Shown: positions 1 to 64,000 of the stretch, one piece after another | How the letters are laid out: the number at the start of each line of letters is the position of its first letter | Numbering within the stretch: position 1 is the stretch's first letter | From: an uncultured bacterium | Lineage (GTDB): Bacteria > Nitrospirota > Thermodesulfovibrionia > Thermodesulfovibrionales > Thermodesulfovibrionaceae | DNA: 64,000 nt | NCBI GenBank assembly: GCA_937998865.1 | Contig: CALLBR010000017.1 | Coordinates: 1-64,000 of the forward strand | Direction of reading: 5' to 3' | The notes under the pieces: model-generated | Seen by the model: the letters and a program-made list of their open reading frames with translations, nothing else | Told to the model about the DNA's origin: nothing | The model's database searches: none | Position numbers and translations under genes: made by a program

Positions 1-177
1 CGTTCTCTTTTTGCTGTTGAAGACATAAAAAAAGGTGAGTTTTTTACAGAGAAAAATATAAGATCCATCAGACCAGGATATGGACTCCATCCTAAGTATC
101 TAAAGCAAATTTTAGGTAAAAAAGCCCGAAAAGACATAGAAAAAGGCACTCCTTTAAGTTGGAATATGATAGAATAA
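1..177 (+). CDS. pseI: Pseudaminic acid synthase, C-terminal end (partial)
   Basis: This is the last 58 codons of a gene entering from the left edge, in frame from base 1 to the TAA at 175-177. The peptide shows the SAF (antifreeze-like) domain that ends NeuB/PseI nonulosonate synthases: RSLFAVEDIKKGE, then IRSIRPGYGLHPKYL, then KKARKDIEKGTPLSW. The family condenses phosphoenolpyruvate with a 6-carbon sugar in the cytoplasm to make a nonulosonic acid. The 'GYGLHPKYL' form is typical of PseI rather than sialic-acid NeuB. It sits 3 bases before a Maf-type flagellin glycosyltransferase, which supports a role in flagellin glycosylation. The catalytic barrel lies outside the window, so substrate choice rests on context. 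Confidence 0.8.
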   Translation, partial: RSLFAVEDIKKGEFFTEKNIRSIRPGYGLHPKYLKQILGKKARKDIEKGTPLSWNMIE

Positions 178-180
178 CTT

Positions 181-2139
181 ATGTCTGTTAATGTTCAACA
201 AATCATAAAAAATCTTGAGGCACGCAAAAATAGAAATGTCCAATATCTCCAAAAAAAAGCTCCTCAAATTCTTGAAGTTGCAAAAAGGCAATCAAATTTA
301 GAATGCGGAATTTATATAGATCCCTCAAGTGGCAAAATAGATTTACAAATAGAGGGAAAAAGAATTTACAATGGTGATCCTCAAAAGATAACTATGGCAC
401 AAATAGAGGATTTCGAAAGATACGGATTTAAGTTTTATTTCATACCAGATATAAATACTCAATACAAAGACATAATGATGGACATGAGGCATTGGGATGA
501 ATTCTTAAATAAGGCAAGAGAAATGCCAAATGTAGATTACATAAAAAAGCCTATCCAGAAAGGAGACAAACTTGGCATTTTAATTTGTCTTGGCATAGGA
601 TTAGGATATCATCTTGAGATTATTTCAAAAAGATATGACATTAAACATTTGATAATAGTAGAGCAATATCCAGAGATCCTTAAAGCTTCTCTATATACCA
701 TAGATTGGCAAAGCATCATAGAGACTTACTCAAAGAACAATAAAACATTATTCATTTTCATTAAGGAAAATCCTGAAGAACTCGCAAAAGAGGTAGCTAA
801 TTATATACAATTTGCTTTAAATACTGCCATATGTTTCATCCTACCAGTTTATAAACCTATGGAAAACCCTTTTTATAAGGATTTTTTAGATGAATTCAAT
901 AAGAGAGTAAGCCAAATTTTTTCTGGTTGGGGTTTTTTCCAAGACGAATTTTGGTCCTTAGAACAAACTTTAGAAAATATTAAGAAAGAAATCCCTCTCT
1001 TTATGGAGTTCAAAAAGGTTTCCTCTGAAGCTACGGCTTTTATAATTGGTGCAGGTCCTTCCCTTGAAAATAGTTTTGATTTTCTTAAGAAAAATATTGA
1101 CAAGGCAGTTGTATTTTCCTGTGGCAGTAGCATTGGCACACTCTATAGAGAAGGATTAAAACCTGATTTTCATGTGGAAATAGAAAGAACAGACACAACC
1201 TACGATGCTTTAGTTTTAGGTGCTGATAAAGAGTACTTGAAATCTATACCAGCTATTTTCAATAATCCCATTTATCCAGAAGTTTCAACTCTCTTTAATG
1301 AAAAAGGGATGTTTCTTAAGGAAAACGATGCAGGAGCCTATCTTTTCCCAGCTAAATATCCAAAACTAAAGTATAGCAATCCAACTGTAGTAAATGGAGG
1401 ATTATCTCTTGCTCTTCATTTAGGTTTCAAAAAAATATATCTTTTTGGCACAGACATGGGATATAAAGACCCTAAAAAACATCACGCAAAGGGTAATGTG
1501 TCATTAGATAAAAATACCATATTTTTTAAAGAAGTTGAAGATAACACTATGCAAATTGAAGGAAACTTTGGAGGTAAAGTTTATACAAACTTTATTCTTA
1601 ACTGGGCAAGAACATGGATAGAAGACGCTCTCAAAATTTTCCCAGATGTTAAAGTCTACAATACCTCTGATGGCGCTAAAATTAAAGGAACATTACCTAT
1701 TAGAGAAAAGGAGATAAACCTTTCAAATTTTAACAAAGCAAAAGAAATAGAAGGAATTAAGTCTAACTTCTCAAAGGATTTCCTTAAAGACTTAGACATA
1801 ATAAAGAATAGACTATCAATTCTTGAAGAGGAGATTAAAGCCTTTAGAGATTATACCTTTACAATGCTAAATTCTAAAATGAACAAGACGGAACAATTTA
1901 TGGATAATCTACATAACATTTACAGCTGGATTCATTTAAGCAAAGTCAATGATGGAATGCTACATCTACTCTTTAGAGGCGGTTTTCTTCATTTGGAACA
2001 TCTATTGTTGTTCTTATGTTATCAGAAGGAGTTAAGAGGCATAAATTTACTACCTCAAGCCATTGAAACCCTAAAAAATTATACTCTTGAAGCAGTAAGC
2101 ATGATATTGAATTGCATTGAGAAATTTAAAACTTCCTAA
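181..2139 (+). CDS. Motility accessory factor (Maf) / DUF115 flagellin glycosyltransferase
   Basis: The 652-residue protein belongs to the Maf/DUF115 family, whose members transfer pseudaminic or related nonulosonic acids to flagellin in the cytoplasm. The diagnostic core is seen as IIGAGPSLENSFDFL near residue 290 and LFGTDMGYKDPKKHH near residue 420, with the family's N-terminal Rossmann-like region (ILICLGIGLGYHLEII, about 140-155) before it. The C-terminal 150 residues are helical and charged. It starts 3 bases after the pseudaminate synthase stop, so the two form one transcript. The convergent flagellin-fliD-fliS cluster next to it supplies the likely acceptor. Length is normal for the family and no damage is seen. 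Which sugar is transferred cannot be read from the sequence. Confidence 0.88.
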   Translation: MSVNVQQIIKNLEARKNRNVQYLQKKAPQILEVAKRQSNLECGIYIDPSSGKIDLQIEGKRIYNGDPQKITMAQIEDFERYGFKFYFIPDINTQYKDIMMDMRHWDEFLNKAREMPNVDYIKKPIQKGDKLGILICLGIGLGYHLEIISKRYDIKHLIIVEQYPEILKASLYTIDWQSIIETYSKNNKTLFIFIKENPEELAKEVANYIQFALNTAICFILPVYKPMENPFYKDFLDEFNKRVSQIFSGWGFFQDEFWSLEQTLENIKKEIPLFMEFKKVSSEATAFIIGAGPSLENSFDFLKKNIDKAVVFSCGSSIGTLYREGLKPDFHVEIERTDTTYDALVLGADKEYLKSIPAIFNNPIYPEVSTLFNEKGMFLKENDAGAYLFPAKYPKLKYSNPTVVNGGLSLALHLGFKKIYLFGTDMGYKDPKKHHAKGNVSLDKNTIFFKEVEDNTMQIEGNFGGKVYTNFILNWARTWIEDALKIFPDVKVYNTSDGAKIKGTLPIREKEINLSNFNKAKEIEGIKSNFSKDFLKDLDIIKNRLSILEEEIKAFRDYTFTMLNSKMNKTEQFMDNLHNIYSWIHLSKVNDGMLHLLFRGGFLHLEHLLLFLCYQKELRGINLLPQAIETLKNYTLEAVSMILNCIEKFKTS

Positions 2140-2152
2140 AAATTATTGGTAA

Positions 2153-2416
2153 CTACAAATATTCTTTACCTGTCTGAACTATTTTAATTTTCTCTGAAAG
2201 ATGAGCCTTTTTTTCTTCAGCAAGGGCTTGTATGTAATTAATAAGATTCCCCACAGCCTGTAGCTCTTCCTTGCTTAAGGAATTAAATTCTTCTGGTTTA
2301 ATTCCTGACAGCAAAGCTAAAGCCTCCTCAAAGCGATCTTCTTTTAAAGCAATTTCTATTTGAATGAGGAGGCTTCTAACCTTAGATTGCTCCTGCAAAG
2401 GTTCTTTTTTGTTCAT
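2153..2416 (-). CDS. Small helical protein at the end of the flagellar operon, FliT-like by position
   Basis: An 87-residue, charged, all-helical protein (IQIEIALKEDRFEEALALLSG; LINYIQALAEEKKAHL) with no cysteine and no signal peptide. Its start lies inside the 3' end of fliS (35-nt overlap), so it is translated with the flagellar operon. Many bacteria place the FliD chaperone FliT directly after fliS, and small size plus helical heptads fit that. The sequence itself is too divergent for a sure assignment. Expected role if FliT: binding the FliD C-terminus in the cytoplasm before export. Alternatively it is a lineage-specific flagellar chaperone. Confidence 0.6.
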   Translation of the reverse strand: MNKKEPLQEQSKVRSLLIQIEIALKEDRFEEALALLSGIKPEEFNSLSKEELQAVGNLINYIQALAEEKKAHLSEKIKIVQTGKEYL

Positions 2417-2807
2417 TCTTTACTTCCTTTTCCTGCTTTTTTATATCTTCCCAGGCTGACTTTAGATTGCTAAGTATATTAATGCATTTTTCAATAATTT
2501 CCACATCATTGAATAGATTAGCCCTTACAAGCTCATTTGCTAAGGTTGTATAAATTATGCTTAAGTTTTCAGCAATCTCTCCACCTCTTTGTTTGTCTAA
2601 AATATCATTAAGATAATAGAGGATATCTGTTGCCTTTCCCAGTTCCTTTGCCTTCTTTGTTACTCTTTCTGGCTCATTAAGTCCCTTTAAAATAGAGTCT
2701 TTTGCAATATTAAGTGCCAATAGGGCCCTGTCATAAAGCATGGTTATGAGCTCTAATCCATCAGCTCCAATAACTTTGCTCTGAAGATATGAATCTACAT
2801 ATGTCAT
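2382..2807 (-). CDS. fliS: Flagellar secretion chaperone FliS
   Basis: A 141-residue protein matching FliS over its length: the N-terminal segment YLQSKVIGADGLELITMLYDRALLAL, central LGKATDILYYLNDILD, and IAENLSIIYTTLANELVRAN are the family's conserved helices. FliS binds the disordered C-terminus of flagellin in the cytoplasm and prevents premature polymerisation before export. It overlaps fliD by 4 nt upstream and the FliT-like ORF by 35 nt downstream, giving the usual fliD-fliS order. The last 20 residues are a lysine/glutamate-rich tail that varies in the family. Confidence 0.93.
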   Translation of the reverse strand: MTYVDSYLQSKVIGADGLELITMLYDRALLALNIAKDSILKGLNEPERVTKKAKELGKATDILYYLNDILDKQRGGEIAENLSIIYTTLANELVRANLFNDVEIIEKCINILSNLKSAWEDIKKQEKEVKNEQKRTFAGAI

Positions 2808-4138
2808 TTCTGTTTTCCTCCTGTCATTTGTGATAAAGATACCATAAAATCTTGAAGTCTCATGCTAATTTGATTCATCTGATTTATAAAAGCTTCAAGT
2901 TGTGCATATTCCTTCCGGAGTCTCTCTTCGTATCTGGAAAGGTAATTTTGAAGAACACTTATTTTTTGATTTATGATACTCATTTGACTTTCACCAATTT
3001 TCCTGTAAGTATCAAGAGAAGTTGCCCACCCATTAAGTTGAACAGAATAGGAATTTTTTAAATTTGAAATAATGTCCTTTAGTTTTTCAGGATTTGAATT
3101 TTTTAGATTATTGAGGGCTTCTGTATTTAGGGATATAGTGCCGTCTTTATCAGAATAGTTTACCAAACCAACATTAATTAAGGGATTAAGAAGTCTAACA
3201 AGCCCAGTTTTTATTGTTACAATGGTGCTGTCTCCTTGAAACTGAGCACCTTTTCCAGTAATTTGATTTATGATGGAGTTTATACCATTGTAGTTAGATA
3301 CAAAATTATTTAAAAAACTGTCAATCTGCGAAAAATCCTCTTTTATTGTTATTGTGGCAGTACCTGTCTCTTTCACATTTATAGTAAGACCACTAATTAA
3401 ATCTGTAAAAACATTGGAAGGAGAAGTTATCTCAGCTGTTGAATTTCCTATTTTAATGGCAGCATTCTGGGCATTCTGAAGAGTTTCAAGAGCACCTATG
3501 TTTTCATCATAAAGCTCGGAAGGAAGACCATTTACTTCAATTACGTTATCATTAGTTCCTGTTTCCTTTGATGATTTAGATGAATCTGCCTCTGTAAGAA
3601 GCAATCTATAATCAGAACCCGTGTAATAGACTGAAGCTTTAATATCATTTTGAGAAGAATTTATGCTATTTACAAAATCCTGCAAAGTCTGTCCTGCTGA
3701 ATAATTTATCTCATAGGTTATAAAGTTTGAACTATCTTTCCAATATCTCAATGTCATGGTACCGGACAATGAAAAAGTCTCTTTTAAGGATGACAGACCT
3801 TTTGTGCTGGCCCGCATTTCTGTTTGGGAAAGTCGTATAACATTGATGGACATAGTAAGATTTGGAGCATTTTTTGTTGCTTCTGCTGATAAGACATTAC
3901 TATTTGATGAGAGAGCTTTTTTGGTTGAAAAAATTTTATCTATATCACTACCTTCAATGAGAGTTTTCAAGCCGTTTAAGGCGCCAAAAAGATTAGAAAG
4001 GCTTGATACCTTCGTCTGAATCAAAGCCTTCTGCTGGTTTAAGACTTGAAGAGGCTGTTGCTTTATTTTCATTAGATTGGCTATTATTGATTCTGTATCT
4101 AGAGCCCCCGTTATGCCTGACATGAAAAGATCAGCCAT
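2804..4138 (-). CDS. fliD: Flagellar filament cap protein FliD
   Basis: A 444-residue hook-associated protein 2. The N-terminal FliD domain starts with GITGALDTESIIANLMKI, and the C-terminal domain holds the typical DKDGTISLNTEALN and LNGWATSLDTYRKIGESQM segments followed by a long heptad region (residues about 390-440, YEERLRKEYAQLEAFINQMN) that forms the leg of the cap. FliD caps the filament outside the cell and folds exported flagellin into place. The start is preceded by a good Shine-Dalgarno and lies directly after the FlaG gene. Length is typical. Transcription probably comes from upstream, since no promoter space exists between flaG and fliD. Confidence 0.93.
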   Translation of the reverse strand: MADLFMSGITGALDTESIIANLMKIKQQPLQVLNQQKALIQTKVSSLSNLFGALNGLKTLIEGSDIDKIFSTKKALSSNSNVLSAEATKNAPNLTMSINVIRLSQTEMRASTKGLSSLKETFSLSGTMTLRYWKDSSNFITYEINYSAGQTLQDFVNSINSSQNDIKASVYYTGSDYRLLLTEADSSKSSKETGTNDNVIEVNGLPSELYDENIGALETLQNAQNAAIKIGNSTAEITSPSNVFTDLISGLTINVKETGTATITIKEDFSQIDSFLNNFVSNYNGINSIINQITGKGAQFQGDSTIVTIKTGLVRLLNPLINVGLVNYSDKDGTISLNTEALNNLKNSNPEKLKDIISNLKNSYSVQLNGWATSLDTYRKIGESQMSIINQKISVLQNYLSRYEERLRKEYAQLEAFINQMNQISMRLQDFMVSLSQMTGGKQK

Positions 4139-4534
4139 TTATACCTCCTTAGAGTAAAAAACTCCCCTTAATTCTTCCATTCTTCTTAAGATCTCCACCA
4201 TCCATTCTGGTGGAATCTGTCTTATTATTTCCTCTGTTCTCATATCAATAATCTTTGAAATAGGCATATCAAGCTCTCTGTCTATGTCTATCTGAAGATA
4301 CTTTTCAAGCATGTTAAATTTGTGCCTTAATTCTTCCATCAATTTATTAAGCTCTTCCTGCGAAACAGATAGTTTTTGAATATCCTTGCTTAGGTCTTTT
4401 TTCACAAGATCCTTATTTTCAATCATTTTACTTATATTATCCTTCTGGGTAACTTGAAGGAGTTGTATATCTAATTCAGCCTTTCTATAAGGGTTAACAA
4501 TTATAAATTCCTTTTCTAAGCCGTTTATTCTCAT
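4139..4534 (-). CDS. flaG: FlaG family flagellar protein
   Basis: 131 residues. The C-terminal third carries the FlaG signature: YLQIDIDRELDMPISKIID followed by EEIIRQIPPEWM, matching the 'V.V.D..T.EVIRQIPPEE' pattern of the family. FlaG proteins affect filament length and are commonly encoded between flagellin and fliD, as here. The N-terminal half is a lysine-rich helical stretch unlike most family members. The gene ends adjacent to the fliD start (no gap). A terminator hairpin separates it from flagellin upstream, so it depends on read-through or on a promoter of its own that I could not find in the 59-base gap. Confidence 0.75.
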   Translation of the reverse strand: MRINGLEKEFIIVNPYRKAELDIQLLQVTQKDNISKMIENKDLVKKDLSKDIQKLSVSQEELNKLMEELRHKFNMLEKYLQIDIDRELDMPISKIIDMRTEEIIRQIPPEWMVEILRRMEELRGVFYSKEV

Positions 4535-4558
4535 GAGATGAACTCCCTCTTAAAATTA

Positions 4559-4578
4559 CCCCCTCCAAGAGGAGGGGG
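4559..4578 (-). terminator. Hairpin terminator after flagellin
   Basis: An 8-bp perfect GC-rich stem, CCCCCTCC (4559-4566) against GGAGGGGG (4571-4578), with an AAGA loop, lies 15 bases past the flagellin stop. On the minus strand it is followed by a weak T-rich run (taatttt). It should stop most flagellin transcripts before flaG-fliD-fliS, giving excess flagellin over cap and chaperone. Confidence 0.75.
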
Positions 4579-4593
4579 TTTTGCTGAATTTAA

Positions 4594-6195
4594 TTATCTC
4601 AAAAGCTGTAGCACAAGCTGAGGTAAGGCATTTGCTTGAGCAAGCATTGCCACACCAGCCTGCATTCTAATTTGTAAGGTTGTAAAATTGCTCATCTCTT
4701 CAGCAAAGTCAGTGTTTCGTATAACATTTTCTGCCTCTTTTGTGTTGTCAAAGGAGGCTTTCTGTCCATCCCATATTGCCTGAAGGTTATTAATTACAGA
4801 ACCAATCTGAGTACGGATTTTGTCAACCCTCTGAAGAGCAGTTTTAACAATATCTAAAGCAAGCTCTGCATTCTCATTTGATCTTACATCGAGAGAATAG
4901 AGATTTTTAAATTCTGCATTACCAGAAGGATTACCAGAAGTATCGGATATACCAAGTCCTTGATTAGAACCAGTAATTCCAGTGAAGTCATAGTTATATT
5001 TATCAGTTCCCATTATAACAAGTTTGCCTACCTGAATTGCTGAACCTGTTGCTAAGGCAGCGGCTGCAGATGCTGTTGCTGAGACATTCACAGTTGTTGA
5101 AGATAACCCTAAGAATTGAGCCATATTAACTGAAATTGTTCCACCATTAGCTGCAGCAGAAGCAGAAACCTCTAATCCAATGGTTTGACCTTCTGTTGTT
5201 AAAACTAACTTGTTGTTTTCTGCTTTTGCTGTAATAGCTATTTTGTTTGCTGAAGCTTTACTGTTTATCTCAGCTACAAGTCCTGAAAGTGTAAGAACCT
5301 GTCCTGCCCCAACAGTAATTGTAATATCTGCCGTATTATCACTACCTACATAAAACCTAATGGAAACACTTTGGTCTGTTCTAACCTGTATATCTGTCCA
5401 GTCTGCTGCTGCTACACTTTCATTTTTTGCTCTTGCTGATATTCCAGCGTTCTGTAACTCTTTAGATTCGTTTATTTTTTTTGCTATTTCATAAGCATCT
5501 ACTGCAAAACTTAACCCTGATGAGACATCAATTCCATAAACCCTTGCAATATCCCCAGTATCCCACCTAAAATTCGAATTAGGTTGGACCGCTCCTGTTG
5601 ATGTAGTATAGCCATTATTAACTGTTGCTGCAGATGCTGATGCTGCTTCAAAGTTTGTGGAATACTTTCCTGTAACCATATAGGAACCTAAGTCATTGGC
5701 TTTAACAGAACTTATGCCAACTGTAATTGTCTGGTCTGCCCTTGCTCCGTAATGGATTACTTTGTCAGAAAATGTTCCATCTAAAAGTTTAATTCCATTA
5801 TACTCTGTGTCTGTTCCAATCTTTTGAATAGCATCAGTAAGATTGGAGATATCTCTCTGAAGGGCTAAACGGGCATTTGGATCATTAATGTCATTGGCTG
5901 CAGACTGGGCTTTTGTATAGATTGTCTGTAACTTTTCAAAAATCTGACCCACATTTGTTTCAGCAATTTGCAGAGCACTTATTCCTGTTTGGATGTTTCT
6001 GTTTCCTTGCTGAAGGGCTGCAGCAACTACTGAAAGCTGGTCTGCGATAAAAAGCCCTGCTGCATCATCAGCTGCAGAGAGAATTCTGTTACCTGTTGAA
6101 ATCCTTAAAAGGGATTTGTTCATTGCCCTTTCGTTTCTTAAAAGGGCTGTGTGAGTTACTGCTGCTTCGGCGTTAAAATTAATTTTTAGTGCCAT
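4594..6195 (-). CDS. fliC: Flagellin
   Basis: 533 residues with both conserved flagellin ends. The N-terminal D0/D1 has LLRNERAMNKSLLRISTG and ILSAADDAAGLFIADQL; the C-terminal D1/D0 has RTQIGSVINNLQ and ends MLAQANALPQLVLQLLR. The central region (about 170-440) is a long Ala/Thr/Ser-rich variable part, likely two extra outer domains and likely sites for O-linked sugar. It is exported through the flagellar type III system and forms the filament. A Shine-Dalgarno (GGAGG) lies just upstream of the ATG. Regulation is visible: a sigma-28-type promoter and a structured leader (see 6225-6330). The neighbouring Maf and pseudaminate synthase genes suggest the protein is glycosylated. Confidence 0.95.
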   Translation of the reverse strand: MALKINFNAEAAVTHTALLRNERAMNKSLLRISTGNRILSAADDAAGLFIADQLSVVAAALQQGNRNIQTGISALQIAETNVGQIFEKLQTIYTKAQSAANDINDPNARLALQRDISNLTDAIQKIGTDTEYNGIKLLDGTFSDKVIHYGARADQTITVGISSVKANDLGSYMVTGKYSTNFEAASASAATVNNGYTTSTGAVQPNSNFRWDTGDIARVYGIDVSSGLSFAVDAYEIAKKINESKELQNAGISARAKNESVAAADWTDIQVRTDQSVSIRFYVGSDNTADITITVGAGQVLTLSGLVAEINSKASANKIAITAKAENNKLVLTTEGQTIGLEVSASAAANGGTISVNMAQFLGLSSTTVNVSATASAAAALATGSAIQVGKLVIMGTDKYNYDFTGITGSNQGLGISDTSGNPSGNAEFKNLYSLDVRSNENAELALDIVKTALQRVDKIRTQIGSVINNLQAIWDGQKASFDNTKEAENVIRNTDFAEEMSNFTTLQIRMQAGVAMLAQANALPQLVLQLLR

Positions 6196-6224
6196 GCTTT
6201 AAACCTCCATGTTTTTTTATCTTC

Positions 6225-6293
6225 GGATGCCTCCTGCATCCAGACAGCTTTAGGTGAGTATTTGCAGCTTCACCTCCTTTCCACCCTGCTGTC
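6225..6293 (-). promoter_or_regulatory. Folded flagellin leader with two nested stem-loops, possible CsrA sites
   Basis: In the 5' leader on the minus strand there is a perfect 6-bp stem GGATGC/GCATCC (6225-6230 with 6236-6241) whose 5-base loop reads AGGAG. Upstream, GACAGC/GCTGTC (6243-6248 with 6288-6293) encloses AGGTGA/TCACCT (6252-6257 with 6270-6275), hiding a decoy AAGGAGGTGA. A GGA-bearing loop plus a GGA within the true Shine-Dalgarno (TGGAGG) is the arrangement CsrA uses on flagellin mRNA in Bacillus. CsrA and FliW are not in the window, so the regulator is inferred. Confidence 0.5.
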
Positions 6294-6303
6294 TTAATTT
6301 TTT

Positions 6304-6330
6304 ATATCGGAGAATTTAAATAAAAGTTTA
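6304..6330 (-). promoter_or_regulatory. Sigma-28 (FliA) promoter of flagellin
   Basis: Read on the minus strand: TAAA (6330-6327), exactly 15 bases, then TCCGATAT (6311-6304). The FliA consensus is TAAA-N15-GCCGATAA, so the -35 matches fully and the -10 matches at 6 of 8 positions with correct spacing. It lies about 110 bases before the flagellin start codon, leaving room for the folded leader. Confidence 0.8.
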
Positions 6331-6377
6331 GTGAAATTTTCAAAATAAATTTAATAATAAATTTAATAATTACTGAC

Positions 6378-8516
6378 CTATGAATCTTGAAATTTTCCTA
6401 AAAATTTCCTTGGCTTTCCAGCACTTTGAGGGGGTCCCACAAGACCGTCTTCCTCAAGCATATCCATTATTCTTGCAGCTCTGTTGTATCCTATTTTAAA
6501 TTTTCTCTGAATAAGAGATATTGAAATCTCTCCCACCTGTGAGGCATATTCTATTACCCTCTCATAAAGCTCATCTCTTTCAAAGACTTTTTCATTTTCA
6601 TTCTCCTTTTTCTCAGAGGGTATCTGAATTGATTGAAAGAGGGAATAATCAGGTGAAGCCTGATTCCTTAGGTATTCTACTACTTTCTTAACCTCATCTT
6701 CGCTTACATAGGCTCCGTGAACTCTTATTATTTTAACTCCTGATAGCATAAAGAGCATATCTCCCATGCCAAGCAATTTTTCTGCTCCTTGAGAATCAAG
6801 AATAGTTCGGGAGTCAACCCTAGAGGAGACCTGAAAAGCAATTCTTGCTGGGAAATTAGCTTTAATTATCCCTGTTATTACATCTACACTTGGTCGCTGG
6901 GTGGCAACAACAAGATGAATACCAGCAGCCCTTGCCATTTGAGCAATTCTGGTAACAGCATGCTCTACTTCAGAAGGCGCTGTAAACATTAAATCTGCAA
7001 ATTCATCAATAAAAACCACTACATAGGGAATTCTCTCATGAGGAGAAACTGCTTTATTAAAGCTTTCAATATTTCTGAATCCCTTTGCTGCAAAAAGCTT
7101 GTATCTTCGTTCCATCTCTACAATTATCTTTTTTAATGCTTCTGAAGCCTCCCTCGGATCTGTTACTACCGGTGCAATAAGATGTGGAATATTTTCATAA
7201 ATGGAAAGCTCAAGGAGTTTAGGATCAATAAGGAGGAGTTTCACATCCTGCGGTGTTGCCTTAAAGAGAATACTTAGTATCATCGTATTTAAACATACAC
7301 TTTTCCCTGAACCTGTTGCTCCAGCTACCAGAAGGTGGGGCATTTTTGCCAAATCAGCCACAAAAGGATTTCCGTATATATCTTTTCCTAAACATAAAGT
7401 AAGATAGGAGGAACTCTTATTAAATTTTTCTGATGCAATTATTTCACCAAGCCATACTATTTGGCGTTTTTTATTTGGAACTTCAATTCCAATTGTAGAC
7501 TTGCCAGCTATGGGATAAACCCTTATACTTTGAGCTTTTAGGGCTAATGCTAAATCATCACTTAAGGTAAGTATTTTGCTCAGTTTTATTCCGCTGGCAG
7601 GTTCAAATTCATACATGGTTACTACAGGTCCAGGATGTACTTCCTTAATGGTGCCTTGAATTCCAAATTCTGAAAATCTCATCTCTATGCTGTGGGCAGA
7701 CTCTATTATTTCATCTTTTGAGAGAGTGCTCTCACTTCTCTCCATCTTAAGAAGACTCAAAGGCGGAAGTCTAAAAACATCCTTTCCTGAATCTGAAGCC
7801 TTTGGTTTAGAAATTTCTCCCTGGATAATATCTAAAGTTTCCTCTTTTTGAGATTCTCCCTCAACCTTTCTTATTTGAGACTCTCCTTTTGAAACCTTTA
7901 AAATTTTTATTTCTTCTTGAGAAGGAGATTCCTTATAGATTAACTCTTTTTTCCTCATGATTATCTTTGGTTTTATAAGGATAACTGAAGCTAAAGCGAT
8001 TGAAATCAAAAATATGTAAGTTCCTGCCAAAGAAATATAATTTTTAAAAAAATGAAAGGCAACCCATGATAAACCCTCAGGAAGTCTTTTATAGCTTTTT
8101 ATGACATCTCTTAAAGGCTCCATCATTACAGCTAAGGAGAAAAGAAAAATCAATAGAAAGGGTATTTGAGAAAGGGAAATGGAGCTTCCGCGAAATACTC
8201 TGATAGCAAGCCATAGAAATCCCAGAGGGATCAAAAAGGTAGCTAATCCAAAGAGGCTTAGTAGTAAATCTGATAAATAAGAACCCACAATACCACCGTA
8301 ATTATTAGGTTTCAATTTTGTATAGGTAAAAAAAGAAGGGTCTAATAGGTTATAGGAAAAAAGGGTTATGGAAAGATACACAGCAAGAGCTACTAAAAAA
8401 ATTGATTTAAAAATATGAGTTGCCTTGAATTTATCTTTTTGATAGTTCTTTGAAGCATCAATAGAAAAATTTGTTCTCCTTTTAGGAGGTTTTCTATAGA
8501 ATACTTTTGTTGCCAT
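6378..8516 (-). CDS. ftsK: DNA translocase FtsK
   Basis: 712 residues in the FtsK/SpoIIIE order: four membrane helices in the first 175 residues, a short charged linker (about 180-240), the beta and alpha motor domain with Walker A GATGSGKS and Walker B YVVVFIDEFADLM, RQ-type motif VVATQRPSVDVITG, and the C-terminal gamma winged helix (LIQRKFKIGYNRAARIMDML) that reads KOPS-type sequences. It pumps chromosome DNA through the closing septum and activates XerCD at dif. The linker is far shorter than in E. coli, as in many non-enteric bacteria. Its start codon overlaps the uppP stop (TAATG), so the two are translationally coupled. Confidence 0.96.
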   Translation of the reverse strand: MATKVFYRKPPKRRTNFSIDASKNYQKDKFKATHIFKSIFLVALAVYLSITLFSYNLLDPSFFTYTKLKPNNYGGIVGSYLSDLLLSLFGLATFLIPLGFLWLAIRVFRGSSISLSQIPFLLIFLFSLAVMMEPLRDVIKSYKRLPEGLSWVAFHFFKNYISLAGTYIFLISIALASVILIKPKIIMRKKELIYKESPSQEEIKILKVSKGESQIRKVEGESQKEETLDIIQGEISKPKASDSGKDVFRLPPLSLLKMERSESTLSKDEIIESAHSIEMRFSEFGIQGTIKEVHPGPVVTMYEFEPASGIKLSKILTLSDDLALALKAQSIRVYPIAGKSTIGIEVPNKKRQIVWLGEIIASEKFNKSSSYLTLCLGKDIYGNPFVADLAKMPHLLVAGATGSGKSVCLNTMILSILFKATPQDVKLLLIDPKLLELSIYENIPHLIAPVVTDPREASEALKKIIVEMERRYKLFAAKGFRNIESFNKAVSPHERIPYVVVFIDEFADLMFTAPSEVEHAVTRIAQMARAAGIHLVVATQRPSVDVITGIIKANFPARIAFQVSSRVDSRTILDSQGAEKLLGMGDMLFMLSGVKIIRVHGAYVSEDEVKKVVEYLRNQASPDYSLFQSIQIPSEKKENENEKVFERDELYERVIEYASQVGEISISLIQRKFKIGYNRAARIMDMLEEDGLVGPPQSAGKPRKFLGKFQDS

Positions 8517-9289
8517 TAGTATCTAAGAAAATATAACAAAAAAATCACTCCTGCTAAAATCCAACGGTAGTATATGAAAAGATGGAGAGGATACTTTTTC
8601 AAAAAATTAAGTAAAAATTTTATGGCAACAACTCCTGTAATGGCAGCTGAGAAAAAACCTATTAAAAAAAGACTATAATCTTGAGAAAAACCCATTTTCA
8701 TGGATTTATAAAAATCAAGAAATCCTGCTCCTAAAATAGCAGGAGTAGACAATAAAAAGGAAAATTTTGCTGCATAGGCTCTGTCAAGTCCTCTAAATAA
8801 TCCAGCAGTAATTGTTATTCCTGAACGGGAGACACCAGGAATTAATGCAATAGCTTGAGCAATTCCTATTACAAAAGCGTCGGTTAATTTTACATTTTTT
8901 CTAATTTTTTTACCCACTTTCTCTGAAATTAGCATGAGAATTCCTACAAAAATTAAAGTAAAAACAATAATTAACGGATTTCTCAATGAACTCTCAATAT
9001 AGTCATGAAAAGCAACTCCTGCTACACCAGCAGGAATGGAGCCTATTATTAGATAAGAGAGGATTTTTAGATCCTTAAAAAGGATATCAATCCAATCTCT
9101 CCAAAAACAGTAAAGCAATGAGAAAAGAGTCCCTAAATGAACAGCAATGTCAAAACTAAGAGAATCTAAAGTTCCACTCCAACCAAAAATCCAAGGTATA
9201 ATTACCAAATGGGCAGTACTGCTTATTGGGAGAAATTCCGTAATTCCCTGTATGATCCCCAGCATGAGGGCTTTAAGTGTCTCTTCCAA
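8516..9289 (-). CDS. uppP: Undecaprenyl-diphosphate phosphatase UppP (BacA)
   Basis: 257-residue integral membrane protein with the two family signatures: GITEFLPISSTAHLV near residue 15-29 (catalytic Glu-rich/PISS motif) and PGVSRSGITITAG near residue 150 (PGxSRSxxT). It removes a phosphate from undecaprenyl pyrophosphate to recycle the lipid carrier for peptidoglycan and O-antigen. About seven to eight hydrophobic helices are seen, with normal length. It is the first gene of a uppP-ftsK pair with 1-nt stop/start overlap. Upstream is a long AT-rich gap that should contain its promoter. Confidence 0.95.
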   Translation of the reverse strand: MEETLKALMLGIIQGITEFLPISSTAHLVIIPWIFGWSGTLDSLSFDIAVHLGTLFSLLYCFWRDWIDILFKDLKILSYLIIGSIPAGVAGVAFHDYIESSLRNPLIIVFTLIFVGILMLISEKVGKKIRKNVKLTDAFVIGIAQAIALIPGVSRSGITITAGLFRGLDRAYAAKFSFLLSTPAILGAGFLDFYKSMKMGFSQDYSLFLIGFFSAAITGVVAIKFLLNFLKKYPLHLFIYYRWILAGVIFLLYFLRY

Positions 9290-9507
9290 TAAATTAAAAC
9301 CTCCCTTTTAAGAACTATCTGATTATTATAACACCTTTTATCATATTGCTGAAATTTTTAAGACTTAAAGAAAAACCAATTATTTCCAAATGCCTGTTAT
9401 ACTTTCTATAAAGATTTCAAGGGAAGCCCAAAGGGCATCTTCTCAAAGGCTAATTGCTTCCCAACCTCCTTGGTGCTTGCAATTATTGCCTCCCTATAAC
9501 CCCTTCC

Positions 9508-9685
9508 TTGTCATTCCGAGGAAGAAATAGATCAGAGAAGGACTCCGTCTTTGCGAGGTTTTATAGGCATCAGAAGTAATCTCGCTGTATACCTTTTTCC
9601 ATAAAATGTTTCATGGAGATTGCTCCGCAGTCCTTACGGACTCCTAGCAATGACAGAAGACAAGAAGACTGCTCGCCATGACAGA
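9508..9685. repeat. Decayed dispersed palindromic repeat in the uppP-perR gap
   Basis: The gap 9290-9859 has no gene. It contains TTGTCATTCCGAGG near 9508 on the left and, inverted on the right, CTAGCAATGACAG (about 9644-9656) and CTCGCCATGACAG (9672-9684), with GAGATTGCTCCGCAGTCC between. From memory this resembles the GTCATTGCGAGG.../...CTCGCAATGACAG intergenic repeat found in several unrelated genomes, here badly worn. Its GC content is higher than its surroundings. No ORF or transposase is associated. Confidence 0.5.
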
Positions 9686-9822
9686 AGAGATATTTAATGC
9701 TCCCAATGAAGGAATAGAGAAAGACTGCTTAAAATCACGGAAGATTGAGAGGAATAGAAGCCTTTTTAAGAGGGCGCTATTATAATTGTGAAATTTTAAA
9801 ATAGTGACTATATCATATTTTT

Positions 9823-9852
9823 TTGACAAAGTATTGAGTTTTATTTTAGAAT
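9823..9852 (+). promoter_or_regulatory. Promoter of the oxygen-defence operon with possible Per box
   Basis: TTGACA (9823-9828), 18 bases, TAGAAT (9847-9852). The transcription start would fall at about 9859-9860, right at the ATG, and there is no Shine-Dalgarno, so the mRNA is probably leaderless. The -10 region overlaps a 15-bp sequence (9846-9860) matching the Per box TTATAATNATTATAA at 11 of 14 defined positions, consistent with autorepression by the PerR encoded here. The AT-rich background makes such a match less striking. Confidence 0.55.
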
Positions 9853-9859
9853 TATTTTT

Positions 9860-10378
9860 ATGAAACCCAAAATAAAATGGACACCTCAAAGACTGGCGAT
9901 TCTTAAATATCTTGATGGTAATAAAGAGCATCCATCAGCAGAAGATATTTATGCTGCCCTTTCAAAAGATTTTCCTACCATGTCGGTGGCTACTGTTTAC
10001 AATGTTTTAGAGTTTCTAAAAAGAACAAAAAGAGTTAGAGAGATTAACATTGATCAGGAAAAAAGACGCTTTGACCCTGAACCCTCAGAGCATCATCACG
10101 CCATATGCGTAAAATGTAAGAAGGTTTTTGATATTTACAAGGATATTGATATTTCTGATTTGGAGAAAAATCTCCTTGGATTTGATCTTCTTAATGCACA
10201 TCTTCAAATACATGTCTTATGTCCTGAATGTAAAGATAAAAAGGATTTACAGATAGGCCAGAGAGAGTATCAGTGCAGTATATGTGGTTCAATTAGAACA
10301 GCAAAGCATAAACCTCAAAAATGTCCTTCTTGCGGAAGCAGAGGCTCCCTCAAGGAATTTAAACCTAAAAACCATTAA
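9860..10378 (+). CDS. perR: PerR-type Fur-family repressor with C-terminal rubredoxin-like domain
   Basis: 172 residues. Residues 1-130 are a Fur-family regulator: winged helix (RLAILKYL, SVATVYNVLEFL), then the metal core. The peroxide-sensing ligands of Bacillus PerR align with identical spacing: H24, D72, H78, H80 and D91 (PerR H37, D85, H91, H93, D104). Having Asp rather than Glu at the second position is the mark of a peroxide sensor. The structural zinc site is C83-x2-C86 and C121-x2-C124. Unusually, residues 137-160 add a second CxxC pair set (YQCSICG and KCPSCGS) resembling the rubredoxin knuckle at the end of rubrerythrin, which is encoded three genes downstream. It probably represses the operon it heads and releases on peroxide. 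The role of the extra domain is unknown. Confidence 0.85.
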   Translation: MKPKIKWTPQRLAILKYLDGNKEHPSAEDIYAALSKDFPTMSVATVYNVLEFLKRTKRVREINIDQEKRRFDPEPSEHHHAICVKCKKVFDIYKDIDISDLEKNLLGFDLLNAHLQIHVLCPECKDKKDLQIGQREYQCSICGSIRTAKHKPQKCPSCGSRGSLKEFKPKNH

Positions 10379-10409
10379 TCAAAAAACAAATCAAAAAGGG
10401 AGGTGTCTC

Positions 10410-10829
10410 ATGATAAGCAATGAGTTAATGAGCAAACTACAAAAAGCTGTTGCAAGAGAGCTTCAGGTAAGCATTCAGTATATGTGGCAACATGTTTTAG
10501 CAAAGGGAATTAAAGCAGAATCAGTAGGAGCTCTCTTCAAACAGTTTGCTATTAATGAAATGTTGCATGCTGAAAAGATCGCAGAGAGAATATCTTTCTA
10601 TGGTGGTATTCCTACAACGCAACCAGATCCAATTACAATAGGCAAAAATCTCACAGAAATGCTCCAGATTGATAAAAAAGCTGAGGAAGAAGCAGTTGCC
10701 CTTTACAAAGAGATTATCAAACTTGCTGAAAAAGAAGAAGACTATGTAACAAGAAAACTTTTTGAGCAGATTTTGGAAGAAGAGGAGATTCATCTTGATA
10801 AATTTAGTTCCCTTCTTGAGGAGGAATAA
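10410..10829 (+). CDS. Bacterioferritin-like diiron protein
   Basis: 139 residues from the ATG at 10410, chosen because GGGAGGTG precedes it and the upstream in-frame extension overlaps perR. The four-helix ferritin fold carries E-bearing helix A (ARELQVSIQYMW), ExxH in helix B (NEMLHAEK), a Glu in helix C and ExxH in helix D (EEEIHLDKF), the diiron ligands. Helix B has EMxH, as in bacterioferritins where that Met binds haem. It likely stores iron and consumes peroxide in the cytoplasm, lowering Fenton chemistry alongside its operon partners. The short length and the DxxxF-type ending differ from classical Bfr, so I keep the name general. Confidence 0.75.
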   Translation: MISNELMSKLQKAVARELQVSIQYMWQHVLAKGIKAESVGALFKQFAINEMLHAEKIAERISFYGGIPTTQPDPITIGKNLTEMLQIDKKAEEEAVALYKEIIKLAEKEEDYVTRKLFEQILEEEEIHLDKFSSLLEEE

Positions 10830-12049
10830 TGAAGCCAGTAGAGCTTAAAAATGGTATTTACTGGGTAGGAGCTATTGATTGGGCTGTAAGGGATTTTCAT
10901 GGATATGAAACTCCCAATGGCACAACCTATAACAACTACCTTATCATTGATGATGAACCAACCCTTGTTGACGCAGTCCATAATGACTTTGTTCACATCT
11001 CCATAGAGAATATTTCAAGAATAATTGAACCTAAAAAAATAAAGAATGTTGTTATTAATCACATAGAAAATGACCATGCTGGTGGATTGGAACAAATATT
11101 GACAATAATTCCTGAGGCTACCCTTTATATGACTGTAAAGGCAAAAAAAGCTCTTGGGAAGTTTATAAATATTGAAAAATACAAGATAAAAACAGTAAAA
11201 ACCGGTGATACCTTAAGAATAGGCAAAAGAACTCTCTATTTTATTGAAACTCCCATGATGCATTGGCCTGATTCAATGTTTACTTACCTTAAAGAGGATA
11301 AAGTTCTTATTAGCCAAGACGCCTTTGGGCAGCATTTAGCTACAGCGGAAAGATTTGATGACGAATTTGTAAACTGTTATTCTGTAGCTCAGTTAGAAGA
11401 TGCTGTTGTTGACTATTATGCTAATATTCTCATGCCCTATGGAAATGTGATAAAGGCAAAAATTGAAGAGATTAAAAAATCCGGAATTGAAATTGAAATT
11501 ATCGCACCAGATCATGGAATAATATGGCGTTCTCATATTGATAAGGTTTTAAATCTCTATAGTGAAATGGTTGATGCAAAAGCTCAGCTTGGTGCAGTAA
11601 TTGTTTATGATACCATGTGGCACAGCACAGAACAGATGGTATATCCAATTGCTAAAGGTCTTGAAGATGAAGGAGTGCCTGTTAAGATATTTAAACTTAG
11701 AGCAACACCAAAAAGTGTAGCTGTTAAAGAAGCATGGAAATACAGAGGCTTGATTGTAGGTTCACCCACTTTAAATAATGGTATATTCCCCTCAGTAGCT
11801 GATTTTCTTACTTATATTAAAGGACTTAGATTGAAGAACAGACTATTTTCTGCCTTTGGAAGCTATGGTTGGTCAGGAGAGGCAGTAAAGGAAATCTTAG
11901 AAATTGGCAAGGTTATGAAACTTGAAGTCTTAGAACCAGGTATTAGAGTTTTATATAAACCTTCAGAGGAGGATTTAGACAAATGCTATGAATTTGGCAT
12001 AGCCTTTGGCAAGGCTTTAAAAGAATATCATGCAAAAAAGGAGGTGTAA
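10829..12049 (+). CDS. Flavodiiron protein (oxygen/NO reductase)
   Basis: 406 residues with the two expected modules. The N-terminal metallo-beta-lactamase diiron domain (1-250) has H78-x-E80-x-D82-H83 (NHIENDHAGG), a later His in PMMHWPDSMF, Asp in ISQDAFGQH and His in APDHGIIWR. The C-terminal flavodoxin domain (about 255-400) starts VIVYDTMWHSTEQM and includes the GSPTLNNG loop. The family reduces O2 to water (or NO to N2O) in the cytoplasm of anaerobes, taking electrons from rubredoxin. No separate rubredoxin gene is visible here; rubrerythrin or another donor may serve. The start overlaps the previous stop (TAATG), indicating coupling. Confidence 0.93.
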   Translation: MKPVELKNGIYWVGAIDWAVRDFHGYETPNGTTYNNYLIIDDEPTLVDAVHNDFVHISIENISRIIEPKKIKNVVINHIENDHAGGLEQILTIIPEATLYMTVKAKKALGKFINIEKYKIKTVKTGDTLRIGKRTLYFIETPMMHWPDSMFTYLKEDKVLISQDAFGQHLATAERFDDEFVNCYSVAQLEDAVVDYYANILMPYGNVIKAKIEEIKKSGIEIEIIAPDHGIIWRSHIDKVLNLYSEMVDAKAQLGAVIVYDTMWHSTEQMVYPIAKGLEDEGVPVKIFKLRATPKSVAVKEAWKYRGLIVGSPTLNNGIFPSVADFLTYIKGLRLKNRLFSAFGSYGWSGEAVKEILEIGKVMKLEVLEPGIRVLYKPSEEDLDKCYEFGIAFGKALKEYHAKKEV

Positions 12050-12051
12050 GA

Positions 12052-12546
12052 ATGGAGAAAACTCTTAAAAATTTAATGGAAGCTTTTGCAGGTGAGTCTC
12101 AGGCAAATAGGAAATACTTAGCTTTTGCTAAAAAAGCCGAGGAAGAAGGTTATCCTGGAATAGCAAAACTTTTCAAAGCAGCTGCCGAGGCAGAAACGAT
12201 TCATGCCATGAATCATCTTAAAGCAGCAGGAGAAATAAAAAGCACCAAGGAAAACTTAGAAGCAGCAATAAAGGGTGAGACTTACGAATTTGAAAGCATG
12301 TATCCACCAATGCTTCAAGATGCTGAAGCAGAAGGACAAGCTCAGGCAAAAAGAAGCTTTTATTATGCTAATGAAGTGGAAAAGGTACATGCGGAGCTTT
12401 TCAAAAAAGCCCTTGAAAATATTGATAAAAAACTTGATACTGATTACTATGTCTGCCAAGTATGTGGTCACACAGTAGAAGGTGAGCCTCCAGATAAATG
12501 TCCTGTTTGTGGTTCACCAAAAAAGATGTATAAAAAAATTGATTAA
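12052..12546 (+). CDS. rbr: Rubrerythrin
   Basis: 164 residues. The N-terminal four-helix diiron domain shows the rubrerythrin pattern: FAGESQANRKYLAFA, AEAETIHAMNHL (ExxH), then EVEKVHAELF (ExxH). The C-terminal rubredoxin knuckle is YVCQVCGHTVEGEPPDKC, then PVCGS (C-x2-C twice, about residues 137-155). Rubrerythrin reduces hydrogen peroxide to water using electrons passed through its FeCys4 site. It closes the perR-bfr-FDP operon, 2 bases after the flavodiiron stop, and is followed directly by a strong terminator. Length is normal. Confidence 0.96.
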   Translation: MEKTLKNLMEAFAGESQANRKYLAFAKKAEEEGYPGIAKLFKAAAEAETIHAMNHLKAAGEIKSTKENLEAAIKGETYEFESMYPPMLQDAEAEGQAQAKRSFYYANEVEKVHAELFKKALENIDKKLDTDYYVCQVCGHTVEGEPPDKCPVCGSPKKMYKKID

Positions 12547-12552
12547 ACCTAA

Positions 12553-12579
12553 AGCTCCCTCATTGTGAGGGAGCTTTTT
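12553..12579 (+). terminator. Rho-independent terminator after rubrerythrin
   Basis: A perfect 10-bp stem AGCTCCCTCA (12553-12562) / TGAGGGAGCT (12566-12575) with a TTG loop, followed by TTTTT. It ends the oxygen-defence operon. The next gene starts only 8 bases after the T run, and the descending arm (GAGGGAG) is the only Shine-Dalgarno-like sequence in front of it, although the spacing is long. Confidence 0.9.
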
Positions 12580-12586
12580 GTCTCAC

Positions 12587-13159
12587 ATGAAAATTTTAGC
12601 CATACATGGTTCTCCAAGAAAAGGAAACTCAGAGCTTCTTCTAAAAGAAGCATTAAATCATATTGACTCAAATCTTCATGAGATAAAAATTATTAATCCT
12701 TCTAATTTGAATATTTCAGGATGTACTTCCTGCGATGGATGTAAACAGACAGGTCAATGCATTATCAGTGATGATATGGACGAAATTTATCCCCTTCTTA
12801 AGGATTCTCATAGATTAATTATTTCTTCTCCCATCTTTTTTTTTAGTGTGCCAGCTCAATTAAAAATGCTAATTGACCGATGTCAGTGTCTTTGGTATGA
12901 AAAGTATGTTCTTCATAAAACTAAGCAAAAGGATACAAAGAGAAAAGCTCTAATCCTCCTTGTAGGTGGCATGAAAAGAGGAGAGGTTGGTGTTACCTGT
13001 GCTGAGGCAACTCTCAAAGCCTTCTTAAGGACTATTGATGTAAAAGATCATAAAACCTTGTCCTATCTTGGCTACAATGAGCCCGGTGAAATATTGAAAA
13101 ATCCTACAGTCTCTAGTGATATAAAATATGCTTTGGAAGAGATTATGAAAAATGATTGA
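12587..13159 (+). CDS. NADPH-dependent FMN reductase / flavodoxin-fold iron-sulfur flavoprotein
   Basis: 190 residues from the ATG at 12587; an upstream TTG at 12578 is possible but lies in the terminator. The flavodoxin fold is clear: ILAIHGSPRKGNSELL (FMN phosphate loop), then SGCTSCDGCKQTGQC, then ISSPIFFFSVPAQLKMLIDR. The cysteine cluster after strand 2 is what iron-sulfur flavoproteins use to hold a cluster, so an Fe-S site is likely. Such proteins move electrons in the cytoplasm of anaerobes. It overlaps the following radical-SAM gene by 8 nt and may supply it with electrons, or may be a late arm of the oxygen response. The true substrate is unknown. Confidence 0.75.
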   Translation: MKILAIHGSPRKGNSELLLKEALNHIDSNLHEIKIINPSNLNISGCTSCDGCKQTGQCIISDDMDEIYPLLKDSHRLIISSPIFFFSVPAQLKMLIDRCQCLWYEKYVLHKTKQKDTKRKALILLVGGMKRGEVGVTCAEATLKAFLRTIDVKDHKTLSYLGYNEPGEILKNPTVSSDIKYALEEIMKND

Positions 13160-14087
13160 ATATGTTCAATTTTTCCCCACATTAAGATGCAATCAAAACT
13201 GCGAATTCTGCTTCAGCAGAGGACTTGAATATAATGAATTAGCAGAGAATAAAATTGAAGAGTTTGTCCTTCTTTTGCATAAAAACAGAATACAAAATCT
13301 AGATATCTTAGGTGGAGAGCCCTTTCTTTATGAAAATTTAAATCAATTAGTTGAAAAAGCTTTAGAAAAAAATATTAAAGTTACAATAAGTACAAACGGA
13401 ACCCTTCTAAAGGAGCTTGAAATTTTTCTTAAAGACTTCAACAATGAACGAGTAAAGGTAGGAGTTTCAATTAATAACTTACCTAAGGAGGATTTACTGG
13501 AAATAGTAAAGAAATACAAACTCTGGATAAAAAGTGTGCTAAACCCTTCGTTGCCTCCAGATGAAAATCTATTAAATTTCACCAAAAACAACAGAATCAA
13601 TTATTATTTAATTTATAAAGATGTCATAAATGGTGATGAAATAAGAAATTCTATGGCATTTTATGAGTTTATGGCTAAAATAGAATCTCTCAAGAGGTCC
13701 TTTCCTCAAGTTGAGCCCGTTTTTTGTAAAGGATTTATAGGAGCTACTTCAAATTATCGCTGTCCTGCTGGCAGTGAAAAAATAACCATTATGCCTGATG
13801 GCTCTGTATATCCCTGTTATCTACTGGCAAAATATAAAGAGTATAAAATTGGAGATTTTTTTGAAAGTTCATTATCAGAAATTTTGTCCTCTCGTAGACT
13901 TCAAATTTTTAAAACTTACTTTGGTAATATATGCCATAATAAGATATGTGATTATCATGAAAAATGTAGGGGTGGATGCATAGCCCATAGCATAATTCAT
14001 TATGGAAGGCAAGATAAGCCTGATCCAAGATGTAATATAAAAGGAGGCAATTATGATACAACAATTAAAAAATCTTGGAGGGGATAA
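13152..14087 (+). CDS. Radical SAM protein with SPASM-type C-terminus
   Basis: 311 residues. The N-terminus has the radical-SAM cluster motif C-x3-C-x2-C in RCNQNCEFCFSRG and the GGE motif in LGGEPF. The C-terminal part has a SPASM-like auxiliary cluster region: YRCPAGSEKITIMPDGSVYPC, later NICHNKICDYHEKCRGGC, at about residues 205-290. SPASM enzymes modify peptides, proteins or sulfatase-type targets, or take part in haem biosynthesis, using auxiliary Fe-S clusters. No precursor peptide is seen next to it. Its neighbours are a flavoprotein (8-nt overlap, possible electron donor) and sufCB (Fe-S cluster supply), so the operon may serve cluster-rich enzymes. Function not recognised. Confidence 0.8.
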   Translation: MIEYVQFFPTLRCNQNCEFCFSRGLEYNELAENKIEEFVLLLHKNRIQNLDILGGEPFLYENLNQLVEKALEKNIKVTISTNGTLLKELEIFLKDFNNERVKVGVSINNLPKEDLLEIVKKYKLWIKSVLNPSLPPDENLLNFTKNNRINYYLIYKDVINGDEIRNSMAFYEFMAKIESLKRSFPQVEPVFCKGFIGATSNYRCPAGSEKITIMPDGSVYPCYLLAKYKEYKIGDFFESSLSEILSSRRLQIFKTYFGNICHNKICDYHEKCRGGCIAHSIIHYGRQDKPDPRCNIKGGNYDTTIKKSWRG

Positions 14088-14088
14088 A

Positions 14089-14826
14089 ATGAAAGAGATG
14101 TTAAGAATTAAAAACCTCCATGTATCTGTGGAAGGTAGAAAAGTTCTTAAAGGCATTGATTTTTCACTTAATTATGGTGAAATTGCTGTGCTCTTTGGAC
14201 CTAACGGAGCTGGAAAAACAACTTTCATAATGACCTTGATGGGATTTCCAAGATACAAGGTAGAAAAAGGTAGCATAATTTTTAAAGGAATAGATGTAAC
14301 CCATATGGATGTCTCAGAGAGAGCTAAACTTGGGATGGGCATATCTTTTCAAAGACCGCCAGTTGTAAGAGGTGTAAGCCTTAAAAAACTTCTACAAATA
14401 CTTGGCAACGGAAGCAAAGAAGAGGAAATTATTGAATATGCCAAAAAACTTAACCTTCTAAACCATTTAGACAGGGACATAAATGATGGTTTTTCAGGTG
14501 GTGAAGTAAAAAGAGCAGAATTATTACAATTGCTAATACAAAAACCAGAGCTTCTTTTTATTGATGAACCTGAATCAGGCGTAGATCTTGAAAATATAGT
14601 CTTGATTGGAGAGATGACCAACCTTCTTCTTGGTAGAAGTAGGAGAATTAAAGACCCTAAAAATAGTGCTATAATTATCACTCACACGGGTTATATTCTT
14701 GATTATATAAACGCAGATAAGGGCTATATACTTTTAAATGGTAGACTTCAGTGTAGAGGAAATCCAAGAGATATTCTCTCAGAGATAAAGAAAAATGGTT
14801 ACGGGAGGTGTGTCACATGCCAGTAA
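14089..14826 (+). CDS. sufC: SufC-type Fe-S assembly ATPase
   Basis: 245 residues from the ATG at 14089, preceded by GGAGGGG with 5-nt spacing; an in-frame ATG at 14053 also has a Shine-Dalgarno but would overlap the radical-SAM gene. ABC ATPase motifs are intact: Walker A GPNGAGKTT, Q-loop SFQRPPVV, signature FSGGEVKRAE, Walker B LLFIDEPESGVD, and H-loop IITHTGYIL. The E/SGVD form and the RxE after the signature mark SufC rather than a transporter ATPase. It pairs with SufB (10-nt overlap) in the cytoplasm to build Fe-S clusters. No sufD, sufS or sufU is present here, so this looks like the two-gene SufCB-like minimal system of anaerobes. Confidence 0.9.
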   Translation: MKEMLRIKNLHVSVEGRKVLKGIDFSLNYGEIAVLFGPNGAGKTTFIMTLMGFPRYKVEKGSIIFKGIDVTHMDVSERAKLGMGISFQRPPVVRGVSLKKLLQILGNGSKEEEIIEYAKKLNLLNHLDRDINDGFSGGEVKRAELLQLLIQKPELLFIDEPESGVDLENIVLIGEMTNLLLGRSRRIKDPKNSAIIITHTGYILDYINADKGYILLNGRLQCRGNPRDILSEIKKNGYGRCVTCQ

Positions 14827-16067
14827 GCAAAAAATACATAAAGGAGATTCAAGAAAGAGCAAAAAAAGCAATTAATAAACCAGCTGTCTATGGAGAGGAT
14901 ATAGATTTAAACCAATTTCAAAAATTCATTGAAAGAGGCAAGATTGAAAGCCTTGAACTCTTACCAGAACTTGCAAAAGAAGCAGCTTTAATGGCGGGAG
15001 TTGATGTGGAAGAAAAAGAGAGATCTGGCTCCTATGTTCAAATGGATCATTCTGTTGTTTATAGGAAGTTAAGCAAAATCTACGAAGGAAAAGTAGAGCT
15101 AATGAGCACAAACGAGGCTGTCGAAACCTACGATTGGCTTGAAGATTACTTTTGGAAGATAGTACAACCTGACACAGACAAATACACTTCACAAGTTGCT
15201 TTGAATCCTACCCATGGATATTTTATAAGAATTCTTCCAGGTCAAAAGCTTGATTATCCCCTTCAGACTTGTCTTATGATTGCAGAGGGATACATAAGTC
15301 AGAATGTGCACAACATAATAATAGTTGAAGAAGGAGCAGAGCTTCATGTAATTACAGGTTGTACTCTCTCTAAATCTGATGCTACAGGAATTCATCTTGG
15401 TATATCAGAATTTTATGTTAAAAAAGGTGGAAAACTATTTTTCACCATGATTCACAATTGGGCAGAAAACTTTTATGTGAGACCAAGAACAGCAGTAGTA
15501 GTTGAAGAAGATGGTGTTTATGTAAACAACTATGCTTTACTTAAACCTGTAAAATCAATACAGTCAAGCCCTGTGGTTTATCTAAAAGGAGATAGAGCTT
15601 CAGCAAGATTCAACACTGTTATATACGGACTTAAAGACTCTCGAATTGATCTCGGCTCTAAAATTATTTTTGAAGGTAAGGATACAAAAGGTGAATCCCT
15701 GGCAAGAACTATAGCAGACCATGAAAGCGTTATATATTCAAGGGGTGATCTCATAGCAAAAACGCATGAATACTGTATGGGAAGACTTGACTGCAGAGGT
15801 ATAATATTTTCAAAGAAAGCATCCATATATGCCATACCACAACTTATTTCCTATGGAGCTGATAAAGCCGATCTATCTCATGAAGCATCTATCGGACCGA
15901 TCTCAGAGGAACAGGTAGAGTATCTAATGTCCAGAGGTATGACTAAAGACGAGGCAACTAGCCTAATTACAAGCGGATTCCTAAATCTTGATATTCCCTT
16001 CCTTCCAGAGATTATAGACAAACATATAAAGGAAGTAATAAGACTAACAGCTAAAGAATCTTTATGA
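14817..16067 (+). CDS. sufB: SufB/SufD-family Fe-S scaffold protein
   Basis: 416 residues from the ATG at 14817 (GGGAGGTG upstream; a GTG at 14808 is possible). The right-handed beta-helix core shows repeated short strands (NVHNIIIVEEGAELHVITGC, GVYVNNYALLKPVKSIQSS), and the C-terminal SufBD signature ADLSHEASIGPISEEQVEYL is present. Candidate cluster or persulfide cysteines are in TGCTLS and YCMGRLDCRG. Together with SufC it forms the scaffold complex. It is shorter than E. coli SufB (495) and lacks the long N-terminal region, as in two-gene systems. Its stop overlaps the stop of the convergent SPL-type gene by 6 nt. Confidence 0.9.
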   Translation: MPVSKKYIKEIQERAKKAINKPAVYGEDIDLNQFQKFIERGKIESLELLPELAKEAALMAGVDVEEKERSGSYVQMDHSVVYRKLSKIYEGKVELMSTNEAVETYDWLEDYFWKIVQPDTDKYTSQVALNPTHGYFIRILPGQKLDYPLQTCLMIAEGYISQNVHNIIIVEEGAELHVITGCTLSKSDATGIHLGISEFYVKKGGKLFFTMIHNWAENFYVRPRTAVVVEEDGVYVNNYALLKPVKSIQSSPVVYLKGDRASARFNTVIYGLKDSRIDLGSKIIFEGKDTKGESLARTIADHESVIYSRGDLIAKTHEYCMGRLDCRGIIFSKKASIYAIPQLISYGADKADLSHEASIGPISEEQVEYLMSRGMTKDEATSLITSGFLNLDIPFLPEIIDKHIKEVIRLTAKESL

Positions 16068-16952
16068 TTCCTCTAAAGAGGGTGGACTTATAGGCTGTCC
16101 ACCCTCTATTAAATGACTTCCATCACAACTTTTAGAAGTATTATAGCTTGAGAGTTTTTCTCTACAAGTGGAAAAGGTTAAATTTAATGAAAGGCAAATC
16201 TCCCTAACAGCGAAGATTATTCTTTCCCTCTCTTGGTCTTCTAAGTAAATTGAATTTCCTATCCTTTTCCCTCTTCTTAGATACAAATCCTCAAGTACAG
16301 AGACCCTTTCAGGGAATCTCTCCTTTAGTCTCTTCCAGCTATCTGATCTTGGCTTAAAGGTACTTACAGTGACATGGGACACTCCAGCAGACTTAGCTAA
16401 AGACAGTATCTCCAGAGCCTCGTCTTCATTTATTTTAGGAATTATTGGATCAAACCTTAGGGCTGTGCGTATGCTCTCTTTATTTAACCTTTCTAAAGCT
16501 TTGAATCTTTCGAAGGGACTTGGCGCAAAAGGTTCAAGCTTTCGGTAATATTTAAGAGTTGTGATTGTAATTGTCACAACTGAAGGCATATTTTTAAGTA
16601 AATCTATATCTCTGCAAACTATGTCACTTTTGGTGATTATTAATACCTTCATGGACTCTTTTGCAAAAATTTTCAAACACTCTCTCGTGATGGCTTCTTT
16701 TCTTTCCATAGGTTGATAGGGATCTGAGGTATTGCAAAGAGATATAAGACTTCCCTTTGGAATATTTCTTATCTCTCTCCTAAGAACTTCAAGAAGTCTT
16801 GGTTTTTGGCGACATTTAAAAAAATCCTTTATGTAAGAGGATGCATAACAGTATATGCATGCATGGGCACAGCCTGTATAGGGATTAAGTGAATATTTGG
16901 GAGGACAACTACAGAGTTTATTTTTCCAAGGGTCAAATCTTTGTAAGTACAT
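16062..16952 (-). CDS. SPL-family radical SAM protein
   Basis: 296 residues. The cluster motif C-x3-C-x2-C (TGCAHACIYCYAS) comes near residue 28, after a KYSLNPY segment; this early position and the 'NPYTGC.H.C.YCYA' context are typical of the spore photoproduct lyase-like family. GSLISLCNTSDPYQPMERK and VTVSTFKPR are further family-like segments. In non-spore-formers the function of these proteins is unknown; DNA photoproduct repair is only one guess. The last 15 or so codons run through a strong terminator-like hairpin, so the C-terminal tail is shaped by the terminator. Divergent from menG with a short shared promoter region. Confidence 0.8.
   Translation of the reverse strand: MYLQRFDPWKNKLCSCPPKYSLNPYTGCAHACIYCYASSYIKDFFKCRQKPRLLEVLRREIRNIPKGSLISLCNTSDPYQPMERKEAITRECLKIFAKESMKVLIITKSDIVCRDIDLLKNMPSVVTITITTLKYYRKLEPFAPSPFERFKALERLNKESIRTALRFDPIIPKINEDEALEILSLAKSAGVSHVTVSTFKPRSDSWKRLKERFPERVSVLEDLYLRRGKRIGNSIYLEDQERERIIFAVREICLSLNLTFSTCREKLSSYNTSKSCDGSHLIEGGQPISPPSLEES
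16077..16107. terminator. Bidirectional hairpin between sufB and the SPL gene
   Basis: A perfect 11-bp stem AGAGGGTGGAC (16077-16087) / GTCCACCCTCT (16097-16107) with a 9-base loop. It lies 10 bases after the sufB stop, but inside the last codons of the convergent SPL-type gene. It has a weak AT-rich flank rather than a clean T run on either side. Likely ends sufB transcripts and may also act for the minus-strand gene. Confidence 0.7.
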
Positions 16953-16989
16953 AATTTATTATGTCACAATATAATATAATTCGTTGGAT

Positions 16990-17661
16990 ATGAAGGAAAC
17001 TCAACAAATTAAATCAATGTTTGACAAAATCGTTTTGCGATATGATCTTCTAAATAGATTACTCTCTTTTGGGCAGGATATCCATTGGAGAAAAAAAATG
17101 GCAAAAGAAGCTTTAAAAGATGGCTCTCAATTTGTCTTAGACCTTGCTGTGGGTACAGGAGATTCAGCTAAAGAACTCTTAAATAAAGGATCGAAAGTAA
17201 TAGGAGTTGACATAAGTTTTGAGATGCTCAAAATTGCAAAGGGCAAGATTCAAAAAAACTTTTTTCCCCTCTGTGCTTCCGCATATGAGCTTCCTTTCAG
17301 AGAAAAAATTTTTGATGCAGTTACCTGTGCCTTTGGTATTAGAAACATGCATGCAACAGAAATAGCTCTGAGAGAGATTCATCGAGTTATAAAGGATAAG
17401 GGAAAAATAATCATACTTGAGTTCGCTCTGCCCAAGGGCTTTTTGAAGAAACCTTATTTGCTCTATTTAAAAAAGATTGTGCCCCTTTTCGCTTCTTTTC
17501 TCTCTTGTCGGTCTGCTTATGAATATCTGGGCTCTTCTATAGAGAAATTTTTTAAACCCGAGGAATTCTCTAAGCTTTTACAAAATTGCGGATTTAAAAA
17601 CCTAAAGATTTATTCATTAAGTTTCGGTGCTGTTTATCTTTATGTGGGAGAGAAAATCTAA
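16990..17661 (+). CDS. menG: Demethylmenaquinone methyltransferase (UbiE/MenG)
   Basis: 223 residues from the ATG at 16990 (an in-frame TTG two codons earlier is less likely). Class I SAM methyltransferase with the UbiE signature: FDKIVLRYDLLNRLLSFGQD near the start, SAM loop LDLAVGTGDSAKELL, and the ITCAFGIRN-like motif (VTCAFGIRNMHATEIAL). It adds the last methyl group to demethylmenaquinone at the membrane. This implies menaquinone-based respiration, which fits the bd-like/haem-c complex elsewhere in the window. A TATAAT lies about 12 bases before the start. Confidence 0.93.
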   Translation: MKETQQIKSMFDKIVLRYDLLNRLLSFGQDIHWRKKMAKEALKDGSQFVLDLAVGTGDSAKELLNKGSKVIGVDISFEMLKIAKGKIQKNFFPLCASAYELPFREKIFDAVTCAFGIRNMHATEIALREIHRVIKDKGKIIILEFALPKGFLKKPYLLYLKKIVPLFASFLSCRSAYEYLGSSIEKFFKPEEFSKLLQNCGFKNLKIYSLSFGAVYLYVGEKI

Positions 17662-17674
17662 AAATTATTTTTCT

Positions 17675-18320
17675 TTTCAATCTCTTTTTTTCCTCTTCTC
17701 ATAACACTCTGGACACATACCCAATTCCTCCTTTGTATAGCCTAACTTTTCTGCCCCTTTTCGATTTTATGCCCATAATTTTTCCTGTTCTGTATAAAAC
17801 TAAGAAAATTAGATCAAGTACTTCTGTATAAGTATTGAGCTTTAGGTAAGCATTTTTGAGATTTTCTTCACTCTCTTTTATTTTTTCCAGAGTAAATTAA
17901 AAGTATCTTTCAAGGCTGTCTTTACTATAGATTTATAGATAAAGAAAAAAGAGATTAGCTTAAAAATATGCCTTATAAAGTTAAAAGCGTGGCAAAAAGA
18001 AAACTGAAACTCTCTAAATACCTTGCCCATATCCATAGTTAAGTGGGAATATTTGCATCAAAGCCTTGAAGGATGTTCATACCTTTATAAGAGAGTGTAT
18101 GAATTATGTCAATGATAGCAATAAACAAATAGGAAATACCAAGGAAATTTAAATATCCCTGCTCCCTTTTATCTTCTAAAATTAAAACAATAATAAAAAT
18201 CATAGAGCCCATGATTATGCTGTAGAGCTCTGCAAGAGTATGAAATAGTAGATAATTATAAAGAGAGCTCAAGAATATTGCAGAAATATCAAATAAGAAA
18301 AAAAATCTTCATATTTTTAA
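17675..18320 (-). pseudogene. Broken MASE3-PAS membrane sensor gene
   Basis: On the minus strand a MASE3 sensor domain is recognisable: FHTLAELYSIIMGSMIF, NFLGISYLFIAIIDIIHT and MNILQGFDANIPT. The next codon should be CAA (Gln) but is TAA (18039-18041); past it the frame continues LWIWARYLESFSF, as MASE3 does, then degenerates. Further along, in shifted frames, there is a coiled linker (SEENLKNAYLKLNTYTEVLD), a PAS-like start (LIFLVLYRTGKI) and AEKLGYTKEELGM. So a MASE3-PAS signalling protein has been inactivated by a nonsense change and frameshifts, and its output domain is gone. The original start is also unclear (a poly-T tract separates a possible ATG from the frame). This explains the 700-base gap between menG and lgt. 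Confidence 0.8.
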
Positions 18321-18375
18321 TTATATCAATAATAACATTGTGATAAAATATATTATGCTTCAAAAGGAGTGAGGA

Positions 18376-19182
18376 ATGTTACCTTATCCAAACATTAGCC
18401 CAGAGATAGTTAAAATTGGTCCTCTCTCAATTCGCTGGTATGGCTTGATGTATCTTATTGGTTTTATTTCTTCTTATTTAATAGTAAAGAAGGAAATGAA
18501 AAGAAAAAGATTGAGGGTTGAGAAGGATTTCCTTGAAAATCTGTATTTTTACTTGATTTTAGGACTTCTAATTGGAGCAAGACTGGGTTATGTAGTTTTT
18601 TATAATTTATCCTATTATCTGGAGAATCCTTCTGAAATTTTTGCCATTTGGCATGGTGGCATGTCTTTTCACGGCGGCCTTCTTGGAGTAATTGTCTCAG
18701 CCTGGATTTTTTCAAAAATAAAAAAATTTGATTTTTTTACCCTTACTGACATGCTTGTTATATCTGCACCCATAGGTCTTGGATTAGGCAGAATAGGTAA
18801 TTTCATCAATGGGGAACTTTATGGAAAAGTAACAAATGTACCCTGGGCAATGGTTTTTCCTGAAGGTGGACCCTTCCCAAGGCATCCTAGTCAACTTTAT
18901 GAAGCAGCCTTTGAAGGAGTTTTATTATTCACTATTCTATGGTTTTTGAAAGACAAATTTAGTAATTCAGGGATTATCTCCTCTATATTCTTAATTCTCT
19001 ATGGCATCTTTCGTTTCATCATAGAGTTTTTCAGAGAACCAGATCCTCAGATAGGTTATATTCTAGGTATATTTACAATGGGCCAAGTTTTATGTAGTAT
19101 TATGATAATTATTGGTTTAGGCTTACTGCTCCATAGGAGTAAAAATGATAGAAATTTCTCAAGAATTAATAAAAAGACTTAA
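18376..19182 (+). CDS. lgt: Prolipoprotein diacylglyceryl transferase
   Basis: 268-residue membrane enzyme with the Lgt signatures: HGGMSFHGGLLGVI near residue 95 (catalytic His region), GLGLGRIGNFINGELYG near 135 (the Arg and Asn of the Lgt signature) and RHPSQLYEA. It has about seven helices. It transfers diacylglycerol from phosphatidylglycerol to the lipobox cysteine of prolipoproteins at the inner membrane. A good Shine-Dalgarno (AAAAGGAG) precedes the ATG. It overlaps the next gene by 38 nt, heading a three-gene operon. A substrate is visible in this window (lipoprotein at 50983-51411). Confidence 0.97.
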   Translation: MLPYPNISPEIVKIGPLSIRWYGLMYLIGFISSYLIVKKEMKRKRLRVEKDFLENLYFYLILGLLIGARLGYVVFYNLSYYLENPSEIFAIWHGGMSFHGGLLGVIVSAWIFSKIKKFDFFTLTDMLVISAPIGLGLGRIGNFINGELYGKVTNVPWAMVFPEGGPFPRHPSQLYEAAFEGVLLFTILWFLKDKFSNSGIISSIFLILYGIFRFIIEFFREPDPQIGYILGIFTMGQVLCSIMIIIGLGLLLHRSKNDRNFSRINKKT

Positions 19183-19570
19183 TGAGCTAAAGAAGCATAC
19201 CTTTTTTGAAATCTTAAATCTTGCGGGAAGAGTATTTATAATTGTTGATTACAATGAAAATGTTGTTATAGGAAAAAGAGGTTTCTTACCCCAAGAAAAG
19301 GAGCGAGGATTAATCCTGGTTTTCAATAGTAAAATGAATTTTACTTGGGATGAAAATGCACTTCATGCTACTTTATTTTTTGGAAATTCACCAGAAAAAT
19401 GCTATATACCCATTGATTTTATTGCTGGAGTTTTTTCTCCTGATCTAAGAATTCAACTTACAGTACCAGTCTTAAAAAAATTAGAACAAATAGAAGATAA
19501 CACCACAGCTAACTCTCAGGAGAAGGATAAAGAAAAAATAATTGATATCAAGAAACTGAGGAAAAAATGA
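19145..19570 (+). CDS. SspB-like ClpXP adaptor (putative)
   Basis: 141 residues. The middle resembles the SspB stringent-starvation/ClpX adaptor fold: a beta strand ALHATLFFGNSPEKCYIPID followed by FIAGVFSPD, matching the 'L.F.G.PE...IPF.A...F.DPS' pattern of alphaproteobacterial SspB, and a charged C-terminal tail ending KKLRKK where SspB carries its flexible ClpX-binding peptide. SspB tethers ssrA-tagged proteins to ClpXP. The N-terminal 45 residues do not help. It starts inside the end of lgt (38-nt overlap) and overlaps the next gene by 4 nt. I rate the assignment as moderate, as it rests on one motif and tail architecture. Confidence 0.5.
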   Translation: MIEISQELIKRLNELKKHTFFEILNLAGRVFIIVDYNENVVIGKRGFLPQEKERGLILVFNSKMNFTWDENALHATLFFGNSPEKCYIPIDFIAGVFSPDLRIQLTVPVLKKLEQIEDNTTANSQEKDKEKIIDIKKLRKK

Positions 19571-19902
19571 GCTTAGAAAAGCCTCTTAAAGAATTACTAA
19601 TTCATCAAATTAGACAAAGACTAAGCAAGATAAAGCAAGATTTAGAACCTCTTGCATCACCTCCTCCTGATTTGAAAATAAAAAGTTACGGAATAACAAT
19701 TGGATACATGGACATATTGATAGAAAGAGAAATTGACAATGAAAGAATTAATAAATGGAAAAATCTTATAGAAGAGGGTAATAAATTAATTATTATAGTG
19801 TCGAAGGAAGAGAAACTAAAAATTACAGAAATCTTATGGAAAGAAGGGCTTGCTGAAAAAATAAGTATTGGAACATATGAGATAAACTTATTTTTGCCTT
19901 GA
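19567..19902 (+). CDS. Protein of unknown function, third gene of the lgt operon
   Basis: 111 residues, not recognised. It has a charged helical N-terminus (LLIHQIRQRLSKIKQDLEPL), then short predicted strands (KSYGITIGYMDILIE; KLIIIVSKEEKLKITEIL; KISIGTYEINLFLP), with no signal peptide, cysteines or membrane segment. It looks like a small cytoplasmic alpha/beta protein. The start overlaps the SspB-like stop by 4 nt (ATGA), so it is co-translated. Its stop lies 15 nt inside the end of convergent phoU. Base composition matches its neighbours. Confidence 0.65.
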   Translation: MSLEKPLKELLIHQIRQRLSKIKQDLEPLASPPPDLKIKSYGITIGYMDILIEREIDNERINKWKNLIEEGNKLIIIVSKEEKLKITEILWKEGLAEKISIGTYEINLFLP

Positions 19903-20592
19903 TATGAAATCCTCTAAGCAAAGTTTTTGAATCTCTTCTGTGACAAATGTACCTCTTAACATCTTACCCTCCACCATATAAATAACCATCTCTGCTATAT
20001 TTGTTGCGTGATCTGCTATCCTTTCAAGATATTTAGCTATGAACATTCTTTTAAGAGCAAGAGGAATTATATCAGGATTTTTTATCATTAACTCAAAAAG
20101 TTCATTATGATTATTTTTAAGAAGCTCATCTACTTTATCATCTCTTTTTATAATATCGTAGCATAAGTCTACATCTTCTTTCACAAAAGCATTTATAACA
20201 TCTTCCACCATACTTTCAGTAATTTCAGCCATTTTAGGAATATTTACGAAAGGTTTTAGAAAAGGTTCTTGGTTTAATTCTATGGATCTTTCAGCGATAT
20301 TTACAGCAAAGTCACCCATTCTTTCAAGGTCAGTGGATATTTTCATTGCTGTGGTTATAAATCTTAAGTCCTTTGCCATAGGTTGTCTGAGGGCTATTAA
20401 TCTTATACATTCTTCATTTATATCCACTTCAAGACCATTTATAAGATTGTCTCTTGATATAACCTGTTTTGCCAATTCATTGTCTCTGTCAATGAGAGCT
20501 TTGACAGACTTTCTTATTCCCTCTTCCACAAGACATCCCAGTATAAGAATTTTTTCTTTTAATTTTCTTAATTCCTCATCTAATATCACCAT
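19888..20592 (-). CDS. phoU: Phosphate transport regulator PhoU
   Basis: 234 residues with the duplicated three-helix PhoU fold; the metal-binding E(D)xxxD patterns appear as MKISTDLERMGDFAVNIAER (about 90-110) and FIAKYLERIADHATNIAEM (about 190-208). PhoU links the Pst transporter to the PhoR/PhoB two-component system, holding it inactive when phosphate is plentiful. It lies downstream of pstB on the same strand but 167 bases away with its own promoter, so it can be made separately from pstSCAB. No phoB or phoR is in the window. Confidence 0.95.
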   Translation of the reverse strand: MVILDEELRKLKEKILILGCLVEEGIRKSVKALIDRDNELAKQVISRDNLINGLEVDINEECIRLIALRQPMAKDLRFITTAMKISTDLERMGDFAVNIAERSIELNQEPFLKPFVNIPKMAEITESMVEDVINAFVKEDVDLCYDIIKRDDKVDELLKNNHNELFELMIKNPDIIPLALKRMFIAKYLERIADHATNIAEMVIYMVEGKMLRGTFVTEEIQKLCLEDFISRQK

Positions 20593-20619
20593 GCAACCCT
20601 CCTTAATTTTCCTTAGGTT

Positions 20620-20649
20620 ATTATACAGTTAAGATGTCCTTATTGACAA
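20620..20649 (-). promoter_or_regulatory. Candidate phoU promoter
   Basis: Minus-strand TTGTCA (20649-20644), 18 bases, TATAAT (20625-20620), 28 bases before the phoU ATG and its GGAGGG Shine-Dalgarno. It lacks a clear 11-bp TTAACA array, so it may be expressed independently of phosphate starvation. Confidence 0.5.
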
Positions 20650-20759
20650 GCCACTGAATAAGAAATCATCCAAAAACTTAAATAAAAAAACTTCTTCGTA
20701 TTGTAATTGATATTCAATATATTTATCAAACCGCATTAAAAAATTAAAATGACTCGTTC

Positions 20760-21617
20760 TTAACCAAATCTGCCTGTTATGTAGTCTTCTGTAAGTTTTT
20801 GGGAGGGTACAGTAAATATTTTTTGAGTGTTTGCAAACTCAATGAGCTCTCCCAAGTACATGAAACCTGTCCAGTCAGAAACTCTTGCTGCCTGTTGCAT
20901 GTTATGGGTGACGATTATTATGGTTAATTTATCTTTAAGTTCCATAATTAATTCCTCTATTTTTGATGTAGATATAGGATCCAAGGCACTTGTAGGCTCA
21001 TCAAACAGGAGAATTTCAGGTTCTATAGCTATAGCTCTTGCTATACATAATCGTTGCTGTTGCCCTCCCGAAAGACTATAGGCATTGGCATTAAGCCTAT
21101 CTTTTACTTCATCCCAAAGGGCTGATGCTCTTAGTGCCCACTCTACTTTCTCCTGAATTAATTTTTTATCTTTTACTCCATTTACTCTTAATCCATAAGC
21201 TACATTTTCAAAAATGGATTTTGGAAACGGATTAGGTCTCTGAAAAACCATACCTATTCTTCTTCTAAGATCAAGAACATCTATTTTTGGACTTGCTATA
21301 TTAATACCCTCAGGATGAAAAATAATGCTTCCTTCATATCTTGAACCTGGATAGAGATCATGCATTCTGTTGAAACATCTAAGTAAAGTAGTTTTACCAC
21401 ATCCGCTTGGTCCAATAAGAGCAGTTATTTTTTTTGTGGGAATTTTAAGATTAATGTTTTTTAAAGCTCTAAAATCTCCATAGTAGAAATTTAAATCCTT
21501 TACCTCCAGTTTTATTTCCCCTTCTGGTTTTTGAATAGTTTTTCCCATTTCTGAAACCCTCTCTGCAGAGAATGAAAAAAGATTTTTAAGGCTTTCTATC
21601 ATAGAACCAATTACCAT
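20760..21617 (-). CDS. pstB: Phosphate ABC transporter ATP-binding protein (first set)
   Basis: 285 residues. The ABC motifs are complete: Walker [10 protein letters not shown], signature [16 protein letters not shown], Walker [16 protein letters not shown]-loop [12 protein letters not shown], and the PstB-specific [17 protein letters not shown]. It hydrolyses ATP for high-affinity phosphate import. It carries about 30 extra N-terminal residues ([18 protein letters not shown]) before the ABC fold; the start is kept because ATGGTAA overlaps the pstA stop. It is very similar to the second PstB at 50228, including an identical end ([11 protein letters not shown]), so the two arose by duplication. 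Confidence 0.96.
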
Positions 21618-22531
21618 ATGTATTTTCTCCTTACTTTTTGCCTTAAATAGTATGCTATGGCATTCATTAAGACTGTTAAAATAAGAAGTATAAATCCAGC
21701 AGCTGCAGCATTAACCTGAAAGGCTGCCTGCGGTCTTGAAACCCAGTTAAATATTTGAATGGGCAGAACAGTGAAGGGTGACATGAAAACTTCCCAAACT
21801 TTATCCAGTGATATAAAGGGAAAATCTGATGTAAAAGGAGAAGGTGGTAAAAAAGCTATAAAGGTAAGAGCACCAATTGTTATAAGAGGTGCGGTCTCTC
21901 CTATAGCACGAGAGGCAGCAATTATTAGTCCTGTGAGTATTCCACCAAAAGAATAGGGCAAAATGTGGTCTCTAACAGTATCCCATTTTGTTGCACCTAC
22001 GGCGTAAGCTCCTTCTCTTATGTCACGGGGGATTCTTCTAATGGCTTCTCTTGTATTTACTACTATTACTGGCAACATGAGAATACTCAAAGTCAAACCA
22101 GCTGTTAAGATACTTTCTCCAAATTTAAATCTATATACAAAAATACCCAATGCTAATAATCCATAAATTATAGCAGGTACTGCAGCAAGATTATTTATGT
22201 TTAGTTCAATAATTGTCTCAATTTTACCTATAAAACCTCTTTTTGTTGCGTATTCTTCAAGATAAATTCCAGCTGGAATTCCTATCAGTAATGACCAAAA
22301 AATAGCTCCTGCCATCACAAGAAGAGTTCCAACCCAACCTGAAAGAATTCCGGCTTGATCAGGAAATCTTGAAGGAAAAGATGTATAAAAAGAAGTATCC
22401 TTAATTTTCTCAATGCCATCAATAAATAAATTAATTATTAAAGTAAACAGAAAAGAAATCACCATAAGAAAAGCTAAAAATCCAACGATAGGAAATACAA
22501 TATCAGGTCTTGAATTAATTTTTCTACTCAT
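21611..22531 (-). CDS. pstA: Phosphate ABC transporter permease PstA (first set)
   Basis: 306-residue inner-membrane permease with six or so helices and the binding-protein-dependent transport loop [25 protein letters not shown] (about 165-190), which contacts Pst[16 protein letters not shown] is the PstA-type second helix. It overlaps pstB by 7 nt and follows pstC after 2 nt. Part of the operon pstS-pstC-pstA-pstB. Length is usual. Confidence 0.95.
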
Positions 22532-22533
22532 CT

Positions 22534-23427
22534 CTAATAAACCTCTCTTATTCTTGATCTAAGCCAAAGTGCAATGGAATTGAAAATAAAAGCTATTAAA
22601 AATAAAGCTAAACCAACAGCAAAAATTGACAAATACTCAATGGAACCGAAAGGTAAATCACCCAAGGCTACTTGAACTATATAGCCTGTCATTGTTTGAA
22701 CAGGCTCTCGTGGGTCTAAGGTAAGATTAGGATACATTCCAGCAGCAATAGCAACAACCATTGTTTCACCAATAGCCCTGGAAGCTCCTAATATAAATCC
22801 AGCTACAACTCCAGAAACAGCTGCAGGTAAAACAATTTTTAAAGCAGTTCTTAATTTTGTTGCACCTAAAGAATAAGAAGCCTCTCTAATTCTTTGAGGT
22901 ACTCCTTTCATTGCGTCCTCAGCCATAGAGGCTGTGTAGGGAAGTATCATGAAACCAAGAACAATTCCTGGTGCTAAAGAGTTGAAACCATCTAAATTGG
23001 GAACAATTTTCTGTAAAAAGGGAGTAACAAACAGTAGTGTAAAATAACCAAAGACCACTGTAGGAATTGCCTCAAGAAACTCTATGATGGGTTTAGCAAA
23101 CTCTCTAACCCTCACAGAGGCATATTCACTTAAATATATTGATATAAGTAAACCCAAGGGAACAGACACTACCATAGCAATTCCTGCAATTAGAAAGGTT
23201 CCTGATACAAGGGGCCAAATTCCGAATTTTTTAGTGGCAAAAACAGGTGTCCATTCTTTTTCAGTGAGAAATTCTTTTATTGAAACCTCTTTAAAGAATT
23301 CAATAGAATCAGATAAAAGCACATAGACTATTCCTACGGTTATAAAAATTGTAATAAAGCCGGCGGTGAAAAACACCGCCAGCATTAGTTTGTCTAAAAA
23401 TTTCTTATAGGTTACACTGGAAAACAA
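22534..23427 (-). CDS. pstC: Phosphate ABC transporter permease PstC (first set)
   Basis: 297-residue permease with the EAA-type loop GVPQRIREASYSLGATKLRTA and the LLISIYLSEYAS helix end typical of PstC. With PstA it forms the phosphate channel. It lies 19 nt after pstS. A perfect GC-rich hairpin sits in its first 25 codons (23362-23380), which could limit transcription past pstS so that binding protein is made in excess. Confidence 0.95.
   Translation of the reverse strand: MFSSVTYKKFLDKLMLAVFFTAGFITIFITVGIVYVLLSDSIEFFKEVSIKEFLTEKEWTPVFATKKFGIWPLVSGTFLIAGIAMVVSVPLGLLISIYLSEYASVRVREFAKPIIEFLEAIPTVVFGYFTLLFVTPFLQKIVPNLDGFNSLAPGIVLGFMILPYTASMAEDAMKGVPQRIREASYSLGATKLRTALKIVLPAAVSGVVAGFILGASRAIGETMVVAIAAGMYPNLTLDPREPVQTMTGYIVQVALGDLPFGSIEYLSIFAVGLALFLIAFIFNSIALWLRSRIREVY
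23362..23380 (-). promoter_or_regulatory. GC-rich hairpin inside the start of pstC
   Basis: GGCGGTG (23362-23368) pairs perfectly with CACCGCC (23374-23380) across a 5-base loop, within codons 16-22 of pstC. In this AT-rich sequence such a stem stands out. Position right after pstS suggests partial attenuation, or 3'-end protection of the pstS message. No T run follows, so it is not a classical terminator. Confidence 0.35.
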
Positions 23428-23446
23428 TTCTAATTTATCTCCTTAG

Positions 23447-24457
23447 TTAGTGTTTTGTCTCTCTCTTGAGGAGCTCTTCAACTGTAAGCCCAACTTCAGG
23501 TTCTCCACCAAAGACTGTTCCTGTCTGCATCTTTTTGAATCTCTCAAGAGCCATTTCATAGGCTTTTGTTGGAAGAGGAACTCCGCCTACTTGCTTTGTA
23601 ATTTTTGAAGCGTTTTTAAGATAAAACTCAACAAATTCCTTTACTTCAGGTTTTTCCTTTGCTGATTTTTCATTTACATAAATGAAAAGTGGTCTTGAAA
23701 GAGGGTTATAAGTTCCATCCATTACAGTTTTTTCGGTTGGCATTACACACTTACCTGTTTTTGGATTGAGTACCGCTAGAGGCTTTACTTTCCCTTTATT
23801 TTCAATAACATATGTAAGTCCTACATAACCAAGCCCGCCTAAATCCCTTATTACTGCATTCATTATAACATTATCATCTTCACTAGCTACATAATCGCCT
23901 CTGCTTGACTTAGCTTTTCCCATCACTGCCTCTGTAAAATAATCAAAGGTTCCAGAATCAGCACCTGGTCCCGCAAGTCTAAGAGGCTTATCAGGCCAGC
24001 TTGGATCAATCTGATTCCATTTAGTTATCTTACCCTGCGCTTCAGGCTCCCACATTTTCTTTAGTTGTTCAACAGTAATGCAGTCATTTTTAATCCAATT
24101 GTTTTTAACATTTACAAAAACTGAAAGAGCATCATAGGCTACAGGTATTTCAATATACTTGATTCCAGCTTCTTTACAAGCATCCATTTCCTTTTTTAGA
24201 ATTGGTCTTGATGCATTAGATATGTCTGTTTCACCTCTGCAAAACTTTTTAAACCCTCCTCCAGTGCCTGAAATTCCTACTGTCACTTTTACAGCACCTT
24301 TTTTAGCTTTCTGAAACTCTTCTGCCACACCCTCTGTAATAGGAAACACCGTAGAGGAACCATCAATCTTGATGATAGGCTGTCCATACGCAATAGACAT
24401 GAGAGAGAAAATACCAATTACTGCAAGAAAAACTCCCAACAACTTTTGATAACTCAT
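23447..24457 (-). CDS. pstS: Phosphate-binding protein PstS (first type)
   Basis: 336 residues. A Sec signal peptide (about 1-25, FSLMSIAYGQP) is followed by IIKIDGSSTVFPITEGVAEEF, GISGTGGGFKKFCRGETDIS and the phosphate-site segment GPGADSGTFDYFTEAVM, as in the PstS family with a SGTxD/GADSGTF loop. It binds phosphate in the periplasm and delivers it to PstCAB downstream in the same operon. It has an AAGGAGG Shine-Dalgarno. Upstream is a four-unit Pho-box-like array shared with the divergent second pstS. It differs strongly from that second protein, which is of the E. coli-like type. Confidence 0.95.
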   Translation of the reverse strand: MSYQKLLGVFLAVIGIFSLMSIAYGQPIIKIDGSSTVFPITEGVAEEFQKAKKGAVKVTVGISGTGGGFKKFCRGETDISNASRPILKKEMDACKEAGIKYIEIPVAYDALSVFVNVKNNWIKNDCITVEQLKKMWEPEAQGKITKWNQIDPSWPDKPLRLAGPGADSGTFDYFTEAVMGKAKSSRGDYVASEDDNVIMNAVIRDLGGLGYVGLTYVIENKGKVKPLAVLNPKTGKCVMPTEKTVMDGTYNPLSRPLFIYVNEKSAKEKPEVKEFVEFYLKNASKITKQVGGVPLPTKAYEMALERFKKMQTGTVFGGEPEVGLTVEELLKRETKH

Positions 24458-24510
24458 AGAAAACCTCCTTTAGATTTTTATTTTCTATGTTTTTAGTATA
24501 AAAACTCATT

Positions 24511-24554
24511 GTTACAGCAAATTTACGGAAATGTTAAAATTCTGTTACAAAGTA
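24511..24554. promoter_or_regulatory. Pho-box-like array between the two pstS genes
   Basis: Four units begin exactly 11 bases apart: GTTACA (24511), TTTACG (24522), GTTAAA (24533), GTTACA (24544). On the minus strand they read TGTAAC/TTTAAC toward pstS1, and the last is followed by exactly 10 bases and a TATACT -10 box (24500-24495). In the other direction TGGTAAAAT (24564-24572) could serve pstS2. Direct hexamer repeats with 11-bp period overlapping -35 are how PhoB/PhoP boxes are built. Confidence 0.75.
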
Positions 24555-24599
24555 AAGATAATTTGGTAAAATATTTAAAAATTTTTTAAGGAGAGTGCC

Positions 24600-25607
24600 A
24601 TGATTAAAAGATTATGTATTCTTTCACTTTTATTAGTCCTCCTCTTTCCTTGTACTTCTCTCTCTTCTGAAATGATTAATGGTGCAGGAGCTACTTTCCC
24701 ATATCCTCTCTATTCAGCCTGGGCTTCAAATTATTACAAAGCAACCAATATAAAAGTTAATTATCAATCAATTGGTTCAGGTGGAGGTATTAGGCAAATT
24801 ACAGAAAGAACCGTGCACTTTGGAGCTTCAGATATGGCACTTATGCCTGAGGAAATTGAAAAATCAAAGCTTCTTCAATTTCCTGCTGTTATTGGAGGAG
24901 TAGTTCCAGTAGTAAATCTTCCAAACATAGCTTCAGGTAGTTTGGTACTGGACGGGATTACCTTATGTGAAATATTTCTTGGTGAAATAAACAAATGGGA
25001 TGATCCTAAATTAAAAGCTTTGAATCCTAACTTAAATCTTCCTTCTAAGCCAATAACTGTTATTTATCGCTCCGATGGTTCTGGTACTACAGCCATATTC
25101 ACTCATTATCTCAGCAGTGCCTGTAAAAAATGGGCAGAAAAAGTAGGTTATGGCACATCTGTAAAATGGAAAGTAGGACTGGGAGGAAAAGGAAATGAGG
25201 GAGTTGCAAATTATGTTAAAAGAACTCCCTATTCTATAGGATATGTTGAATTTGCTTATGCAAAACAAAATAATTTGATTGTAACACAACTTAAAAATAA
25301 AGCAGGACAAATTGTTAAACCCGAAATTGATACCTTTGCAGAGGCAGCAGCCTCTGCGTCTTTAGAACCGAAAAATCATTTCTATGCTTGGTTAACAGAT
25401 GCTGCAGGGAAAAAAGCTTGGCCTATTACAGGAGCCACTTACATACTTCTTGCAAGAGAAAAAAATGATATCAACAAATCAGTTATCAAATTCTTTGATT
25501 GGGCTTTTACTAATGGCGATGAAACAGCAAAAAAGCTTGATTATGTACCTTTGCCTAAAAATTTAAAAGAAAAAGTAAGAACTTACTGGAAAACATACAT
25601 AAAATAA
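24600..25607 (+). CDS. pstS: Phosphate-binding protein PstS (second, E. coli-like type)
   Basis: 335 residues. The signal peptide (1-23, LLLVLLFPCTSLSSE) is followed by NGAGATFPYPLYSAW, YQSIGSGGGIRQI, YRSDGSGTTAIFTHYLS and VGLGGKGNEGVANYV, all hallmarks of classical PstS with its SGTT phosphate loop. The cysteine in FPCTS is not a convincing lipobox. It has no permease genes beside it on its own strand; the second pstCAB set at 48466-50986 is its likely partner, 23 kb away. It shares the Pho-box array with pstS1. AAGGAGAG precedes the start. Confidence 0.94.
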   Translation: MIKRLCILSLLLVLLFPCTSLSSEMINGAGATFPYPLYSAWASNYYKATNIKVNYQSIGSGGGIRQITERTVHFGASDMALMPEEIEKSKLLQFPAVIGGVVPVVNLPNIASGSLVLDGITLCEIFLGEINKWDDPKLKALNPNLNLPSKPITVIYRSDGSGTTAIFTHYLSSACKKWAEKVGYGTSVKWKVGLGGKGNEGVANYVKRTPYSIGYVEFAYAKQNNLIVTQLKNKAGQIVKPEIDTFAEAAASASLEPKNHFYAWLTDAAGKKAWPITGATYILLAREKNDINKSVIKFFDWAFTNGDETAKKLDYVPLPKNLKEKVRTYWKTYIK

Positions 25608-25642
25608 CTTTAACAAATTTTCATTAAAGATACCTCAAAGGG

Positions 25643-25676
25643 CTCAGAGTTTTATTCCTTTTATTTTTACTCTGAG
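25643..25676. terminator. Hairpin between convergent pstS2 and receiver gene
   Basis: CTCAGAGT (25643-25650) pairs with ACTCTGAG (25669-25676) over an 18-base T/A-rich loop, in the 83-base gap between the two stop codons. The stem is symmetric and could serve both strands. The loop is large and the T run weak, so efficiency is uncertain. Confidence 0.5.
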
Positions 25677-25690
25677 CTCAGAGGTTTAAA

Positions 25691-26071
25691 TCAATTACTC
25701 CTTCTTTTTTTCATATGGAGAGAGATTTTTCTGTATAGTTGAAAAATATCTCCCTTTACAATATAATCAGCAACTCCCTTCATTATTTTCATTTTTCTTA
25801 AATAGCCCTCATCATAAGAGGAATAGAATAAAACAGGAATTTTCGATTTATCAGTAAATTCCTTGATCATCTCAAAAACCAAATCTCCTGACAAAGCAGG
25901 CATATTTACATCAAGAAGAACTAAGTCTGGTTCTGAATACTTAACATTCTTTGTGATTCCAAGCCAACCCAGATTTTCAATTACTAGGTATCCAGCTTTT
26001 TCAAGAAGCTTTTTAGTGGTTAATAAATCCTTTTCATCGTCATCTGCTAAGAGAATCTTTCCTCTTTTCAT
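25691..26071 (-). CDS. Stand-alone response regulator receiver
   Basis: 126 residues forming a single receiver domain: acidic DDD at 10-12, phosphoacceptor D54 in LLDVNMP, Ser in LFYSSYD, and Lys in YIVKGDIF. There is no output domain, so it acts by protein contact (CheY- or Spo0F-like). Loop 3 (NVKYSEPD) and the C-terminal IFQLYRKISLHMKKRR are closely echoed in the mini-receiver at 26302-26490. It has its own promoter region with a four-unit Pho-box-like array, which suggests induction in phosphate starvation. Partner kinase unknown. Confidence 0.88.
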   Translation of the reverse strand: MKRGKILLADDDEKDLLTTKKLLEKAGYLVIENLGWLGITKNVKYSEPDLVLLDVNMPALSGDLVFEMIKEFTDKSKIPVLFYSSYDEGYLRKMKIMKGVADYIVKGDIFQLYRKISLHMKKRRSN

Positions 26072-26162
26072 TGTTAATTCCTCCTTTCTTTAACTTATAG
26101 GTTTTGGAGTTTTCACTTAAGAAAGTGAATTTATTCTACTGTAGAGAGCATACTATTTTTTT

Positions 26163-26206
26163 GTTAAAGAGAGATTAAAAAAATATTAAATCTTCGTTAA
26201 ACATTT
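26163..26206 (-). promoter_or_regulatory. Pho-box-like array upstream of the receiver gene
   Basis: Units start at 26163 (GTTAAA), 26174 (ATTAAA), 26185 (ATTAAA) and 26196 (GTTAAA), an exact 11-bp period. On the minus strand the last TTTAAC is followed by 10 bases and TATGCT (26152-26147), part of an extended -10 TAGTATGCT. The architecture equals that at pstS1. The units are more AT-rich than the others, so this array is somewhat weaker evidence. Confidence 0.6.
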
Positions 26207-26244
26207 CTGTTTTTCTTATTCCAAAATTTTTAGACATAATGAAG

Positions 26245-26276
26245 AGAGCCTCAAGAGGCAATCCTCTCAAGGCTCT
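26245..26276. terminator. Imperfect hairpin between mini-receiver and receiver genes
   Basis: AGAGCC (26245-26250) pairs with GGCTCT (26271-26276), with an inner GAGG/CCTC pairing (26255-26258 with 26263-26266). It lies 26 bases past the mini-receiver stop and could end the phosphatase operon. No clean T run follows on the minus strand. Confidence 0.4.
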
Positions 26277-26301
26277 TTTGGGGAGGAGGGGTGCTGCACT
26301 T

Positions 26302-26490
26302 TTAGGAAGTTCTTTTCTTTAAAAATAGGGAAATTTTTCTATAAATCTCAAAAACATCTCCTTCCACTATAAAGGATGCCAAGTTATCCTGTAACATCAT
26401 TGAATTGATAAATTGATGAGGTTGTAAGGACGACAAAACAGGTATCTTAATTGATCGCTTTGCTTTCTTTAAAATTTTTTCCTTTTTCAA
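26302..26490 (-). CDS. Mini-receiver: internally deleted copy of the receiver protein
   Basis: 62 residues from a TTG start at 26490 with AGGAGG 4-5 bases before it. The N-terminus KKEKILKK matches the beginning of the receiver at 25691 (KRGKILLA). The rest matches its C-terminal half: SIKIPVLSS for KSKIPVLFYSS, and SFIVEGDVFEIYRKISLFLKKR for DYIVKGDIFQLYRKISLHMKKR. Everything between, including the acidic pocket and the phosphoacceptor Asp, is missing. It could be a decaying duplicate, but its intact frame and good ribosome site suggest it is made, perhaps as a competitor for the receiver's partner. It is the last gene of the PHP-GT-phosphatase operon. Confidence 0.6.
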   Translation of the reverse strand: MKKEKILKKAKRSIKIPVLSSLQPHQFINSMMLQDNLASFIVEGDVFEIYRKISLFLKKRTS

Positions 26491-26498
26491 TTTTCCTC

Positions 26499-27215
26499 CT
26501 ATTTTCCTATTGTAAGTTTTTCTGCAAAATAATAAGGTAAGCCTCTGTCAATTATGGCATCAACAATTCTTTTAATATCATATTCCTTTCTTATAAATTG
26601 AACACTAACCCCTTCTTCTCTTATATCCACAAAACATATGCAAGTTCTTGGATCACCATCCTTTGGCTTTCCCACACTGCCTGCGTTTATAAAATATTTT
26701 CCTCCAATTTTTTTGAAATAGGGAATGTGAGTGTGTCCGTAGATCATTACATCTGCTCCAGCCTTTTGAGCCATTAAAAGGAAAAATTTATCATGCCTGT
26801 CCTCGTACCAATATAGATTATTTTTTATAGGAGTAGCATGAAAAATACTCACTCTTTTACCTTCTATTTTAAAATCAATTCTAAAGGGTAAATTTTTCAT
26901 AAAATCTTTTGTCCTCTCAGTAGCATTTTTTTTGGTCCATTGGAAGGAAAGATGAGCCATTTCTGCCTGCAAAGAATCTTCATATCTACAACCACAGTGA
27001 TCTCCGTTGATGGCAACCTTTTCATCATAATTTCCCTGAACTCCTTCGATCTTATGTTCTATCAAAAAGTCAACAACTTCATTAACAAAGGGTGCATAGC
27101 CACCAAGATCACCAAGGTGATAAATTTTTTGAACTCCTAATTCAATCAGTGAATTGTAAGCTGTTTTCAAAGCCTCTATGTTTCCATGAATATCGCCTAA
27201 TATGCCTAATCTCAA
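26499..27215 (-). CDS. Calcineurin-like metallophosphoesterase (YfcE/MPE family)
   Basis: 238 residues with the full two-metal signature: GDIHGN near residue 6, HLGDLGGY near 35, QGNYDEKV near 60, FHATP, and YGHTHIP near 160. This is the YfcE/DUF-type phosphodiesterase class acting on small phosphodiesters in the cytoplasm; the substrate cannot be told from sequence. No signal peptide. It lies 19 nt after the alkaline phosphatase stop and 8 nt before the mini-receiver start, inside a phosphate-starvation operon, so a role in phosphate salvage is likely. Confidence 0.87.
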   Translation of the reverse strand: MRLGILGDIHGNIEALKTAYNSLIELGVQKIYHLGDLGGYAPFVNEVVDFLIEHKIEGVQGNYDEKVAINGDHCGCRYEDSLQAEMAHLSFQWTKKNATERTKDFMKNLPFRIDFKIEGKRVSIFHATPIKNNLYWYEDRHDKFFLLMAQKAGADVMIYGHTHIPYFKKIGGKYFINAGSVGKPKDGDPRTCICFVDIREEGVSVQFIRKEYDIKRIVDAIIDRGLPYYFAEKLTIGK

Positions 27216-27234
27216 TCCCTAGGCTCCTTTAATT

Positions 27235-28782
27235 TTAAGCTATATGATAATTAAGATGTCTTTCCCACTCCTCTTTTGTTATTTCTCTCACAAATTGAAT
27301 GGCTTCTTTCTTTGTCAATTTAGGGTTATTATATTTTAAACCTAAATATTCAGTCATGGCGTAATATAAATCAGTATTATCTGTGAAGTTTTTTAACTTT
27401 GTACCAAAGGACTCTTTTCCATTTATTACAGTAAGCTGATCTTCGGCTGTGTGATTTGTTGAGGTAAAACCAATATTTCCTCTTCTTACCTTTGCTGGCT
27501 TTTTTAGTTTATCTTCTTTTTCGTAATCATAAACACTTTTTCTTAGAATATTTCCCATTGTTGCCTCTGGCTCATACCAAATATCATTTACAATTAAAGT
27601 TCTTTTATTGTTCAATTTTGAGTATATTTCCTCTGCTTCCTCTGAAGAAATCTCCATTTTAGTATGAAACTCAAATATATCTTTAACTGTCTTTAAATCT
27701 TGATTTCTCATTTTTTTAATCATATATTCAAAGGATGCTGTGTTGGTGTATTTCATTAATGCTTCAGTAGCGTCATTGTACTCTGGTCCTGTACCATTGA
27801 TACCAAATCCAGAATTTCCATGATCAGAGGTCAATATCATCACCACTTCAGGATTTTTACCAATAAAATCCTTAACAACTGCGATTGTTCTGTCTAATTC
27901 GTAACAATCCATCATAGCTCCGAAAGCATCATTAGCATGACAGGCATGATCTATTCTACCAGCTTCAATAAGAAGTACAAACCCTTTTTTATTCGTTGAT
28001 AGCTTCTTTAAAGCCACTGCTGTCATTTCTGGCATGGAAGGTTGCTTATTGCCCAGTTCTTTATCATTCAATCTGTCTACAAAATAACTAATGTGAGAAG
28101 AATTGAAAACACCTAAAAGAGGAGCATTATAATCAACTTTTAATAAATCCTCTCTACTGCGTAAGATCCTATACCCTTTTGAGGAAAATTCTTCATATAG
28201 ATTTCTACCATCTTTCCTTTTTTCTGGGTTAAAGTGTCTGTCACCTCCACCCATAGCTACTTCCAAGCTACTATTAAGTAAATCTATAGCTATGTTATCC
28301 TCATCATCTCTATTTTCATTATGACTATACCAAGCAGCTGGAGTAGCATGAGTAACTCTTGTAGTTGTAACAAACCCGCAGGAATATCCTTTTTTACTGG
28401 CTAACTCAAAAAGAGTAGTTAGTTTTCTTCCATCAGGCAACACAGCTAAATATCTATTGGCAGTTTTGGAACCTGTTGCCCAGGCTACAGAAGCAGGAGC
28501 AGAGTCAGTTACCACAGAAGATAAAGAAGAGGTATTTTGGAGAAAAATCCTTGTTTTATCATCTCTTAACAGTAAGGATAAATTACTCTCTTCCTTAAAT
28601 TTTCTCTCAATAAACTCGTTCATGGCTTTCATTACTCCAAGAGGAAAACCGTCGCCTACTATAAATACAATCCCCTTTGCTTTAATCTTTTGGGTGTCTA
28701 TGCTTGCAAAAACTTCCTCTGATGAAGCTATCAAGGAGATAAAGCTTGCTAAGGATGCTTTTAAAAAATCTCTTCTGTCCAT
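27235..28782 (-). CDS. Alkaline phosphatase with Tat signal
   Basis: 515 residues. The N-terminus DRRDFLKASLASFISLIAS is a twin-arginine signal, so the enzyme folds with metals before export to the periplasm. Alkaline phosphatase motifs follow: FIVGDGFPLGV (metal Asp), VVTDSAPASVAWATG (nucleophile Ser), THATPAAWYSH, EAGRIDHACHANDAF, LTSDHGNSG and TSTNHTAEDQL (last metal His). It releases phosphate from organic esters. Two tandem copies of AAGGAGGTAATT precede the start, the nearer being the ribosome site. It sits between the GT21-type glycosyltransferase and the metallophosphoesterase in the phosphate-controlled operon. Confidence 0.93.
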   Translation of the reverse strand: MDRRDFLKASLASFISLIASSEEVFASIDTQKIKAKGIVFIVGDGFPLGVMKAMNEFIERKFKEESNLSLLLRDDKTRIFLQNTSSLSSVVTDSAPASVAWATGSKTANRYLAVLPDGRKLTTLFELASKKGYSCGFVTTTRVTHATPAAWYSHNENRDDEDNIAIDLLNSSLEVAMGGGDRHFNPEKRKDGRNLYEEFSSKGYRILRSREDLLKVDYNAPLLGVFNSSHISYFVDRLNDKELGNKQPSMPEMTAVALKKLSTNKKGFVLLIEAGRIDHACHANDAFGAMMDCYELDRTIAVVKDFIGKNPEVVMILTSDHGNSGFGINGTGPEYNDATEALMKYTNTASFEYMIKKMRNQDLKTVKDIFEFHTKMEISSEEAEEIYSKLNNKRTLIVNDIWYEPEATMGNILRKSVYDYEKEDKLKKPAKVRRGNIGFTSTNHTAEDQLTVINGKESFGTKLKNFTDNTDLYYAMTEYLGLKYNNPKLTKKEAIQFVREITKEEWERHLNYHIA

Positions 28783-28809
28783 TTTAATTACCTCCTTAAT
28801 TACCTCCTT

Positions 28810-29982
28810 TTAGTGATTAAAAGCTGTTTTAAGCTTATTAAAGATAATCCTCACAGAAGATAAATTATTGTCCTGAATTATCATTGTATCTTTACCAATT
28901 TTGTAGATATTACCCCTCCAACTTAGCCTACAGCTAATGAAAGGTACAAACCAAATGATGGCAGTTATTAGGTCTTTTATGGGTATTAGCAAAACAGAAG
29001 TATTTAAAGGAGCTTTAATTAGCCTACTTGTATAAAAATCAAAAGATATTTTTACCAGAAGAGTCATTAGAAAAACTGTAAGGGACATTCTGGAAAAGTT
29101 ATCCAAAAGGGGGATGAAAGAGGATAGAAAGAGGGGATTAGATAAAGGTTCTGTAAAATATTTTATTCCTCCTATCTTCCATCTTATCTTTGCCCATCTC
29201 GTATGTCTATTAAGAAATCTACTAAAACTCCAGTATTCATTTACATTTTTAACCATATAACTACTGAGAACAACTCCTTTGCCCTTTTCATGCATAAGCT
29301 TACCCAGCATATAATCTTCTGCCAGTATGTCCTTTATAGCATCAAATCCTCCGATTTCCTCAAAATCTCTTTTTCTCATGAGCATTGATTTGCCAATACT
29401 ACAGGGTATTTTGAGAAATTGATCAAGTAAACATGTGGCAAGTATAACAAAGGAATTTAATTGAAGATTCTCCAGTTTTGCACCTATGCTTCTTCCTGAA
29501 ACTCCCACTATTAGATTTGTTACAAGTCCGGTGTTTTCAGTCATGCAAGAAACTGTTTTTTTCAGATAATCCTTTTCTACATAAACATTACTATCACTTA
29601 TAAGGAAGTAATCATATTTGGAGTTTCTATAGGCACTTATCATGTTTTTCACCTTTGGATTTAGTGCTCTTTCAGAGCCATCTACTATTATCCTTACTAA
29701 ATGGGGATACTTATTTTTTATTTTCTCTGCTACTCTATAGGCAGGATCATTAATATCTTGCAGGGAAAAAATGACTTCATATTCAGGATAGTCTTGTTTG
29801 CAAAAGCTCTCAAGATTGTCAAAAAGATTATCATCAATACCTTTTAAAGGCTTAATTATGGATACAGGTGGAAGAAAGGAGGAATGAGAATTTTCACTTA
29901 GTTTCTTTCTTAATGCCAGAATTTGCAAAAAATAAATCGTTATGCTTACTAAAACTAATGCTAAAATTATCCATAAAAACAT
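28810..29982 (-). CDS. GT21-type (ceramide glucosyltransferase/HpnI-like) membrane glycosyltransferase
   Basis: 390 residues: an N-terminal helix (LWIILALVLVSITIYFLQIL), a GT-A catalytic domain with SIIKPLKGIDDNLFDNLESF, the DxD-like YDYFLISDSNVYV, LAEDYMLG (third Asp) and the Q/RxxRW-type RHTRWAKIRW, then about three C-terminal helices. This order is that of ceramide glucosyltransferase-like enzymes (GT21), which include the hopanoid protein HpnI. It likely adds a sugar to a membrane lipid. No hopanoid or sphingolipid genes are nearby. Placed behind a Pho-box-like array with a phosphatase, it may make a glycolipid that replaces phospholipid when phosphate is scarce. Confidence 0.8.
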   Translation of the reverse strand: MFLWIILALVLVSITIYFLQILALRKKLSENSHSSFLPPVSIIKPLKGIDDNLFDNLESFCKQDYPEYEVIFSLQDINDPAYRVAEKIKNKYPHLVRIIVDGSERALNPKVKNMISAYRNSKYDYFLISDSNVYVEKDYLKKTVSCMTENTGLVTNLIVGVSGRSIGAKLENLQLNSFVILATCLLDQFLKIPCSIGKSMLMRKRDFEEIGGFDAIKDILAEDYMLGKLMHEKGKGVVLSSYMVKNVNEYWSFSRFLNRHTRWAKIRWKIGGIKYFTEPLSNPLFLSSFIPLLDNFSRMSLTVFLMTLLVKISFDFYTSRLIKAPLNTSVLLIPIKDLITAIIWFVPFISCRLSWRGNIYKIGKDTMIIQDNNLSSVRIIFNKLKTAFNH

Positions 29983-29986
29983 TTCT

Positions 29987-30676
29987 TTACCCCCTAAAAA
30001 GTGTTATGGCCACACCTTTGTTATGCTTTATGCATTTCTTTATTGAAATAATATCTTTTTCAGTTTTAAGAAGAGTTTTCCATGAATATAAGTGTATTGG
30101 CTTGTGAAAATCGCTATTGGCAATGTAAGGATATTTTTTAAGGCTTACTACATTAAAAACATCATCTCTATTTGCTATCTCCCAGGCATCTATATATTTC
30201 CCATAAATATGTCTGTTATTCCAAAGATATAGTGTATTCCTTATTTCACCCCTCATGTGGTGAGGATGGCAAGCCACTATAAGGGCATTTTGTTTTTTTG
30301 CTTCAAGAAATATATTTTCATAAGATTCACAGGCTGGGATAAAGTCTTTTATATCGAGAATTAGAAGGTGGGCAGATTTTTCAGAAGACAGATAATTTTT
30401 ACTTATCTCAACTCCTGGAATAACGAGCATTTCATATTTATTCCAGGCTCTTTGAGCTTCATATTTTATGTTTTCCATATACTCATTGAAATTTTTCTCT
30501 GTAATTGTAAATCTAAATCTATGGGCAAATTTGCCTATTAAACTATCTCCATTAACTACATGGTCTGTTATGGCTATCACATCAAAACCAGCCTGACCGA
30601 AGATATCTACCACTTTTCTTAGCTCTAATGACCCATCGGAGTATTTAGTGTGAATGTGAAAATCACATAGAAGCAT
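29987..30676 (-). CDS. PHP-domain phosphoesterase
   Basis: 229 residues from the ATG at 30676. A longer start at 30685 would lie within the predicted -10 box, so the shorter, leaderless start is preferred. PHP motifs: DFHIHTKYSDG (metal site 1), AITDHV, IPGVEIS, ACHPHHMRG and NSDFHK. This class hydrolyses phosphate esters; histidinol-phosphatase, polymerase proofreading and nucleotide phosphatases share the fold, so the substrate is open. It heads the operon PHP-GT21-alkaline phosphatase-metallophosphoesterase-mini-receiver, whose promoter bears a Pho-box-like array. Only 4 bases separate it from the glycosyltransferase, suggesting joint action, for example on a lipid phosphate. Confidence 0.85.
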   Translation of the reverse strand: MLLCDFHIHTKYSDGSLELRKVVDIFGQAGFDVIAITDHVVNGDSLIGKFAHRFRFTITEKNFNEYMENIKYEAQRAWNKYEMLVIPGVEISKNYLSSEKSAHLLILDIKDFIPACESYENIFLEAKKQNALIVACHPHHMRGEIRNTLYLWNNRHIYGKYIDAWEIANRDDVFNVVSLKKYPYIANSDFHKPIHLYSWKTLLKTEKDIISIKKCIKHNKGVAITLFRG

Positions 30677-30683
30677 ATAATTC

Positions 30684-30743
30684 ATAATAAATATTAGGTG
30701 TTACAGTACAGTTAAAGAATTTTTAAATTTCTGTTAAATTTTC
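30684..30743 (-). promoter_or_regulatory. Pho-box-like array and promoter of the PHP-GT21-phosphatase operon
   Basis: Units start at 30700 (GTTACA), 30711 (GTTAAA), 30722 (TTTAAA) and 30733 (GTTAAA), an exact 11-bp period. Read on the minus strand these are TTTAAC-type units ending TGTAAC, then exactly 10 bases, then TATTAT (30689-30684). Transcription would begin near 30677, at the ATG at 30676. Spacing and orientation equal those at pstS1. Confidence 0.75.
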
Positions 30744-31198
30744 ATATTTCACTATAACCTCTCTTTTCAAGACTTGATTAATTGTGCTTATTTGCTTTTC
30801 TCCTTTTCCTGAGGAAAAAATGATTCTTTCTTTGCAAGATAAATCTCTTTAATTCTTAGCTTTTTTAATCTATTAAAAGGACACCCCTTTTACTTGGCAC
30901 CCATTTTTTATAGAGAGACAAGATTGGTTCTTCCTTCCTGTGGAAGGGCTCGCAGAGAAAGTATGGGTTTTTTATTTTTTCGATGGCTATCTCTGTTCTT
31001 TCCTTACAAGAAGATTTAGCGACGAAGAGATCTATTTTTAGTATAAAAAAAGATTGCCAAAAAGCCCTTCGAAATTTCTTCAATGAATGGGAAAGTGGTG
31101 GCATTAAAAACCCTTTCTCAGAAAAACACTATAAAACTTGAGATTTTATATTAAAGATTGCTACTATAAATAGATTTAAAATTATCAGGAGGTGAATT
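30744..31198. other. Long intergenic stretch without a firm gene
   Basis: No protein family or RNA was recognised here. Both strands stay open for 50-80 codons (minus strand 30865-31104; plus strand from about 30979 to 31140) with neither showing a Shine-Dalgarno or known motif, so a worn gene fragment is possible. A plausible yajC promoter lies at its end: TTGAGA (31138-31143), 18 bases, TACTAT (31162-31167). Confidence 0.4.
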
Positions 31199-31549
31199 AT
31201 GAAATTAGATTTATTGACCAGTAGTGCCTATGCTATGGGACCTGCCCCTCAGCAAGGTGGACAGGGTGACCCCATAATGAGTTTGATAGCCAGTCTTTTA
31301 CCTTTAATTTTAATCATTGTTGTTTTCTATTTTCTCCTTATTAGACCTCAGCAAAAAAGAGCAAAAGAACACAGACAAATGCTTGAAAATCTAAAAAGAG
31401 GAGATAAAGTAATCACTGTTGGTGGTCTTTATGGAGTGGTAGATAGTGTAAATCCAAATACAGTGGTTCTTAAAGTAGCTGAAAATGTAAAGTTAAAGTT
31501 TTCCAAGCAGTCTATTGCTGCTTTGAGACCACCTACAGATGAGGATTAA
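31199..31549 (+). CDS. yajC: Preprotein translocase subunit YajC
   Basis: 116 residues with one membrane helix (about 29-50, LLPLILIIVVFYFLLIRPQ), the invariant RPQQKRAKEHRQML and VITVGGLYGVVDSV. It associates with SecDF in the inner membrane and aids Sec export. The short proline/glutamine-rich N-terminus (AMGPAPQQGGQGD) is usual. AGGAGGTG precedes the ATG. First gene of yajC-secD-secF-recJ-panB-tyrS-aroD, all tightly spaced. Confidence 0.95.
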   Translation: MKLDLLTSSAYAMGPAPQQGGQGDPIMSLIASLLPLILIIVVFYFLLIRPQQKRAKEHRQMLENLKRGDKVITVGGLYGVVDSVNPNTVVLKVAENVKLKFSKQSIAALRPPTDED

Positions 31550-31558
31550 GAAATCTCA

Positions 31559-33181
31559 ATGAAAAGAGGTATATATCTTAGAATAGCTCTAATAACCCTT
31601 ACGGTAATTATTGCATTTTTCTTTATGCTGCCAAATACTCCTATTTTCCCACACATGCCTGATTGGTGGAAGAAAAATTTTACCAACAGAGGAATAGTTT
31701 TAGGTCTTGATTTAAGAGGAGGTTCTCATCTGGTTTTTGAAGTAGATCTTAAGAGAGCAAGAGAAATAACCTTAGAAAGAATTGGGATGCATCTTCAGAG
31801 TCTTCTTGAAAAGAAGGGCTTAAAGCCATCTGTAAGTATCCAAGGGGAAAAGATATTTATTCAACCTGTAAGTGATGAAGCAAAAAAAATTATAAGTGAG
31901 AATTATCCAGATCTTTCTATATCAGTGCAAGATAAAAACATTGTTGCTTCCCTGCCAGAAAATGCCTTCAAAAAAGTAGAAGCCACATCAATTGAGCAGG
32001 CAATAGAAGTAATTCGTAATAGAATTGATCAGCTCGGTGTTGCAGAGCCAACTATTCATAAGCAGGGAGACAGTGAAATAGTAGTACAACTTCCTGGTGT
32101 TAAGGATCCTAAAAAAGCACTTGAAATAATAGGCAAAACAGCCCAATTAGAATTTAAACTTCTTGATGAAGAGACTCCCCTGTGGAAAGAGCTTCCCTCT
32201 CTAATAAAACCTCAAGAGGAAGAGAGTCTTTTATCTCAATGGAAGTCTAAACTACCAGAAGAGGATGAAATAGTCTTCCAAAAGATAACAAACAAAGAGA
32301 CAGGAGAAGTATACAAAAGGCCATATATTGTTAAGAAAAACGTTCTGCTTACAGGAGATCTTTTAGCAGAAGCCCATGTAAGTATTGATCAAAGATTTAA
32401 TGAGCCTTATGTATCCTTGAGATTTAATGAAGCTGGAGCAAAAATTTTTGAGGAAATTACAGGTAAATACGTAAAAAGAAGGCTAGCAATAATTCTTGAT
32501 GGAAATCTCTATTCAGCACCTGTAATTCAGGAAAAAATTGAAGGTGGTAATGCCCAAATTTCAGGTAATTTTACTCTTGAGGAAGCAAGAGACTTAGCAA
32601 TAGTTCTTAGAGCTGGAGCTCTTCCTGCACCTGTAAAACTTATCCAAAATGTAACAGTGGGACCTACTCTTGGAAAGGACTCTATTGAGGCTGGAAAGAC
32701 AGCTATTTTGATAGCTGCAGCCATTGTATCTTTGTTTATGATAGTATATTATCGCCTAAGCGGTTTAATTGCTGATTTTGCTCTTCTTTTAAACATTATT
32801 CTTCTAATAGGTGCTTTAGCTGCTCTGAATGCAACTCTTACACTGCCTGGAATTGCTGGTATAGCTTTAGCAATTGGTATGGCTGTAGATTCAAATGTTC
32901 TTATGTTTGAAAGAATAAGGGAAGAGTTAAGATTAGGTAAAACACCCAAAGCAGCTATTGAGAGCGGATATAAAAAAGCCTTCTGGACCATCTTTGACTC
33001 TCATGTGACTACTCTTATAACAGCAGCAGTACTATTTCATTTTGGTTCTGGTCCCATAAAAGGTTTTGCTGTAACTCTTTCCTTAGGTGTGGCAATAAAT
33101 CTTTTTACTGCCTTAATTGGAACAAAGACTATATTTGATTTCATATACATAGGAAAGGAGCGTAAAAGTCTCAGCATATGA
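31559..33181 (+). CDS. secD: Protein export membrane protein SecD
   Basis: 540 residues. The first helix (about 8-26) is followed by [16 protein letters not shown], periplasmic P1 region with [22 protein letters not shown], then [26 protein letters not shown] before the RND-like membrane block (last 200 residues) with [23 protein letters not shown]. With SecF it uses the proton (or sodium) gradient to pull proteins through SecYEG. The P1 head has an extra acidic stretch (about 210-245). It overlaps secF by 4 nt. Confidence 0.97.
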
Positions 33182-34083
33182 TACAAATTCTGGGTAAAAC
33201 TAACATTGATTTCTTAGGTAAAAGAAATTTTGCTCTTGTCTTTTCAGTAGTAATGATAATTATTGGTATTTTCTCCATATTTCAGATTCAAGCAGGAAAA
33301 GCAAATCTTGGAGTAGATTTTGCAGGTGGCTTAAGCCTTCAGATTAGGTTTTCCCAGCCCATTACTATTGCAGAAGTAAGAACAGTTTTAGATAAGGCTG
33401 GTATTAAAGATGCTGATATACAGGATTTGCCTACAGAGAGAAAACTTTTAATTAAGCTTAAAAAACAACAGCAGGGTGCACAGGATTTAATTGAGAAAGC
33501 TTTGCAGGACAGTCTCTCTGCAAAGGAACCCCTCATAGAGTCCATAACTGAGATAGGTCCAAAAATCGGTGAAAGAACAAAAAGAGACGCTCTCTTGGCC
33601 ATTTTAGCAGCTACTTTAGGAATTCTAATTTACATTGCTATTAGATTTAGATTTCATTTTGCTATTGGAGCTACTTTAGCTACTTTCCATGATGTAATGG
33701 CAGTGCTGGGAATTTTTTATCTTCTCAATAAAGAGATAAATTTAATTTTTATAAGTGCGCTTCTTACAATTGCTGGTTATTCTCTTACAGACACTGTTGT
33801 TGTTTTTGATAGAATTCGTGAAAATCTCGGTAAAGTAGCAAAAGGTTCTATGAGCTTAGAAACATTAATGAATAAAAGCATAAATGAGGTTTTATCAAGA
33901 ACAATTATCACCTCCCTTACCACATTTATGGCAGCCTTAGCTCTCTTTTTATTTGGTGGAGAAGTTTTACATGACTTTGCTCTTGCCATGATGATCGGGA
34001 TATTAGTAGGAACATACTCTTCCGTATTTGTAGCAAGTCCAGTGGTTTTGCTTCTTGGTAAGAATTCTTTGATAAAGAGATAA
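33178..34083 (+). CDS. secF: Protein export membrane protein SecF
   Basis: 301 residues: one N-terminal helix, small periplasmic domain after [16 protein letters not shown], then five helices with [19 protein letters not shown], the SecF signature. It forms the SecDF motor with the preceding gene. ATGA overlap with secD and a 1-nt gap to recJ show one operon. Confidence 0.97.
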
Positions 34084-34084
34084 A

Positions 34085-35758
34085 ATGGAATATACAGAAT
34101 GGGTTGTTACAAAAACAAATCAGGATTATCTTCAATATATATCAAACACCCTTGGTATAACTGTTCCAATAGCTCAGGTTTTACTCTCCAGGGGACTTAG
34201 GGAAGTTGAAGAAATTTACTCCTTCCTTAATCCTCATTTGGACAGCATTGATCCCTTCGAGATTTTAGGAGTCTATGAAGCGACCCAGATAATAATTTCC
34301 GCCATAAAATCCAATAAAAAAATCTTAATTAACGGTGATTATGATGCCGATGGCTTAACCTCAACAGCTATTCTTTACGATATTTTAAGAAAAAAAGGTG
34401 CGCAAGTTTTCTATTACATACCTAATAGAATATTACATGGTTACGGTTTAAGCAAACAAAGCATTGAAGAGGCAAAGAGGGTCGGAGCAGAATTAATAAT
34501 TACTGTGGATTGTGGGATAAGAGATTTTGATTCTGTAGATTATGCAAACAAAGAGGGCATAGGGGTAATTATTACAGATCATCATGAACCCTTAAGAGTC
34601 AATGAAAAAATAAAAATTCCTCAGGCTTTAGCTGTTATTAACCCTAAAATTGATGGCAAAATTACCTATAGCTGTCTTTCAGGTGTAGGCGTTGCTTTTA
34701 TGCTTGCTATGGCATTGGACAGGGAAATGGCTTTGGAATATTTAGATCTTGTTGCCCTTGGAACCTATGCTGATATGGTTCCTCTTACTTTTGCAAATAG
34801 AGTTATTATGAAACATGGATGGAATTTTATAGAATCTCCAAAGAGAAACTCCCTTAGAGTCCTTAAGAGCATTGCAGGAATAAATTCAAATTATTTAAAA
34901 GGTTTTCATTTAAGCTTTTGTCTCATACCAAGAATTAATGCTCCTGGTAGAGTTGATGATGCTACTGATGTTGTAAGATTTTTAATTTCTGAGGATGATT
35001 CAGAATTAGACAAACTTAGTAAATGGCTAAATCAAATAAATTCTCTAAGACAAAAGATGGAAGAAAAAATAATGACTGAAGTGGAGGAAAAATTACAAAA
35101 GGATTTTAATGATGAACCTGTCATTGTTTTATGGGGACAGTGGCACCCGGGAGTAATTGGTACTGTAGCAAGCAAACTAATTGATAAATTTCAAAGGCCT
35201 ATTTTTGTTTTCTCTAATAAGGAAGAGATAGCAAAGGGCTCAGCAAGAGCACCTTCAGGAATAGATTTACAAGAATTATTAATGGGATGCAAGGATATAC
35301 TTCTAAGATTTGGTGGACATAAAGGAGCTGCTGGTATGTCTCTGAGAAGAGATGATTTAAACAATCTCAAAGAGCGTTTATGTAGCCTTGCTAAGGATTT
35401 AATAAAAAATAATAAAAATATCCTCTATTTAGATGTGGCAGTAGCTTTGAGGGAAGTAACAGAAAGAGTAGCAAAAGAGGTTGCCCTCCTTGAACCTTTT
35501 GGAGAAGGTAACAGAGAGCCCCTATTTGGAGCAAAGGAATTAACTGTGGTAAATTTAAGAAAAGTAGGAAACAATCATCTAAAAATGTTTTTGCGACAAA
35601 ATGGAAATACTCTTGCAGCCATAGGTTTTGACATGGCAGAAGCGCAAATCTTAGAGGGCTCACTTGTTGATGCAGCTTTTATCCCTACTATTAATGAATG
35701 GGAGGGAGTAAGAAGTCTTCGGCTTCAACTTAAAGCACTAAGAAAGGCATACCCATGA
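34085..35758 (+). CDS. recJ: Single-stranded-DNA exonuclease RecJ
   Basis: 557 residues with DHH-family motifs I-IV: INGDYDADGLTST (about 80-92), LIITVDCGIRDF, VIITDHHEP and a later NPKIDGK/LSGVGVAFML; the DHHA1 domain has GSARAPSGIDLQELL and RFGGHKGAAGMSL. RecJ degrades single-stranded DNA 5' to 3' in recombination and mismatch repair. Length agrees with the family. It starts 1 nt after secF and overlaps panB by 4 nt; the secDF-recJ order is common in this type of genome. Confidence 0.96.
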   Translation: MEYTEWVVTKTNQDYLQYISNTLGITVPIAQVLLSRGLREVEEIYSFLNPHLDSIDPFEILGVYEATQIIISAIKSNKKILINGDYDADGLTSTAILYDILRKKGAQVFYYIPNRILHGYGLSKQSIEEAKRVGAELIITVDCGIRDFDSVDYANKEGIGVIITDHHEPLRVNEKIKIPQALAVINPKIDGKITYSCLSGVGVAFMLAMALDREMALEYLDLVALGTYADMVPLTFANRVIMKHGWNFIESPKRNSLRVLKSIAGINSNYLKGFHLSFCLIPRINAPGRVDDATDVVRFLISEDDSELDKLSKWLNQINSLRQKMEEKIMTEVEEKLQKDFNDEPVIVLWGQWHPGVIGTVASKLIDKFQRPIFVFSNKEEIAKGSARAPSGIDLQELLMGCKDILLRFGGHKGAAGMSLRRDDLNNLKERLCSLAKDLIKNNKNILYLDVAVALREVTERVAKEVALLEPFGEGNREPLFGAKELTVVNLRKVGNNHLKMFLRQNGNTLAAIGFDMAEAQILEGSLVDAAFIPTINEWEGVRSLRLQLKALRKAYP

Positions 35759-36549
35759 GATTTACAGTCATAGATTTACTTACCAAGAAAAAAGAAGGCT
35801 CAAAGATCACCATGCTTACTGCCTATGATTATCCCTTTGCCAATATTGTTGATGAAGTGGGCATAGATATGATCCTGGTAGGAGACTCTCTATCAATGGT
35901 CTTTCAAGGAAATGACAGTACACTTCCAGTTACCATGGAGGAGATTATTTATCATACAAAAATTGTGTCTAAAGCTACAAAAAGAGCCATGGTGGTAGCA
36001 GATATGCCCTTTATGTCTTATCAAATAAGTAAAGAGGAAGCAGTAAGAAATGCTGGAAGACTTATAAAGGAAGCCTTTGCTCAAGCAGTAAAACTTGAGG
36101 GAGGAAGAGAAATTTTAAATCAAGTTAAAGCTATTACAGAAGCTGAAATTCCCGTAATAGGTCATATTGGACTTACTCCTCAAGCAATTCTAAGAATGGG
36201 AGGATATAAGCTCCAAGGAAAACATCCTGAACAGGCGAGGAGAATAAAAGAAGATGCTTTAATGCTTCAGGATGCCGGAGCTGTGGCTATTGTTTTAGAA
36301 GTGATTCCTTCAGAGCTTGCTAAGGAAATTACAGAAAGCCTTGAAATTCCCACCATAGGAATTGGTGCTGGTCCTTTCTGTGATGGACAAGTTTTGGTAC
36401 TACATGATTTGCTCGGACTTTTTGAAAAATTTACACCTAAATTTGTAAAGAAATATGCAAATCTTAGAGAACAAATATTAAAAGCAGTAAATCAATTCAG
36501 AGAAGAGGTAGAAAAAGGATTATTTCCAGACAAAGAACACTCTTTTTAA
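35755..36549 (+). CDS. panB: 3-methyl-2-oxobutanoate hydroxymethyltransferase
   Basis: 264 residues, the (beta/alpha)8 barrel of Pan[29 protein letters not shown] (metal Asp), [22 protein letters not shown] and [15 protein letters not shown]. It adds a hydroxymethyl group to 2-oxoisovalerate using methylene-tetrahydrofolate, the first step to pantothenate and CoA. ATGA overlap with recJ. Other pan genes are not nearby. Confidence 0.97.
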
Positions 36550-36562
36550 GGGAGGTCAAAAG

Positions 36563-37777
36563 GTGTTATCACCAGAAAGACAATTTGAAATCATTAAAAG
36601 AGGTACAGTTGAAATAATTCTTGAGGAAGATCTCAAAAAAAAGATTGAAAAATCATATAGAGATGGGAAACCTTTAAGAATAAAAGTTGGCTTTGATCCA
36701 ACAGCTCCAGATATTCATTTGGGACATACAGTTTTGCTTGAAAAGATGAGGCAATTTCAGGAATTAGGACACGAAGTAATATTTTTAATTGGTGATTTTA
36801 CTGGAATGATCGGAGATCCCTCTGGAAAAACTGAAACAAGAAAACCTCTCACAAAAGAAGAAGTCTTAAAAAACGCTGAAACTTACAAAGAACAGGTTTT
36901 CAAAATACTCCATCCTGAAAAAACGATTATAAGATTTAACAGTGAATGGTTTGGCTCTATGACAGCCTTGGAAATGTGTAGACTTGCTGGTGCTGAGACA
37001 GTAGCAAGAATGCTTGAAAGAGAAGATTTTAAAAAGAGATTTACTGAGGGAAAGCCAATAACAATTCTTGAATTCCTTTACCCTCTTCTGCAAGCCTATG
37101 ACTCTGTTTATCTTAAAGCAGATATAGAGCTCGGAGGTACGGATCAAAAGTTTAATCTTCTCATGGGAAGACAGCTTATGAAAATGTATGGGATGGAGGA
37201 ACAGGTTCTCATAATGATGCCGTTGTTGGAGGGACTTGATGGAGTTCAAAAGATGTCAAAAAGCCTTGGAAATTATATAGGAATAAATGAGCCTCCCGAT
37301 GAAATGTTTGGAAAAGTCATGTCAATAAACGATGAATTAATGATTAAATATTACGAACTTCTCAGTCATGTTCCTCTTGAAGAGTTAGAGGAACTCAAAA
37401 GAGGGATAGAGGAAGGAAAAGTAAATCCAAGAGATGCAAAGGAATCCTTAGCTTTTGAATTGGTCCAAAGATATCATGGAAGAGAAGCTGCTCAGAGAGC
37501 AAAGGATAGATTTATAAAACTATTCAGACAAAAAGATATTCCTGAGGATATGGAAACATTTGAGATTTCCTGGGAAGAAGGAGGACTTTGGATTCCGAAA
37601 ATATTTAAAGAAAAGGGAATAACAAAGAGCACTTCAGAAGCAATCAGATTAATCAACCAAAAAGCAGTAAAGATTAACGATCATGTAATAACAGATATAG
37701 ATACAAAACTTAAACCCGGACAATACACTATAAAAGTGGGAAAGAGAAGGTTTTTTAAACTCATCATAGTCCAATGA
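36563..37777 (+). CDS. tyrS: Tyrosyl-tRNA synthetase
   Basis: 404 residues starting at GTG 36563, with GGAGG 7 bases upstream. Class I motifs HIGH-like [14 protein letters not shown] and [13 protein letters not shown] (KMSKS) are intact; tyrosine-site residues lie in [20 protein letters not shown]. The C-terminal 70 residues are an S4 RNA-binding domain ([17 protein letters not shown]). This is the long TyrRS type (TyrZ-like). It overlaps aroD by 4 nt. Confidence 0.97.
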
Positions 37778-38460
37778 AAGGTTTTTTAAAAAAATCTCCC
37801 ACCATTGCAATAGTTCTTAATGATAGGGATGTTTTAAGCCTTCCTAAGGAAGAGATAAAAGACGCTGATATTATAGAGTTAAGAATTGATCTTTTTGAAA
37901 ACATTGAAAAAATAGAAGATATTTTTCATGAGGCTAAAGAGAGATTTAATTTACCTTTGATAGCCACAATTAGAATTCCCCAAGAGGGTGGTAAAAAAAA
38001 TTTTGAAAATAGAGTAGATCTTTACAGAAAAGTATTAGCCTATGTGCAATTCATTGATGTAGAAATTTTTTCAGAGGATGCAAAAATTATAGGGGAGTTA
38101 GCAAAAAAAGCTAATAAAAATCTAATAACCTCCTATCATTCCTTCGAATATACTCCAGCCATAGAAAAACTCAGAGAAATACTAATAGCTGGGAAAAAAT
38201 TGGGTGGAGATATTATAAAAATAGCCACCATGATTCAAAATGTTTCTGATCTGGAGACTCTTCTCCTCTTTACCTTGCAATATAAAGAGGAACACATAAT
38301 TACCATAGGCATGGGTGACAAAGGAATTCCATCGAGAATTATTAATCCCCTTTTTGGTTCGTTAATAACATATGCTTCTTTACATAAGGCTTCAGCTCCG
38401 GGACAGATTCCTCTTAAAGAGATGGTAAAGGTTTTTCAGACCCTAAAGGTACTCTCTTGA
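37774..38460 (+). CDS. aroD: Type I 3-dehydroquinate dehydratase
   Basis: 228 residues of the type I AroD barrel. The Schiff-base lysine is in [10 protein letters not shown] and the catalytic His in [23 protein letters not shown] and [17 protein letters not shown] (substrate loop) complete the site. It dehydrates 3-dehydroquinate to 3-dehydroshikimate in aromatic amino-acid synthesis. Last gene of the yajC operon; convergent with the GH1 gene, 33 nt apart. Confidence 0.94.
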
Positions 38461-38493
38461 GGTCTAATTTAATTAGAAAATCAGAATAAAAAA

Positions 38494-39816
38494 TTAATGA
38501 TGAGGCGATAGATTATTAAGGAATTTTCTGCTTTTAATAAGATATGAATAAAAATAGGCTGCTTTAGTTGGTATTCTCTTAAAAGTTTTAAAATCAACTC
38601 TGTAAAGTCCAAATCTTGCATCAAGTCCGTGAAGCCATTCATAATTGTCAATTAAAGACCAGTAGAAATAGCCCCTTACATCCATCCCTTGTGCTATGGC
38701 ATTTTCTATTACATCAATGTGTGATTTAATGTATTTAATTTTTATGTTGTCATCCCTTGTGGCAATTCCATTTTCTGTAATGATTAGAGGAACATTAAGC
38801 CGAGATGCGTATTTTAGGACTTTCTTTAATCCCCTTGGGTATATTTCCCATCCCATATCTGTAAGACCATGTCCGTCTATGTCTCTATGTCGAAATTCAA
38901 TGAATAGTTTCCGAAAAGGATTAAATCTCATATGAACTCTTGTATAATAATTTATGCCAAAAAAATCAATTTTTCCCTTTATGGGTACTTCTATTTCTAT
39001 TCCTTTTCTAAAAGGAATGGGTAGAGTAATTTTCCCCTCTAAAAATCCATCAATTATTGAGTGATTGTAGAATCTTTTTGCAACTTTTGACAAAACTCTG
39101 TCAAAAGGATTCCATCTACACCAGGGTGCAAAAACAGCCATGTTGTGGGCAATACTTACCATGGAATTCTTATTAATTAAATGTAAAAGGTCATAGATAT
39201 TGCTATGAGAAATTAGAATGTTTTTTAATGCTTTCATCCCCAAATTTAAATCTCTATATCCTGGAGGTATACAACCTTCTAAGTAACCACCTAATATGAG
39301 AAGATAAGGCTCATTAAAAGTAATCCAATAGTCAACTCCCTTTATATTTTCAATAAGTTTTTCTACGTATTCTGTAAATTTCTCTATAGATTTTCTCTTA
39401 TGCCAGGGATATTTGGTTATAAACCATATGGGATGAGTAAAATGATGGATAGTAACCATTGGTGTTATGTTGTTTTCTCTCAATAAATCAATAATTTTTT
39501 GATAATGTTGAACTACTTCCTTATTCCAGTAATTTTCAGCAGGTTGAATTCTGCTCCACTCAATAGAGAATCTGTAGGCATTGACACCAAGATTTTTTAT
39601 AAGTTTTATATCTTCCTTGTAGAGCTCATAATGATTGGTTACCTTTGGATTAAGTTCAAAGATACTGTCCCAGGTAGACCAATCAGCATAGGGAGAACCT
39701 TCCAGCTGAAAAGCAGAAGTAGCTACTCCCCAAAGAAAATCTTTATTCTGTTTTGTATCTCTGAGGTAATGAGATATAAACTGTTGTTCCTTTTCCAAAT
39801 TCACTCTCAATTTCAA
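38494..39816 (-). CDS. Family 1 glycoside hydrolase (beta-glycosidase)
   Basis: 440 residues with GH1 features: FLWGVATSAFQLEGS near the N-terminus, acid/base Glu in WITFNEPYLL, nucleophile Glu in IITENGIA, and the aglycone Trp region GYFYWSLIDNYEWLHG with GLYRVDF. It hydrolyses beta-glucosides/galactosides in the cytoplasm (no signal peptide). The start is uncertain: the furthest is TTG at 39816, inside the upstream kinase gene by 74 nt, and about 28 residues precede the fold. It may be made by coupled re-initiation. Finding a GH1 as the last gene of a signalling operon (EAL, GGDEF, kinase) is odd; its natural substrate could be a polysaccharide fragment or glycolipid. Confidence 0.88.
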   Translation of the reverse strand: MKLRVNLEKEQQFISHYLRDTKQNKDFLWGVATSAFQLEGSPYADWSTWDSIFELNPKVTNHYELYKEDIKLIKNLGVNAYRFSIEWSRIQPAENYWNKEVVQHYQKIIDLLRENNITPMVTIHHFTHPIWFITKYPWHKRKSIEKFTEYVEKLIENIKGVDYWITFNEPYLLILGGYLEGCIPPGYRDLNLGMKALKNILISHSNIYDLLHLINKNSMVSIAHNMAVFAPWCRWNPFDRVLSKVAKRFYNHSIIDGFLEGKITLPIPFRKGIEIEVPIKGKIDFFGINYYTRVHMRFNPFRKLFIEFRHRDIDGHGLTDMGWEIYPRGLKKVLKYASRLNVPLIITENGIATRDDNIKIKYIKSHIDVIENAIAQGMDVRGYFYWSLIDNYEWLHGLDARFGLYRVDFKTFKRIPTKAAYFYSYLIKSRKFLNNLSPHH

Positions 39817-40441
39817 TAGACCCTTTTAGAATATTTATAAGCTCTCTGGTTATGTATAGACCTAAGCCAGAGCTTTCAAAAAATTTTTCATTAATTGATT
39901 TTAAGGAACAGTAGGGATTAAAAAGATTATTTATTTTATCTTTAGGAATTCCTATTCCTGTATCTTGAATTTTTATGAGAATTTCTCTCTTTAATATTTC
40001 TAAGCCTATGAATATATAGCCTTCTTTAGTGAATTTTACTGAATTTGATGTTATATTCATAAGAATTTGTCTTATTTTTAAAGGATCAGAAAGCATAAAA
40101 AAGCTTTCACAGGTCAAGTGAGTTTTTAATTGTATGGGTTTGCTACCTATGAAAATTTTAGTTATTTCAATGATTTCATGAAAAATTTCCATAAGGTCAA
40201 ATTCTTCTAAAATTAACTCTTCTTTTCCCCCTTGAATTTTACCAAGCTCAATAGCATTTAAGATGTAGTTTCTCATAAAAAGAGCTTGACAAATAATCAG
40301 AGAGATGTATTTTTTTATTTCCTCTATTTTTGTTTCATTAAGATTCATTTCAATCAGCTTGCCAAGACTAATTATAGAATTTACCGGCGATTTAAGTTCA
40401 TGGCAAAGAATTGATAGGTAAGGAATTTTATCACTCTCCAT
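39743..40441 (-). CDS. Soluble histidine kinase without sensor domain
   Basis: 232 residues consisting only of a HisKA and HATPase core. The phospho-acceptor H14 lies in LSILCHELKSPVNSI; the N box is MNITSNSVKFT, G1 DTGIGIPKD and G2 SGLGLYITREL. No membrane helix or PAS domain precedes it, so it must sense through a partner, perhaps the CBS-GGDEF protein upstream (11-nt overlap). The Ser in place of the usual second Asn of the N box (NxxxNSVKF) is within family variation. No cognate response regulator lies in the operon. Confidence 0.88.
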   Translation of the reverse strand: MESDKIPYLSILCHELKSPVNSIISLGKLIEMNLNETKIEEIKKYISLIICQALFMRNYILNAIELGKIQGGKEELILEEFDLMEIFHEIIEITKIFIGSKPIQLKTHLTCESFFMLSDPLKIRQILMNITSNSVKFTKEGYIFIGLEILKREILIKIQDTGIGIPKDKINNLFNPYCSLKSINEKFFESSGLGLYITRELINILKGSIEIESEFGKGTTVYISLPQRYKTE

Positions 40442-41459
40442 TTCTTCTATCTTTGAATATTATGGACTTTTTATTAACTCTTGAGAGCCTTTTTGCTTCA
40501 GCTTTTACCTCTGAAGCCATTGATGCCAATTGAGCAAAAGAGCTAATACGCCTCTTTTCGGAGACTACAATCGCACAGGTAAGGGATAGAAGATTAAAAA
40601 CCTCTTCTTCTTCTTTTCTATTTTTTGAAACATAATATCCCTTGATAAAGTCTTCGCCATGAAAACTCGGTAAGAATTCTTCGAAGGACCTTACTATGTT
40701 TTCACATACCACTTCAGAAATTCCAGAGGGACAAATAATTATAAAGTCGTCTCCTCCTATATGGCCAGCAAAGATTTCAGGAAAAATTTTCTCTGTTTCT
40801 TTTATGATTTCTCCAAGACTCGAGATTACCTTATCTCCCTTTTCAAAGCCGTAGTAGTCGTTATAAGGTTTAAAATGATTTATGTCAATATAGCATACCT
40901 CAAAAGAACAATTCTCTTTAATTCTTTTCTCTATCTCTCTCTGAATTGCCCAATTACCAGGCAAGCCTGTAAGAGGATTTGAATCCTTGGCTATAATTAT
41001 TGCTCTTTGAGTAATTGTCTCAAGCAAAAGGTTTATAGGAACAATTCCATAGTATTCGCCTCTTTTGTTTACAATTATATCATCATATATATTTTTAATC
41101 TCTCTTTTTTGAACTATCATTGAAGCATCTTCAACACTTACTTGCTGGTCAAGTAAAAGAGATGGTTTTTCCATAACTTCCCATATGGATTTTCTGGAGT
41201 TAAGATGTATACCATAGCCATATCTTCCCAATATTGTATGCTCTAAAAATCTAATTCTGTGTATTTGTCCTATTACAACTTTTTCATCCACTACAGGAAT
41301 AATACTCAATTTTTCATCTTTCATAAATCTTAGAAAAGCATCCATTATTTTAGAGGTCTTATTAATAGGTTCTACTTTAATAGCTATATCCCCTATTGAT
41401 AAATCTAAAACAGACCTTTTAATCTCACATTCATGAATTTCTAATTTATCCATTAACAT
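40431..41459 (-). CDS. CBS-pair diguanylate cyclase-like protein
   Basis: 342 residues. Residues about 15-155 are a CBS-domain pair (SIIPVVDEKVVIGQIHRI; RGEYYGIVPINLLL), which commonly bind adenine nucleotides; residues about 170-335 form a GGDEF domain with DSNPLTGLPGN and the active loop AGHIGGDDFIIICP. The loop is GGDDF rather than GGDEF, so cyclase activity is uncertain, and no RxxD inhibitory site precedes it. It overlaps both the EAL gene (14 nt) and the kinase gene (11 nt), so the three are made together. The CBS pair may tie c-di-GMP level to energy charge. Confidence 0.88.
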   Translation of the reverse strand: MLMDKLEIHECEIKRSVLDLSIGDIAIKVEPINKTSKIMDAFLRFMKDEKLSIIPVVDEKVVIGQIHRIRFLEHTILGRYGYGIHLNSRKSIWEVMEKPSLLLDQQVSVEDASMIVQKREIKNIYDDIIVNKRGEYYGIVPINLLLETITQRAIIIAKDSNPLTGLPGNWAIQREIEKRIKENCSFEVCYIDINHFKPYNDYYGFEKGDKVISSLGEIIKETEKIFPEIFAGHIGGDDFIIICPSGISEVVCENIVRSFEEFLPSFHGEDFIKGYYVSKNRKEEEEVFNLLSLTCAIVVSEKRRISSFAQLASMASEVKAEAKRLSRVNKKSIIFKDRRNGE

Positions 41460-42204
41460 ATAATTTTTGATGCTTATTTATTCTTTCTTGAGGTTTCCCT
41501 AAGTAGAATCCCTGCAGGAGGTCCGCTCCCAAACTTATTACTTCTCGTAATTGATTGGAATTTTCAATTCCCTCTGCAACTATCATGATATTTAAACTAT
41601 GGCAAACTGAAGAGATAAATTCTATAAAAGACCTCGAAAAAAAGTTTTCCTCTATATTCTTAATGAAAAATCTATCTATTTTTACAATATTTGGCTCTAT
41701 TATACTTAGTAACTTAGGACCACCAAAACCAGCTCCAAAGTCATCTAAAGCTATTTTATAACCTCTTTTTCTGTAATAGGAGACTGCTTTTAAAAAAAGT
41801 TCATAATTTTCAATAGCTGATTGTTCTGTAATCTCAAGCACTATCTTTTCCTTTGGAAAGCCAAATTCTTCAGCAAAGGTATCAGTTAATCCTATTTCAT
41901 GCTCAGGATGACATAATGTTTCAGGGCATATGTTTATAAAAAGATAACTATCAATGCCCTCTTCAAATGCTCTTTTTAAGGCATTTCTTCTGCATATCAT
42001 ATCAAGGAGATATAGAGAGCCATCTTTTTTTGCTTCTAAAAAAAGCTCCTTTATGTTAAAACTTTTATACCTATGTCTTGTCAAAGCTTCATAACCAAAT
42101 ATTTTTCCCTCTCGGGCTGAAAATATAGGTTGAAAATGAATTGTAAGTTCAGAATATAGAAACTTTGGTTTGCTCATGGAAAAAGTTTTTTCTTTTTGTA
42201 ACAA
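41446..42204 (-). CDS. EAL-domain c-di-GMP phosphodiesterase
   Basis: 252 residues from a TTG at 42204 with GGGAGG 8 bases before; an ATG nine codons on has no ribosome site. It is an EAL domain alone: E39-A-L in FGYEALTRH, Asn in FINICPETL, LEITEQSAI, DDFGAGFGG, VKIDRFFI, VAEGIEN and GADLLQGFYLGKP. The catalytic set looks complete, so c-di-GMP hydrolysis is likely. First gene of an overlapping operon with CBS-GGDEF, histidine kinase and GH1. The upstream region carries a four-unit Pho-box-like array with a -10 box. Confidence 0.9.
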   Translation of the reverse strand: MLQKEKTFSMSKPKFLYSELTIHFQPIFSAREGKIFGYEALTRHRYKSFNIKELFLEAKKDGSLYLLDMICRRNALKRAFEEGIDSYLFINICPETLCHPEHEIGLTDTFAEEFGFPKEKIVLEITEQSAIENYELFLKAVSYYRKRGYKIALDDFGAGFGGPKLLSIIEPNIVKIDRFFIKNIEENFFSRSFIEFISSVCHSLNIMIVAEGIENSNQLREVISLGADLLQGFYLGKPQERINKHQKLYVNG

Positions 42205-42235
42205 AGTTTAACCTCCCTTTGAAGCACTCTTTAAG

Positions 42236-42295
42236 ATTATCACATGTCTTCGTTAAATAAAAGTTAAGATTTCATTAAGAGATTGTTAAAATTTT
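42236..42295 (-). promoter_or_regulatory. Pho-box-like array and promoter of the EAL/GGDEF/kinase/GH1 operon
   Basis: Units start at 42252 (GTTAAA), 42263 (GTTAAG), 42274 (ATTAAG) and 42285 (GTTAAA), an exact 11-bp period. On the minus strand the last TTTAAC is followed by exactly 10 bases and GATAAT (42241-42236). This matches the layout at pstS1 and at the phosphatase operon. It suggests the c-di-GMP operon responds to phosphate. Confidence 0.7.
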
Positions 42296-42445
42296 CAAAA
42301 GTCCCTCCACTCTTTTTGTGGCTTTCTCATTCATATACTTTCGTGATTTAGGGAAAGAGAATAAAATTTCCTAAAGATCTAATAAATAAAATAAAAGAAG
42401 TGATTGCTTAGGTTGTTCTTTAATTCTCCCATGGAAGCCTCCCAA

Positions 42446-42467
42446 TAAGTTACCTAATGGTGACTTA
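42446..42467. promoter_or_regulatory. 22-bp inverted repeat upstream of the YeiH-like gene
   Basis: TAAGTTACC (42446-42454) and GGTGACTTA (42459-42467) flank TAAT and match at 8 of 9 positions. It lies about 70-90 bases before the sigma-54-like element, where activator sites usually sit. The protein that binds is unknown. Confidence 0.45.
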
Positions 42468-42480
42468 ATTTTTTTATAGC

Positions 42481-42508
42481 GTAACATTATAGTAACATTT
42501 TTTTAAAA
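42481..42508 (+). promoter_or_regulatory. Partial Pho-box-like array upstream of the YeiH-like gene
   Basis: GTAACA at 42481, GTAACA at 42492 and TTAAAA at 42503 start 11 bases apart, in the orientation of the downstream gene. A TATACT at 42525-42530 follows but with 17-base rather than 10-base spacing. It resembles the array before the second pstC but is weaker. Confidence 0.4.
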
Positions 42509-42535
42509 AATCTTATATTTTCAATATACTTTGTT

Positions 42536-42551
42536 TGGTATAAAATTTGCT
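42536..42551 (+). promoter_or_regulatory. Sigma-54-like promoter of the YeiH-like gene
   Basis: TGGTAT, 5 bases, TTGCT: the invariant GG and GC are 10 bases apart as in the -24/-12 consensus TGGCAC-N5-TTGCW. The same core, with one change, precedes the small secreted protein at 59838. The leader to the start codon is about 125 bases and includes a decoy AAAGGAGGTGAG at about 42618-42629. Confidence 0.5.
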
Positions 42552-42688
42552 CTTAAATTTTTGATGTTCCTCATCTGTCAAATCTCTAAGACTTTTGGAG
42601 ATTATTCAACGCTAAAAAAAGGAGGTGAGTAATTTTTTTAAAACTTTTTTATTTTCATTATTAAAATTTTAAGAAAGGAGGTTGAAGT

Positions 42689-44431
42689 ATGGTAGAACAA
42701 AAGAAAGGGGTAAGTGAAGATTGGTTAGCCTTCTGGTTAGCTGTTATTATCTTTATTATCTCTCTATTCTCTTATGCAGGCATCGATCCCCTGGGTTGGG
42801 TAGTGAGCACAAAAGAGTGGACAGATTCAAGTAAAGCTATAGCTCCAACTGGGAAAATTTATCAATCTGTGAAAGGTGAGATTACAAAAATTGATGGAAA
42901 CAAAATCACAATTAAAAAAGCTGATGGAAAAGAAGAGGCAATAACAGTTAAAGACGCTTCAATTTACAAGGTTGGCGATATCTATGAAAAGAAAGGACTC
43001 TCAGGCTTTGCCTCTCTAGTTCTAACCTATCTTTTTATGGCTGTTGTATTCTCTATAGGTGCCGCTTTAATGCGAGCAAATATAGTTAAATTTAACATAG
43101 GTTTCTTCTTTGTATTCTGGCTCAGTTATCTCTGTTGGTTTATTGGCCATTATGCCTATTTTGCAGCTACAGACCCAAAGAAAGCCGGAGTTCCTTGGTC
43201 ACTAAAACTTACTGGTGAGGGTGGGTTTATATTTGCACTTTTGCTTGGCTTAATAATTGGTAATTTCTTCAGAGGCTTTGCAAAATTCATTAGTGAAGCA
43301 TTAAAACCAGAGTTCTACATAAAAACAGCCATAGGTTTAATGGGTGCCTTGATTGGTTTGAAATCAGCAGAAGCCTTTGGACTTGCCTCTGCAGTTCTTT
43401 TCAGAGGTCTTTGCGCCATTATCGAAGCCTATCTAATTTATTGGGCAGTTGTCTATTTCATTGCAAGAAAATGGTTTAAATTCAGCAGAGAATGGGCAGC
43501 TCCACTTGCCTCTGGTATATCCATTTGTGGTGTATCTGCAGCCATTGCAACAGGTGGAGCCATTAAAGCAAGGCCTGTTGTCCCCATCATGGTTAGTTCT
43601 CTGGTAGTTATCTTTGCTGTTATAGAGCTTATTATTCTTCCTTTCTTTGCTCAGGCTTTTCTTTGGAAAGAACCTATGGTAGCTGGTGCTTGGATGGGAC
43701 TTGCTGTTAAAACAGATGGTGCTGCCTTTGCATCCGGCGCAGTAGTTGATGCCCTTATTAGGGCAAAAGCAGAGACTGCTGCTGGAATAAAGTATGAACC
43801 TGGTTGGATGCTAATGGCAGCTTCTACAACAAAATTGTTCATTGATATATTTATCAGTATATGGGCTTTTATACTTGCTTATATATGGTGTGCTAAGATT
43901 GAATGCAGCCCAGGTGAGAGAGTTTCAGGAAAGGAAATTTGGAGAAGATTTCCAAAGTTTGTCATGGCTTATGCCATAACCTTTATAGTCATCCTTCTTA
44001 TCTCAGCACCTCATGCTCCGAAGATTACGCCAGTTGATGCTCAAATTAAAAACATAAACAAAGAAATTGCAGCCTTAGAAAAACAGCTTGTTGTAGCCAC
44101 TGATGAAGCTCAAAAAGCCCAGATTACAGCAAATATTGACTCAAAGAAAGCACAAATTAAAGAGCTTGAGACAAGCATCAAAGACTCAAAGAAGATAATA
44201 TCTCAAACAAAAACTGCCACAGCTGGAACCAATTCCTTGAGAGTGCTCTTCTTTTTAATCACCTTCTTTACTATAGGAGTTATGTCTGACTTTAGAAAAC
44301 TATGGGAAGAGGGAATTGGTAGATTAGCGTTAGTATATCTTATTTGTCTGTTCGGCTTCATTCTGTGGATCGGACTGTTAATATCTTATATTTTCTTCCA
44401 CGGAGTAAAACCTCCGATAATAACTGGTTAA
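42689..44431 (+). CDS. YeiH-family (putative sulfate exporter type) membrane protein with two inserted domains
   Basis: 580 residues; about twelve helices. The family signature is GISICGVSAAIATGGAIKA (about 272-290), with GAWMGLAVKTDGAAFASGA following, as in YeiH/UPF0324 proteins, whose substrate is unproved. Two parts are unusual. After the first helix, residues about 58-102 form a periplasmic beta domain (VKGEITKIDGNKITIKKADG) closely like one in the secreted protein at 59838. Before the last two helices, residues about 448-510 form a charged coiled coil (INKEIAALEKQLVVATDEAQ). The protein is thus much longer than the usual 330-350. AAAGGAGG precedes the start. It is followed by a 56-residue membrane protein and a terminator, making a two-gene unit. 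Confidence 0.78.
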   Translation: MVEQKKGVSEDWLAFWLAVIIFIISLFSYAGIDPLGWVVSTKEWTDSSKAIAPTGKIYQSVKGEITKIDGNKITIKKADGKEEAITVKDASIYKVGDIYEKKGLSGFASLVLTYLFMAVVFSIGAALMRANIVKFNIGFFFVFWLSYLCWFIGHYAYFAATDPKKAGVPWSLKLTGEGGFIFALLLGLIIGNFFRGFAKFISEALKPEFYIKTAIGLMGALIGLKSAEAFGLASAVLFRGLCAIIEAYLIYWAVVYFIARKWFKFSREWAAPLASGISICGVSAAIATGGAIKARPVVPIMVSSLVVIFAVIELIILPFFAQAFLWKEPMVAGAWMGLAVKTDGAAFASGAVVDALIRAKAETAAGIKYEPGWMLMAASTTKLFIDIFISIWAFILAYIWCAKIECSPGERVSGKEIWRRFPKFVMAYAITFIVILLISAPHAPKITPVDAQIKNINKEIAALEKQLVVATDEAQKAQITANIDSKKAQIKELETSIKDSKKIISQTKTATAGTNSLRVLFFLITFFTIGVMSDFRKLWEEGIGRLALVYLICLFGFILWIGLLISYIFFHGVKPPIITG

Positions 44432-44444
44432 GGGAGGTGTAAAA

Positions 44445-44615
44445 ATGGCTGAAGAACCTAAACTTTCAGAAGAACTTAAGAAAATGGAAGAAGAATATGA
44501 ACCCTTGCTTCCTGTTGAAAAAAAGCTAATTTTATGGAGTATTGGACTTGGAATAGCCTTACTGTTTATTCTCGTCTGGGTAAGCTATACCTTTTTCCCA
44601 GCATCGCATGGCTAA
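44445..44615 (+). CDS. Small single-helix membrane protein, 56 residues
   Basis: ATG at 44445 behind GGGAGGTG, stop at 44613-44615, between the YeiH-like gene (13-nt gap) and a strong terminator. The first half is acidic and helical (SEELKKMEEEYEPLLPVEKK), the second a single membrane helix (LILWSIGLGIALLFILVWVS) ending YTFFPASHG. Too short for most gene finders. Being co-transcribed with the transporter, it is likely a small accessory subunit that sits in the membrane beside it. No known family recognised. Confidence 0.8.
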   Translation: MAEEPKLSEELKKMEEEYEPLLPVEKKLILWSIGLGIALLFILVWVSYTFFPASHG

Positions 44616-44619
44616 AATA

Positions 44620-44644
44620 GATGGGGAGGCTAAGCCTCCCCATC
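44620..44644 (+). terminator. Strong terminator after the YeiH-like unit
   Basis: A perfect 11-bp stem GATGGGGAGGC (44620-44630) / GCCTCCCCATC (44634-44644) with a TAA loop, followed by TTTATTTTC. It lies 4 bases past the small-protein stop. Confidence 0.92.
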
Positions 44645-44706
44645 TTTATTTTCGTTATTTGAATATTGCTTATTTCTAATAAAATTGATATAATGAATAC
44701 AAAATT

Positions 44707-45750
44707 ATGGAATTACCAAACCTAATACCTTATCCAGAGCCAATACCTGCACCACCAGAAATATTCATCATTCTTGAGCAAACATTCTTTCTTATCCATA
44801 TTCTGCTTATAAACTCAATTTTAGGTTTAAGTATAATATTGAGTTATAAATGGGCTAAAGAAAAAGAGTTTTTTGAAAATAATAGACCTCTAGCTAAAAA
44901 GATTCCTTTGTTTTTTGCCTTAGGAATAAATATGGCTATTCCTGCCTTACTTTTTATTCAGGTTGTATACGGTAATCTCTTCTATACAAGCTCCATACTT
45001 ATCGGTACTTTTTGGATTTTAATTATCCCTCTTCTCATATTAGCCTACTATAGCTCTTATTTTCACTATAGAAAATTTGGATTATCTTCCTATGCTAAGC
45101 ATGCCTTACTTTTCATGATGTTAATTGTTTTATATATTGCATTTATTCTTGTAAATAATCTCTCAATTATGGAGATGCCCCAAACATGGAATGCCTATTT
45201 TTCAAATAGAGAAGGTACTATTATTCTATGGAATCTGAATAGTATTTATCCTCGATATCTCCATTTCATTATAGCATCCATTGCAATAGGTGGACTTGTA
45301 TATAGTTTTTATTTCCGAAATAAAGTTGACAGAGACAATAAAGTTAGAGAAGGGCTAAAAATTTTCGCTTATGCCACAATGATTCAAATTGCAGTGGGTA
45401 TTTGGTTTCTTCTTAGTCTTCCTAAAGGAGTGATGATTAAATTCATGGGAGAAAACACTATTGCAACTATAATTTTATTATCAGGAATAGCAACAGCCTT
45501 TATTTCTATTGTGGTATCTTTAAAAGGTAAATTAAAGGAATCTCTTATTTTTCTATCACTAACTTTAATTTCAATGATTATCAACAGATATCATTTAAGA
45601 GTATTTAATTTAGGAGAAAACTTTAGCCTTTCTCATCTTAAGGTATCGCCCCAATGGGATGTCTTTGCGCTGTTTTTATTTGTTTTGCTTACGGGAATAG
45701 TCATTATAATATATATGCTTAAAATTGCCTTTCAAAGCAAAATGAGGTAA
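44707..45750 (+). CDS. Membrane partner subunit of a bd-oxidase-like complex
   Basis: 347 residues, about nine helices, no haem-c motif. FFLIHILLINSILGLSIIL (H31) and YPRYLHFIIASIAIGGLVY (H186) resemble the haem-ligand helices of CydA-type subunits (the second is like CydA's b558 His segment). It is therefore a divergent relative of the cytochrome bd superfamily, probably carrying b-type haem and forming a complex with the next gene, 5 nt downstream. A promoter TTGCTT (44666), 17 bases, TATAAT (44689-44694) puts transcription start about 6 bases before the ATG, without a Shine-Dalgarno. No oxidase activity can be claimed. Confidence 0.6.
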   Translation: MELPNLIPYPEPIPAPPEIFIILEQTFFLIHILLINSILGLSIILSYKWAKEKEFFENNRPLAKKIPLFFALGINMAIPALLFIQVVYGNLFYTSSILIGTFWILIIPLLILAYYSSYFHYRKFGLSSYAKHALLFMMLIVLYIAFILVNNLSIMEMPQTWNAYFSNREGTIILWNLNSIYPRYLHFIIASIAIGGLVYSFYFRNKVDRDNKVREGLKIFAYATMIQIAVGIWFLLSLPKGVMIKFMGENTIATIILLSGIATAFISIVVSLKGKLKESLIFLSLTLISMIINRYHLRVFNLGENFSLSHLKVSPQWDVFALFLFVLLTGIVIIIYMLKIAFQSKMR

Positions 45751-45755
45751 AAAAG

Positions 45756-48407
45756 ATGAATTACCCTATCTGGGAGCTTTACTATCTTAATTCAGGTACT
45801 CTTGTAGCAATGATATCAATTTTACATGTTTTTATTTCTCATTTTGCTGTAGGTGGAGGTATCTATCTATGGTTAACTGATTTAAAAAGTGTAAGACAAA
45901 ACGATTTAGCTCTTAGACAATATGTACGTAGGCACCTATGGTTTTTCCTATTGCTTACTATGGTCTTAGGTGGAGTTTCCGGTGTAGGAATCTGGTTTAT
46001 CATAGGTCTTTCAAATCCATGGGCGACTTCCATTTTGATTCACACTTTTGTTTTTGCTTGGGCAATAGAATGGGTATTTTTCCTTGTGGAGATCGTCTCT
46101 CTGTTGATTTATCATTATAAATTTGAGACTTTAACAGACAAAAATCGGCTAATAATTGCTTTTATATATGCTGCCTCTGCTTGGTTAAGTCTTTTTATTA
46201 TAAATGGCATTATTACCTTTATGCTCACGCCAGGAGATTGGCTTAGTACTGGTAAATTTTGGGATGGATTTTTTAATCCTTCTCATCTGCCAAGTCTTTT
46301 ATTTAGAACTGCTGTATGCATAATGTTTGCTGGTTTGTTTGGTTTTGTAACAGCAGTATATGAAAAAGATGAAAAATTAAAAAACACTCTTCTTAAATAC
46401 TGCAATAAATGGCTTTACTCTGCTTTACCTTTTCTTTTATTCTCAGGAATTTGGTATTTCTTCTCTATTCCTGAAAATACAAGGTTTACAAATTTTATTC
46501 TCAATAAACAAACTTCTCAACCTTTAAGCATTTTTATAATAACCTCAATACTTATCTATCTCTTTGGATTAATTTTCATTCTGAGAACCAAAAAAATTTT
46601 TCAAAGATTTATAGTTTTCCTTTTCCTCCTATTAGGACTTTTTTGGATAGGTGGATTTGAGTATATGAGAGAATATGCAAGAAAACCATATATAATCCAT
46701 GGTTATATGTATTCTACTTCCATATTAGTAGCCCATGAAGAAAGCCTTAACAGAGAGGGAATCCTAAAAAAGGCAAGATGGACTGAAGTAAGAGAAATCA
46801 CTGAAGAGAATAAAATTGAAGCAGGCAAAGAACTTTTTAACCTTCAGTGCCTGAGCTGCCATACAATCAAAGGTATTAAAAACGATATAGTTGAGAAAAC
46901 AAAAGGTCTAACCTATCTTGGTATATACTCACAAATTTATGGACAGGGTAAAATTCTTGATTACATGCCAAAATTTGTAGGAAATGAAAAGGAAATGGAT
47001 GCCTTAGCAGCTTTTATTGCAAGCCTACATGATAAAAGGGAAGAAATTCTGGCTGAATTTAAACCTAAGGAAGAAGAGATTAAAATTCCTAATTTTAATC
47101 CTAAGGAAGATGAATATATCCTTCTTGCTTGGAGTATTCTTGGAGAAAAATGTATAACTGATGCAGACAGATGGTTTTCCTTTCTATATCCAGGTAGCAC
47201 TTTCCAAGCTATTCTTATAAAAAGAGGAAAAAAGCCAGAGATTATGTCAGAAGGAATAGAGATTCACTATGAAGTTCAAAAAGGTTATGAAAATCCTTCA
47301 AAGCATGTTGATTTCTGGAAATTTGTTGAATCATTAAAGGGTAAAACATTACCTAAGGATATTGGCATTAGTGGAAAAGGATTAAAAGGAATCTTTGACT
47401 ATGATAGTAATAAAAAAATATTTACTGCTGAAGGAATTCCCGTGTTGCCTTACAGAGACGATGGAGTCTTTAATCCCTATCCTCTCTTTGAAGTTAAGGC
47501 AATAGAGAAAAATACAGGAAAAGTATTGCAAAGTACAAAATTTGTAGCAGCTGTATCCACAGAGCTAAGATGCTTCCTTTGTCATGGTGGGAAACCAAGA
47601 TGGAATGGTATTTCAGGCATATCAGATGAGACAGCTATCAATATTTTAAAAATTCATGATAGAAATCATGGCACAAAACTTCTTGAAAGCGCCTTAAAGG
47701 GAAAACCCATGATGTGTCAAAAATGTCATGAAGACTTCATTGTAAAATCAGAAGGCATAAAGGGACACAATAGTTTTTCAGCCTCTATGCATGGATGGCA
47801 TGCTAATTATATTCCCTGGAAAGACGAAAAATCTTGCAATCTTTGTCATCCTAATGATAGCATGGGTAACACTCGATGTAATAGAGATATTCATGCAAAG
47901 TTAGGAATCGGCTGTACTCAATGTCATGGTAGGCTTGATGATCATGCTGCAGGAGTGCTTCTATCCCAAAAGGAAACTCGCACTGCTCACTTACTTTTAA
48001 AGAATCTTAAAACTGAACTACCTCTTCATGACATAAACCCCAGAAAACCTTGGATACAACAACCTGACTGTCTTAATTGTCATAGAGGCTTTCAGCAACC
48101 ACAAAAAAATTCAAAAGCTTTTAATAATTGGACAAGGGATTTATCAGGACTTTACAGAGCAAGAAAAGACAATTCAAGTAAAATACCTTGCATAGCTTGT
48201 CATAGTTCGCCTCATGCCATATACCCTGCTTTTAATGATTTTGGTAGTAATAGAGATAACATTCAACCTCTTCAGTATCAAAGAATGCCTCTTGCTCTTT
48301 CCTCAGAAATGAAATGTGAAGTATGTCATAAAATAAAGATGGAAGGTTCTTTCCATCATGCAAATATTTACAGAAAATTCAGGAATATACACTTAATAAG
48401 CAAATGA
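45756..48407 (+). CDS. bd-oxidase-like membrane protein fused to an octahaem cytochrome c
   Basis: 883 residues. The first 330 or so form about eight or nine helices with CydA-like features: H24 and H30 in LHVFISHFAVGGG, and E105/E112 in AIEWVFFLVEIVSLL, near the E99/E107 pair of E. coli CydA. After that, a soluble, presumably periplasmic part carries eight CxxCH haem-c motifs, at C365, C606, C654, C694, C720, C772, C812 and C854. The first lies in a monohaem-c-like domain (GKELFNLQCLSCHTIKG); the last seven crowd into 280 residues like a multihaem cytochrome. No canonical GRQPW oxygen-site motif was found. It likely passes electrons between the menaquinone pool and periplasmic carriers, with its 347-residue partner. 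Which direction is unknown. Confidence 0.72.
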   Translation: MNYPIWELYYLNSGTLVAMISILHVFISHFAVGGGIYLWLTDLKSVRQNDLALRQYVRRHLWFFLLLTMVLGGVSGVGIWFIIGLSNPWATSILIHTFVFAWAIEWVFFLVEIVSLLIYHYKFETLTDKNRLIIAFIYAASAWLSLFIINGIITFMLTPGDWLSTGKFWDGFFNPSHLPSLLFRTAVCIMFAGLFGFVTAVYEKDEKLKNTLLKYCNKWLYSALPFLLFSGIWYFFSIPENTRFTNFILNKQTSQPLSIFIITSILIYLFGLIFILRTKKIFQRFIVFLFLLLGLFWIGGFEYMREYARKPYIIHGYMYSTSILVAHEESLNREGILKKARWTEVREITEENKIEAGKELFNLQCLSCHTIKGIKNDIVEKTKGLTYLGIYSQIYGQGKILDYMPKFVGNEKEMDALAAFIASLHDKREEILAEFKPKEEEIKIPNFNPKEDEYILLAWSILGEKCITDADRWFSFLYPGSTFQAILIKRGKKPEIMSEGIEIHYEVQKGYENPSKHVDFWKFVESLKGKTLPKDIGISGKGLKGIFDYDSNKKIFTAEGIPVLPYRDDGVFNPYPLFEVKAIEKNTGKVLQSTKFVAAVSTELRCFLCHGGKPRWNGISGISDETAINILKIHDRNHGTKLLESALKGKPMMCQKCHEDFIVKSEGIKGHNSFSASMHGWHANYIPWKDEKSCNLCHPNDSMGNTRCNRDIHAKLGIGCTQCHGRLDDHAAGVLLSQKETRTAHLLLKNLKTELPLHDINPRKPWIQQPDCLNCHRGFQQPQKNSKAFNNWTRDLSGLYRARKDNSSKIPCIACHSSPHAIYPAFNDFGSNRDNIQPLQYQRMPLALSSEMKCEVCHKIKMEGSFHHANIYRKFRNIHLISK

Positions 48408-48415
48408 GTTTTTAC

Positions 48416-48457
48416 TTAACAATTCTGTAACATAAACTTACTTTTTTCAGTTATAAT
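48416..48457 (+). promoter_or_regulatory. Pho-box-like array and promoter of the second pstCAB
   Basis: TTAACA (48416), GTAACA (48427) and TTACTT (48438) begin 11 bases apart, followed after about 9 bases by TATAAT (48452-48457). Transcription would start at about 48464-48466, at the ATG itself, so the pstC2 message is probably leaderless. Orientation of the hexamers matches that at pstS1. Confidence 0.65.
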
Positions 48458-48465
48458 ATTTTCAC

Positions 48466-49395
48466 ATGCAAAAACAAAGAGGTAAATTCAAAGACTTAAT
48501 TTTCTTATCAATTACTGCTGTATCAGCCTTTGCAGTAATTGCCATTTCCATTGGTATATTCCTTGTTTTATTTAAGGAATCTTTGCCTTCTATGAATAAA
48601 TTTGGTTTTGAAGGATTCATTTTCTCTACAGAATGGGATCCTGTTCAAGAGATATTTGGTGCAGCTCCTGCGCTTATAGGTACTTTAATAACATCTTTTT
48701 TCTCTTTAATTTTAGCAACACCAATTGCCATAGGAATTGCCATTTTCATAACAGAGATTGCGCCAAACTTTCTCAAGGGCATTATTGGTACAGCAATAGA
48801 GTTGCTTGCTGCAATTCCAAGTATAATTTACGGGATGTGGGGGCTTTTTACCTTAGCACCTATAATGTCTAATGATATAGAACCTTTTTTACAGTCAACC
48901 ATAGGAAAGCTCCCCCTTTTAGGAAAACTCTTTGAGGGAACTCCTCTTGGAGTTGACCTTTTCACTGCAAGCATTATTTTAAGCATAATGATAATTCCTT
49001 TTACTGCATCCATTGCAAGGGACTCTTTTAATCTTACTCCTTCTGTTCTTAAGGAATCTGCTTATGCAATAGGTGCTACCAAATGGGAAGTTGTAAAAGA
49101 TATAGTTCTACCTTATTCAAAACTTGGAGTTCTTGGTGGGATTGGACTCTCCTTAGGAAGAGCTTTAGGAGAGACTATGGCGGTTGCCTTTGTCCTCGGC
49201 AATCTCAATCAAATTCCTAAATCTTTATTGGATGCGGCTTCTACAGTAACTGTAAAACTAGCCAACGAGTTTACAGAAGCAGATAAAGATATCTATTTAA
49301 GCTCTCTTTACTATCTTGCCTTGCTCTTATTTCTAATGAGCTTTACTATACTTGCTCTTGCTAAAATATTTCTACTGAAAGCTGAAAGAAAATGA
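48466..49395 (+). CDS. pstC: Phosphate ABC transporter permease PstC (second set)
   Basis: 309 residues, six helices, with the cytoplasmic loop LTPSVLKESAYAIGATKWEVV contacting PstB and ATPIAIGIAIFITEIAPN as the PstC-type second-helix end. It has a larger periplasmic loop than the first PstC (about 120-170). The gene starts without a Shine-Dalgarno just after a TATAAT. It overlaps pstA2 by 4 nt. The E. coli-like PstS at 24600 is the probable binding protein, since none is encoded here. Confidence 0.94.
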   Translation: MQKQRGKFKDLIFLSITAVSAFAVIAISIGIFLVLFKESLPSMNKFGFEGFIFSTEWDPVQEIFGAAPALIGTLITSFFSLILATPIAIGIAIFITEIAPNFLKGIIGTAIELLAAIPSIIYGMWGLFTLAPIMSNDIEPFLQSTIGKLPLLGKLFEGTPLGVDLFTASIILSIMIIPFTASIARDSFNLTPSVLKESAYAIGATKWEVVKDIVLPYSKLGVLGGIGLSLGRALGETMAVAFVLGNLNQIPKSLLDAASTVTVKLANEFTEADKDIYLSSLYYLALLLFLMSFTILALAKIFLLKAERK

Positions 49396-50231
49396 TTCTG
49401 AATAAGAGAAAAATCATAAGTAGTATTGCCCTGTTTATATGTTTTCTCACTGCCTGTTGGGGAATATTTTGGCTTTCTTTTATTTTAGTTGATGTGATAA
49501 GACATGGCATTTCAAGCATAAATCTTAATCTCTTTTTAAAGGACCCGGCACCACCAGGAGAAGAAGGTGGGGGCTTAAGAAATGCCTTTGTTGGTCATCT
49601 TTTAATAACTCTCTTTGCAACACTCATAGGAGTACCAATAGGCGTTTTAGGTGGAACTTTTCTGGCAGAGTATGGTAGAAAATACAATTTTTCAAAAATT
49701 ATTAGTACCCTTGCTGATATTATGGTAAGTGTACCTGCTATTATAATTGGTGCTTTCATATATGCCATAATCGTTAAACCCTTTGGACATTTTAGTGGCT
49801 GGGCAGGAGCTATTGCATTAGGAATAATTATGATACCTACAGTCCTAAGAACAACAGAAAACATGCTGTCTCTTATACCATGGACTTTGAGAGAAGCTGC
49901 TTTTGCTCTTGGAGCTCCTTATTATAAGGTAATTATTCAAGTTGTATACAGAGGTGCTGCCACAGGAATTCTCACTGGAATTATTCTTGCCATAGCCCGA
50001 GTCACGGGAGAAGCAGCTCCGCTTTTATTTACTGCTTTCAATAATAATTACTTTTCACTCAACATGTCTGAACCTATAGCCTCTTTAACTGTAACTATTT
50101 TCCAATATGCTATGGGTCCTTACGAAGAATGGCATGCTCAAGCATGGGGTGCTGCTTTAATAATCACTTTATTCATACTCTTTACCACAATCACCGGAAG
50201 ATTACTCATAAAAAGGAAGTATAAGGAGTGA
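49392..50231 (+). CDS. pstA: Phosphate ABC transporter permease PstA (second set)
   Basis: 279 residues. Permease loop [22 protein letters not shown] and [16 protein letters not shown] are seen; [25 protein letters not shown] is the PstA core helix. It overlaps the upstream pstC by 4 nt and the downstream pstB start (GTGA). The loop reads GAPYYK where most have GATKW, as in E. coli PstA, which fits the E. coli-like PstS. Confidence 0.94.
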
Positions 50232-50986
50232 CACCGGAAATAGAAATAAAAAATCTAAATTTTTACTACGCAGGTGGAATTAAGACACTTAAAGACATAA
50301 ATATGACTATTTATAAAAGTCAGGTTACTGCCTTAATTGGTCCAAGTGGATGTGGAAAAACTACTTTACTTCGATGTTTTAATAGAATGCATGACTTATA
50401 TGCAGGCAATCGATATGAAGGTGAAATAATATTTCAGGGGCGAAATATTTTATCAAAAGATACAGATCTAATTGAATTAAGAAGCAAAATAGGTATGGTA
50501 TTCCAAAAACCAACTCCCTTTCCCATGAGTATTTTTGAAAATATTGCCTATGGATTAAAATTAAGGGGTATAAAAAAAAGAGGGGAATTAAGAGAGAGGG
50601 TTGAAAAAGCTTTAAAAGATGCTGCTCTCTGGGATGAGGTAAAGGATAAACTAAATACAAATGCCTTTGGATTAAGTGGTGGACAACAACAGCGACTATG
50701 TATTGCAAGAGCCTTAGCAGTAGAACCTGAAATAATACTTTTCGATGAACCTACAAGCGCTCTTGATCCCATATCAACTGGGAAAATAGAAGAATTAATA
50801 ATTTCCCTTAAGGGAAGAGTAACTATAATAATTGTTACTCACAACATGCAACAAGCAGCAAGAATCTCTGATTGGACAGGCTTTATGATGTTAGGAGAAT
50901 TAATAGAATATGACAAAACTGATAGAATATTTACAGTACCTTCCAATAAGCTCACAGAAGACTATATAACAGGAAGATTTGGTTAA
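50228..50986 (+). CDS. pstB: Phosphate ABC transporter ATP-binding protein (second set)
   Basis: 252 residues starting at GTG 50228, which overlaps the pstA2 stop. Walker [10 protein letters not shown], signature [16 protein letters not shown], Walker [15 protein letters not shown] and H-loop [10 protein letters not shown] are intact. It is highly similar to the PstB at 20760 across the whole domain, lacking only that protein's N-terminal extension. The stop overlaps that of the convergent lipoprotein gene by 4 nt. Confidence 0.96.
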
Positions 50987-51411
50987 TCAGGATATTTAAA
51001 AGGATTCCCCCTTAATATTCTGTCAACTTTAGGAGGATTACCCTTCAGAAGGAAGCTTGCAAGCCCTCTTTCTTCTGTTTCAGAATTAAGGTATCTCCAC
51101 TTACCATTCCAAGAGACATAAAGCCTTACAAATTCTCCTTCCATCTCTAATAAAACAGGTGTAAATTCAAGTTCCGCGGTATCAAAAGGTCTAATAGAGG
51201 CTATTATGTCTCTATAACCTTGTTCTGTAGAATTTTTTCTTATTCCTAAGTTATCTCTATTTTGATAGGCTATTCTTATTTCATTTACAACTTTGAAAGC
51301 CTCTGTTGCATATAAATACTCTGAAGATGGTTTTTTAACCTGTTTCTTCCCGCAGCTATAAAAAAAAGTACTGAAGAAAACTACTAATAATAAAATGACA
51401 AATTTTTTCAT
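50983..51411 (-). CDS. Small lipoprotein of unknown function
   Basis: 142 residues with a lipoprotein signal: positively charged MKKF, hydrophobic core, lipobox FFYSC ending at Cys20. The mature part is a small alpha/beta domain ([37 protein letters not shown]) without known motif. Processed by Lgt (encoded at 18376) and anchored to a membrane facing the periplasm. Last gene of the yggS-to-lipoprotein operon, 22 nt after the PP-loop gene, with GGGAGG upstream. Confidence 0.75.
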
Positions 51412-51433
51412 TTTTGCCTCCCTCTTAACCTTT

Positions 51434-52396
51434 TTATATCCTGTATTTTACAATTTCCTTCTCTTCCATTGCACTATACTCTTTTACTATTTCTATCCCT
51501 TCTTTTTTTATCACCATGGGAGCCTTTTGCCTTTTTGAATAATAGACACCTATTTTACAAGCTTTTTCTACATCTTCCTCTGAATACTCACCAGAAATAA
51601 TCAAGACAGGTCCTTTAAAATCTAAGGGATATATAAGTAGTAAATCCTTTATTCCCAAAAGAATTTTACTTTCTTCCTCATTTTTTCCCACTATTACCTT
51701 ACACTTCTGTGATAGCCTAAAATGTTTACCAATTTTTAAAAGTTCTACTTGCTCAATGGTGAGTTGATCATAAAAAAGCAAATCCTTAACTTTTTTGCAG
51801 AATTGAGGATCAGTAAGAAGACAACCACCTGCAGCTTGGGGAATGTCCTCTATACCAAAATTTTTACATAAAGAGAGCTGTTTTTTTCTTCCTCTTCCCC
51901 AGAAATCGTATAAAAGTTCTCTATTAACTATTCCCTCTAATTCAGGTTTTGTAGGAGGAAGCAACTTGGCTGAAAGGGGTCTAAGAATCAAACCTTTAAG
52001 TCCTGCCTCTTTTTCTATGTAAAAAATTATGTCTTTTTTTTGTGTCATTGGTCTTTGCCAGAGGACTTCTCCCGTGATAATAAAGGAAGCCTCATATTCT
52101 TTCATGAGATTCTTTGCCTCTTTAAGAAAAAGAATTTTACAGTCTATACAGGGATTTAGATTTTTTCCATATCCTTTTTTAGGATTTTTTAAAATAGGAA
52201 GGAATTTTTCTCTTATATCTAACTCTTTTAGACGAAATCCAAATTTCTCTGCAAAATATCTGTCTTTAGAATCAATAGGCTTGGTAAAACCAGTAAAAAA
52301 ATTTAATGCCACTATTTCAATCCCAAAAGATTTTACAATTATAACTGCTAGAAGACTGTCAAGACCTCCAGAATAAAGAGCAATTGCTCTATGCAT
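51434..52396 (-). CDS. PP-loop ATPase, MnmA/ThiI-like (tRNA thiolation type)
   Basis: 320 residues. The PP-loop SGGLDS at residues 9-14 marks an adenylating N-type ATPase. Conserved cysteine context NPCIDCKILFLKEA and TGEVLWQRPMTQ follow, and later AAGGCLLTDPQF, which together resemble a group of MnmA-like thiolases in anaerobes. The C-terminal 110 residues are a separate beta-rich domain of unknown role. Likely sulfur transfer to tRNA or another acceptor, but the target is not known; it is not canonical MnmA, which is longer and has a GGT(T/S)PNPDxxCN motif. It overlaps the heptose kinase gene by 8 nt. Confidence 0.65.
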   Translation of the reverse strand: MHRAIALYSGGLDSLLAVIIVKSFGIEIVALNFFTGFTKPIDSKDRYFAEKFGFRLKELDIREKFLPILKNPKKGYGKNLNPCIDCKILFLKEAKNLMKEYEASFIITGEVLWQRPMTQKKDIIFYIEKEAGLKGLILRPLSAKLLPPTKPELEGIVNRELLYDFWGRGRKKQLSLCKNFGIEDIPQAAGGCLLTDPQFCKKVKDLLFYDQLTIEQVELLKIGKHFRLSQKCKVIVGKNEEESKILLGIKDLLLIYPLDFKGPVLIISGEYSEEDVEKACKIGVYYSKRQKAPMVIKKEGIEIVKEYSAMEEKEIVKYRI

Positions 52397-53384
52397 AGGG
52401 ATGAGTTTTCCAGACTTCTATTATCTCTTCAGGTGAGGCTGTAGCAGTACCCACTTTTCCTACAACAATACCAGCTGCTACATTAGAAATTTTGGCTGCC
52501 TCTACTAAGGAGGAGCCTGAGATGTATGCCAAAGTCATTGTGGCAATAACTGTATCGCCTGCACCAGTGACATCAAAAACTTTTTTTGCTATAGTAGGAA
52601 TATGTGTAATAATTACTTCCGAATCTCTCCTTTCAAAAAGACTCATTCCTTCTTCTCCTCTGGTAATGAGAACCGCGTCACAGGAGAGTTTCTTGAATAA
52701 ATTATATCCTGCTTTCATCAGTGTTTTTTCATCTTTGATCTCTATCTCTGCTCCGTGAGAGGCTTCAGCAATATTGGGCGTAATTAATGAAACATTTTTA
52801 TATAGTCTGAAATGTCCTATCTTCGGATCAACAGCTACAAAAATACCCTTTTTATTTTTATGAGTTACAAGTATTTTAAATAATTCCTCTGAAATTACAC
52901 CTTTTCTATAGTCTGATACAACAACAGCATCAAAATTATGTAGTGACTCCTTTATCATTGATAAAAAGAGTTCTTTTGCCTTACCTTCAAGCCTTCTACG
53001 ATCCTCTACATCAAATCTAACAATCTGCTGATTACCTCCTATTACTCTTGTTTTAACTGTGGTTCTCCTTGAATCCTCAAAAATATACTCTTGAGAAATT
53101 CCTTTCTCTAATAGTAAATCTCTCACAATGCGACCAGCTGAACCTTTTCCAATTATTCCTGAAAGGTAAGCTCTTCCTCCTAAGGCTATTATATTATTTG
53201 CCACATTTGCAGCACCGCCAAGCCTATAAGATTCCTCATAAACATCTACAACAGGAACTGGTGCTTCTGGAGATATCCTTATTACCTTACCAAAGATATA
53301 ACGATCTAAGATAATATCCCCTATAACAAGAACTTTCTTATTTTTAAAATTTTCAAAAAGTTTTTCCAATTCACTTATTTTCAT
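52389..53384 (-). CDS. rfaE1: D-glycero-beta-D-manno-heptose-7-phosphate kinase (RfaE domain I)
   Basis: 331 residues of the ribokinase/PfkB fold: VLVIGDIILDRYIFG, YRLGGAANVANNI, VVSDYRKGV, LITRGEEGMSLF and the catalytic DVTGAGDTVIATM. It matches the first half of HldE; the adenylyltransferase half is absent and would be a separate gene elsewhere. It phosphorylates heptose 7-phosphate at C1 for LPS core. This implies an outer membrane with heptose-bearing LPS. Overlaps hisS by 14 nt. Confidence 0.9.
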   Translation of the reverse strand: MKISELEKLFENFKNKKVLVIGDIILDRYIFGKVIRISPEAPVPVVDVYEESYRLGGAANVANNIIALGGRAYLSGIIGKGSAGRIVRDLLLEKGISQEYIFEDSRRTTVKTRVIGGNQQIVRFDVEDRRRLEGKAKELFLSMIKESLHNFDAVVVSDYRKGVISEELFKILVTHKNKKGIFVAVDPKIGHFRLYKNVSLITPNIAEASHGAEIEIKDEKTLMKAGYNLFKKLSCDAVLITRGEEGMSLFERRDSEVIITHIPTIAKKVFDVTGAGDTVIATMTLAYISGSSLVEAAKISNVAAGIVVGKVGTATASPEEIIEVWKTHPYA

Positions 53385-54633
53385 TCCTTTCCCTCAGTAA
53401 TTTTATAATTTCCTCCAAGGTTGCTATACCTTGAGCTCCATCCACCATCCTTTTCCACCTATAGGAGGAGGTTTTAATCTCCTCTTCGCCTACAATTATT
53501 ACCCATTGAACTCCCAGCTTATGAGCCTTCTTAAGTTGATTTTTAAGTGAAGTCTTTTCATAAGCTCTTTCTGCAATAAAGCCTTCTTTTCTTATCTCAT
53601 TAATTACTAATTTCACCTCTCTGTCAAGCTCTTCTCCTACATAAGCCACATAAACTAAGGGACTTTTTGGTTTAAGACAAAGGCTATCCTTCGCTAATTC
53701 CACAATTCGTTCAACTCCCATAGCAAAACCTACTGCTGGAGTAGAGGGACCACCAAAAAATCCTACAAGTTCATCGTATCTTCCACCAGCCACTACTGCA
53801 TTTTGCGCACCAAGCATGGAGGTTGTCACTTCAAAAACTGTTCCTGTATAGTAATCCAGTCCTCTTACAATGCGAGGATTAATAATATAGTCTATTTCAT
53901 AATGCTTTAGTTCTTCTTGAAAGTCAAAAAAATGTCTTTTACATCCATCACATAAAAAATCTAACACCAAAGGTGCATCCCTTAAAATTTCTCTGCAACT
54001 GTTAACTTTGCAGTCTAAAACTCTTAATGGATTCTTCACAAATCTTCTCTGACAGTCAGAGCAAAAATCTTTAATTTTATCCCTTAAGAATTTAAACAAA
54101 CTCTCTTTATATGAGATTCTGCATTTTCTACAACCTATGGAATTTATTTCAAAACTAAAATTTTTTAAATTGAGTGTGTCAAAAAATTGCTTAACTATCC
54201 AAAGTAATTCAGCCTCTATAGAGGGAGATGATATACCAAAACATTCTACACCGATTTGATGAAACTGTCGCTGTCTGCCTTTTTGAGGCCTCTCATATCT
54301 AAACATAGGACCAATATAATAAAGTTTTTGAGGGGAGGGGTTATTAAAAAGAGAATTTTGAATATAAGCTCTTACAACTGATGCTGTACCCTCTGGTCTA
54401 AGAGCAATTCTTCTACCTTTTTTATCATTAAAGATATACATTTCTTTTTCTACTATGTCTGTGTCTTCACCAATGCTTCTCAGAAAAAGTTCAGCCTGTT
54501 CTAAAAGAGGAGTTCTTATTTCATGAAAGTTATATAACTCCAATATTGTTCTTGCTTTTTGTTCAACATACTGCCACAGATGGACATGATGCGGAAGTAT
54601 ATCCTGCATTCCTCTTAAAACACTAAGCTTCAC
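53371..54633 (-). CDS. hisS: Histidyl-tRNA synthetase
   Basis: 420 residues from a GTG at 54633, chosen because AAGGAG lies 6 bases before it and the family starts KLSVLRGMQDILP; an in-frame ATG at 54666 would add 11 charged residues. Class II motifs: motif 1 (TPLLEQAELFLRSIGEDTDIV), motif 2 (FRYERPQKGRQRQFHQIG), histidine site GGRYDELVGFFGG and motif 3 PAVGFAMGVERI. A Cys-rich insertion (CRKCRISY, CSDCQRRF, CDGCKRHF) may bind zinc, as in some bacterial HisRS. It overlaps divIVA by 11 nt and rfaE by 14 nt. Confidence 0.95.
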   Translation of the reverse strand: MKLSVLRGMQDILPHHVHLWQYVEQKARTILELYNFHEIRTPLLEQAELFLRSIGEDTDIVEKEMYIFNDKKGRRIALRPEGTASVVRAYIQNSLFNNPSPQKLYYIGPMFRYERPQKGRQRQFHQIGVECFGISSPSIEAELLWIVKQFFDTLNLKNFSFEINSIGCRKCRISYKESLFKFLRDKIKDFCSDCQRRFVKNPLRVLDCKVNSCREILRDAPLVLDFLCDGCKRHFFDFQEELKHYEIDYIINPRIVRGLDYYTGTVFEVTTSMLGAQNAVVAGGRYDELVGFFGGPSTPAVGFAMGVERIVELAKDSLCLKPKSPLVYVAYVGEELDREVKLVINEIRKEGFIAERAYEKTSLKNQLKKAHKLGVQWVIIVGEEEIKTSSYRWKRMVDGAQGIATLEEIIKLLRERNENK

Positions 54634-55093
54634 CTTCTTCTCCTTCTCTTTCCTTATCAAATTCAAGCATCCTCAAATGACTCTCTATGAGTCTCCTTAT
54701 CTCTTCTTTGAAATGCCTTCTTATTCCTTTTAGATCCACTATGTCCTCATGGATTTTCACAACTTTTTCCTGAGCTTCTTTGATAATATTTTCTGCTTTT
54801 ATTTCTGCTTCCTTTATTATGAGTTCTGCTTCTTTCTTAGCATTTGCTTGATAATCCTCTACAAGCTTTTGGGCAGTCATGAGGGTATCTCTTATAGATT
54901 GTTCAATTTTCCTATACTCTTCTATCTGATTTTCAAGAATCGCCACTTTTTCCTTTAACATGGCATTTTCCTTTAAAATTTCCTCTAATTCCTCTCTTAT
55001 TATCTCTAAAAAAGAATAAACTTCCTCCATGTCAAAGCCTCTAAACTTTACCTTAAACTGCTTCTGTTGAATATCCAGGGGTGTGATTCTCAT
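54623..55093 (-). CDS. divIVA: DivIVA-domain protein
   Basis: 156 residues. The N-terminus RITPLDIQQKQFKVKFRGFD is the DivIVA membrane-binding motif, followed by long coiled coil (about 28-145) with repeated Glu/Lys/Ala heptads. It marks curved membrane or division sites, and in diderms is often coupled with YggT/YggS genes as here. Shorter and less conserved than the Gram-positive protein. ATGA overlap with yggT. Confidence 0.85.
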   Translation of the reverse strand: MRITPLDIQQKQFKVKFRGFDMEEVYSFLEIIREELEEILKENAMLKEKVAILENQIEEYRKIEQSIRDTLMTAQKLVEDYQANAKKEAELIIKEAEIKAENIIKEAQEKVVKIHEDIVDLKGIRRHFKEEIRRLIESHLRMLEFDKEREGEEGEA

Positions 55094-55401
55094 AAATTTC
55101 CTCCTTTAATTTTGTATCCCAGCTCAATGAGAGTTTGAATTAAAAATGTTTGAGTAAAATAAATCAAAAGCAAGACTACAATTGGAGATATATCAATTGG
55201 CAAACTAAAAGGCAATAATTTTCTCACAGGTTTTAAAACTGGCTCAGTTACTCGATAGAGAAATCTTACTAAGGGATTATAGGGATCAGCATTTACCCAA
55301 CTTATTAAAGCTGCTGCTATGATTATGAAAGAATAGACTGTTAAGCAAATGTCTAAAACATTAGCTAAGGCAATAAGTAAATTCCCTAAGATGAACATCA
55401 A
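55090..55401 (-). CDS. yggT: YggT family membrane protein
   Basis: 103 residues with two hydrophobic segments (VLDICLTVYSFIIIAAALISW and IVVLLLIYFTQTFLIQTLI) and the family core NPLVRFLYRVTEPVLKPVRK. Function ill-defined; linked with cell division, osmotic response and chloroplast cytochrome assembly in relatives. It starts 1 base after the proC stop and overlaps divIVA by 4 nt. Confidence 0.9.
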   Translation of the reverse strand: MMFILGNLLIALANVLDICLTVYSFIIIAAALISWVNADPYNPLVRFLYRVTEPVLKPVRKLLPFSLPIDISPIVVLLLIYFTQTFLIQTLIELGYKIKGGNL

Positions 55402-56193
55402 CTATTCTCCTTTTTTTGAAAGTTCCTCAGCTCTTTTAGTAGCTGCCTGAACGGTTTTTAAAATGGCTTCTCTAAGACAATTTTCAGAAAGAATCTTTAA
55501 ACCTGCCTCAGTAGTTCCTCCAGGAGAGGTTACCTTCTTTCTAATTCTGTCCGGTGGTAAGCCACTATCAAGAAGTTTGGCTGTTCCTATAAAGGTCTGA
55601 ATTAAAAGCTCTGAAGCTATGTCCTCTGAAAACCCCATTTCTGTGGCTACATCAATAAATTGTTCTAAAATATAGCAGAAAAAGCCAGGTCCGCTTCCAG
55701 ATAGGGCAGTAACAAAATTCATATAAGGTTCTGGTAGTGTAATTACTTTTCCTACAGACATGAATATATCCCTAACGGGTGCTACAATTTTCATCTCTAA
55801 GCAATCACAAAGTGCAAGCACTGTCATTGACTCACCCACTATGGCGGCAAGGTTTGGCATAGCTCTGATTAATTTGTCTGTTTTAAGGTAATTTTTTATT
55901 AAATTGAGAGGAATTCCTGCGGCTATTGAAACTACTGTATGTCTATCCGTTACACTATCCCTTATCTCGGAGAGAACTTCTATAATGTTTTGGGGTTTTA
56001 CTGCCAAAACTATTATATCAACCATATTAACTAACTCTTTGTTAGAGGATGTGGTTTTTATACCATAACATTTCTCTAAATATCTCCTTCTTTCTTCAAT
56101 AGGCTCAGAAACAATTAGTTCTCTTTTCCCTTCTTTTATTAACCCTCTTATGAGGGCTTCTGCCATATTTCCTCCACCGATAAAACCTATCAT
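55402..56193 (-). CDS. proC: Pyrroline-5-carboxylate reductase
   Basis: 263 residues. The NADPH-binding GFIGGGNMAEALIRGL begins the Rossmann domain; VKPQNI, RAMPNLAAIVGESMT, ALSGSGPGFFCYILE and VTSPGGTTEAGLKIL are the ProC signatures. It makes proline in the cytoplasm. It follows yggS by 13 nt, a frequent pairing. Confidence 0.96.
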   Translation of the reverse strand: MIGFIGGGNMAEALIRGLIKEGKRELIVSEPIEERRRYLEKCYGIKTTSSNKELVNMVDIIVLAVKPQNIIEVLSEIRDSVTDRHTVVSIAAGIPLNLIKNYLKTDKLIRAMPNLAAIVGESMTVLALCDCLEMKIVAPVRDIFMSVGKVITLPEPYMNFVTALSGSGPGFFCYILEQFIDVATEMGFSEDIASELLIQTFIGTAKLLDSGLPPDRIRKKVTSPGGTTEAGLKILSENCLREAILKTVQAATKRAEELSKKGE

Positions 56194-56206
56194 TTTAGGC
56201 TACCTC

Positions 56207-56887
56207 CTATCTTATTCTTTGCCCAAAAAGGGCTGTTCCTATTCTTACCATTGTTGCTCCTTCTTCAATAGCTATTTCAAAGTCATGAGACATTCCCATA
56301 GAAAGCTCTCTAAGGAATGGATACTTTTCTGATAAAGTATCTCTTAACTGTCTAAGCCTTCTAAAATAGGGTCTCACATCTTCAGGATTCTCAAAATAGG
56401 GCGGCATTGTCATAAGTCCTTCAATCTTTAAATGTTTCAAATTTACAATCGCATCAATGAAATTTTCTAATTCTTCCTCCTTTACGCCAAACTTAGAGTC
56501 TTCCTCTGAGAGTTTAACCTCTATAAGCACTCTTTGAATTTTATCTATTTTTTTCGCTTCATTGTCAATTTTTATGGCAAGCTTTTCAGAATCTAAAGAA
56601 TGAATAAGAGTAAAAATTCTCAAAGCCTCCTTTACTTTATTTGTCTGAAGATGCCCAATCATATGCCACTGAAGATTGAATCCCTTGATTTGGGCTATCT
56701 TTTCCCTTGCTTCCTGAACCCTATTTTCACCAAAAATTCTCAATCCTAAATCAGCAGCTTCTATAATTTTTTCAATAGGTTGTCCTTTTGTTACAGCAAT
56801 CAATTTAATGCTTTCTGGATTCCGCCCTACTCTTAAAGCAGCATAGGTAATCTTTTTAAAAATAGATGATATTCTTTCTGAAAGCAT
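56207..56887 (-). CDS. yggS: YggS-family PLP-binding protein
   Basis: 226 residues from the ATG at 56887; an ATG at 56914 lies upstream of the likely transcription start. PLP lysine is in IKLIAVTKGQPIEKI; GENRVQEAREKI, WHMIGHLQTNKVKE, GLMTMPPYFEN and SMGMSHDFEIAIEEGATMVRIG complete the family set. It regulates PLP and amino-acid balance in the cytoplasm. First gene of the eight-gene minus-strand operon. The TATAAT (56903-56898) sits just before the start, giving a leader of only a few bases. Confidence 0.93.
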   Translation of the reverse strand: MLSERISSIFKKITYAALRVGRNPESIKLIAVTKGQPIEKIIEAADLGLRIFGENRVQEAREKIAQIKGFNLQWHMIGHLQTNKVKEALRIFTLIHSLDSEKLAIKIDNEAKKIDKIQRVLIEVKLSEEDSKFGVKEEELENFIDAIVNLKHLKIEGLMTMPPYFENPEDVRPYFRRLRQLRDTLSEKYPFLRELSMGMSHDFEIAIEEGATMVRIGTALFGQRIR

Positions 56888-56889
56888 AA

Positions 56890-56903
56890 TATAATACATT
56901 ATA
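56890..56903. promoter_or_regulatory. Overlapping divergent -10 boxes of yggS and the sensor kinase gene
   Basis: TATAATACATTATA holds one TATAAT for each strand (plus 56890-56895; minus 56903-56898). The predicted starts fall near 56902 and 56891, within about 5 bases of the ATGs at 56905 and 56887. The two promoters should exclude each other, and both messages would lack a ribosome site. Confidence 0.55.
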
Positions 56904-56904
56904 C

Positions 56905-58317
56905 ATGATTGCAAAGATGTTTGACAGATTGTCTTTAAGATGGAAACTAATACTTCTGCTTTTATTTCTAAATATTACTCTTATGTCTTCTCTGTATATC
57001 TTCTACACTCAAACTGAAAAAAGACTTCTTAAAGAAATTGAAAATCAAACTTCAGACTTAACTAAAGCCATACAAATAGGTGTAGAAGAAGTCACCAGGG
57101 GTGGTTCTAATAAACTTTCAGAATATTTAAATAAACTCAATACAAAAGGAATTAAAGAGGTATCAATTATCAGCAATACTCAAGAAATTATTGCCAGTAC
57201 TAATCCTCAAAATATTGGGAAACCTATCACTCATAGAAAAAAGGAATTAATTATTAGAGCTGAACTGGGTGAACCTGTCTTTGAAGAAGAGAATGTTTAC
57301 AATGTGATACTTCCTGTAATTGCAGGAAATGTTCAGTATGGCTATATTCATTTAAGGATAAATAAAGAGGATTTTTCCCAAATTCTTAAAACTAATGCCA
57401 TTAAAAGAATGCTTACTACGCTTTTGATTTTTTCAATAGGAATAATACTTACTTATGTAATCTCAAAAAGATATACAAAGCCCATAGATGATCTAACAAA
57501 GGCAGCCCTAAAAGTGGCACAGGGTGATTTTACTTATCGCTTAAATATAAAGAGAAAAGACGAAATAGGTAAAATAGCTGAAAGCTTTAATTTTATGATT
57601 CAAAAGCTTGAAGAACATAAAATTATGCAACAAAGACTAAGAGAAGCAGAGCATCTCGCTGCCATTGGACAACTTAGCAGATCCATTGCCCATGAAATTA
57701 GAAATCCTCTTAACTTCATAAATTTAAGCATAGATCATCTCATAGAAAAATTAAAGAGAGAAAATGAAAAAGCAGAAGAATATTCTAAACTCCTCCATAC
57801 CATGAAAGGAGAAATTTACAGAATAAACAATCTTGTAACTGAATACCTTGAGTATACGAGGCCTCTTAGATTAAATAAAAAATCATCAAGCATAGTAGAA
57901 ATTATCGATGCAGTAGTCTCTCTAATTGAAAAAACGGCTGAGGAAGACAAAGTAGCAATTTATAAAGACTATGAGGTTGATTTCATTTTAAATGTTGATG
58001 TAGATTTAATGAAAAGTTGTCTTCTAAATGTAATAAAGAATTCACTACATGCCATGAAAGAATCAGAAATTAAGAATCTTTTTATTAAAACAGAACTTTT
58101 TGGAGACGAGCTTCTTTTAAGCATCTCTGATACAGGTAAAGGAGTACCAGAGGAACTTTTAGATAAAATTTTTGAGCCTTTTTTCTCCACTAAAAAAGGT
58201 GGTCTAGGTTTAGGACTTCCCTTAGCAAAAAAGGTCGTAGAAGAACATGGTGGCAGGATTGAATTTGTTAGTAGTCCGGGGAAGGGAAGTAAAGTAAAAA
58301 TTTATTTACCCTTGTAA
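56905..58317 (+). CDS. Membrane sensor histidine kinase
   Basis: 470 residues. Helix 1 is at about 13-31, a periplasmic sensor domain follows (about 32-165, Cache-like, TKAIQIGVEEV to NVQYGYIHLRI), helix 2 at about 170-188, HAMP at about 189-240 (RKDEIGKIAESFN), then HisKA with SIAHEIRNPLNFI, and HATPase with N box CLLNVIKNSLHAM, DTGKGVPEEL and GGLGLGLPLAKKV. This is the NtrB/AtoS/ZraS kind that partners sigma-54 activators. It ends 6 bases before such an activator, so they are a two-component pair. The signal is unknown. Confidence 0.93.
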   Translation: MIAKMFDRLSLRWKLILLLLFLNITLMSSLYIFYTQTEKRLLKEIENQTSDLTKAIQIGVEEVTRGGSNKLSEYLNKLNTKGIKEVSIISNTQEIIASTNPQNIGKPITHRKKELIIRAELGEPVFEEENVYNVILPVIAGNVQYGYIHLRINKEDFSQILKTNAIKRMLTTLLIFSIGIILTYVISKRYTKPIDDLTKAALKVAQGDFTYRLNIKRKDEIGKIAESFNFMIQKLEEHKIMQQRLREAEHLAAIGQLSRSIAHEIRNPLNFINLSIDHLIEKLKRENEKAEEYSKLLHTMKGEIYRINNLVTEYLEYTRPLRLNKKSSSIVEIIDAVVSLIEKTAEEDKVAIYKDYEVDFILNVDVDLMKSCLLNVIKNSLHAMKESEIKNLFIKTELFGDELLLSISDTGKGVPEELLDKIFEPFFSTKKGGLGLGLPLAKKVVEEHGGRIEFVSSPGKGSKVKIYLPL

Positions 58318-58323
58318 AAGGCT

Positions 58324-59694
58324 ATGACAACTGTTTTGATAATAGATGATGAAACTCTTCAAAGAGAGATTCTAATGATGATTCTCTCAGAGGAAGGCTA
58401 CAATGTTTATTCAGTATCATCACTTACAGAGGCAAAAAAAGTAGTTAATGAAGTATCACCAGAAATTATACTTACTGATTTAAAACTGGGAAATGAAAAT
58501 GGAATTGAAATCCTAAACCATATTTCTGATAAAGCTTTTCCTCCTGCTGTAATAGTTATTACAGCTTTTGGAACCATATCTTCTGCTGTAGAGGCAATAA
58601 AAAAGGGTGCTTTTGACTATCTAACAAAACCAATAGATAGAGAAGTTTTAATTCTAACGATAAAAAAAGCAGAAGAGAGAATAAATTTGATAAAAGAAAA
58701 TCTGCGTCTTAGAGAGGAATTATATGGCCAATTCAAGATTGAAGGTATAATTGGCAAATCAAAGAAAATGCTTCAAGTAATTGACATTGTAAAAAAAGTA
58801 ACTCCTACCTCTGCAACAGTTCTTATTTATGGTGAGTCTGGCACTGGAAAAGAGCTCATCGCAAAGGCAATACACTACAACTCACCTCGGAAAGACAAAC
58901 CTTTTATAGCAATAAATTGCGCAGCCATACCTGAAAACCTAATAGAAAGTGAACTCTTTGGTTATGAATCTGGAGCTTTTACAGGTGCAATCACAAGAAA
59001 GATAGGGCTTATTGAAGCTGCTCATGGTGGAACATTATTTCTCGATGAAATTGCCGAGCTATCCTTGAACCTTCAATCAAAGCTATTAAGAGTTCTTCAA
59101 GACAAAGAAGTAAGAAGAATTGGAGGTAAAGATACAATAAAAGTAGATTTAAGGATTATTGCTGCAACCAACAAAGATCTCTCAGAAGAAGTTGAGAAGG
59201 GAAAATTTCGTGAAGATCTCTATTATAGATTAAAGGTAATAACAGTTCAAATACCGCTTTTAAGAGAGAGAAAAGAAGATATTCCAGAATTAGTGAGATT
59301 TTTCATAGAAAAATACTCAAAGGAATTTGGCAAAAGAGTTCTTGGTATTGATGAAAAAGCCTTACAGGCTCTATTTAACTATCATTGGCCAGGCAATATA
59401 AGACAACTGGAGACAGTTATAGAAAGAGCAATAATTATCTGCGAGGGGGAAAACATTACTCTTAAGGATATTCAGGATGAATTAAAAATTACCTATCCTA
59501 AAAATGTTTTGCATATAGACATACCTGATGAGGGATTAAATTACGAAGAATTAGAAAAAGAAATACTCAAAAAAGCTCTGATTAAATCGAATTTTGTCAT
59601 CGCAAAGGCAGCAAGACTGCTTGGAATGAGTTATAAAACTTTCTGGTATAGGCTTGAAAAGTTTGGGCTCTCAGAAAATTTCCCCAAAAAGTAA
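58324..59694 (+). CDS. Sigma-54-dependent response regulator (NtrC family)
   Basis: 456 residues: receiver (1-120) with D52 in ILTDLKLGNENG, AAA+ domain (about 138-370) with Walker A GESGTGKELIA, the sigma-54-contacting GAFTGA in YESGAFTGAI, and Walker B GGTLFLDEIAEL, then a Fis-type HTH at the end (VIAKAARLLGMSYKTFWYRL). It opens sigma-54 promoters when phosphorylated by the kinase directly upstream. Likely targets in view are the promoters at 59756 and perhaps 42536. Three AAATTTCCC-type repeats at the end of the gene could be its binding sites. Confidence 0.95.
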   Translation: MTTVLIIDDETLQREILMMILSEEGYNVYSVSSLTEAKKVVNEVSPEIILTDLKLGNENGIEILNHISDKAFPPAVIVITAFGTISSAVEAIKKGAFDYLTKPIDREVLILTIKKAEERINLIKENLRLREELYGQFKIEGIIGKSKKMLQVIDIVKKVTPTSATVLIYGESGTGKELIAKAIHYNSPRKDKPFIAINCAAIPENLIESELFGYESGAFTGAITRKIGLIEAAHGGTLFLDEIAELSLNLQSKLLRVLQDKEVRRIGGKDTIKVDLRIIAATNKDLSEEVEKGKFREDLYYRLKVITVQIPLLRERKEDIPELVRFFIEKYSKEFGKRVLGIDEKALQALFNYHWPGNIRQLETVIERAIIICEGENITLKDIQDELKITYPKNVLHIDIPDEGLNYEELEKEILKKALIKSNFVIAKAARLLGMSYKTFWYRLEKFGLSENFPKK

Positions 59695-59717
59695 AATTTC
59701 CCCAATTGGGAAAATTT
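59675..59717. repeat. Triple AAAATTTCCCC repeat, candidate activator site
   Basis: AAAATTTCCCCAA occurs at 59675-59687 and again at 59693-59705 (18-bp step), followed immediately by the inverted TTGGGAAAATTT (59706-59717). The first copy overlaps the end of the activator gene. The group lies about 40-80 bases before a sigma-54-like promoter, the usual place for an enhancer. The last two copies also form a palindrome that could act as a terminator. Confidence 0.5.
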
Positions 59718-59755
59718 GCAATAACTTTCCTTGGCTAAATTACTAATTATTTTTT

Positions 59756-59771
59756 TGGCATAAAATTTGTT
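59756..59771 (+). promoter_or_regulatory. Sigma-54-like promoter of the small secreted protein
   Basis: TGGCAT, 5 bases, TTGTT: GG matches -24, but the -12 has GT in place of GC. The sequence TTTGGCATAAAATTTG is shared with the element at 42536 except for one base. The gene directly upstream encodes a sigma-54 activator. Confidence 0.45.
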
Positions 59772-59837
59772 TTTATCCATTTTTGCCTGAAACTGAAATC
59801 TAAGGACTCACAAAGAGAAAGGAGGTGAAAAGAGAAG

Positions 59838-60254
59838 ATGAGGAAAATTATAGCATTAGTAATGGCAATGGTGTTTGCTCTTACAGTATCAGTTGCCTTT
59901 GCTCAACAGCCTGCTGCAAAGCCAGCTGAGCCTGCTAAGCCAGCTGAACCTGCCAAGAAGGCTGAGCCTGCTAAAAAAGAAAAAGTAAGACAAATTACTG
60001 GTGACATTACAGCCATTGATACCGTTGGCAAATCAATCACAGTAAAGAGCAAAAAGCAAGAACTCACAATCGCAGTAACAGATGAGCAAATTAAGGACGT
60101 AAAAGCAGGTGACAAGGTTGTAGTAAAATACACTGAGAAAGATGGCAAACTTTCAGCAAAAAGCGTAAAGAAAGTTGCAGCAAAGGCTGAGAAAAAAGGC
60201 GAAGTAAAGAAAGAAGAAAAGAAAGCTGAAAAACCTGCTGAAAAGAAACAGTAA
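59838..60254 (+). CDS. Secreted Ala/Pro/Lys-rich protein with a small beta domain
   Basis: 138 residues. A clear Sec signal peptide (1-22, cleavage after AFA) leads to a PAKPAEPAK-type repeat (about 24-48), a beta domain (about 49-112: ITGDITAIDTVGKSITVKSK, VTDEQIKDVKAGDKVVVKY) and a Lys/Glu-rich tail (113-138) with KKAEK repeats. The beta domain resembles DUF5666-like OB/beta-barrel modules and the insert in the YeiH-like transporter. It should be abundant, flexible and basic in the periplasm. AAAGGAGGTG precedes the start. A sigma-54-like promoter lies upstream and a terminator follows. Function unknown; possible periplasmic stress or metal-binding protein. Confidence 0.8.
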   Translation: MRKIIALVMAMVFALTVSVAFAQQPAAKPAEPAKPAEPAKKAEPAKKEKVRQITGDITAIDTVGKSITVKSKKQELTIAVTDEQIKDVKAGDKVVVKYTEKDGKLSAKSVKKVAAKAEKKGEVKKEEKKAEKPAEKKQ

Positions 60255-60270
60255 GCTTTAGTGTCTTTTT

Positions 60271-60296
60271 AGGGTGGAGAAACTATTCTCCACCCT
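60271..60296. terminator. Bidirectional terminator after the secreted protein
   Basis: Perfect 10-bp stem AGGGTGGAGA (60271-60280) / TCTCCACCCT (60287-60296) with a 6-base loop, in the gap between two convergent genes; ATTTATT follows on the plus strand and a T run (TTTTT, 60266-60270) precedes, which reads as A on the minus strand. Confidence 0.8.
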
Positions 60297-60305
60297 ATTT
60301 ATTAT

Positions 60306-60695
60306 CTAAATTTCAATTCCTCTTTTTCTTAATTCTTCTAATTTCTTCTCTCTACAATTTTTACATCTAAACTCTGGCTTAGGATCATTTAGTCTGTCAT
60401 AATTTTTTGTCTTAACCACTCTGTATCCTTCGCATATGACTCCACAATCAGCACAGACCACATTTTCTTTTATTTGCCACAGAGGATAAAAGGCTGGAAT
60501 TTTGAAATGAGATTTAAATATTGCTTTGTCTACAAACCAGAAAACATTAGCCAGCAAAAACTGATTAAGCAAAAAGGCAGGTATAGTATGAATTTTAAAA
60601 TAATCGCTTAACAAGAATTGTAAAAGGGCTCCTGCAATTCCAGAAAGAACAATCCATCTACCAAAAACATAAACAAACCATGTTTTCATGTTCAA
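60306..60695 (-). CDS. Membrane protein with cytoplasmic zinc-ribbon tail, unknown function
   Basis: 129 residues. Two hydrophobic helices (about 8-30 and 38-58) are followed by a soluble tail with VVCADCGVICEGYRV and EFRCKNCREKK: two CxxC pairs that should hold a zinc or other metal. It resembles small GtrA-like membrane proteins in the first half (FLLNQFLLANVFWFVDKAIF). It starts in a 4-nt overlap with the ChrB_N-like gene, so they are co-translated. Substrate and role not recognised. Confidence 0.65.
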   Translation of the reverse strand: MNMKTWFVYVFGRWIVLSGIAGALLQFLLSDYFKIHTIPAFLLNQFLLANVFWFVDKAIFKSHFKIPAFYPLWQIKENVVCADCGVICEGYRVVKTKNYDRLNDPKPEFRCKNCREKKLEELRKRGIEI

Positions 60696-61222
60696 TCCTC
60701 CTTAGATTTAAGTTTATATACTTTTTTGGAGAATTCTTCAAAAAGTTTTGTGCATTTTTTAAGCTTTTCAATTGCCTCTTTTTTAAGGGGAGCATTCACA
60801 AAATCTCTTTTTTCTACTTTTTTAAACCATTTTTTTAATTTTTCAAGTTCTTCTTCATTTTCCTCAATCTCCGCAAAAATAAAGTTTTGTCTTTCAATCT
60901 CATTGGATATTTCCTCGAAAAAATCTTCACATTTGTTAATTATCTCTCTGTACTCTTTGTTTCTGGCATCTTTAAATACATTAATAATCTTTTTCTCGTC
61001 ATCACTGTTTAAAATTTTTCCTTCCAGTAAAAAAACCTCTCCGCCATAATTTTCTATTATTTCACGAAGGCTTTGAGCTTTATCTAATATTTCCTTTGAA
61101 TAAGGCAGAATCCAAACAGTCTGATAATTTATAGCACCAAGCTTTTTTAATTCTCTCCAAACAAAAACCCTTGCCCGAGAAGGATTTGAAGGCACTGTAT
61201 ATGAAATAAAAAGCCATTTCAT
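60692..61222 (-). CDS. ChrB N-terminal-domain-like protein
   Basis: 176 residues. The start WLFISYTVPSNPSRARVFVWRELKKLGA with YQTVWILPYSKE matches the N-terminal domain of the chromate-resistance regulator ChrB ('VPSEPSR.RV..WR.L..LGA'). The C-terminal domain of ChrB is absent; instead a long charged helical region follows (about 60-176, rich in Lys/Glu). Stand-alone ChrB_N proteins occur widely and their function is unclear. No chromate transporter ChrA is here, but an MFS carrier lies 7 nt upstream in the same operon, so a resistance or efflux role is possible. Confidence 0.72.
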   Translation of the reverse strand: MKWLFISYTVPSNPSRARVFVWRELKKLGAINYQTVWILPYSKEILDKAQSLREIIENYGGEVFLLEGKILNSDDEKKIINVFKDARNKEYREIINKCEDFFEEISNEIERQNFIFAEIEENEEELEKLKKWFKKVEKRDFVNAPLKKEAIEKLKKCTKLFEEFSKKVYKLKSKED

Positions 61223-61229
61223 TTAATTT

Positions 61230-62378
61230 TTAGTGTAACATTTTTCTTAATTTCATAAGAAATGGTATGGCTGCAAGCTGTAAAATCACTGAAAAAGATA
61301 TTAAAGCCAAAATTGAGAAATCATACAAAGCACCTAATAGGATACTACCTAAAAACCAAAATAATCCATATCCTGTATTGAAGACTCCATAACCAACACC
61401 TCTCTTTTCTTTTGGCACTAAAAGACAAACAGCTGCCCTCATTATAGATTCTTGAGCGCCCATTCCTATTCCCCATAAAATCATACCTAAGAGGGAAGAA
61501 TAAAACCCTCCTAAAAAACATAAAGGTGCAAATCCTGCTGAGACAATTATAGAGATAATCAGCACTGATAAACCCTTTCTATCAAATAAATATCCAAAAA
61601 TTAAGGCTGCCAATGCATCAACTCCCATAGCTATAGCATAAAAAACTGGTATCCATTGCTCACTTACGGTGGCTACTTTTTTAAAATGATAGGCAATAAG
61701 AGGAAAATCAGCATATCCAGCACCATTTAAAGCAACAGCAAATAAATACAGCCAGTAGATCTTGCTTAAACCCTTTGTTTCAAGCTGAATCTTTGTTAAC
61801 TCTAAATCCTTTGGAGACGGATAAAGAAACTTTGCAAAGAAAAGAATTGCCAGAGTAATTACTGCAGGTATAAGTAATACACCAAAGGCTTCTTTGTATC
61901 CTCCATGAAAATAAAAAACCCCAGCCACAATCAAAGGACCAATCATCGCACCAATCTGATCCATTGCTTCATGAAGACCAAATCCCCAACCACGACCAAT
62001 CTGGACTGTAGCATGACTTAACATGGCATCCCTGGAAGGAGTTCTTATTGCCTTTCCAATTCTTTCTGCCATAATTAACAAGGCTGCCAGTTGCCACTGC
62101 CCAACTAAAGCAAGGGCTGGAACACTGAAAAGATTAATTACATAGCCAGTGATTGTTATGCTCCAGTATTTACCTGTTTTGTCAGCAAGCCAGCCTGAAA
62201 AGAGTCTTAAAGCATATCCTAAAAACTCACCAAGACCTGCTATGAATCCCACCACAGTAGCACTTGCTCCAAGAAATGCAAGATAGGGACCAGTTATACT
62301 TCTTGCTGCCTCATAAGTCATATCAGAAAAAAGACTTACAAAACCAAGTAAAACAATAAATAATGTTGCTGGCTTCAT
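61230..62378 (-). CDS. Major facilitator superfamily transporter
   Basis: 382 residues, about twelve helices. The MFS loop 2-3 motif is SGWLADKTGKYWSIT (G-x-x-x-D-[RK]-x-G), with a second-half copy FGYLFDRKGLSVLI; GRGWGFGLHEAMDQIGAMIGPL is characteristic of a bacterial MFS group of unknown substrate. It exports or imports a small solute across the inner membrane. It heads the MFS-ChrB_N-zinc-ribbon unit. Confidence 0.87.
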   Translation of the reverse strand: MKPATLFIVLLGFVSLFSDMTYEAARSITGPYLAFLGASATVVGFIAGLGEFLGYALRLFSGWLADKTGKYWSITITGYVINLFSVPALALVGQWQLAALLIMAERIGKAIRTPSRDAMLSHATVQIGRGWGFGLHEAMDQIGAMIGPLIVAGVFYFHGGYKEAFGVLLIPAVITLAILFFAKFLYPSPKDLELTKIQLETKGLSKIYWLYLFAVALNGAGYADFPLIAYHFKKVATVSEQWIPVFYAIAMGVDALAALIFGYLFDRKGLSVLIISIIVSAGFAPLCFLGGFYSSLLGMILWGIGMGAQESIMRAAVCLLVPKEKRGVGYGVFNTGYGLFWFLGSILLGALYDFSILALISFSVILQLAAIPFLMKLRKMLH

Positions 62379-62414
62379 ACTAAGTACTTTCTCCTTTACT
62401 TTTTTCTAAAAGTC

Positions 62415-63260
62415 TTATTTTACTAAAAGAACCGATCGATCACTATACTCCAAAACTCTTTGTGAAACACTTCCCAGTAAAATTTCTTTAACGAACCCTT
62501 TGCCATGAGAACCCATTAAAATTAGCGTAGCATTCTCCTCAGATGCCATCCTTATAATCTCTTTATAAGGCTTACCATGAATTAAATAGGATTTGACAGT
62601 AAAACCAATTTTTTCAATTTCTTTTTTTAAAGAGTCCAGTTTTTCCATATTGTCCTTTTTTTTCTCTTCTATCACATGAAGAATGACAACTTCTCTTGCT
62701 CCTGCATTATATAAAAAAGGTAAAAACCCTTTTGCCCTCTCTGAATGTTCTGACCAGTCAGTGGCATAAAGGATTTTTCTGAAAAGATTTAGACAGAATT
62801 GTTCAATGGGTTTACCTTCTATCATCTTAATTGTATGATATTTTACCACTAATAGGGAGAAAGGAGATTTTTTTATAACTCCATCAGTAGTAGAACCAAT
62901 GAATAATTCTTCAATCTTGTGTCTTTTATGTCTTCCTGTCACAACAAGAGATACATTTTCAATCTGTGCCTCTTTAATAATCTCATTTACCACATTGCCA
63001 AAGGATATTTTTTCTTTTACTGCTAATCCCATTGATTTCAGATAATTTACGAATTCCTGCATTTTATTATTTGCTAAGCTTTTAATCTGTTCCATATCCA
63101 CAGGAAGTCCAGATTCTTTTGCAAGGTAAATAGCATCTTCATCTATAACATAAAGCAATACAATATCTTTCAATCCCGCTGATTTTAGACATACAAGGCT
63201 TTTTAATATAGGGAAAGTAAACTCGTCAAATTTTGTGGGGAAAAGAATTTTTGAAAACAT
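62415..63260 (-). CDS. Tandem universal stress protein
   Basis: 281 residues with two UspA domains. Domain 1 (1-145) has VVTGRHKRHKIEELFIGSTTD; domain 2 (about 152-281) has KILYATDWSEHSERAKGFLP and LMGSHGKGFVKEILLGSVS, where the Gx2Gx9GS nucleotide motif is complete in the second but altered in the first (GRHKRHKIEELFIGS). So ATP binding is most likely in domain 2. Cytoplasmic. It follows the Pit-type transporter by 17 nt on the same strand, so it is in its operon. Confidence 0.92.
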   Translation of the reverse strand: MFSKILFPTKFDEFTFPILKSLVCLKSAGLKDIVLLYVIDEDAIYLAKESGLPVDMEQIKSLANNKMQEFVNYLKSMGLAVKEKISFGNVVNEIIKEAQIENVSLVVTGRHKRHKIEELFIGSTTDGVIKKSPFSLLVVKYHTIKMIEGKPIEQFCLNLFRKILYATDWSEHSERAKGFLPFLYNAGAREVVILHVIEEKKKDNMEKLDSLKKEIEKIGFTVKSYLIHGKPYKEIIRMASEENATLILMGSHGKGFVKEILLGSVSQRVLEYSDRSVLLVK

Positions 63261-63277
63261 TTTAATACCTCCTCTTT

Positions 63278-64000
63278 TTATTTAGCTCCTAATAACCATG
63301 CAAAAAGTTTGTATAAAAAATAGGCAGTAAATCCTGAAACTATAAGGGAGACAAACCAATTTATAACTATTTCCTTTACAACTTTAATCTGAATATATTT
63401 AACTCCTCTTGCCAGTCCTGCACCGCCAATTGCTCCTACTATTGCTTGGTTCATAGATGTAGGATAACCTAACAAAGCAGCAATATATGCTGTAGTTGCT
63501 TGACCAAGTTGTGCTCCTATGGCACTGTTAATTTCAAGTTGAACAATATGAAGCCCTACTTTTTCAAGAAGGGGTCTACCCCATGTTAATGCACCTATGG
63601 CAACAACAACTCCACCTATGAATCCTGCAAATAAAAGAGATTTTAATACTCCACTTCCATATAGAACACTAACAGCAAGCCCACTGTTATTAGCTCCTAA
63701 TGTAAAAGATGCATAGCAGCAGGCAATAATAAGAACAAATTTTTTGAATGTTTCTAATTTTTTTGCATTAACTCCTCCTATTGTTTTAGTAAAAATAAAA
63801 CCTAGAATGCATCCTACTAATGGAGTTCCTACCCATGTAATTGCAAGAGGTAACATAGTATGCTTCCAAGAAATAGGAGCATCTATGGCTAAACCAACTC
63901 CCACAATTGAAAAACAGGCTAATTGAGCTGTGGATATGGGAAGTTTAAGCCAGGTATTAACAGCAGTAACTAAAGCTGCATTAAGCATCATTATCATTGC
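63278..64000 (-). CDS. Pit-family inorganic anion (phosphate/sulfate) transporter, C-terminal part (partial)
   Basis: At least 241 residues, in frame to the right edge; the N-terminus lies outside the window. The second Pit repeat is seen: ISTAQLACFSIVGVGLAI, GANNSGLAVSVLYGSG (the GAND-type motif) and YPTSMNQAIVGAIGGAG. Pit proteins carry metal phosphate with a proton; related ones in sulfate users take sulfate, so the substrate is not settled. If phosphate, this is the third phosphate transporter here, the low-affinity one next to the two Pst sets. It is co-transcribed with the tandem Usp gene. Confidence 0.88.
   Translation of the reverse strand, partial: AMIMMLNAALVTAVNTWLKLPISTAQLACFSIVGVGLAIDAPISWKHTMLPLAITWVGTPLVGCILGFIFTKTIGGVNAKKLETFKKFVLIIACCYASFTLGANNSGLAVSVLYGSGVLKSLLFAGFIGGVVVAIGALTWGRPLLEKVGLHIVQLEINSAIGAQLGQATTAYIAALLGYPTSMNQAIVGAIGGAGLARGVKYIQIKVVKEIVINWFVSLIVSGFTAYFLYKLFAWLLGAK

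Follow-up and report, generated by a model that had tools for sequence, protein, structure and literature searches.

The flagellin mRNA of a heat-loving sulfate reducer of the genus Thermodesulfovibrio starts with a structured leader in which a small GGA-looped hairpin (SL2) and the Shine-Dalgarno sequence (SD) very probably form a CsrA/FliW switch for flagellin homeostasis, since the stems covary among relatives, csrA and fliW are both present, the hairpin recurs widely in the phylum, and csrA, fliW and the hairpin are all missing in 17 of 17 Aquificota/Thermodesulfobacteria genomes with related flagellins. The type of switch is already known; the lineage is new. The leader itself is real and beyond chance, and the CsrA-type control proposed for it in a first-pass annotation of this DNA is supported by the comparisons described below. 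What that annotation missed is that the sequence it called a decoy, an extended SD followed by no start codon (hereafter the orphan), is a separate, widely conserved and promoter-proximal module, which tracks complementarity to the ribosome, not GGA.

In the mechanism we propose, a CsrA dimer would span two GGA motifs, one in the SL2 loop and the other 26 nt further downstream in the SD, and would thereby block binding of the 30S subunit. During flagellin export FliW would bind CsrA, freeing the mRNA, while a stop in export would let cytoplasmic flagellin take FliW away. Less certainly, the orphan AAAGGAGGTGA near the 5' end may pair with the 3' end of 16S rRNA, and a 30S subunit parked on this start-less element might shield the abundant flagellin mRNA from 5' decay, independently of CsrA.

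Leader architecture and covariation within the genus

The features found in the window (the whole stretch of 64,000 nt that was analysed) are collected in Table 1. The promoter reads TAAACTTT-N11-TCCGATAT, or equivalently TAAA-N15-TCCGATAT, on the minus strand, exactly as in the annotation, which had called it a near-perfect FliA promoter, and fliA scores over its own cut-off in the same genome. The stretch from the -10 element to the ATG (6195-6193) measures 108 nt and holds, from 5' to 3', SL1 with AAAGGAGGTGA, SL2 with its AGGAG loop, and the SD. The annotated AGGAG loop and 6-bp stem were both recovered, with the qualification that the "near the start" of the annotation corresponds to a loop GGA 39 nt upstream of the start codon (the SD GGA following 26 nt downstream of it), and the GGA that it placed inside the true SD is invariant in the genus. 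Rfam gave no match over the gathering score in the window, and no known family covers the leader.

Table 1. Positions of the flagellin leader elements and neighbouring genes in the window
Feature	Position	Strand	Basis or detail
Sigma-28 (FliA) promoter, -35 element TAAACTTT	6323..6330	-	Sequence, relatives, fliA in genome
Sigma-28 promoter, -10 element TCCGATAT	6304..6311	-	Sequence, relatives
SL1	6242..6294	-	6294-6289:6247-6242 (outer stem), 6286-6280:6258-6252 (inner stem)
Orphan extended Shine-Dalgarno AAAGGAGGTGA	6270..6280	-	SL1 apical loop, first A also in inner stem
SL2, 6-bp hairpin GGATGC-AGGAG-GCATCC, proposed upstream CsrA site	6225..6241	-	Folding, relatives
True Shine-Dalgarno GGAGG, proposed second CsrA site	6204..6208	-	GGAGG in 14/14 genus leaders
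Flagellin (fliC) gene, 533 aa	4594..6195	-	Flagellin_N, 130 bits
Downstream ORFs of the flagellin cluster	2382..4534	-	Presumably flaG-, fliD- and fliS-like

The nearest named relative of the flagellin is that of Thermodesulfovibrio sp. N1 (78% identity), whose leader is identical to that of one genome in the window's own genus. The ORFs that follow are presumably flaG-like (4139-4534), fliD-like (2804-4138) and fliS-like (2382-2807), names that we assign from their sequence.

Folding of the 111-nt leader yields -30.5 kcal/mol (z = -3.5), a value equalled by 1 of 200 shuffles. A Flagellin_N match was obtained in 15 of 16 genus genomes, the match in G008 being only to a FlgL-type protein, and promoter, SL1, SL2 and SD are all retained in the 14 flagellin-bearing genomes. 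A covariance model gave one full-length match per genome, at the flagellin gene, in all 14 (95-123 bits), these being the same 14 leaders from which it was built; no further full copy of the leader was found with it in the 16 genus and 245 phylum genomes. Fourteen weaker genus matches (below 28 bits) were rejected as leaders of other genes, including pilin and DAHP-synthase-like ones, or as coding sequence, while a weak phylum match in G057 (25 bits) falls exactly on a flagellin leader of another family. Three leaders (L106, L108 and L111), upstream of what we take from its sequence to be a DAHP synthase gene, show a strong hairpin with a run of T behind it and look attenuator-like.

Covariation of the stems in related species, which the annotation had named as a check on its reading, was evident. 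With the stems conserved in 14/14 genus genomes, SL1 and SL2 together contain 7 pairs (13 cells) with compensatory changes, against 2.2 pairs (2.7 cells) in shuffles, none of 500 of which scored as high, and controls with slid register gave at most 1; as the alignment rows are related, the changes represent few independent events. In SL2, 84 of 84 cells are paired, three pairs carry double changes (stem variants GGATGC/GCATCC, GGACGC/GCGTCC, GAACGC/GCGTTC and GCACAC/GTGTGC) and the AGGA loop is present in all 14 leaders. The outer stem of SL1 is paired in 91.7% of cells with zero double changes, and the inner stem in 91.8% with four double-changed pairs.

The GGA hairpin and its probable regulators across Nitrospirota

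The two regulator genes that the annotation suggested seeking in the same genome were both found there, adjacent to each other: csrA (77.6 bits, over the Pfam cut-off; 80 codons with a TTG start) and fliW (102.8 bits) overlap behind flgL. They lie on the window's own contig, outside the window itself, at 105.9 and 105.4 kb, respectively, with fliA at 123.4 kb (G000:C17). The closest solved relatives include both partners of the complex 5dmb. Leu4, Arg44 and Asn55 of CsrA are kept in all 29 sequences parsed from 32 loci (the own genome, 30 other Nitrospirota loci and Acetoanaerobium noterae), and we take the first two to be RNA-binding residues. In B. subtilis, exchange of Asn55 for Asp leaves CsrA deficient in FliW binding (PMC6529632).

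The wider sample comprised 78 distinct flagellin genes from 69 Nitrospirota genomes, those with many flagellins being represented by one to three copies each; the FlgL-like, non-flagellin rows G254, G264 and G265 were removed before counting. A hairpin with GGA in a loop of 4-7 nt occurs in 66 of the 78 leaders, where dinucleotide shuffles give an expectation of 4.9, and in 49 of the 52 leaders with a recognised promoter (3.0 expected). The stems vary widely in sequence across the phylum, the loop retaining its GGA; in 38 of 43 measured leaders this GGA and the ATG are 34-50 nt apart. At other ORF starts in the window and the fetched loci such a hairpin was seen in 12 of 167 cases (7%). The 12 leaders that lack it belong mostly to extra flagellins of family f6 in csrA-bearing genomes.

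Both csrA and fliW are present in 58 of 61 Nitrospirota genomes, a set chosen mainly for having flagellin, from which G264, G265 and L011 (a genus locus with the same leader as G006) were left out. The three genomes in which both are missing are G010 and G011, which are 56 and 63% complete, and G307, which is 92% complete in 260 contigs; the G307 leader (L183) has a GGA hairpin and a 7-nt SD-like element even so. Among 33 loci with related flagellins, 17 that lie outside the genus are from Aquificota/Thermodesulfobacteria-type genomes. Neither csrA nor fliW was found in any of these 17 genomes, for which completeness figures are lacking, and none of the 17 leaders has the GGA hairpin, the sigma-28 -10 element lying 35-51 nt before the ATG. 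As presence and absence follow phylogeny, this distribution amounts to few independent events. The work would extend to a further phylum a CsrA-FliW checkpoint on flagellin that, in the portion of the literature covered, has its experimental basis mainly in Firmicutes and Campylobacter, and it would do so with covariation and with a natural control in relatives that have neither csrA and fliW nor the hairpin.

The orphan Shine-Dalgarno element

The orphan in the window matches the generic anti-SD over 11 nt and lies 27 nt from the end of the -10 element, a distance counted from the -10 and not from a mapped start; the organism's anti-SD was assumed, because a search of this assembly for its own 16S 3' end gave nothing. 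No start codon stands at SD spacing behind it, and its GGAGGTG is present in 14/14 genus leaders. Across the phylum, 8-12 nt identical to AAAGGAGGTGATCC and at least 22 nt before the start were found in 43 of 78 leaders (2.2 expected), in 36 of the 52 promoter-recognised leaders (1.8 expected) and at 3 of 167 other ORF starts; the totals over the 78 leaders, hairpin counts included, and those of the duplex comparison below still contain two rows (G156 L163_1 and G140 L187) with wrong gene starts, whose "orphans" are true SDs. A slightly different pattern search returned 43 orphans located 26-75 nt after the -10 element (median 34) and 79-178 nt before the ATG. The standard deviation is 10.9 nt for the distance from the promoter and 25.8 nt for that from the start codon, with coefficients of variation of 0.30 and 0.25, respectively, so that in relative terms the element is no tighter to the promoter. 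All 43 lie within a stem of the predicted fold at a mean unpaired probability of 0.65, a figure that has no control set. The five genomes of family f27, and others, have the hairpin without the orphan.

The duplex of the orphan with the generic anti-SD reaches -13 kcal/mol in 45 of 52 leaders (7.4 expected) and surpasses the one formed by the gene's own SD in 50 of 52, both figures including the two mis-called starts. From the sequences, the element is more likely to serve 30S docking or mRNA stabilisation in the manner of a STAB-SD than to be a third CsrA site, and a STAB-SD-like stabilising 30S dock is the function that we tentatively assign to it. The advantage of its duplex over the true SD would also suit a standby site, on which the 30S subunit docks before passing to the true SD, with CsrA at SL2 and SD blocking the transfer, and the orphan does lie on the same transcript upstream of the structured start region. 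This we consider somewhat unlikely, as 79-178 nt to the start codon is a large distance for a transfer and standby sites are not known to need a strong SD.

A role of the orphan (AAGGAGGTGA) as a third CsrA site, in which the SL1 loop, the SL2 loop and the SD would jointly hold CsrA dimers, is unlikely too. The GGA of the orphan is found in 14/14 genus leaders within a predicted loop, and AAGGA is similar to ANGGA, a motif reported among the targets of C. jejuni CsrA (PMC4894983); yet the orphan is conserved over the 8-12 nt that match 16S rRNA, while SL2 loops keep only GGA. Furthermore, G259, G270 and G271 have no GGA in or beside the element and still pair with the anti-SD at -13.2 to -17.6 kcal/mol, which is why ribosome docking is preferred over CsrA binding, and G115 and G272 lack the GGA of the element itself, another GGA standing a few bases upstream.

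The annotation had the decoy buried in a second nested stem. SL1 is indeed two-tiered and contains the element, which is, however, not clearly buried, the covariation-backed pairing placing AAGGAGGTGA in the apical loop. A competing pairing, AGGTGA:TCACCT, would bury it at nearly the same energy in the window (-20.9 against -21.4 kcal/mol), and a two-state switch, in which GGGTGGA or AGGTGAA competes for the TTCACC strand and so exposes or hides the orphan, could also be read from position 48, which pairs as G-U in 12/14 leaders under one fold and as A-U in 12/14 under the other. We nevertheless regard such a switch as improbable: among the genus relatives the hiding fold has one double-changed pair against four, and of the other 13 species 10 have it weaker by 1.6-5 kcal/mol, with G012 giving equal energies, G010 a stronger hiding fold and G013 a misaligned row.

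That the stems are simply the ordinary structure of an unregulated leader is very improbable in view of the covariation, the shuffle counts, the 7% background at other ORF starts and the absence of the hairpin in csrA-less relatives, even with FliW/CsrA control in Nitrospirota being a prediction here. Finally, a short regulatory leader peptide behind the strong SD that the orphan provides was rejected as hardly credible, as 5 of 42 genuine orphans have a start-like codon 3-12 nt behind them (7 of 44 when the mis-called starts in G156 and G140 are counted), below the roughly 38% reckoned by chance; the frames so opened span 1-20 codons, and the window has no such codon.

Elements resembling the orphan were also seen elsewhere. 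A second AAAGGAGGTGA without a start codon is located at 42618-42628 on the plus strand and precedes by 56 nt the real SD of a 580-codon ORF (42689-44431), in a region (42618-42689, plus strand) that folds no better than shuffles, and tandem SDs (AAAGGAGGTAATTAAGGAGGT) occur at 28782-28810 on the minus strand before the ORF 27235-28782. By eye, the pilin leaders of 6 of the 13 pilin-matching genus genomes carry AAAGG(A/G)GGTG or AGGAGGTG about 75 nt before the start, with a hairpin and then the SD behind it, the G009 leader being outside the parsed set; the sequence is GGGGGTG in two of these six, which have further GGAs close by. In most of the type IV pilin leaders inspected (L230, L231, L235, L238, L240 and L242) a TTCC..GGAA hairpin precedes the SD. 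The window's own genome gave no pilin match at the E-value used.

It is conceivable, if somewhat short of probable, that Nitrospirota flagellin mRNAs combine two independent modules, a stabilising 5' orphan 30S dock and a gate of CsrA hairpin and SD, and that the orphan module is at work in mRNAs for other abundant proteins as well, type IV pilin among them. If so, docking of ribosomes without a start codon would be a general means of long mRNA life in Nitrospirota. In any case the orphan, an extended SD that lacks a start codon and is conserved in many genera, would offer an easily mutated element with which protection by a parked 30S subunit could be studied outside Firmicutes.

Comparison with known systems

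No paper joining Thermodesulfovibrio with CsrA, or Nitrospirota with flagellin and CsrA, was found in a search covering mostly open literature, and one source on Nitrospirae with FliW or CsrA mentions fliW only in passing, in magnetotactic bacteria. The known systems below are likewise compared as far as the available portions of the cited sources describe them. The hag leader of B. subtilis, under CsrA-FliW-Hag control, is bound by CsrA at two sites, the SD lying within one of them, with FliW as the antagonist (PMC7652899, PMC6529632). The Thermodesulfovibrio leader resembles it in its two proposed CsrA sites, one over the SD, and in the presence of fliW, and differs in that csrA-fliW follows flgL on the chromosome; the orphan extended SD is present in the Thermodesulfovibrio leader, the hag leader sequence being outside the comparison.

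The two-site layout that the annotation had read as CsrA-type, with one GGA in the SL2 loop and one in the SD, has the same geometry as C. jejuni flaA and C. difficile fliC. The flaA 5'UTR combines a GGA in a hairpin loop with a GGA at the ribosome-binding site and shows compensatory changes in relatives (PMC4894983), all of which it shares with Thermodesulfovibrio. It differs in its 45-nt leader, in which the ribosome-binding site lies inside the loop of a second hairpin, and in that no upstream stem-loop or orphan SD is described in the portion of that source available. In the fliC 5'UTR of C. difficile, CBS1 (-45 to -34) and CBS2 (-20 to -9) are spaced as the sites are here, while the reporter needed only the SD site (PMC11898703).

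In A. noterae, where genes resembling fliW and csrA lie alongside, the leader contains a GGCATGGATGCC hairpin and an AAGGAGG SD but, unlike that of Thermodesulfovibrio, no orphan SD. By eye, no clear leader of the same type was seen at the flagellins of B. halotolerans, B. licheniformis, Rossellomorea, Paenibacillus and Pontibacillus in plasmid records. In four Bacillales plasmid records (L223, L224, L225 and L227) a CsrA gene adjoins the flagellin gene.

For the orphan, the nearest counterpart is the STAB-SD of cry3A/cryIIIA, a strong start-less SD near the 5' end that stabilises the mRNA (PMC3997798, PMC5371835); a polypurine mRNA stabiliser is also on record for mycobacteria. The orphan shares with STAB-SD the missing start codon and, judged by a generic anti-SD and by its distance from the -10 element, appears to share the strength and the position near the 5' end of the mRNA. 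STAB-SD has been described for Bacilli, whereas the orphan of Thermodesulfovibrio sits inside a structured leader of the CsrA type.

Follow-up and report, generated by a model that had tools for sequence, protein, structure and literature searches.

Gene pair and domain architecture

The window, i.e. the whole stretch of 64,000 nucleotides analysed here, stems from an uncultured thermophilic, anaerobic bacterium with a genome of 1.75 Mb in 46 contigs, whose named genus members in our scan are Thermodesulfovibrio. On its forward strand two consecutive genes encode a second subunit of 347 amino acids (44707–45750) and a main subunit of 883 amino acids (45756–48407; window ORF translation). The first-pass annotation had singled out the span 45756–48407, and this observation is real; it missed, however, the second subunit. 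In named genomes we obtained 295 relatives by scanning and retained the best 79 loci. The resulting alignment holds 77 full-length rows, 76 of them distinct (one row duplicates the window), with identities to the window protein of 40–89%.

The main subunit combines four parts, which are also apparent as eight membrane helices, a small cytochrome c domain, a beta-rich domain and a haem-rich domain in an AlphaFold model with a mean pLDDT of 90.6. Residues 1–320 (45756–46715, + strand) form the bd-like core, delimited by alignment, model, HH comparison and topology. Residues 345–425 (46788–47030, + strand) correspond to a class I monohaem cytochrome c with a CXXCH motif at position 365. This domain matches the Pfam family Cytochrome_CBB3 with E = 6e-6 at 26.8 bits, slightly below the cut-off of 27, and in a PDB profile search it matched cytochrome c6 chains. 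M404 within this domain is invariant in the 77-row alignment and is likely the sixth ligand of a His/Met-coordinated haem. The beta-rich domain (residues 450–600, 47103–47555, + strand), delimited by the secondary structure of the model, lacks a haem motif, and no named family was found for it. Residues 601–877 (47556–48386, + strand) constitute a seven-haem cytochrome c with CXXCH motifs at 606, 654, 694, 720, 772, 812 and 854. All eight motifs occur exactly where they had been noted at first pass. Since every one of them is kept in all 77 rows despite identities as low as 40%, they are not a product of chance. According to the distribution of positive charges, both termini of the membrane part lie on the periplasmic side, and therefore all c haems of the main subunit would be periplasmic. 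The initial description of a bd-superfamily membrane module joined to a periplasm-facing octahaem cytochrome c is thus supported.

The seven-haem part contains eight further conserved histidines (H634, H679, H682, H713, H730, H820, H867 and H868), which could possibly serve as distal ligands and would suffice for bis-His coordination of all seven haems. Here, as throughout the main subunit, ligands were assigned on the basis of residue conservation and by comparison with the E. coli enzyme, whose structure is known. This count bears on the question whether the fused haem module might itself be a reductase, e.g. of sulfur or nitrogen oxyanions, with the bd part only feeding it. Octahaem cytochromes that act as enzymes do exist, among them Otr, Hao and Onr, which speaks for such a role. 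That all seven haems could be bis-His coordinated argues against it, as does the observation that Otr, Hao and NrfA are not among the PDB relatives in our profile searches, and we consider this explanation very improbable. In these searches no chain of Otr (mentioned in PMC5317091), Hao or Onr appeared up to E = 1, and they do not support Otr, Hao, NrfA or MtrC as relatives of the seven-haem module.

The bd-type core and its oxygen site

Pfam does not report PF01654 for the main subunit of the window, and Pfam and NCBIfam alone did not place its N-terminal part, so that its placement relied on orthologues, on HH comparison and on folds. PF01654 exceeds its curated cut-off in an orthologue that is 89% identical to the window protein (L082; 28.4 versus 26.2 bits) and in one-haem relatives, which reach 35.5–36.8 bits (L137, 35.5). 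HH comparison of the main core with CydA yields E = 8e-9. In a Foldseek search the model matches 5doq_A at 1.5e-6, and the best 20 PDB matches are all bd-oxidase subunits. Family profiles, HH comparison and predicted fold thus agree in placing the N-terminal part in the bd superfamily, as had been proposed.

Alignment to E. coli CydA pairs H24 with H19, E105 with E99, E112 with E107, E306 with E445 and R309 with R448. H24 is found in 76 of the 77 rows and the four other residues in all of them. The three CydA-like residues H24, E105 and E112 had already been recognised correctly; the second conserved histidine, in contrast, is H29 and not H30. The suggestion that standard oxygen-site motifs are missing is not supported, as these residues are invariant or nearly so. 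What is missing instead belongs to the quinol side of the canonical enzyme. The position of the b558 ligand H186 of E. coli is occupied by F183 or R184 (two alignments differ here by one residue, the HH alignment being shifted relative to the direct CydA alignment), and both a counterpart of M393 and the Q-loop are absent. Quinol is therefore not expected to enter in the way it does in CydAB.

Beyond the residues common to CydA, the family alignment shows H29, R184, E302 and R305 as invariant or nearly invariant. None of the four is found in CydA, and because of H29, E302 and R305 the active site may contain another type of haem, or another ligand, than the canonical enzyme; a haem d in the main core is suggested by the alignment only.

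The second subunit

For the second subunit (44707–45750, + strand), nine membrane helices and a bd fold are predicted. Its AlphaFold model has a pLDDT of 93.9, and the best 18 PDB matches in Foldseek are all bd-oxidase subunits. Searches of Pfam and NCBIfam assigned it to no family, and in particular gave no match to CydB (PF02322). HH comparisons with CydA (E = 0.086, low probability) and CydB (E = 0.027, probability 1.8) likewise remain weak, while comparison with the main subunit demonstrates homology (E = 2.7e-9). Judged by this profile match, the second subunit is a distant paralogue of the main subunit, resembling a CydA' protein. Its invariant or nearly invariant residues are H31, N151, H186, M290 and R294, of which H31 and H186 align with H19 and H186 of E. 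coli CydA. Among these residues no counterpart of the active-site glutamates is found.

The two genes form an obligate pair. The gene of the second subunit lies directly upstream of the main gene in 71 of the 79 homologous loci, mostly with a 4-base overlap, and all 17 genomes with a strong main-core match among 148 Nitrospirota genomes searched also encode the partner. A partner-like protein without main core is present in three further genomes of this set. In one Nitrospirota genome (G109), a solitary partner-like bd protein is found near a truncated-globin-like ORF (L190:3424–3921 and 5669–6766). Among the genes closest to the pair in 39 non-redundant loci we found no conserved third operon member; the only recurrent ones encode PsiE (5 cases), a histidine kinase (5 cases) or unrelated housekeeping functions. 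As no conserved third member recurs, the two-gene unit seems to be self-sufficient.

Distribution and modular relatives

The 77 full-length homologues span at least nine phyla. Hosts of the best 79 of the 295 relatives belong to Nitrospirota, Thermodesulfobacteriota, Bacteroidota, Ignavibacteriota, Calditrichota, KSB1, Verrucomicrobiota, Gemmatimonadota, Spirochaetota and others. In a tree of the core, the octahaem form is split from one-haem forms with a branch support of 99 (SH-aLRT, quick search), a topology compatible with, though no proof of, a single origin of the octahaem fusion. Different hosts intermingle in this tree, Thermodesulfobacterium and Kapabacteria being placed near the window, a pattern suggestive of transfer across phyla.

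In other Nitrospirota, a core with a single haem c and a length of about 436 residues is accompanied by a partner of about 404 residues. Yet others encode a stand-alone seven-haem module whose N-terminus resembles a lipoprotein signal. Since both parts also exist apart, the window protein resembles a fusion of the two. Two further loci (L139 and L140) show another arrangement, in which a partner of about 540 residues carries two CXXCH motifs and the core one, and a di- or triheme cytochrome c is encoded separately next to them. In Thermodesulfovibrio sp. N1 (L011; G008:C5) the main gene is present in two frames (769 residues and the rest), which reflects either a pseudogene or a sequencing error.

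Gene neighbourhood

The genome of the window carries a canonical cydA-cydB pair on another contig. Among one-haem forms, the order Rrf2-cydA-cydB-core-partner is found in one direction in G037 and the order cydA-cydB-core-partner in G132. In G026 cydA is located about 7 kb away, and in G028 the genes (L137) are flanked by Rrf2 and hemerythrin genes. For the octahaem form, Rrf2-cydA-cydB is divergent from the pair in three loci (L069, L071 and L072). Altogether cydA is nearby in 4 of the 79 octahaem loci, three of which are from related hosts. In about 1.17 Mb inspected around 80 loci, these four occurrences in two lineages compare with well under one expected by chance, a rough estimate that assumes about one cydA in a genome of several Mb. 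Five loci, all of the Thermodesulfovibrio lineage, carry a gene of the ODP family directly downstream of the pair, followed by a chemotaxis-type signalling protein. Going by its Pfam name and by hits in the literature, we take ODP to be an oxygen-binding diiron protein linked to chemotaxis. Oxygen-related neighbours are thus confined to a minority of the octahaem loci (cydA in 4/79, ODP in 5/79).

The window's own neighbours, a PF03601 gene and a pst operon, are uninformative on oxygen. The former (42689–44431) encodes a YeiH-like transporter of 580 residues with a coiled-coil insert, upstream of the pair. It was dropped as a functional clue because it is common only to the window and its nearest relative L027. 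Behind the pair, the window (48466–50986), L027 and L015 each carry a pst-like operon for phosphate transport, possibly by chance, and PHO4 transporters occur near the pair in two other loci. A PsiE-family gene (PF06146) lies directly upstream of the partner in eight loci (L010, L012, L019, L022, L024, L036, L076 and L080) and is the commonest extra neighbour of the octahaem pair in hosts resembling Bacteroidota, Ignavibacteria and Calditrichota. One contig with both a canonical cydA and the octahaem pair carries a second bd-like ORF (L029:17887–18639).

Some of these neighbours would also be compatible with another small ligand. The pair could be a reductase or scavenger of, for example, NO, with the same electron path: bd enzymes bind NO, the Rrf2-family and hemerythrin neighbours fit NO responses as well, and H29 near the haem-d histidine could mark an altered ligand site. 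Linkage to cydAB in two lineages and to ODP in a third favours O2, however, and NO-reductase families are absent among the first 25 neighbouring families listed. We therefore regard an NO-directed function as quite improbable.

Proposed function

Based on the architecture, conservation, gene pairing and gene context observed here and on the predicted fold, we infer cofactors, electron donor, O2 as substrate and physiological role. A conserved oxygen pocket, the loss of the quinol entrance and c haems fused on the periplasmic side are most simply explained by a bd-type O2 reductase fed by cytochrome c. Likewise, the relationship to bd oxidases, the fused eight-haem wire and the bd-like second subunit suggest that O2 is probably reduced with electrons from outside the inner membrane. 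With reasonable though far from full confidence, we thus propose that the two subunits make up a bd-type oxygen reductase whose electrons come from the periplasm and not from quinol.

In such an enzyme, the eight-helix core of the main subunit would hold a two-haem oxygen site (b595/d-type or equivalent). Electrons would enter on the periplasmic side through the seven-haem module and pass via the tethered His/Met monohaem cytochrome c to the active-site haems, so that the fused c haems would replace haem b558 and take over the role of the Q-loop of CydAB. The partner would act as a non-catalytic, CydA'-like bd-fold subunit in place of CydB and may hold a haem b of its own (H31, H186).

The opposite direction of electron flow has to be weighed against this proposal. 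The bd-like pair might oxidise menaquinol and push electrons out through the eight c haems to periplasmic or extracellular acceptors, as would suit a bd fold with a multihaem module that faces the periplasm, the existence of lipoprotein-like stand-alone seven-haem relatives, and a CydA homologue proposed for electron transfer to the periplasm in cable bacteria (PMC12093952). Yet the main subunit has neither quinol loop nor b558 ligands and retains the oxygen-site residues with hardly any exception. Moreover, neither a porin nor an outer-membrane partner is conserved beside the pair in the homologous loci, and the neighbouring genes point to oxygen. An outward-directed quinol dehydrogenase therefore appears unlikely, and less likely than a periplasm-fed O2 reductase. 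The first-pass annotation had viewed the protein as quinol-linked rather than directed at oxygen, which is not supported in view of the conserved oxygen-site residues, the missing b558 ligands and Q-loop and the neighbours cydAB, Rrf2, ODP and hemerythrin. It had also left open whether the module feeds or draws from periplasmic or extracellular partners; here, drawing from periplasmic donors fits our proposal, whereas feeding extracellular acceptors is a minority possibility.

For Thermodesulfovibrio sp. N1, a hydrogenase and a formate dehydrogenase have been described, both periplasmic and lacking membrane subunits, whose electrons are thought to pass to c-type cytochromes (PMC5165239). These cytochromes would be fitting donors, so that in Thermodesulfovibrio periplasmic c-type cytochromes reduced by both enzymes likely supply the periplasm-fed O2 reductase. 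The likely role would be the removal of O2 by an anaerobe, beside canonical CydAB, and the pair thus probably serves in oxygen defence.

More tentatively, the family could represent a widespread class of bd-type cytochrome c:O2 oxidoreductases with an octahaem conductor and a CydA-like subunit replacing CydB, by which anaerobes and microaerobes drain periplasmic, perhaps extracellular, electrons to O2 and bypass quinone. If this holds true, at least nine phyla, with sulfate reducers, Bacteroidota and Calditrichota among them, would possess an unannotated route of oxygen defence or respiration. To our knowledge, all characterised bd oxidases oxidise quinol; a bd enzyme with fused c haems in place of the quinol site would be a concrete protein that can be expressed to test those branches of the superfamily for which cytochrome c is the predicted donor. 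The octahaem bd family may also be relevant to the single CydA homologue of cable bacteria.

Comparison with known systems

Full-text searches of open-licence papers revealed neither a bd core with a fused multihaem cytochrome nor a characterised enzyme with this exact architecture. Canonical CydAB, a qOR enzyme, shares with the window pair the bd fold, the oxygen-site residues and the outside N-terminus. In contrast to CydAB, the window pair lacks the b558 His/Met ligands and the Q-loop, carries fused c haems and has a CydA-like paralogue instead of CydB. Archaeal CydAA' consists of two superfamily paralogues as well and is reported to oxidise quinol; it is not known to contain c haems. The likeness lies in two paralogues that are encoded together, as reflected here by the HH match between the subunits and their adjacency in most loci.

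A precedent for two donors is found in Desulfovibrio vulgaris, which has a cc(o/b)o3 cytochrome c oxidase beside a bd-quinol oxidase (PMC4383621), i.e. a second, cytochrome c-fed O2 reductase in a sulfate-reducing anaerobe. This is an analogy only, as cc(o/b)o3 is a haem-copper enzyme and not a bd enzyme.

According to papers citing Murali et al. 2021, the bd superfamily is divided into qOR, OR-C and OR-N, with the quinol site defining qOR and OR-N thought to use cytochrome c (PMC13189123, PMC10839748, PMC12342949). None of the qOR features, namely Q-loop, H186/M393 ligands and CydB partner (PF02322), was found in the window pair. Like OR-C and OR-N, the window family stands outside the quinol-site group and has paralogous subunits; unlike them, as far as these papers describe the two groups, it possesses a fused seven- or eight-haem module. 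Nitrospirota bd-like proteins of 580–590 residues match the N-terminal part of the window protein at about 1e-16, and the octahaem family may belong to the published OR-C group.
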